Positions 1-20,904 of a DNA stretch of 20,904 nt are shown here, one piece after another. Source of the stretch: a virus; the IMG/VR virus record IMGVR_UViG_3300048115_000193, positions 1 to 20,904 of that record; one strand, written 5' to 3'. Below the pieces are notes generated by a model. The model saw only the letters and a list, made by a program, of their open reading frames with translations, made no database searches and was not told the origin of the DNA. How positions within the stretch are numbered: position 1 is the first letter of the stretch; each line of letters begins with the position of its first letter. A program made the position numbers and the translations under genes.

Positions 1-169
1 CAGCAGTCACAGGTGTTTTTTTGCTTACACGTTTTGAGGGTCTGCAATAAGGCGTGCCTCGCTTTTCGCCCTGTTGTCGTCCACAAGGCTTTCCAGACCG
101 CACATCTTTCCACTTTTCCTTGAACCACCTCTTCAGAGCTAGTCCCTTCGCTGTCTTTCTTACCGCCAT
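1..169 (-). CDS. Small basic phage protein with Cys motifs, C-terminus cut by window edge
   Basis: An open frame starts at ATG 169-167 and runs off the left edge, giving at least 56 residues. It begins MAVRKTAKGLALKRWFKEKW and continues with a lysine- and arginine-rich stretch containing KPCGR (two residues after a Ser-Gly), GTPYCRPSKRVS and KKTP. This pattern of KRWFKEKW, then CGR, then YCRPSKRVS looks like a small conserved family I recall from marine phages and large DNA viruses, possibly DUF5872; I cannot confirm the name. The two cysteines and the basic charge suggest a nucleic-acid or metal-binding protein, but no function is known to me. The start lies one base after the stop of the upstream gene (TAA-ATG), as in the other small genes here. 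The partial length means a larger fused protein remains possible. Confidence 0.7.
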   Translation of the reverse strand, partial: MAVRKTAKGLALKRWFKEKWKDVRSGKPCGRQQGEKRGTPYCRPSKRVSKKTPVTA

Positions 170-295
170 TTATTTCTTGTTCCCCCAACTCTTTGCTCCT
201 CTCTTTCTACATTTGGCTATAGCACCAGAAGCGTAGGCACTAGGGAAAACCTTGTACCTTGCTTTTACTTTTCTATAACATGCGTCTTTTGCCAT
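170..295 (-). CDS. 41-aa basic Cys-containing micro-protein
   Basis: This reads as a complete frame of 41 codons from ATG 295-293 to TAA 172-170. The ATG shares one base with the stop of the upstream gene (TAATG). The peptide starts MAKDACYRKVKARYK and has a central FPSAYASGAIAKCRK and ends SWGNKK. The SAYASG core flanked by two cysteines (residues 6 and 29) and many basic residues is a pattern I recall from short proteins in many marine phages. Recognisable sequence, coupling to both neighbours and the lack of any competing frame support a real gene. Function is unknown; a small virion or DNA-associated protein is a guess only. Confidence 0.75.
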   Translation of the reverse strand: MAKDACYRKVKARYKVFPSAYASGAIAKCRKRGAKSWGNKK

Positions 296-780
296 TACAT
301 CCAAGGGCTTTCTTTAGTTTTTTCAAGTAAGCTCTGTTTTTTGTTAATTTGTTTTAAAAGTTTGTTAGCCTTGTTTTCTGATATTGTTCCTTCTTCCATT
401 TGATCCTTTATCGCTTGTACCTTTTGACTCCCTGCTCTTAACGCCCTACCTCGTAAAACTTTGATAACAGTTTTAGTCACTCCTTGTTCCATAGGACTCG
501 TCATAGGAGCACCATCAGGAGCTACTTTACGAATAGTAGGGTTAGCTTTTTCTAAATTCTTTTGTAATGCTTGAGCTGGTTTACTACTAGCAACTTTCTC
601 AGTTGTCTTCATAAACGTATCAAACATTTTACGTTTTGCTGCAGGTCCAGTATACTTATGTATATTCTTAGCAACTACATCTTTTCCAAATTTGACAACA
701 GCTTTACGACCTGCATTCATAGCTGCATGTCTAACAAGCTGAGCAGCGCCCATATACATTAATGGAATAAACGCAGGCAT
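295..780 (-). CDS. Basic 161-aa protein of unknown function
   Basis: The gene runs from ATG 780-778, sharing a base with the stop of the 35-aa gene (TAATG), to TAA at 297-295. The first 15 or so residues are hydrophobic (MPAFIPLMYMGAAQLV). The rest is strongly basic and predicted by eye to be mainly helical, with a Lys-rich C-terminal third (NKANKLLKQINKKQSLLEK). I see no catalytic motif. Its place just after the holin-like gene and among small basic peptides suggests either a minor virion component or a lysis accessory, but nothing in the sequence decides this. It is not a family I recognise with confidence. Confidence 0.75.
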   Translation of the reverse strand: MPAFIPLMYMGAAQLVRHAAMNAGRKAVVKFGKDVVAKNIHKYTGPAAKRKMFDTFMKTTEKVASSKPAQALQKNLEKANPTIRKVAPDGAPMTSPMEQGVTKTVIKVLRGRALRAGSQKVQAIKDQMEEGTISENKANKLLKQINKKQSLLEKTKESPWM

Positions 781-887
781 TATTTCTTATTATACTTAAT
801 TTTTTTCTTACCTTTTTTTGCAGCGGCTTTAGCCATTGCAATACCTTTAGGTGTGTATGAATATTTTTTTCCGTTAACGTTTGGCAT
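780..887 (-). CDS. 35-aa Lys-rich micro-protein
   Basis: A short frame of 35 codons runs from ATG 887-885 to TAA 782-780. It overlaps the stop of the holin-like gene at its start and the start of the next gene at its stop, both as TAATG. The peptide begins MPNVNGKKYSYTPKGIAMAK and ends with an Ala-Lys tail (AAAKKGKKKIKYNKK). The opening pattern, MP-x-V-NGKKY-x-YT-x-KG followed by AAKK, is one I recall from short peptides in many marine podoviruses. The double stop-start coupling makes a chance frame unlikely. Its role is unknown; the charge suggests binding to DNA, RNA or membranes. Confidence 0.7.
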   Translation of the reverse strand: MPNVNGKKYSYTPKGIAMAKAAAKKGKKKIKYNKK

Positions 888-1294
888 TATTTACTTACTG
901 CTGCACTGCCAAAGTAGAAAGAGATAATACTTATGACAGCTGTTTTAATTTCTGGTAGGATAATATATCCGTGTAGGGTTTGATAGTTTGTACCTTTAAA
1001 TAGTCCAAACAAATTACTGTAATCTGTAGCAATAGTAACTCCTCCATCACTATTTGCTAAGATAAACGGTGCAATAATTACACCAAATAAAACTGTTAAT
1101 ACGATAATACGTCTAGTCCAAGCACCAAATGCACCAACTCTAGCTGCTGCGGCATCAGCGCTTTCGTCTGATGCTTTCTGTTTTTCAATAAGGCCTTTAG
1201 TAAGTGCCGCTTGGTTTTGTACCAACGTACCTATTAATTTAAAAATGAAGCCAGAAGCTCCACCACCTAACATTGCTAATAATTCAGGAGTCAT
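887..1294 (-). CDS. Holin-like membrane protein
   Basis: This 135-residue protein has an N-terminal weakly hydrophobic glycine-rich helix (about residues 5-25), a charged linker (26-61), and two clear membrane segments at about 62-80 (RIIVLTVLFGVIIAPFILA) and 112-132. The last segment ends in SFYFGSAAVSK, a YFG-x-K-type ending that I associate with three-helix phage holins (Holin_3TMs-like). A holin would sit in the inner membrane and open it at the end of infection to release or activate the lysis enzyme. It lies in a run of small membrane proteins after the ejection protein genes, a usual place for lysis genes. No endolysin is next to it in the window, so holin function is inferred from topology and position. 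Confidence 0.6.
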   Translation of the reverse strand: MTPELLAMLGGGASGFIFKLIGTLVQNQAALTKGLIEKQKASDESADAAAARVGAFGAWTRRIIVLTVLFGVIIAPFILANSDGGVTIATDYSNLFGLFKGTNYQTLHGYIILPEIKTAVISIISFYFGSAAVSK

Positions 1295-1296
1295 AA

Positions 1297-1455
1297 TTAT
1301 AATTCTCTAAGGATTTTTATAATTGACACAATCATAAATGTCAAGGTCGCAATACCTACTAATATACTAATTACTAAATTTACTTGTGCTAGTTCAACAG
1401 TGGCAAATAAACCACTGATTCCTAGTATCGACCTTGTTGTGCAATCTTCAATCAT
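1297..1455 (-). CDS. 52-aa single-pass membrane protein
   Basis: A short frame runs from ATG 1455-1453 to TAA 1299-1297, giving 52 residues. It overlaps the end of the upstream membrane protein gene by 8 bases and ends two bases before the holin-like gene. The protein starts MIEDCTTRSILGISGLF and carries one strong hydrophobic segment at about residues 25-48 (VNLVISILVGIATLTFMIVS), ending in a basic tail KILREL. Placement between two membrane protein genes, tight packing and the clear transmembrane helix support a real gene that standard length filters would miss. It could be a second small holin, a holin regulator or a spanin-like part; the sequence does not tell which. Confidence 0.65.
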   Translation of the reverse strand: MIEDCTTRSILGISGLFATVELAQVNLVISILVGIATLTFMIVSIIKILREL

Positions 1456-1732
1456 TAGATTCTAGTTCTTGTATTTTTACTTCTAAAAAATCTAAACGTA
1501 TATTCTGCTCAGCATCCGCTGGTAATGACCCTAGTTCACCACGAGGCCATTTAATACGAAACTCTGAGTTCATTTCAACTGCGACTTGTTGCAACTCAGA
1601 GTTATGCTCTAAAAATGTTATACGTTCTACTATGTGAAAATAACCAGTAACTGACACGGCAACAGCAAAAATCAACGCTATTAGATTTCTAACAGGTATC
1701 GTAATTGTCGTATTGTCATTTAACTCAGTCAT
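1448..1732 (-). CDS. Small membrane-anchored protein with helical tail, possible spanin-like or lysis accessory
   Basis: The protein has 94 residues. A short polar N-terminus with IPVRNL leads into one membrane helix at about residues 14-33 (VRNLIALIFAVAVSVTGYF), followed by a charged helical or coiled-coil region that includes ITFLEHNSELQQVAVEMN and the C-terminal LDFLEVKIQELE. A single N-terminal anchor with an outward coiled coil is the usual shape of an inner-membrane spanin, but length and sequence alone do not prove it. It is the first of the small membrane genes after the largest ejection protein gene, with a 52-base gap before it, and overlaps the next gene by 8 bases. Similar short IPVRNLIAL-type proteins occur in marine phages as conserved unknowns, from memory. 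Confidence 0.6.
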   Translation of the reverse strand: MTELNDNTTITIPVRNLIALIFAVAVSVTGYFHIVERITFLEHNSELQQVAVEMNSEFRIKWPRGELGSLPADAEQNIRLDFLEVKIQELESND

Positions 1733-1784
1733 TTACATATTTTTGTACTTTTGTTTATATCTCTGTAGAATTTTGTGTCAACCG

Positions 1785-4700
1785 TTATTCAGCTATTTTA
1801 GCGCTGTCAGCCTTCTCTAACTGATCTTTTTGTATGTTTAGCATAGTTTCACCAGCTACAAAGCCTACGGCTTTCTCTAAAGCTGGTCCAATTACTGGGT
1901 ATTGCTCACCTGTAAAAGGCTTTAACGCATCAGAAAAGTTGCCAGAAGCCAAGTCAATAGCTTGTCCTGTTATCGGTGAAAACACTTCAGACGGACCAAA
2001 CATAGCTGCATCAATACCCAACTCTCCGATTGTAGTTACACCTGATTGTTTTAGTATTCTAAAAAAATCAAACTGCGTCATGTTAAATGGGTTGATAGGC
2101 TCCCTAAACTTAGCTAAGTCTTTCATGATTGTAGTCATATATGCAAATGCAATAGCCATACCTAAATATGTAACTAAGTGTGCCATCTTAAATGCATTGT
2201 GCTTACTATCCCCTTCATACCCATTTAAAAAACGTCTGTACACTACACGTGCCATACCTAACATAAACGATGAATACTGAAACGCTGTACGTGCAGCTTC
2301 CCCAGCATATGTACCGGCTTCTAAACCTAAACGTGACATTGCTTGTGCACCTACGTCTGGTTCCATTACAGCTTCTTTCATATTCTGTAAATAAAACGCT
2401 TGTAACCTAGCTTGTAGTTTTGTATCAGTTACAGAAGATGGTGCAAGCCTATCTATGCCATCAGGTGTTTTTTCTACGTGTTTAGCAAGTTTTACTATAT
2501 CTGCTGTAGTAAAACCATAACTACGTAAATGGTCTAGCAACCTAGAGTTACCATTACCACGTACTGCATCAGCTAATGACATAGATAATACATCTATAAC
2601 AATTTGTTGGTGTGTAGCAGTTATGCGACTAAGACCGTTAATCTCAAAAACAAATTGATTTGCTTTGCCCATCATACCACCATCAATCTGTTCACCAGTT
2701 ACTACTCTTTGAGCTATCGTACGAGTTAACAAATCAAAGCCAGCACCTTGAGATCTGTACCAAGCTGCCATTTCTTTATTATTACCTCTAAACTGTGTGT
2801 CAATAGCTTTTTTGTAACTAGCTACAAATGTGTTAAAATTAAAGTCTGCATTAAGATACTGTAAAGTAGATATCGTAAGCGGTATATCTGACAAAGCTGA
2901 CATACCAGAGCCTGCTAAATACATTATGTTAGACCCTTGACGAATCTTCTGGAATGCAGATGCAATGCTTACGTCAACAGGATTATCTAACATACCTGTT
3001 ACTTGTTTTGCAGTCATATTAAATGTTTTATAACCAGGTGTCTTAGTCAACCCTTGAGTACGAGCAACATTCATCAACGAAGCATATGGGTCATGCCCTA
3101 AGTTCTTTATAAGTGCAATCTTTTCTGAACGCCCACGTATTTGATCTAATAGCAAACGACCAAGATTCTTAAAGTTACTAAACTTAACTAACGCTTCTAC
3201 TTGGTATTCTGGTTTGTACGCAATCTTTGCACTGTTACGTAACGCACCAGCAATAGACTTATTAGGAGTAGCTGCATCTTCAAACTGATAATCCCCAGAA
3301 ACAACAGCTGTATACATATTTTTTACAAACTTGTCTGGGTCAAAAGCTACTACACGATCGTTTTTAGCGTCTTCCATTACACCACCGTGATTTTTAGCAG
3401 TCTGCACAGGATCCATAACTTTTATCATGTAGTCGTAAAATTCTTTCCGACCCATGTCTTTTACAACTTCTCTGCTATAAGTTACACTGTAACCTGTAAA
3501 TGCCTTACTTTCACGAATGTTAATACCTAAACTATTTATCTCTGCTAGTTGTCCACGAGTTGTAGTCTTTACTAGCTCAATAAAGTTTTCAAACTCTTCT
3601 ATGCCTTTAAGCTTTGCAGTAGTTTCACCATCACGAATACTTTGCATAACATCCATATGAAATGCTAATGATGCTTGCTCTAACTGATCACCGTAAAGTT
3701 TCTTAGCTTGTTCAGATGAAAAATGTTTATTATAGTAAGATGACATATACTTTGTAGGGTCATCACCTAAAAACAGTTCAAGTAAATCGTTATCAACTAA
3801 ATACTCTACTAAAGGAGATTGGTCTTTTATAATTTGTGCTTCAACCTTTCTTTGAATAGAAGGTCCTAACTGTACATTTTTTCTTAAACTTCCATCAAGA
3901 ATAGTTTTTAGTTGTTTAAGCTTATCTTTTTTAAGCTTAATACCTTCAAGCTTACTAACTAATCCTTGCTCAGCTGATTTGTTGTGAAGCAAACGAAGAA
4001 CCATTGCTCTGTCTTCTTCTGACAAATACTGTGCTACTTTGCCAATCTTATCGCCAGTAGATAAGTCTTCGTTAAGTAGTATATAGCCAATCCGTGATAA
4101 TGCCTCAGAAGGCGCACCTGCTTCTCTTAGCTCAGTCATCACTTCCGTGTTGCCTTTTACAGTATCATTTTTGCGAAGTGCTTTACTTACCGCTGCTCTA
4201 CGAGCTGCAGTTCCTTGTAAGTTTCTTACAATAGTGTCGATAGCTGGGACTACGTGCCCTAAACCAGCATTTTCTAAATTATCAATTAACTTAGCAATAT
4301 GCTCTTGTCTACCAGCTTCACCTTTACTTTGTTTAGGTAGTGCAAACAATGATTGTGCAAGTGCTTCATCGCCTACTAAATCAACTACACGTTTCTCCAA
4401 GTACTCTAAGTTGTTAGCATTTTGTCTATCTAACTCTCGTACACGTTTTTGTAAGTTAGGGTTCTTGTAAGAAGGTTCATAAGGTTTTTGACTTTTTGCG
4501 GATAAGTTTTCATTAGATGTAATACCTTCTTTTAGTTTAGCTAATTGACTAGGTATTGCTCCTTCTTCACGTAGCCCTTGTAAAATCTTTTTAAGACTAG
4601 CTGCAACATCGTCAGCTTTGTCAAAATTATCCATGTCATCAAAAAACTTGCTACGTTTAATACGTAAAAACTCAACAGCTTTTTCAAGAGCTCCTTTGAG

Positions 4701-6626
4701 TAATGCTACAAGCTTTTTATACAAAGTAGGAGACTTCTTTTTAACTGCACTATGAAACTCTGGTCTAGTTATATACCACTCCATTAATAAGGGTACTTTC
4801 TCAACTTGAGCTTTAGGAACAAAAGCAGTGTCTCCAACAACAAACTGTGAGTAAATGTTTTCTACCCAAGGAAATTTGTTTAAGTCGAACTCAAAATAAT
4901 CACCTTTTTCGTAGCCAGCTCTTTTAATCTCATCTAACAATATTTGCTTAAGTTTAGGTGTTGACTGAATTAAGTTCTCAATCTGTGAATACACTTTTGG
5001 ATTTAAATCTTGTAACTGATGAAATGTTTCGTGTATTGCTGTAGTTAACACTCTACTAGACATTTGAGCACCTATACCAGATGTTTGGTCACCATCAAAC
5101 ATTGTATACACATCTGCTATTTCAATTCCCAGCTGACCAAATGTATTAGCCCCTAACGGTCTTTGAGTTAATACTGATTCTAAATCAATGTCGCCAGCTT
5201 TTGCTGGTACAACATCTTTACCAAGTATGACTTTATTAACAAGTGATGATATTTCTGAAACTAATTGTTTATACTCTACTTCGTGAGCTTTAGCTAATCC
5301 TACTCGTTTTTGCACACCTTCCATAGTAGGCACAGTTGTAGATTTTGACTCTGCTCTCATATTGCGAGATGCGTTTGATATTAAACCTACTTCAGGTACA
5401 ACAGCTCTTTGTTTAGAAGTTGGTTCTATACCTATTACAATGCCAAACTTTTCTCGCAAAAACATTATGTCTGCTCCAGTAAGTTTACCTGTATCACCTT
5501 TTAGTATTGCTTCAGATATACGTGTAGCTGTTTGTCTAAACTCTAATTCGTTTTTAACAACAGACCCTTCTTTAGCTCTAAATTCTTTTGCTAACTCTCC
5601 AGACACCTCTCTTAGTAGTACGTGTGTTTCATGTACATGTAGTGCTGTTGCAGCGTCATACACATCTTGTACAGTTAAATCTTTCTCAGTTAACTTACGC
5701 TCGGCTATTTGTTTTAATCGTGGGTTTTTGTCTATAATAGCTCTAACATGAGGATCAGCAGAAGCATCAACTGTTTTTATAATATCAACAACTTTTTGAC
5801 CATTACCGATATCACGAATAACTGGTGTTGTAGTTTCAGGATCATATTGAGCGTGATACTCTTTATATGTACCGTCCATACGATTACGATAAACAGCATC
5901 TTCTGCTTGACGAGTTTTTATTTCACTAGCCTTACGTACATTCTTAGGAAAGTTTAACCCTGACATACCTAAAGCAAACAATAAAGTTGAACCAGCAGAC
6001 ATTAGTAATGTATCGTGGGTATAATCATTTACACCAAGATCTTCTGTTGCTGAAGCATACACAAGTTCAGCAGGTGCTGATAAAGCTAAATAGTTTTGTA
6101 TACCACCTCTAGTAGTGTGAAAAGCTGATAAGTAGGGTTTTCCTGCTTGAGCTGCTAAATTTGCACTAGCGTACGCGTTACGTGCAACACCTGTACCTCC
6201 AGAAGCTACCATCAAACCAATATTAATAGGATCAAAAAAGCCCACACCAAAACCAGTAACTGTTTGACTAATAGCTCTATTTTTACCCATTGCTTGTTGT
6301 TGGACAGCTGTATTACGTCCTTCAACTTGTATCTGTCTATTTAGTTGAGCTTCTGTTTTTGTAGCATCAAAAGGTATTCCAAGTTTAGAAGCATAAGACT
6401 TATCGTATACTTCTTGTGTAACTTGAGGGCTAGGTTCAATATGTGGTAATAAGTTTTGATACACCCATTCTACAGCTGTACCAGTTAAACCATGATTCCA
6501 AGCGTTTTGAGCAGCAGCTACATTGGAGCCTATAAGTCCATAATCAGATGGACTATAGCCTCTTGTTACTTCTTCAATAGTTGGAGTTTCAACAAGACTA
6601 TTAGATGGTTTTGCGTTTATTAACAT
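1785..6626 (-). CDS. Giant internal virion (ejection) protein, T7 gp16-like, with HExxH metallopeptidase-like motif
   Basis: At 1613 residues this is the largest protein here and the last of three ejection-type proteins in the order gp14, gp15, gp16, matching T7 (gp16 is 1318 aa). Such proteins sit in the capsid core and enter the cell envelope to form a DNA channel. Visible parts: hydrophobic stretches at about 122-144 (VGFFDPINIGLMV) and 205-226, a strong membrane-like helix at about 1482-1501, and long helical regions between. The lytic transglycosylase domain found at the N-terminus of T7 gp16 is not recognisable. Instead, residues 532-536 read HETFH (bases 5033-5019), followed by a candidate third ligand E616 in LLMEWYITRPEF, like zincin domains in polyvalent phage proteins. 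The start directly follows the upstream stop (TAA-ATG), with no Shine-Dalgarno. Ejection role is inferred from size and position; the peptidase is a motif-level call. Confidence 0.72.
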   Translation of the reverse strand: MLINAKPSNSLVETPTIEEVTRGYSPSDYGLIGSNVAAAQNAWNHGLTGTAVEWVYQNLLPHIEPSPQVTQEVYDKSYASKLGIPFDATKTEAQLNRQIQVEGRNTAVQQQAMGKNRAISQTVTGFGVGFFDPINIGLMVASGGTGVARNAYASANLAAQAGKPYLSAFHTTRGGIQNYLALSAPAELVYASATEDLGVNDYTHDTLLMSAGSTLLFALGMSGLNFPKNVRKASEIKTRQAEDAVYRNRMDGTYKEYHAQYDPETTTPVIRDIGNGQKVVDIIKTVDASADPHVRAIIDKNPRLKQIAERKLTEKDLTVQDVYDAATALHVHETHVLLREVSGELAKEFRAKEGSVVKNELEFRQTATRISEAILKGDTGKLTGADIMFLREKFGIVIGIEPTSKQRAVVPEVGLISNASRNMRAESKSTTVPTMEGVQKRVGLAKAHEVEYKQLVSEISSLVNKVILGKDVVPAKAGDIDLESVLTQRPLGANTFGQLGIEIADVYTMFDGDQTSGIGAQMSSRVLTTAIHETFHQLQDLNPKVYSQIENLIQSTPKLKQILLDEIKRAGYEKGDYFEFDLNKFPWVENIYSQFVVGDTAFVPKAQVEKVPLLMEWYITRPEFHSAVKKKSPTLYKKLVALLKGALEKAVEFLRIKRSKFFDDMDNFDKADDVAASLKKILQGLREEGAIPSQLAKLKEGITSNENLSAKSQKPYEPSYKNPNLQKRVRELDRQNANNLEYLEKRVVDLVGDEALAQSLFALPKQSKGEAGRQEHIAKLIDNLENAGLGHVVPAIDTIVRNLQGTAARRAAVSKALRKNDTVKGNTEVMTELREAGAPSEALSRIGYILLNEDLSTGDKIGKVAQYLSEEDRAMVLRLLHNKSAEQGLVSKLEGIKLKKDKLKQLKTILDGSLRKNVQLGPSIQRKVEAQIIKDQSPLVEYLVDNDLLELFLGDDPTKYMSSYYNKHFSSEQAKKLYGDQLEQASLAFHMDVMQSIRDGETTAKLKGIEEFENFIELVKTTTRGQLAEINSLGINIRESKAFTGYSVTYSREVVKDMGRKEFYDYMIKVMDPVQTAKNHGGVMEDAKNDRVVAFDPDKFVKNMYTAVVSGDYQFEDAATPNKSIAGALRNSAKIAYKPEYQVEALVKFSNFKNLGRLLLDQIRGRSEKIALIKNLGHDPYASLMNVARTQGLTKTPGYKTFNMTAKQVTGMLDNPVDVSIASAFQKIRQGSNIMYLAGSGMSALSDIPLTISTLQYLNADFNFNTFVASYKKAIDTQFRGNNKEMAAWYRSQGAGFDLLTRTIAQRVVTGEQIDGGMMGKANQFVFEINGLSRITATHQQIVIDVLSMSLADAVRGNGNSRLLDHLRSYGFTTADIVKLAKHVEKTPDGIDRLAPSSVTDTKLQARLQAFYLQNMKEAVMEPDVGAQAMSRLGLEAGTYAGEAARTAFQYSSFMLGMARVVYRRFLNGYEGDSKHNAFKMAHLVTYLGMAIAFAYMTTIMKDLAKFREPINPFNMTQFDFFRILKQSGVTTIGELGIDAAMFGPSEVFSPITGQAIDLASGNFSDALKPFTGEQYPVIGPALEKAVGFVAGETMLNIQKDQLEKADSAKIAE

Positions 6627-9338
6627 TTAAAAATTTTGTACTGGTCCACTTCCTGGAGATCTTGGACTACCTTTTTTTAAGTTAGGTGCCATATAATTAA
6701 TATACATACTAACTTTAGATTGATATGGACCTCGGAAATCTTGAGCTTGCCAAAACAGCACTTTGTTTTTATCTCTATTAAACCTCATAATTGAGTTATC
6801 TACAACTGCTACAGGTACCATTACCGGTGTGCCTTTTAGACTAGTAAACTCTGAATACTTATTTGAAGCAGCGTTATAATACATAGGAATATACACGTCA
6901 ACACCGTGTACATTACCATAAACAACTTTAACAATAGATTTTTTAATTGCTCCTTCTAGCGGTGCTCCAAATAAATTAGCTGATGACACATATGTATTCT
7001 TAACAGCACCTGTAGCAAATGCATGAGCATCTACTTTTGATTTCTCATACTCTCCTGTAAAATTAAGTCCTTCTTCACCTATAGCGTCATAAAACGACTG
7101 TAAATCTAGATCAGAATTTACATATGCGTTTACTAATGTTGCAGCTAAAACAGACTCAGTAACATCTGTCATAGAGCGTGTATTAAACTTACTTTGATCA
7201 AAAGCACCAGTAACATTTTTTACAAGGTCGTGACCAAAACGATTAGACCTACCAAGACCCATCTCTGGATCTACTAAAGTATTGAATGTAGATGGCGCTA
7301 ATGAAACACCTATAAGATTACCTTGGTGTTCTACAGCAGACGTCATACCGTACGCTGGTACTAAATAATCTCTATTAAAAGTATTTATTCTATCAGCAGC
7401 AGCTCGTATATCGCCTCCTTCTGCTATAGTCTCTGCAAGTAAGTTGTCTAAAATAGTGTCATTGAAAGTAGCGTGAGATGTGTTAGACAAATCTCCTAAT
7501 GCTAGTTGATTGTATATTAACGGAACAACTGGAAACTCGTCTTTAAGTAAACCTGTTTCACCAAAAAACTTAAACTTAAAATCATCGTTTGCTTCATTAA
7601 GTAACTCAGCTTTCATCGTAGCAACCTGATTCTTAGGTACATCTATTCTACCTGCTATAGGTACTAATCGCTCTGCTACCACGCTAAACCAACTGTTTCG
7701 TTGTCCTTCAGATATTAATGAAGCACCTTGTATCATTTTTGCAAAATTAGCTTGATTTTGAGTAAGACCTCCTCCTTCTCCGTCAATTAAATACTGTAAC
7801 CCTACATTTATCTGTGAGTTATTACCGTTATCTTCAAAAAACTTTAGACCTGCATCTATAAGAACACGTGAATCACGTATATCTCCTACATTTTTAATTG
7901 TATTTAAAGTACTGTAATCTAACATTACAGGCGGTAATGCAAACTCTTTACCTAACGAAGACGAACCTTCTTCAGTTTCTATAGGTAAATGTAAAATCTT
8001 TTCTTGGTAAAATTTATTAGCACTACTCCAGTCGTTTGCATCTAAATGCATTCTTAGTTCTGGAAATAATAATTTAAAGTCTTGTGGTGTGTTATTGTTA
8101 ATACCGTCTGTAATAGTATCTGATATACGGCTAATAATTTCAGTTAGCTTACTTGTTGCATCTTCACTTAAACCTAAATCTGCAACAGTTTCTAATACTG
8201 CATTTGCATCACCTAATACAACTGCTTGCATTGCTATATCTTGCAACGGTGACATTGGGTACTCACCTTGTTCCGCTAACTTTTCGTTAGGGATGTTTAC
8301 ACTTAACAATTCAAAAGCTGTGTTATAAAATTCTTTTTGATCATCAGTAGCATATTTTAACAATCTAGGATCTAATTTATTTAAAGAACCAATAACTTCA
8401 CTTAAATTGTCTTGAAACCTAAACACTCCTTCAGCTGAAACTGCTGCTTCAAAACGATTTTTTAAAGGCTGTATCACAGACTCAATTTGAGCTTGAGCTA
8501 AATCTTCTTGCCTAGCTCTGATATTCTTACGAAGTGTGTCTACATTAAAATCACCTATATCTATGCCATATGTAGCTCCAAAACGTGAAGTTAAATCTTT
8601 TGCAAAATCTAATCTTTCATCTAACTCATCTTCAAATACAGATGATGCCATGTACAATTCTAAATTATCTTTTATTGTACCCCCTATTGGTTGGTTAAAA
8701 CCAGTTTCTTGTGCTGCTGGAGTGCTACCAAACATAAGAGGCTGTACATTTGGGTTTTCAGGGTTTAACCCTTCAAACAAACTTCTAAGTTTTTGCTCGT
8801 TCTCAGAGTCAATAACTGGGTTATTTGCAAAAAAGTCGTTAAAGCCGTCTTTTGTTTCTTTTATAAAATCTATCTTACCGTTTGTAACAGTTATATTGTT
8901 TTTAACACGTTTTAGCTTGTTTTCCAACGAACCATATCTATAGCTTAGCTCACCAATACTATTTTGAGCTAAATCCATCATAGTAATCTTGTTTACGTTG
9001 TCGCCCTCAAGATAGCCATTTAAATCTATAGATTGATATTTATTGTAAAAATTAGCTTCAAGCTCATTCGCATCTTCTTTGTTATTTTGAATAGCATCTA
9101 ACGTATTATTGTAATCAGCCTCCATTTGACCCATTGCTGAGTAACGAGCCTTGTTTATCAGTATCTGTTGTGCTGACTGCTCTTGCTTATGCAACATATT
9201 AGACACATTGCTAGCTGATTGAGCAATCTGGTTATACACTTGTTGCTCGCCTGTAGCTAAACTAGAAACACCAGGAAGCGGATCAAATGAACTAGCTTTT
9301 GGTGATGTTGGTGATGATGTATCTAATTTTATTGCCAT
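6627..9338 (-). CDS. Internal virion (ejection) protein, T7 gp15-like by position
   Basis: This 903-residue protein lies between the gp14-like and gp16-like genes, the place of gp15 in T7 (747 aa). It is largely helical with an N-terminal low-complexity segment (SPTSPKASSFDPLPG) followed by Gln- and Asn-rich helices. I see no signal peptide, membrane helix or catalytic motif. The C-terminal part looks more globular and beta-rich (VVYGNVHGVDVYIPMYY) and ends in a Pro-Gly-Ser tail. T7 gp15 forms part of the internal core and, after injection, the tube in the periplasm; a similar role is inferred here from order, size and helical content, not from close sequence identity. It has an AGG-type weak ribosome binding site about five bases before its ATG and is spaced one base from the upstream stop. 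Confidence 0.65.
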   Translation of the reverse strand: MAIKLDTSSPTSPKASSFDPLPGVSSLATGEQQVYNQIAQSASNVSNMLHKQEQSAQQILINKARYSAMGQMEADYNNTLDAIQNNKEDANELEANFYNKYQSIDLNGYLEGDNVNKITMMDLAQNSIGELSYRYGSLENKLKRVKNNITVTNGKIDFIKETKDGFNDFFANNPVIDSENEQKLRSLFEGLNPENPNVQPLMFGSTPAAQETGFNQPIGGTIKDNLELYMASSVFEDELDERLDFAKDLTSRFGATYGIDIGDFNVDTLRKNIRARQEDLAQAQIESVIQPLKNRFEAAVSAEGVFRFQDNLSEVIGSLNKLDPRLLKYATDDQKEFYNTAFELLSVNIPNEKLAEQGEYPMSPLQDIAMQAVVLGDANAVLETVADLGLSEDATSKLTEIISRISDTITDGINNNTPQDFKLLFPELRMHLDANDWSSANKFYQEKILHLPIETEEGSSSLGKEFALPPVMLDYSTLNTIKNVGDIRDSRVLIDAGLKFFEDNGNNSQINVGLQYLIDGEGGGLTQNQANFAKMIQGASLISEGQRNSWFSVVAERLVPIAGRIDVPKNQVATMKAELLNEANDDFKFKFFGETGLLKDEFPVVPLIYNQLALGDLSNTSHATFNDTILDNLLAETIAEGGDIRAAADRINTFNRDYLVPAYGMTSAVEHQGNLIGVSLAPSTFNTLVDPEMGLGRSNRFGHDLVKNVTGAFDQSKFNTRSMTDVTESVLAATLVNAYVNSDLDLQSFYDAIGEEGLNFTGEYEKSKVDAHAFATGAVKNTYVSSANLFGAPLEGAIKKSIVKVVYGNVHGVDVYIPMYYNAASNKYSEFTSLKGTPVMVPVAVVDNSIMRFNRDKNKVLFWQAQDFRGPYQSKVSMYINYMAPNLKKGSPRSPGSGPVQNF

Positions 9339-9339
9339 A

Positions 9340-9981
9340 TTAACCTATATTAAAAATTCCTTTACCCTGAAACTTATCATAACCCATAGCATAAGTACCT
9401 GCTGCAGATGCAACACTACCTATAAGAGCATTCTGACCTTTAGTTTTTGCTAGTTCGCCTTGGAAGCGTAACCCACGTGCTTGTAAGTTAGCTTGATACT
9501 TAGTTAAATCAGCTTGAGCTAAGCCCATAGAGTATTGGTATTTAGCTTTTCTGTCAAACTCATTCTTTTGAGCATATGCTTGCTGAGTAGCCATAGCAGT
9601 GTCATAATCAAAATCTGTTAATTGGTCAAAAGACTCTTTTTCTACAGCTTTTAAATAATCATAACTTGAGTAATTAGTACCTATCTTTAGTTTTAAATCA
9701 GCTATTTGTGTTAAAGCTTTTTCAGTGGCCTCTTGCAGTTTTAAAGCATTACTATCTAATTTTTTAAATGCATTACTCTCAGCGATATTAGCTTGAGCCT
9801 GTAAACTATTGACTTTACCAACAGTATCGTTTAGCTGACTAGTTGCATTATAATCACCTAATAGTAAAGCAGAGTCAGCTTTCATTTCAGCCATTTCTTG
9901 CTCTGCTTTTCCTTGTCTATACCCTGAAATCCCACCTAATATAGAGGATCCAATTGATACTGCTGATGCTACGTGTCCCAT
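9340..9981 (-). CDS. Internal virion protein, T7 gp14-like
   Basis: The protein has 213 residues, close to T7 gp14 (196 aa). It has a small-residue hydrophobic N-terminus (about 4-21, VASAVSIGSSILGGISGY), a long alanine- and glutamine-rich helical middle with heptad-like spacing, and a second small-residue hydrophobic patch near the C-terminus (about 185-200, ALIGSVASAAGTYAMG). This layout is common in gp14-type ejection proteins, which are thought to form the part of the channel in the outer membrane. It directly follows the tail tubular B gene (TAATG overlap) and precedes two much larger ejection genes, the same order as T7. Sequence conservation in this family is low, so the call rests on size, composition and context. 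Confidence 0.68.
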   Translation of the reverse strand: MGHVASAVSIGSSILGGISGYRQGKAEQEMAEMKADSALLLGDYNATSQLNDTVGKVNSLQAQANIAESNAFKKLDSNALKLQEATEKALTQIADLKLKIGTNYSSYDYLKAVEKESFDQLTDFDYDTAMATQQAYAQKNEFDRKAKYQYSMGLAQADLTKYQANLQARGLRFQGELAKTKGQNALIGSVASAAGTYAMGYDKFQGKGIFNIG

Positions 9982-12965
9982 TAATTTAAATCAGTCTTTG
10001 TTAATATTGAAGCGATAGTTAAAGGATACGGCTTAGTCTGCTTAAATGTAGGTACTTTGTCAACTCCGAACACAGACCCTTTAATAGGTATTTCTTTATC
10101 AAAACCAGTAAATTTAGTTGTTGATGTATACTCTTCGTCTGCTACAAGTCTTTCATCAAACGAATCTACTCCTACAGCATAATGTACAGAGTCAATTAAA
10201 AATGGTTTTACAGAAACTACTCTCATTGTATCACTACCATAAGATGGTTTATTTGAACCGTCCCAAGTTGGGAACATAGCTTGTAAAACACCTTCGTACT
10301 TTTTGCCAATAATAATAGTTTGTGTATCACTATCTGCAACCAAAGCAGCTATATCTAAACCAGTTAAAGTAGTAGAACTAGCGACTTCAAAATTGCCTAA
10401 GTATTTACCGTTAACACACACATCTACAAAGTCTCCAACGTCATACGCATTAGCACTTGTAAAATCTACTGATAATGTACCGCCACCATCTCTTTCATAC
10501 GCTACGTATGAGTCTAACATAGGTACTTGCTCTCCAACAGTAGCTAAATCGTTTAAAACTTCAAATGTGCTAACATCCTCTTGTTTAGAAATTAGCACTG
10601 TATCGCAAGCTACAAGTGATGTTCTAGGTTGTACAACTATATCATTTACAACACCAGAAACATTTTGTCTAGACCAAGCATAATACTCTTCTTGCCTATG
10701 GTAAGTCAAGCAAAACAAATTACCACTAACGGTCAAGCACCACAACTTAGGAGTCGGTGTATGTTGATACACTATTCGTTTAATATTGTCGTTATTAAAT
10801 GTAGGGTATATAAATTTAGTGATATCGTTTGACGAAGAGCTTTGGATATTTAACTCATACTTATATTCTAACAATCTCGAACCAGCGGCATCAGGGTAAA
10901 AAATAGAATTACCAACAATAACACCTTGAGCTAAACATGGCTCTTCCTCAGATAACTCAATACGTGCAGTTTTAGGACTAACACCATATTGGTATTGATT
11001 TGGAACAACTCTATACAATCCTCCAGACGTACCAATAACTAAATCTTTTAAAGGCTCTAACCAATTAACAGCTGCTGTTCTATTTGATAACTCATATACA
11101 AAACCATCAGTATCTAGTACTGTTTTGTCATTTTGAGTAGGTCGAAAATCTACATCGTTATCTACTTGGCTAAAAAATACATAATTTGGGTCTTCTAAAG
11201 TTCCAGCATACACACGTCTTTGCTCATACTTTGCAACTGTCTTAGGATAGTTGCCTACATGCCACGCTCCATACCTTAAAGATAATAACTGTCCACCATT
11301 TTCATACTGTAAAGTTCTTGGGCTTCTAGGCACAGAGTTAACAAGTCTAAGTTTTATCTGAGTCCCAGAAATGTAGTCTATGCATTTCATATACACATTA
11401 CCTGTCGGAAGCTCGCCCATAAAGTGCCTACCTTCTGTAATTTCTTCGCTTATAAAAGAGGTAGATGTAGCAGTTAACGTAGCATCATTAGCAATAAACG
11501 TAACAATAGGCTCACCAGATACAGTAGTTAGATTTGTCCCTTCTTCAACTTTATCTGCTGTTGCATCACACTTCATCACATCAAACTGTACCTGTGTAGA
11601 TAAGTTACCGAGAGTTTGAGAATCATCAAAAGTTGGAACAATGTAATCGTGACCACCAGATGGAACAGCTGTGGCTACAGCGTTTACATAAGTAAATGTT
11701 CTATTGCCGTCAGGTAGTACCAAAACACCTGTAGAAACATGCAAATTACCAGCAGTATTTGGTCCAAGAATATAATAAACTGCATCACCACCACCATCTG
11801 TATAAAGTTTATACGTAGCTCCTTGAATAAGGTTGTCCTCATTAAAAGGATTAAGACCTCTATAAAACTCTACAGGATGATCTTCTGAGCCTAAATGTTC
11901 TTTTAGTTTTACCCAGCGTGTGTTTTCACGTTGATGATCAACGACAACTTCTTGAGCTCTTCGGTCATCTCCGATTCTTAACCAAGATCCTTCAAAACCT
12001 TTTCTAAACACAAGCACATCAGAACGTACATGTATTTCTCCATCAGGAACACCATCTAATTCTAAAGCTCTTTCTTGTGCAGAATTGGTAGTTGTTTCTT
12101 CGTTATCTAATAAATATAATCTTGCATCTGGATCATTTATGTCCAATACTGAATCTACAGGTTTCACAAAAACTAGATTAGCTGTAGGATCTAAAATAGT
12201 GTACGTAGTAACTTCAGTGCTGTCTACAACTTCTGCTAAAAACCACTCTCCATTTTGCTGATACTCTACATAATCACCTGCAGCTACACCAGAAAACTGA
12301 CCAGCAGCTTCTATGGTTAAGTATCTTTCTCCTTGTGTTAAAACAAATTGTGCGCTTGTCTCTTCTGGCGGTAAAAAAGGCTCAACTGTAAAAACAATGT
12401 CTTCTAGTGTCCAATTAGTATCCCCAATAATATCAATAGCTGTTTGTAAAGGGCGGTCCCCTTCTGTTACAGTTCCAGAGCCACTAGCATCTTCATCAGA
12501 ATACAAAGCAGTTGCATCAGTTGCAGCTAACGGTCTATACTCTAAAGTAAGGCCAGATGTTAACTTTGCTGGTTTAAAGTTTGGATGAGTTATATAAATA
12601 CCATCAGTCTCTGGGCTAAAACGCAAGTCTGGTAAATCGCCTGTAGAATAATCTGTAGTTAACGTAGCTTTTAAAACATTGTCTGATACCTTATATATCT
12701 TTACTTCTAGAGATGTAAATACAATACGGTAATCAACACCAGTTGATAATGTTACTATCTGAGATATAGAATCGTTAATTTCTGAAGGCTCAACAGATAA
12801 ACGTTTAAAACCTTTTCTATAGTCAGCAGGTCCTTGCAAAGTAGGAAAAAAGTTTTCGAACTTTCTAGCAGAGTTACCAACTTTCTTTAAGTCAGCACGA
12901 CCAAGAATATAGTCACTTACTAACCCTCCTGAAAAATCTGTTTGTACATTACTGTATCGAGCCAT
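9981..12965 (-). CDS. Tail tubular protein B (T7 gp12-like nozzle protein)
   Basis: This 994-residue, beta-rich protein starts with an N-terminal segment typical of gp12-type proteins: QTDFSGGLVSDYILGRADL followed by a gap and then KFENFFPTLQGPADYRKGF. The usual pattern is a G-rich L-x-GR-x-D-L, then a LENF, then a RKG-type ending. It would form the tail tube nozzle below the gp11-like ring. T7 gp12 is 794 residues, so this protein carries about 200 extra residues, which might hold a receptor-contact or structural insertion. The gene overlaps the tail tubular A gene by 17 bases and is followed by the gp14-like gene with a one-base overlap. No tail fibre gene follows it. Calling it tail tubular B is well supported by sequence and order. 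Confidence 0.85.
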   Translation of the reverse strand: MARYSNVQTDFSGGLVSDYILGRADLKKVGNSARKFENFFPTLQGPADYRKGFKRLSVEPSEINDSISQIVTLSTGVDYRIVFTSLEVKIYKVSDNVLKATLTTDYSTGDLPDLRFSPETDGIYITHPNFKPAKLTSGLTLEYRPLAATDATALYSDEDASGSGTVTEGDRPLQTAIDIIGDTNWTLEDIVFTVEPFLPPEETSAQFVLTQGERYLTIEAAGQFSGVAAGDYVEYQQNGEWFLAEVVDSTEVTTYTILDPTANLVFVKPVDSVLDINDPDARLYLLDNEETTTNSAQERALELDGVPDGEIHVRSDVLVFRKGFEGSWLRIGDDRRAQEVVVDHQRENTRWVKLKEHLGSEDHPVEFYRGLNPFNEDNLIQGATYKLYTDGGGDAVYYILGPNTAGNLHVSTGVLVLPDGNRTFTYVNAVATAVPSGGHDYIVPTFDDSQTLGNLSTQVQFDVMKCDATADKVEEGTNLTTVSGEPIVTFIANDATLTATSTSFISEEITEGRHFMGELPTGNVYMKCIDYISGTQIKLRLVNSVPRSPRTLQYENGGQLLSLRYGAWHVGNYPKTVAKYEQRRVYAGTLEDPNYVFFSQVDNDVDFRPTQNDKTVLDTDGFVYELSNRTAAVNWLEPLKDLVIGTSGGLYRVVPNQYQYGVSPKTARIELSEEEPCLAQGVIVGNSIFYPDAAGSRLLEYKYELNIQSSSSNDITKFIYPTFNNDNIKRIVYQHTPTPKLWCLTVSGNLFCLTYHRQEEYYAWSRQNVSGVVNDIVVQPRTSLVACDTVLISKQEDVSTFEVLNDLATVGEQVPMLDSYVAYERDGGGTLSVDFTSANAYDVGDFVDVCVNGKYLGNFEVASSTTLTGLDIAALVADSDTQTIIIGKKYEGVLQAMFPTWDGSNKPSYGSDTMRVVSVKPFLIDSVHYAVGVDSFDERLVADEEYTSTTKFTGFDKEIPIKGSVFGVDKVPTFKQTKPYPLTIASILTKTDLN

Positions 12966-13653
12966 AGTTTTGATGTGCCTGTATAAATGAAGATGAACCG
13001 TCAGTAATATACCTTTGTGCTGGAGATGATCTACCTTCTAACATTCTTGCACGTCGTAAGGCAAGTGTGTATTGCTTAAACAATATTTCATGTCTATTTT
13101 CTGAACCTGATAATTCAATAGCCATATTTTGAGCCATGTGTAATGTTACTAAACGAACTAAAAAAGCAGGCATACGTCTTACACCATTACCTCGTGAACC
13201 TGAGTTTTCTATATCTAGTTGTGGTACAAAAGTGTAATCAATATATAATTGATCTAAGTTACAATAAAGATAAGGTACTTCATTATCTGTTTCTTCGTTA
13301 GTTGTAAAATTAGTGTCAAAAGAAATATAATAATCGGTCATCAAATAACCGTCTTTATCAGTTGCTCCTAATATAACATTTGTGTCTTGTGGCAATTCAA
13401 ACCTATACTGCCAATACGTGTTAGGTCTGTTCTGGTTAGACACAAGAGAACCTATTTTAGAACCGTTTAAAAATGTATGCTTTGTATTATATGCAAAAAT
13501 ATTTGAGCTAAATATATCTAGAGTTGCTTCGTCAAAAGCACGATCAGCAATCTCGTATGTCGCACTTGTAGTATCGTTAGCGTCAAGGTGGAAGCTTCCA
13601 ACCAACCTTAATGCGTTGTTCATAACTTGTAACTTTGAATGTGTAATGGCCAT
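12949..13653 (-). CDS. Tail tubular protein A (T7 gp11-like adaptor)
   Basis: The protein has 234 residues (T7 gp11 is 196). The N-terminus, MAITHSKLQVMNNALRLVGS, followed by helical IADRAFDEATLDIFSSN, is the typical start of gp11-type proteins (LNxALRxIG, then DEAxxxVLxxGW in other members). The middle contains a beta-rich region and the C-terminus has a helical segment FLVRLVTLHMAQNMAIELSGS with RARMLEGR near the end, also typical. This protein forms the ring that joins the portal to the tail nozzle. It is the first gene after the capsid gene, separated by a 51-base spacer that carries a hairpin at 13667-13691, and it overlaps the tail tubular B gene. Start chosen at ATG 13653-13651, the only sensible one. 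Confidence 0.85.
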   Translation of the reverse strand: MAITHSKLQVMNNALRLVGSFHLDANDTTSATYEIADRAFDEATLDIFSSNIFAYNTKHTFLNGSKIGSLVSNQNRPNTYWQYRFELPQDTNVILGATDKDGYLMTDYYISFDTNFTTNEETDNEVPYLYCNLDQLYIDYTFVPQLDIENSGSRGNGVRRMPAFLVRLVTLHMAQNMAIELSGSENRHEILFKQYTLALRRARMLEGRSSPAQRYITDGSSSFIQAHQNYGSIQ

Positions 13654-13666
13654 TATAAAAGGGAGT

Positions 13667-13691
13667 ACCCCCTTGCATTGAGCAAGGAGGT
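13667..13691 (-). terminator. Hairpin between capsid and tail tubular A genes, with anti-SD-like arm
   Basis: Read on the minus strand, ACCTCCTTGC pairs with GCAAGGGGGT over a five-base TCAAT loop, a ten-pair stem with one G-T pair. The run of T (four) begins only six bases after the stem, so termination is likely to be weak; the hairpin may instead be an RNA-processing or translation-control element. The 3' arm holds AAGGGGG, the only purine-rich, SD-like tract upstream of the next gene's ATG, though 14 bases away. It is paired with ACCTCCTT, which matches the 3' end of 16S rRNA. Confidence 0.55.
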
Positions 13692-13704
13692 AACTCGATT
13701 AAGA

Positions 13705-14826
13705 TTATACTTCTTCGTTACAACGGATCTCACCTGCAACTTCACCCCACATACGAGATGCGTCTGCACACATCTTGAAGTAGATGTAAGGGATGTTTTT
13801 CTTAGATGGATCACGCCACATGTCACCTTTAAGCCCAGAGCCAATAGACATCTTAAGAGCTTTATTAGTAGCAACAATACAACGTCTTTCGTTGTCGTCA
13901 GTACCATTGTATAATGGTAAACGCTCACATACGATGAAACGGAAGCCCATGAATGTAACAACTGTACCTTCAACAAGTGCTTTACGTACTGCGAAGTCAG
14001 AGCTAACAACTTCAGTGATACCTAATAAGTCATCAATTTGTTTTGATGTAACAAAACAGTTAATGATCTCATCTTGATCAATTGAATTTAGCTTTAACAT
14101 TGTAATACGTGCTGCACGAAGTTTAGCAAGTGTTAATCCAGAAGCAGCTCCACCGTAGTTAGCTCCAACTGTGAAACCTTCAGTGTTAGCTGTTGCGTCA
14201 ACTGCGAAGTTAGGAGTTGTTGCGGTAATAAGATTACCACCATTAACTGCTTGACCTTCACCAACTGTTAACGAACCAACAGTAACCACAGCGCTGTCTT
14301 CTGCAACGTCTGTGAAGTCGATTTCAGTTGCACCGTTTTTACCGGTGAATGCTTTTCCAAAGAACTTATCGATAATGATATCATCAATCTTACGTTTACC
14401 TGAAGCAAGAAGTGCTTGAGTGTAAGCGTTCATTGGGTCTGTAATAACACGTTTTAGGTCTTTTTCGTCAATGTATTTACCTAACTCGTAGTCTTTAAGA
14501 CCAAGACGACGTCTGTCGTGATCGATAGTTGAATTTGGATTAGTCTGAAAACGAGTGTTGTCTTCAACCATTTCGGTTGCGACTCCAATACGATCAAAGT
14601 ATTGATACTCTTCGCTTTGAGACTCCGATTCGAAATACGGCTGCAGCTTTGACTCCGTTTGTTGGAAAGCTTGTTCAAAGCCTTCGCGGAAAGCGGCAAC
14701 GTATGATGTTTCAATTTGGTTATCACCAGCAGAACCTCCGGCATACGCCCCTGAATCGGCGGCATTGCCTGCAGGGTTGTTTGCTCCAAAGGAGTGACGC
14801 TGGTAACCTATGTTTGATAGTGCCAT
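13705..14826 (-). CDS. Major capsid protein
   Basis: This 373-residue protein follows the scaffold gene and precedes the tail adaptor gene, the standard place for the major head protein in T7-type phages (gp10, 345-398 aa). It has a flexible Gly-, Ala- and Ser-rich N-terminus (NNPAGNAADSGAYAGGSAGD), then VAAFREGFEQAFQQTESKL and a loop region with DRIGVATEMVEDNTRFQ and DHDRRRLGLKDYELGKYIDE, features I associate with HK97-fold capsid proteins of this group. The C-terminal half is beta-rich and includes KALVEGTVVTFMGFRFIVCERLP, a common closing strand region. The codon use looks more even than in the neighbours. The leader is AT-rich (TATTATTATAAAATT) with no Shine-Dalgarno. The gene has its own candidate promoter and is flanked by hairpins, fitting high and separately tuned expression. 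Confidence 0.88.
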   Translation of the reverse strand: MALSNIGYQRHSFGANNPAGNAADSGAYAGGSAGDNQIETSYVAAFREGFEQAFQQTESKLQPYFESESQSEEYQYFDRIGVATEMVEDNTRFQTNPNSTIDHDRRRLGLKDYELGKYIDEKDLKRVITDPMNAYTQALLASGKRKIDDIIIDKFFGKAFTGKNGATEIDFTDVAEDSAVVTVGSLTVGEGQAVNGGNLITATTPNFAVDATANTEGFTVGANYGGAASGLTLAKLRAARITMLKLNSIDQDEIINCFVTSKQIDDLLGITEVVSSDFAVRKALVEGTVVTFMGFRFIVCERLPLYNGTDDNERRCIVATNKALKMSIGSGLKGDMWRDPSKKNIPYIYFKMCADASRMWGEVAGEIRCNEEV

Positions 14827-14870
14827 AATTTTATAATAATAGAAGTTAGAATGATAGTTTGTTTTTCGAC

Positions 14871-14889
14871 GAGCTACCCTTGCGGACTC
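14871..14889 (-). other. Small GNRA-capped hairpin in the capsid gene leader
   Basis: On the minus strand GAGTCC, a GCAA loop, GGG, a TAG bulge and CTC form a short hairpin with a GNRA-type loop. It lies 45 bases before the capsid ATG and would be near the 5' end of a transcript from the candidate promoter at 14895-14923. Such hairpins can protect mRNA ends; that role is a guess. Confidence 0.3.
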
Positions 14890-14894
14890 TTCTA

Positions 14895-14923
14895 GTTATA
14901 ACGTCAACCAACGGCTTTCCAAA
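14895..14923 (-). promoter_or_regulatory. Candidate sigma70-like promoter for the capsid gene
   Basis: The minus strand shows TATAAC (five of six to the -10 consensus) with TTTGGA (three of six) exactly 17 bases upstream. It sits directly after the terminator at 14940-14973 and about 70 bases before the capsid ATG, where a separate promoter would be needed. The -35 match is weak, so this is only a candidate. Confidence 0.3.
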
Positions 14924-14939
14924 GCTGTTATCAGGACCT

Positions 14940-14973
14940 AAAAAAGGCTACCCCAACATTATCGGAATAGCCT
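14940..14973 (-). terminator. Rho-independent terminator after the scaffold gene
   Basis: On the minus strand AGGCTATTCC pairs with GGGGTAGCCT (ten pairs, two of them G-T) over a nine-base loop, and the stem is followed at once by six T. It begins 27 bases after the scaffold stop codon. It would stop or attenuate transcription from the packaging genes before the capsid gene, which therefore needs read-through or its own promoter. Confidence 0.8.
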
Positions 14974-14999
14974 ATTTTATAAAGGATGTCAAGCTTCAA

Positions 15000-15902
15000 C
15001 TAGCCATTAGGGTACATCTTTGTGTATAAGTCAGCTCTTTGCTGTAGAATTTGCTGACGTTTGTTACGTTCACCTATGCTTAGTGCAGATGGATTGCTCA
15101 TTATAAGATCACCATGTTGCGCATCAAGCCCAGCAATTTCTGATCTAATAGCGTGCACAGTTTCGTTAGCAAACCCACTTTGAGGATTATTACCTGATAA
15201 CGGCAATGTGTCACCTGATACTTCTGAGATACGACTAAACAACTTTAATACAGCAGGATGATTAGCTATAACACCGCTAGTTTCTACCAAGTCTTTTAGC
15301 TCTGGAATTTCACTAGACAGTGCACTGTATGCTTCATTTGCTTGACGTAGTTTAACATCGTAATCTTCTCCCCACTCTGTTTTAAGAGCAGTGCGGTATT
15401 GGTTAACTTCTTCTTGCTGAGACTCTAACTCTAAGTTACTTCCCTCCATTCCCATTTTAATATATTGCTCGTGCAACATATTAAACTGTTGTTGAGTTAA
15501 ACCCATTTGACCTGCAAAGTCTACAAGTTCTTGTTCAACTTCTTCTGGTAGCTCAGGCATTTCTTCTATACCTTCGATTCCTTCAGGTATAGCGTACTCG
15601 TCATTTTCTGGACGTAGTTGACTATAAAACTCGTTATAGTCTTTTTCAGTCCAATCTTCTTGAGGTGCTTGTAATCTTTTTGCACCTAACGCTTTTTGTG
15701 CGTTGACTAGTTGATCAGCTAAGGACTCAAACGACTTCGTATTCGAAATCGTTTCGTTACCTTTTAAGTGATCAGGTAGTTGTTCTAAAAAACTTGAATA
15801 CGGATTACTATCCGAAACAGCTTCTTGTGGTTGACCAGTAGAAATATCAGAGCCTAAAGCTCCTGATGGTTCTTCTGTTGTATTAACTTCTTCTTCAGAC
15901 AT
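15000..15902 (-). CDS. Capsid assembly scaffold protein
   Basis: The protein has 300 residues, is acidic (Glu- and Gln-rich) and almost wholly helical or disordered, as expected for a T7 gp9-type scaffold (307 aa). It lies between the portal block and the capsid gene, the standard place. Visible parts: a disordered acidic N-terminus, a SFESLADQLVNAQKALG segment, a Glu-rich middle (EEMPELPEEVEQELVDFAGQ), a helical QFNMLHEQYIKMGM, and GEDYDVKLRQANEA, a motif common in these scaffolds. The C-terminus (RQQILQQRADLYTKMYPNG) is basic compared with the rest and may contact the shell. It would guide shell assembly and leave before DNA fills the head. The start overlaps the upstream Bbp19-like gene by 8 bases, preceded by a purine-rich AGAAGAAGAAAA tract. 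Confidence 0.85.
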   Translation of the reverse strand: MSEEEVNTTEEPSGALGSDISTGQPQEAVSDSNPYSSFLEQLPDHLKGNETISNTKSFESLADQLVNAQKALGAKRLQAPQEDWTEKDYNEFYSQLRPENDEYAIPEGIEGIEEMPELPEEVEQELVDFAGQMGLTQQQFNMLHEQYIKMGMEGSNLELESQQEEVNQYRTALKTEWGEDYDVKLRQANEAYSALSSEIPELKDLVETSGVIANHPAVLKLFSRISEVSGDTLPLSGNNPQSGFANETVHAIRSEIAGLDAQHGDLIMSNPSALSIGERNKRQQILQQRADLYTKMYPNG

Positions 15903-16164
15903 TGTTTTCTTCTTCTATTTTATTTATTATTGTTTGTGGATCGTCTTGACCCAACAAAGACAAAAAACTCATGGCTAAGCGTCTACGTCCCTCACATTCC
16001 CTCAGCTTGTCTACATCACTGTGAAACACAGGTTTTGTAACGTGGCATTCTCTGAGTAGAACTTTAAAAAATCTTTGACCTGGAAGTGTTTCTAATATAG
16101 ACAGCAGGTCTTCCTTAAGCTTCTTTTTTTCACGAAGCTTGTTAATAGTGTTCATTTTATCCAT
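15895..16164 (-). CDS. Bbp19-like small phage protein
   Basis: This 89-residue protein has a basic helical N-terminus (NKLREKKKLKEDLLSIL), then LPGQRFFKVLLRECHV, a short spacer, and CEGRRRLAMSFLSLL followed by DDP. The order GR/QRF-x-x-x-LL-x-x-C and then EGRR with a hydrophobic helix is the pattern I know from the Bbp19-like family found next to portal and scaffold genes in many podoviruses. Its role is not established; the position suggests head or connector assembly. It directly follows the portal gene (TAA-ATG) and its Glu-rich last codons form part of the purine tract before the scaffold start. A second ATG three codons in is an alternative start. Confidence 0.75.
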   Translation of the reverse strand: MDKMNTINKLREKKKLKEDLLSILETLPGQRFFKVLLRECHVTKPVFHSDVDKLRECEGRRRLAMSFLSLLGQDDPQTIINKIEEENNV

Positions 16165-17790
16165 TTATATGTTCAGTAAACCGCCAATACCTTCAGGGTC
16201 AGCTTGTTTAGCTTGAGCTATATCTTTAATAGCTCCTGACACTTGTGGTGCAGCTTGCATTTGTTGCATTTGTTGTTGTTGCTCAGCTTGCTCAGATTTC
16301 ATAGCTTCTAACTCCTCAGATGACTTAACAACTGCAGGGTCTATGTTACGATACTTAGCGTAGCTTTCAAAAAGTTTTTGCTCATTCAATGCTTGCATAA
16401 CCTCAGGCTGTACTTGTGCTAACGGTGCGATGTCTTTCATAAACGCACTTATATCAGCTAACCTAGTAGCAAACTGTGATTGTGCACTTGGACTAGAGTA
16501 AGAAATCTCAAGAGATGCACCATCTAGTGATGACGGCTTCTCAGGTAATTGATCTTGTCTAGCTAACAACTCAAATGTTGCTTCAATAGCAGGGCTTAAA
16601 TACTCGGACTCCATTCTGTTCAGTAGCGGTGCTAACTGATTTAACATCTGTCCACGTGTGTCTTGTATCTCTAGTACAGACTGTCTTTCTTTCTTCTCTT
16701 GTCTAATAATCTGATCAACAAAGAAAGCACGATTTACTGACTCACGATACATGCGAATCATCTCCATTACATACTGTGGCTGATTGCCAGCCATAATAGG
16801 TGATGGCTTCTCACTGCCTGGCTCATGGAACATAATCTGTCTAGAGCCATACTTCATCGGAAGCATAATACTATCTTCTTCAGCAGTAAGTGTAGGGAAA
16901 TTCAAATACTCAGCAGAAGTCAACGCTTCTTTCACCATCTTGTTAAGTGCACGTATCTGTGACAAACAAGAGAATGCTGGTCCACGTCCATAAACTTCAT
17001 CAGCAAGTTTAGACCAACGTGGTACTAAAAATGTAAAATAACTTGAGCCGCTTTCTAGAATGGGCTCAGGCATTTTAGGGCACCAGTATGTCACTGTATA
17101 CTTACGGCCCTTTCCTATACGGCTACCTTTTTTAGCCGCTTTATCCGTGTTCGGATAAATGGAATAAATTAACTCGTACTTACTATGAACAGAATCATTC
17201 GGATTAAAACCACGCTTGTCTTCTATTCCAGGGAAAGCCTGCATTAGTTGACGTGCTGTTTTATAACAACGATAGTGAACTGTATCTACTGTTCCATACT
17301 GATCTGTGTCAAAAAACACATCAGATAAAGGACGAGATCTAAAATTAATAACACCATCCACTTCAGAAATCTGAACTGGCGATGTGCCGTACGCACCAAT
17401 ATCTAGAAAACATTCGTGCGATGCAGAATAGAATTGAGACTGTGGTAGAGAAAACTCATGAAAAAGCCTGTCTTCACAGCCCTGTAGGAATGTCAACTCT
17501 TCTGGAGTTAACGACCCTTGAGGTCTGTTCTGCACTCTAAGATAAAACCATCTATCAGATTTAGGAATTAAATTAGATGCAAGTCCGTTTGCAAACATCT
17601 GATTACACCACACAGCTGTATCATCGTACAACTCTTTAGACCCATCGTCTTGTTTAGTTGTATGACCGTGATCAAACTTATTTGAATTAGGACGCACATA
17701 CTTTTGCGAATCCTTAAACATGCTGTCAAGATTAGATCTTAACAGCTTAAGTTCTTCATAACGTTGAGCTAGTGCAGTTAAACCACTCAT
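16165..17790 (-). CDS. Portal protein (T7-type head-tail connector)
   Basis: At 541 residues this matches T7 gp8 (536 aa). Characteristic parts: N-terminal helix with RYEELKLLRSN, then DSQKYVRPNSNKF (about 27-39), LYDDTAVWCNQMFANGL, SNLIPKSDRWFYL (72-84), and the conserved VPRWSKLADEVYGRGP (about 256-271), followed by the long helical LNKMVKEAL. The C-terminus is Gln- and Met-rich (AEQQQQMQQMQ) and likely a flexible barrel extension. Twelve copies form the ring through which terminase packages DNA and onto which the tail adaptor docks. Its ATG overlaps the stop of the polyproline gene (ATGA). The call is firm. Confidence 0.92.
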   Translation of the reverse strand: MSGLTALAQRYEELKLLRSNLDSMFKDSQKYVRPNSNKFDHGHTTKQDDGSKELYDDTAVWCNQMFANGLASNLIPKSDRWFYLRVQNRPQGSLTPEELTFLQGCEDRLFHEFSLPQSQFYSASHECFLDIGAYGTSPVQISEVDGVINFRSRPLSDVFFDTDQYGTVDTVHYRCYKTARQLMQAFPGIEDKRGFNPNDSVHSKYELIYSIYPNTDKAAKKGSRIGKGRKYTVTYWCPKMPEPILESGSSYFTFLVPRWSKLADEVYGRGPAFSCLSQIRALNKMVKEALTSAEYLNFPTLTAEEDSIMLPMKYGSRQIMFHEPGSEKPSPIMAGNQPQYVMEMIRMYRESVNRAFFVDQIIRQEKKERQSVLEIQDTRGQMLNQLAPLLNRMESEYLSPAIEATFELLARQDQLPEKPSSLDGASLEISYSSPSAQSQFATRLADISAFMKDIAPLAQVQPEVMQALNEQKLFESYAKYRNIDPAVVKSSEELEAMKSEQAEQQQQMQQMQAAPQVSGAIKDIAQAKQADPEGIGGLLNI

Positions 17791-18017
17791 TTATATAAAC
17801 CAGAGCCAGAGCCTAGCTTGCTTGCAGTCTTCTGGACAGCGCTTCGTCTAGACCCAGGTGCTCCAAACATACGTCCAAAAATTTGTGAAAACGATACCGC
17901 TCTACTTGGAGCTTTTGCACGAGCAATTCCTCTACGTGCTGTAGGAGCAGGAGGAGGAGGTGGCGCTGCAGGAGGCGGTGGTGGCGGTGGAGGCGGCGGC
18001 AATTTAGGTGTTTTCAT
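17787..18017 (-). CDS. Polyproline-tract basic protein, function unknown
   Basis: The protein has 76 residues, starting MKTPKL and then ten consecutive prolines, two alanines and five more prolines, followed by a basic segment (TARRGIARAKAPSRAV) and a Gly- and Ser-rich end. Ten prolines in a row would stall ribosomes without elongation factor P, so its output may depend on that host factor. It overlaps the upstream gene by 14 bases and its stop overlaps the portal ATG (ATGA), so ribosomes that finish here may restart on the portal. The overlap pattern and the lack of stops in GC-rich triplet repeat DNA argue for a real gene. It may be a minor head protein or serve to set portal translation; both are guesses. 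Confidence 0.65.
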   Translation of the reverse strand: MKTPKLPPPPPPPPPPAAPPPPPAPTARRGIARAKAPSRAVSFSQIFGRMFGAPGSRRSAVQKTASKLGSGSGLYK

Positions 18018-18387
18018 AATATCTAGATATTCTTACTAAGTTATCCCATTTGTACATTTTGGGCTTATCCATATTGTGATATCGACAAAAGCTGACTCTG
18101 TCAAGTCGAAACGGAGCAAGTTCTAAAAACATGCGTATTGTTTTTTCAGATTGTCTGTGTGAAGCATATCCTACATCCCAATACTTTCCTTCCTCATCTT
18201 CTAACACTTCACCGAATAATATATAGTCTTTACTCATGAACACATACTTATCTGCATTCTCAGTGTTTATATACTCATCCACTAAAGTCCAAAAGTTTAA
18301 GCCTCTTGTATTGTACAAGCACACAGCCTCTTCAACTAAAGTAAGCCTGTGATACTCACCAACTAATTCCTGGGACTTCGTACTCAT
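18004..18387 (-). CDS. Protein between terminase and portal, possible T7 gp13-like or acetyltransferase-fold protein
   Basis: I chose ATG 18387-18385 (127 residues, MSTKSQELVGEYHRL); the longer frame begins with a TTG at 18408. The protein has an alpha-beta pattern with FMSKDYILFGEVLED, YWDVGYASHRQSEKTIRMFLELAPF and RVSFCRYHNMDKPKMYKWDNLVRI. A final R-V-x-x-x-R-x-x-x-x-x-x-Y-x-W/T-x-x-L-x-R-like ending is, from memory, common in T7 gp13-like and GNAT-fold small proteins encoded near terminase or portal in podoviruses. No acetyl-CoA binding signature (R/Q-x-x-G-x-G/A) is visible, so enzymatic activity is doubtful. It overlaps the terminase gene by 32 bases and the polyproline gene by 14. Confidence 0.6.
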   Translation of the reverse strand: MSTKSQELVGEYHRLTLVEEAVCLYNTRGLNFWTLVDEYINTENADKYVFMSKDYILFGEVLEDEEGKYWDVGYASHRQSEKTIRMFLELAPFRLDRVSFCRYHNMDKPKMYKWDNLVRISRYYENT

Positions 18388-19669
18388 ACTTCGGTGCCTT
18401 CTTATCAAGTTTCGGTTGCTTCAATGCGACCGCTAATGTTCTAAATGCATCAGCTCCATGAGAGTTCGCATCATGGACCGGTGTCTTTCTAAAGACGCCG
18501 CGCGATGTATCAAATTCTTTATGGTAACCTTTGAGTGCTTCAAGGCCTTGGTAGCATTCATTCTTGCTAATCCAACACTTAGGTAGTAATGCACGGACCG
18601 CTTCAATGCCGTCAACGACTGGTATCTTTCGTACTGTTGTAAACTTAAGTCCCATACTCCGTGCTATCTCTAACCTACTCTTACCTGTTCCAAGCTCTCG
18701 CACTTTAATATCATGCGGTGCGTAATGCTTACCATAAACAACATCTTTCTGTACTGCCCACCTCTGTAGCTCACGAGCATAGTGTGGTAACCCCTCTCCA
18801 CTGTTCTCATAGTAATTAACTACACGTATCTCATTATTAAAAAGCTGTACAAACCATATAGTCGTAGCGTCATCCATACCCAAGTCCCACGCAGTGTGCA
18901 CTGGCAGGTTAGGCTCTACCTGTATAGTATCTACGATACGCTTTTCTCTGTAAAGTTTATTTATCTGTTCTCCGTAGTACGCTCCTTCTACTGGTACTTT
19001 AAATGAACACATGTACTCCGATTGGAATCGTGCCTCATTGTTTAACTCTTCTCTAGCTTTACGAAGATCATCTGGTGATATAGCCTTAGTATCTTTAACA
19101 GTCAGATGACTACTGTACCATTTACCATCACTCTGAGCTTTTAAGAGAACCTTGTAGAAATGGTTCTCGCCGCGCGGCGTTCCGTTGAATAACGCCCACC
19201 CACCATTCTCGGCTAGGATGGGGTTAATCAACTGCCACGCACTCGGATCTGATATACTATACTCTGAAAATACACAGCCTACAGGATTCGCACCCACCAT
19301 CTTATCAGGATCATCCGACCCCATCAACTGTATGATGCTGCCGTTCTTAAGATGGATACGCATCTCCTGCTCACTCTTTTTCTCTACTAGCTCCTTTGGG
19401 AAGTAGTTAATAAATTTCTTACCCTCACCAGTCATACCATTCCAAACAATACGACGCGCTTGGTTGGCGTACGGTAACACATACCAATACGTACCCACTC
19501 GCTGCATCGCTTTGATTGCCATGATATTTACACAGGTCAAATCCTTGCCGGCACGTCTATGCCAAGCAACAACAGCACGCAAACCGCGACTGTCCTGTGT
19601 CATGTACTTCAGTAGAGGAAGCTGATATTCTCTCGGCTCCCATCCCTGCGCTGGTATCTGTATGTTCAT
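18356..19669 (-). CDS. terL: Terminase large subunit (packaging ATPase and nuclease)
   Basis: The 437-residue protein carries the parts of a viral packaging motor in order. An adenine-binding-like Q is in EPREYQLPLL (near residue 16); Walker A is WHRRAGKD (36-43); Walker B is VFSEYS with E136 as the likely catalytic carboxylate; the coupling motif is FNGTPRG (161-167). The nuclease domain starts at AWDLGMDD (260-267, D262) and ends with HDANSHGADAFR (399-410, D400 and D407). It drives DNA into the head through the portal and cuts the concatemer. The C-terminal tail after the nuclease is short. The start overlaps the stop of the preceding acidic gene (ATGA) and is preceded by a purine-rich GAAGAAGAAGA tract. 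The firm motif set makes this a certain call. Confidence 0.96.
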   Translation of the reverse strand: MNIQIPAQGWEPREYQLPLLKYMTQDSRGLRAVVAWHRRAGKDLTCVNIMAIKAMQRVGTYWYVLPYANQARRIVWNGMTGEGKKFINYFPKELVEKKSEQEMRIHLKNGSIIQLMGSDDPDKMVGANPVGCVFSEYSISDPSAWQLINPILAENGGWALFNGTPRGENHFYKVLLKAQSDGKWYSSHLTVKDTKAISPDDLRKAREELNNEARFQSEYMCSFKVPVEGAYYGEQINKLYREKRIVDTIQVEPNLPVHTAWDLGMDDATTIWFVQLFNNEIRVVNYYENSGEGLPHYARELQRWAVQKDVVYGKHYAPHDIKVRELGTGKSRLEIARSMGLKFTTVRKIPVVDGIEAVRALLPKCWISKNECYQGLEALKGYHKEFDTSRGVFRKTPVHDANSHGADAFRTLAVALKQPKLDKKAPKYEYEVPGISW

Positions 19670-19902
19670 TCTTCTTCTTCGTCGACCTCAGCATCCTCCC
19701 AGATTATATCTAGTTGAGCGCCTTTGCTCTCCATATCCTTGTGGGCTTCTACTAAAAGCATCCGTCCTACTCGGTGGTTAGCATAGTCATAAAATAAATC
19801 GCCGTCATCGTCAACTACAATAAACATGTAATTTGTAAAGTGCTCTCCGAGCTGCGCCCTTACATTGTCAAAGACTGGGTCGTGATCTTCACTAATCGCC
19901 AT
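19666..19902 (-). CDS. Acidic 78-aa protein between the two terminase genes
   Basis: The protein has 78 residues. Its centre, HFTNYMFIVVDDDGDLFYDYANHRVGRMLLVEA, is a compact alpha-beta region and its end is strongly acidic (WEDAEVDEEEE). I recall similar short proteins lodged near terminase genes in marine podoviruses, without known function. It overlaps the small terminase gene by 11 bases and the large terminase start by four (ATGA), so it is coupled to both and may work with packaging. The acidic C-terminus is encoded by GAA codons that also make a purine tract just before the large terminase ATG. Confidence 0.75.
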   Translation of the reverse strand: MAISEDHDPVFDNVRAQLGEHFTNYMFIVVDDDGDLFYDYANHRVGRMLLVEAHKDMESKGAQLDIIWEDAEVDEEEE

Positions 19903-20422
19903 GTTTATCTTGATCGCTTAAAAATTCTTCGTAATCATCTTCGGTAACATTAACTATGTCGTCCTTTATAACCTTACTGTAGTCAACTGTCAAGATCTTC
20001 ATCTCACCTTGTACGGTCGCTTGGACGTCAACACTCTTTAGCTTCGGCTGGGTAAAGCTCGCCAGCTCCTTCCAAATCGCAATCTTGTCAGCTTTCTTTA
20101 TATCAGGGTCCTCCGTAAACTGTAGGAGCTCTTCAATTGGATTGACCCCACGCTCTGCGAATAACGCAAGTAGTGCCTTCCTTTGTTCCGCAGGCGTAGG
20201 GGCTTTGGACATAGTATCCAAAAATTGTTTCTTTATATCCAACTCCTCTTCTACGGTTGCCAGCTCCTTCTGGGCTTGCTTCATATCAACCTCGGCTTTC
20301 ATCTTCTTACGATGACACCGTGATCGCTTAGCTGCTTGCTGCTTAATCACCTGTTTGGGCTTACCTGCCTCATAGGTTCTTCCGTCTGGTTTCTTATCTG
20401 GCACTATGTATCTTATGAACAT
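19892..20422 (-). CDS. terS: Terminase small subunit
   Basis: This protein directly precedes the terminase genes and has the usual layout of a small subunit: a basic N-terminal part (KPKQVIKQQAAKRSRCHRKKMKAE), a long coiled helix (QKELATVEEELDIKK), a helical oligomerization-like region GVNPIEELLQFTEDPDIKKADKIAIWKELASFTQPKLKSV, and an acidic tail. The segment NPIEELLQ followed by KELASFTQPKLKSV is typical of small terminases in marine podoviruses, from memory. It would bind the packaging site on the DNA and recruit the large subunit. I chose ATG 20422-20420 (176 residues). The longer frame starts with TTG at 20440, which is better read as the -35 box of a promoter. GTG at 20404 or ATG 20302 are alternatives if that promoter is the true one. 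No good Shine-Dalgarno decides the start. Confidence 0.8.
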   Translation of the reverse strand: MFIRYIVPDKKPDGRTYEAGKPKQVIKQQAAKRSRCHRKKMKAEVDMKQAQKELATVEEELDIKKQFLDTMSKAPTPAEQRKALLALFAERGVNPIEELLQFTEDPDIKKADKIAIWKELASFTQPKLKSVDVQATVQGEMKILTVDYSKVIKDDIVNVTEDDYEEFLSDQDKHGD

Positions 20423-20440
20423 ATATTCATTAAATGTCAA
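20412..20440 (-). promoter_or_regulatory. Sigma70-like promoter at the head of the packaging operon
   Basis: The minus strand has a perfect TTGACA (20440-20435), a 17-base spacer and TAAGAT (20417-20412; four of six to TATAAT). This is close to consensus. The -35 box lies five bases from the first TTCACAC repeat of the array at 20446-20695, so a protein bound there could touch polymerase. Its start site would be near 20405, inside the first codons as drawn for the small terminase, so translation may begin further downstream than its ATG. Confidence 0.55.
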
Positions 20441-20445
20441 GAACC

Positions 20446-20695
20446 GTTCACACTATTCACACCTGGCTCACAGTTTTTACAGGGTAGTGTGAACTATCTA
20501 ATATATAGTAATATCAAGTACTTACGTAATTGTTCACACAATTCACAGTTTATTAGGGTCTATGCAAAGAGATTTACTAATAGGGTAAAAAAAGTGTGAA
20601 TTGTGTGAACAAAGTCATAAGTCGTTGATAAAGGTACCACTTAATAATTCACACCTAGCTAAAAAAAGTGTGAGCTGAGTGTGAATAGTGTGAAC
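20446..20695. repeat. Symmetric array of twelve TTCACAC-type repeats (candidate origin, operator or packaging site)
   Basis: I count twelve copies of TTCACAC or its reverse complement, some with one or two changes. Forward-strand copies start near 20447, 20456, 20467 (CTCACAG), 20533, 20542 (TTCACAG) and 20648. Reverse copies start near 20487, 20594, 20603, 20668, 20679 and 20688. They lie as an inverted arrangement centred at about 20570.5. Bases 20446-20478 match the reverse complement of 20663-20695 at 29 of 33 positions, and 20532-20548 match that of 20594-20610 at 16 of 17. Neighbouring copies are 9 or 11 bases apart. Runs of T or A flank several copies. The stretch 20495-20531 is only about 19% GC. 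The copies resemble DnaA boxes (TTATNCACA): five of twelve differ from it at one position. No gene is visible here. Confidence 0.8.
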
Positions 20696-20904
20696 AGAAT
20701 AGCCATTGTACTGAACCTTTGTGCACTAGTTAGCCTGAATTTTGAAAATTGGATGCCCAGGTAGGGACCCCTTTGTCCGCCGGATCGCAGTTTCCCCCAT
20801 TGGGGGGTGCACTGCTCCTAGTCACGAGGGTCCAAGCCCCCTCCCCATGTAAATCAACCGCACATGCACCTACAGTCTCCACAACCTTCGGTTATGAGAG
20901 CCTG
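20696..20904. other. Gene-free right-end region with GC-rich nested inverted repeats
   Basis: From 20751 to 20904 my hand count gives 92 G or C in 154 bases (60%; 65% in the first 100), far above the AT-rich DNA to the left. No gene is convincing. Inverted repeats are nested: GGACCC (20765-20770) pairs with GGGTCC (20828-20833), and inside this GGA plus GCAGT (20782-20791) pairs with ACTGC plus TCC (20811-20818), capped by CCCCC-ATT-GGGGG (20794-20806). It could be a genome-end or packaging feature, a structured RNA, or foreign DNA. The last bases (AACCTTCGGTT) form a small hairpin too close to the edge to interpret. Confidence 0.55.

Follow-up and report, generated by a model that had tools for sequence, protein, structure and literature searches.

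A mirror-symmetric array of twelve repeat units with fixed geometry and a changing sequence code upstream of the terminase genes in a group of uncultured phages

In the phage DNA analyzed here, twelve short repeat units form a mirror-symmetric array just upstream of the packaging genes. This DNA, hereafter the window, is an IMG/VR record of 20,904 bp in which the packaging and structural genes are read on the minus strand. Related phages keep the array in the same place with nearly the same geometry, and the sequence of the units is rewritten as a set from lineage to lineage. The units themselves, their fixed geometry, conserved bend-type elements, concerted change, and a position at a divergent junction beside the terS promoter make it very probable that the array is a multi-site protein-binding platform. 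Service of this platform as a replication origin falls just short of what we would call probable, and an origin that overlaps late-gene control is favored over both a pure late-gene switch and a packaging site. We hold a little more tentatively the broader view that a frozen architecture of twelve units, two bend points, and mirror symmetry has had its code rewritten repeatedly in concert by a protein of a kind not yet recognized in these genomes.

The initial annotation had described twelve TTCACAC heptamers laid out in near mirror symmetry, and both the count and the symmetry were reproduced. Within 250 bp we found nine exact copies (20447-20694) and three near copies with one or two mismatches each (20467-20473, 20542-20548, and 20668-20674). 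TTCACAC occurs 11 times in the whole window versus 3.5 expected, a number that 0 of 100 shuffles reached, and the densest 250 bp contains 9 copies versus at most 3 in 1,000 simulated sequences matched in length and dinucleotide composition. The outer arms (20446-20497 and 20644-20695) are 79% complementary across 52 nt and the inner arms (20512-20554 and 20588-20630) 81% complementary across 43 nt; the whole array is an imperfect palindrome that aligns with its own reverse complement at 70% (E = 2e-23). The array comprises four head-to-tail pairs, two third units, and two inverted singles, with each unit spanning roughly 9 bp (Table 1). GC content is 26% at 20475-20549, and the A+T-rich stretch inside the array at 20498-20510, TATAAT-like in several relatives, is a candidate strand-opening or -10 element. 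Absent from the initial annotation was the presence of one IHF-consensus element in each half of the array (20512-20524 on the plus strand and 20618-20630 on the minus strand).

Table 1. Features of the array and adjoining genes in the window
Feature	Position	Strand	Basis
Symmetric array, twelve units, centre near 20571	20446..20695	.	Repeat counts, symmetry, simulation, relatives
terS-side outer triple: TTCACAC 20447-20453, TTCACAC 20456-20462, CTCACAG 20467-20473	20447..20473	+	Sequence; equal offsets in relatives
terS-side single inverted TTCACAC	20487..20493	-	Repeat count; relatives
A+T-only-rich stretch, minus strand TACTATATATTAG	20498..20510	.	Sequence; A+T-rich at equivalent place in relatives
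Element E2, TATCAAGTACTTA, exact match to IHF consensus WATCAANNNNTTR	20512..20524	+	Sequence; present in part of relatives
Inner pair: TTCACAC 20533-20539, TTCACAG 20542-20548	20533..20548	+	Sequence; relatives
Inner pair, other half: TTCACAC 20594-20600, 20603-20609	20594..20609	-	Repeat count; relatives
Element E1, TATCAACGACTTA, exact IHF consensus match	20618..20630	-	Nearly invariant among relatives
Far-side single inverted TTCACAC	20648..20654	+	Repeat count; relatives
Far-side outer triple: CTCACAC 20668-20674, TTCACAC 20679-20685, TTCACAC 20688-20694	20668..20694	-	Sequence; relatives
TTGACA, candidate -35 of terS promoter	20435..20440	-	Sequence and relatives; promoter activity predicted
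terS-like gene, called by position, 182-aa ORF	19892..20440	-	Aligned in relatives
Terminase large subunit gene (terL)	18356..19669	-	PHROG match E 2e-29; tblastn to phage terminases

Relatives were gathered as about 100 further contigs through a TerL search, a terS search, and two DNA-pattern searches. All are metagenome contigs from uncultured phages, and their TerL identity to the window runs from 98% down to about 62%, the lowest values belonging to classes added by pattern. In nearly all TerL relatives whose contigs include the necessary sequence, the array lies about 0.7 to 1.1 kb upstream of terL and just before terS, so the association with terS persists in related phages. About 50 distinct arrays keep the twelve unit positions to within a few bases, supporting the earlier suggestion of a conserved design. 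Relative to E1, the 3' ends of their units fall at -57, -48, -37, -24 (inverted), +28, +37, +80 to +86 (inverted), +89 to +94 (inverted), +141 to +146, +155 to +160 (inverted), +166 to +171 (inverted), and +175 to +182 (inverted). A few units per array are missing or shifted, and AGT and CTACCA arrays show this most. Of six long genomes scanned, five contain one cluster, and the sixth (G002) has one array listed as two adjacent clusters. A blastn search with the array against 50,697 phage and 72,556 plasmid records returned no match, in keeping with the initial annotation, which did not recognize the arrangement from any named phage.

The unit sequences fall into about 14 classes, split by clade and assigned by inspection with hand-set class patterns; the unit positions were not hand-set. 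These classes are TTCACAC, RTCACAC [(A/G)TCACAC], GCTCACAC, GGTCACAC, TGTGACAC, GGTACAC, AGTACA, CAGACAC, TAGACAC, GTAGACAC, GTTGACAC, and TAGTCAC, with CTACCA and GATCACT in more distant phages. Most classes retain CAC at the 3' end and, behind some units, a T-tract, and the 5' three to five bases vary. On the TerL tree with 15 class labels, at least 16 class changes are needed, and the ATC and TTC classes require three changes each, forced by well-supported branches. One such change separates the window from its sister L003 (support 100/98; TerL 98% identical), in which the first T of TTCACAC is replaced by A or G in 11 of 12 units. Elsewhere in the same array, 3 of 72 bases changed in the TCACAC core and 22 of 155 spacer bases (14%) differ; the window and L005, members of one class at a similar distance, differ at the first unit base in 1 of 12 units. 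The comparison shows a concerted point change within one backbone rather than a block swap.

A fixed layout combined with concerted unit change implies a sequence-specific binding protein and rules out DnaA boxes. The initial annotation had read the TNCACA within the units as the core of DnaA boxes, a reading that is not supported because the equivalent positions in relatives carry GGTACAC, CAGACAC, TAGACAC, or CTACCA, which lack TNCACA. An oriC-type origin would call for conserved TTATNCACA boxes, and the units instead change to non-DnaA sequences. The economical reading of these comparisons is a sequence-specific protein whose specificity shifts and which is probably assisted by bending of the DNA.

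The bending component would depend on the conserved TATCAAnnnnTTA element of each half. Both E1 and E2 match the IHF consensus exactly in the window; E1 is kept in nearly all relatives and E2 in part of them. By their consensus match, E1 and E2 are candidate IHF sites. A phage-encoded HU or IHF gene was not found in the array phages, so any IHF involved would be that of the host. Another conserved protein could own the element, a doubt raised by other phage lineages that have it within palindromes or in tandem copies spaced about 21 bp. The E-element string did not occur in the literature searched, and a scan of bacterial genomes gave three matches, none in array context, that we took as chance. 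The nearest complete named record, MW202510 (TerL 48%), lacks the array and has only a TATCAACAGCTTA element.

On the minus strand of the window, the genes run terS-like, f2, terL, a 130-aa gene, a proline-rich ORF, portal, scaffold-like, capsid, tail, and large internal-protein-like genes. The terS-like protein has no PHROG, Pfam, or NCBIfam family match; because its listed TTG start overlaps TTGACA, the GTG at 20404 is the likelier start. Long relatives have genomes of about 41 kb with circular maps (end overlap in G002 and self-overlap in G006), and in these the array forms the only point at which early and late genes diverge, with late genes leading away on one side and, on the other, early genes followed by PolA, an archaeo-eukaryotic-type primase, and UvrD- and SNF2-like helicases. 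The initial annotation had also placed the array beside the promoter of the terminase operon, consistent with a TTGACA that most classes have 4 to 17 bp outside the terS-side triple and that we predict to act as a promoter element. Skew, which had been named as a gauge of the origin idea, is ambiguous: in eight genomes the cumulative AT skew turns no more than about 1 kb from the array, in parallel with gene orientation, which turns there too, and GC skew is inconsistent.

Several observations on neighboring genes accompany this map. The acidic, 78-aa f2 (19666-19902, minus strand) lies between terS and terL, and its homologues (41 to 78% identity) occur in phages with otherwise unrelated terS, terL, and portal. 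The 130-aa gene between terL and portal (18004-18408, minus strand) diverges unusually fast, at 60% identity to L003 versus 98% for terL, and appears to be swapped among close relatives. Just before portal is a 76-aa ORF with long proline runs (17787-18017, minus strand), and proline-rich ORFs are likewise placed in relatives. Beyond the array, the non-coding segment at 20750-20850 is GC-rich (about 64% GC; CCCCCATTGGGGG...GGTAGGGACCCC) and without an Rfam match, and relatives have similar sequence.

We propose that the array is an IHF-assisted initiator array, a two-sided iteron-type origin overlapping late-gene control, a model that narrowly misses being probable. A phage-encoded sequence-specific protein would occupy the twelve roughly 9-bp units, and host IHF or a similar protein would bind the two TATCAAnnnnTTA bend points. 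The bends would fold each half and bring the units together about the dyad, and the assembled array would start replication. Such an origin would overlap, and probably regulate, the late promoter. The changing code may keep the protein of each lineage specific to its own DNA in the face of co-infecting relatives, satellites, and decoys. Supporting this model are the fixed geometry, the number of classes and class changes, the near invariance of E1, and the concerted change between the window and L003, together with the single array per genome at the junction of late genes with early and replication genes, the internal A+T-rich stretch, and the AT skew turn. Standing against it are the absence of a covarying initiator among the genes examined and of an adjoining initiator gene, the ambiguous skew, the identification of IHF sites by consensus, and the mirror symmetry, which is unusual for iteron origins since these mostly have direct repeats.

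Lambdoid O/ori and pSC101-type origins with IHF are iteron-type origins whose repeats covary with the DNA-binding domain of the initiator. The array resembles iteron origins in its clustered short repeats, with twelve candidate initiator sites at fixed positions, its A+T-rich stretch, and a repeat sequence that differs between close relatives. A precedent is the Vibrio cholerae PLE, in which iterons covary with the RepA DNA-binding domain (PMC8263062). Unlike PLE-type origins, the array has twelve mirrored units, two bend elements at fixed positions, and about 14 codes, and no covarying initiator was found for it.

We searched for the binding protein by comparing genes with motif class, a comparison that for early genes rests on relatives, since the window's own early genes lie outside its record. 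Long relatives yielded no gene for an initiator that covaries with the repeats, and no recognized initiator gene adjoins the array. The f2 protein has one class-separating column only. For the 130-aa gene that follows terL, bulk comparison agrees with class, but the ATC member L004 groups with the TTC window and the ATC member L003 with the TTC member L006. The first early gene, of about 300 aa, is only 29% identical between G002 and G016, though their arrays look identical, and the phosphoesterase, by eye in the alignment, is 97% identical between AGT and ATC phages. The primase C-terminal region was compared with motif class and set aside. The UvrD-like helicase shows the largest gap between same-class and different-class comparisons (89 versus 58%), but no class-specific segment was seen. 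A 40- to 46-aa ORF is tightly tied to class but was not found in AGT and TCTACC records, and a sigma region-4 protein is not universal. AlphaFold models were poor (pTM 0.27 for the early gene and 0.31 for TerS), and Foldseek with the TerS model returned nothing significant. The binder would still most likely be phage encoded.

A rather unlikely alternative, though the strongest of them, is that the array is a late-gene switch with no replication role, in which a phage regulator, bound to the units with IHF-type bending, turns the terS promoter on or off and perhaps also an outward early promoter. Such a switch would suit the conserved TTGACA, the array's place at the sole divergent early/late junction, and the -10-like A+T elements inside both halves in several relatives. 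However, early genes begin well over 1 kb away, so two adjacent promoters do not explain the symmetry, and twelve units with two bends are many for one promoter. Moreover, no covarying regulator was found, and a promoter scan of the region gave no more matches than shuffles did.

We regard as improbable that the array is a cos or pac site read by terminase. In lambda-family cosB, TerS sites flank an IHF site, and lambda and phage 21 differ in specificity (PMC4669245). Like cosB, the array has repeated sites in both orientations around an IHF-type element just upstream of terS, with codes that differ between relatives, and lineages with quite different terS also have the E element upstream of terS-f2-terL. 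Unlike lambda cosB, it has two mirrored halves and twelve units rather than three, and no cohesive-end site was located; packaging is also directional, whereas the array is symmetric. Neither PLE origins nor lambda-family cosB has a frozen twelve-unit dyad with about 14 codes. The position before terS agrees with the pac-site suggestion of the initial annotation, but the proteins weaken it: the terS-like protein stays nearly the same as the sites change. When TTC and ATC members of the window's own clade are compared, among them sisters that differ in almost all repeat units, the only TerS replacements are I to L/V and E to D, and TerL shows no class-specific difference. The basic region of TerS is conserved across classes. 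TerS is therefore unlikely to read the code.

Lambda attP and P1 parS typically combine multiple sites with IHF, and the P1 parS and pSM19035 omega heptad arrays consist of heptamer-like units, direct and inverted, with a bending protein in P1. The array shares such units and IHF-type elements, and the early ThiF gene and a weak PRTRC_A-like gene recall plasmid PRTRC cassettes, which include a ParB-like protein. An attachment site with integrase arm-type sites, or a centromere with ParB or ribbon-helix-helix partition sites, is nonetheless very improbable and already largely refuted: tyrosine integrase (PF00589) was absent from 16 records, with a positive control, ParB_N (PF02195), PRTRC ParB (TIGR03734), and ribbon-helix-helix (PF01402) proteins were absent from 14 records, and there is no sign of a plasmid or prophage state. 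We give equally little credence to units read by a host protein, with classes reflecting different hosts; the failure to find a phage binder and the resemblance of E1 to a site for a conserved host protein would suit it, but roughly 14 codes among closely related phages, including a full change at 98% TerL identity, would demand host factors that change equally fast. The least credible alternative is a folded RNA or cruciform whose stems co-change to stay paired without a sequence-specific protein: the imperfect palindrome and joint unit change would fit, but the array has no Rfam match, and complementarity of mirrored spacers is 0.445 within an array versus 0.442 between classes, so fold-back pairing is not the selected feature and protein recognition is indicated instead.

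If the broader view of a frozen architecture with a rewritten code is true, these phages would have naturally evolved orthogonal pairs of protein and array that isolate each lineage's replication or late program from co-infecting relatives. At a single multi-site regulatory element, the arrays document at least 16 natural changes of specificity, some recent enough to separate phages with 98% TerL identity, while spacing has stayed almost constant. They allow a test of how a protein and a dozen sites switch specificity with function retained, and the pressure behind the change, whether competition, satellites, or origin-targeting nucleases, is itself testable.

Among other early genes, those of G003 (L106:7628-10972) and, at the equivalent place, of other array phages include one for a protein like ThiF/E1 (E = 5e-15 to Pfam ThiF, with PRTRC_ThiF below cut-off), one for a weakly matching PRTRC_A/JAB-like protein, and one for a possibly ubiquitin-like protein of 74 aa. 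In L003 (1904-2152, minus strand), an 82-aa protein consists of sigma-70 region 4 alone (Pfam E = 2e-16), with homologues in L095, L158, L191, and L194.

The E1 string also occurs outside the array. In other lineages (L152, L156, L161, L163, L166, L178, L195, and L198), TATCAACGACTTA forms tandem sets of two to four copies at a spacing of about 21 bp. Several of these contigs have the set upstream of a different terS gene, after which come f2 and terL. In L153, L160, L167, and L168, TATCAACGACTTA lies within palindromes. Exact TGTTCCACGTGGAACA occurs close to the tandem copies (L156:12042, L161:4471, L163:5974, L166:1171, L195:239, and L198:5797) and also in L186:14584; it looks like bacterial chromosomal parS, pointing to a possible use of host ParB. 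TATCAACGACTTA flanked by a dyad of any motif provides a search handle for the control regions of a large group of uncultured phages.
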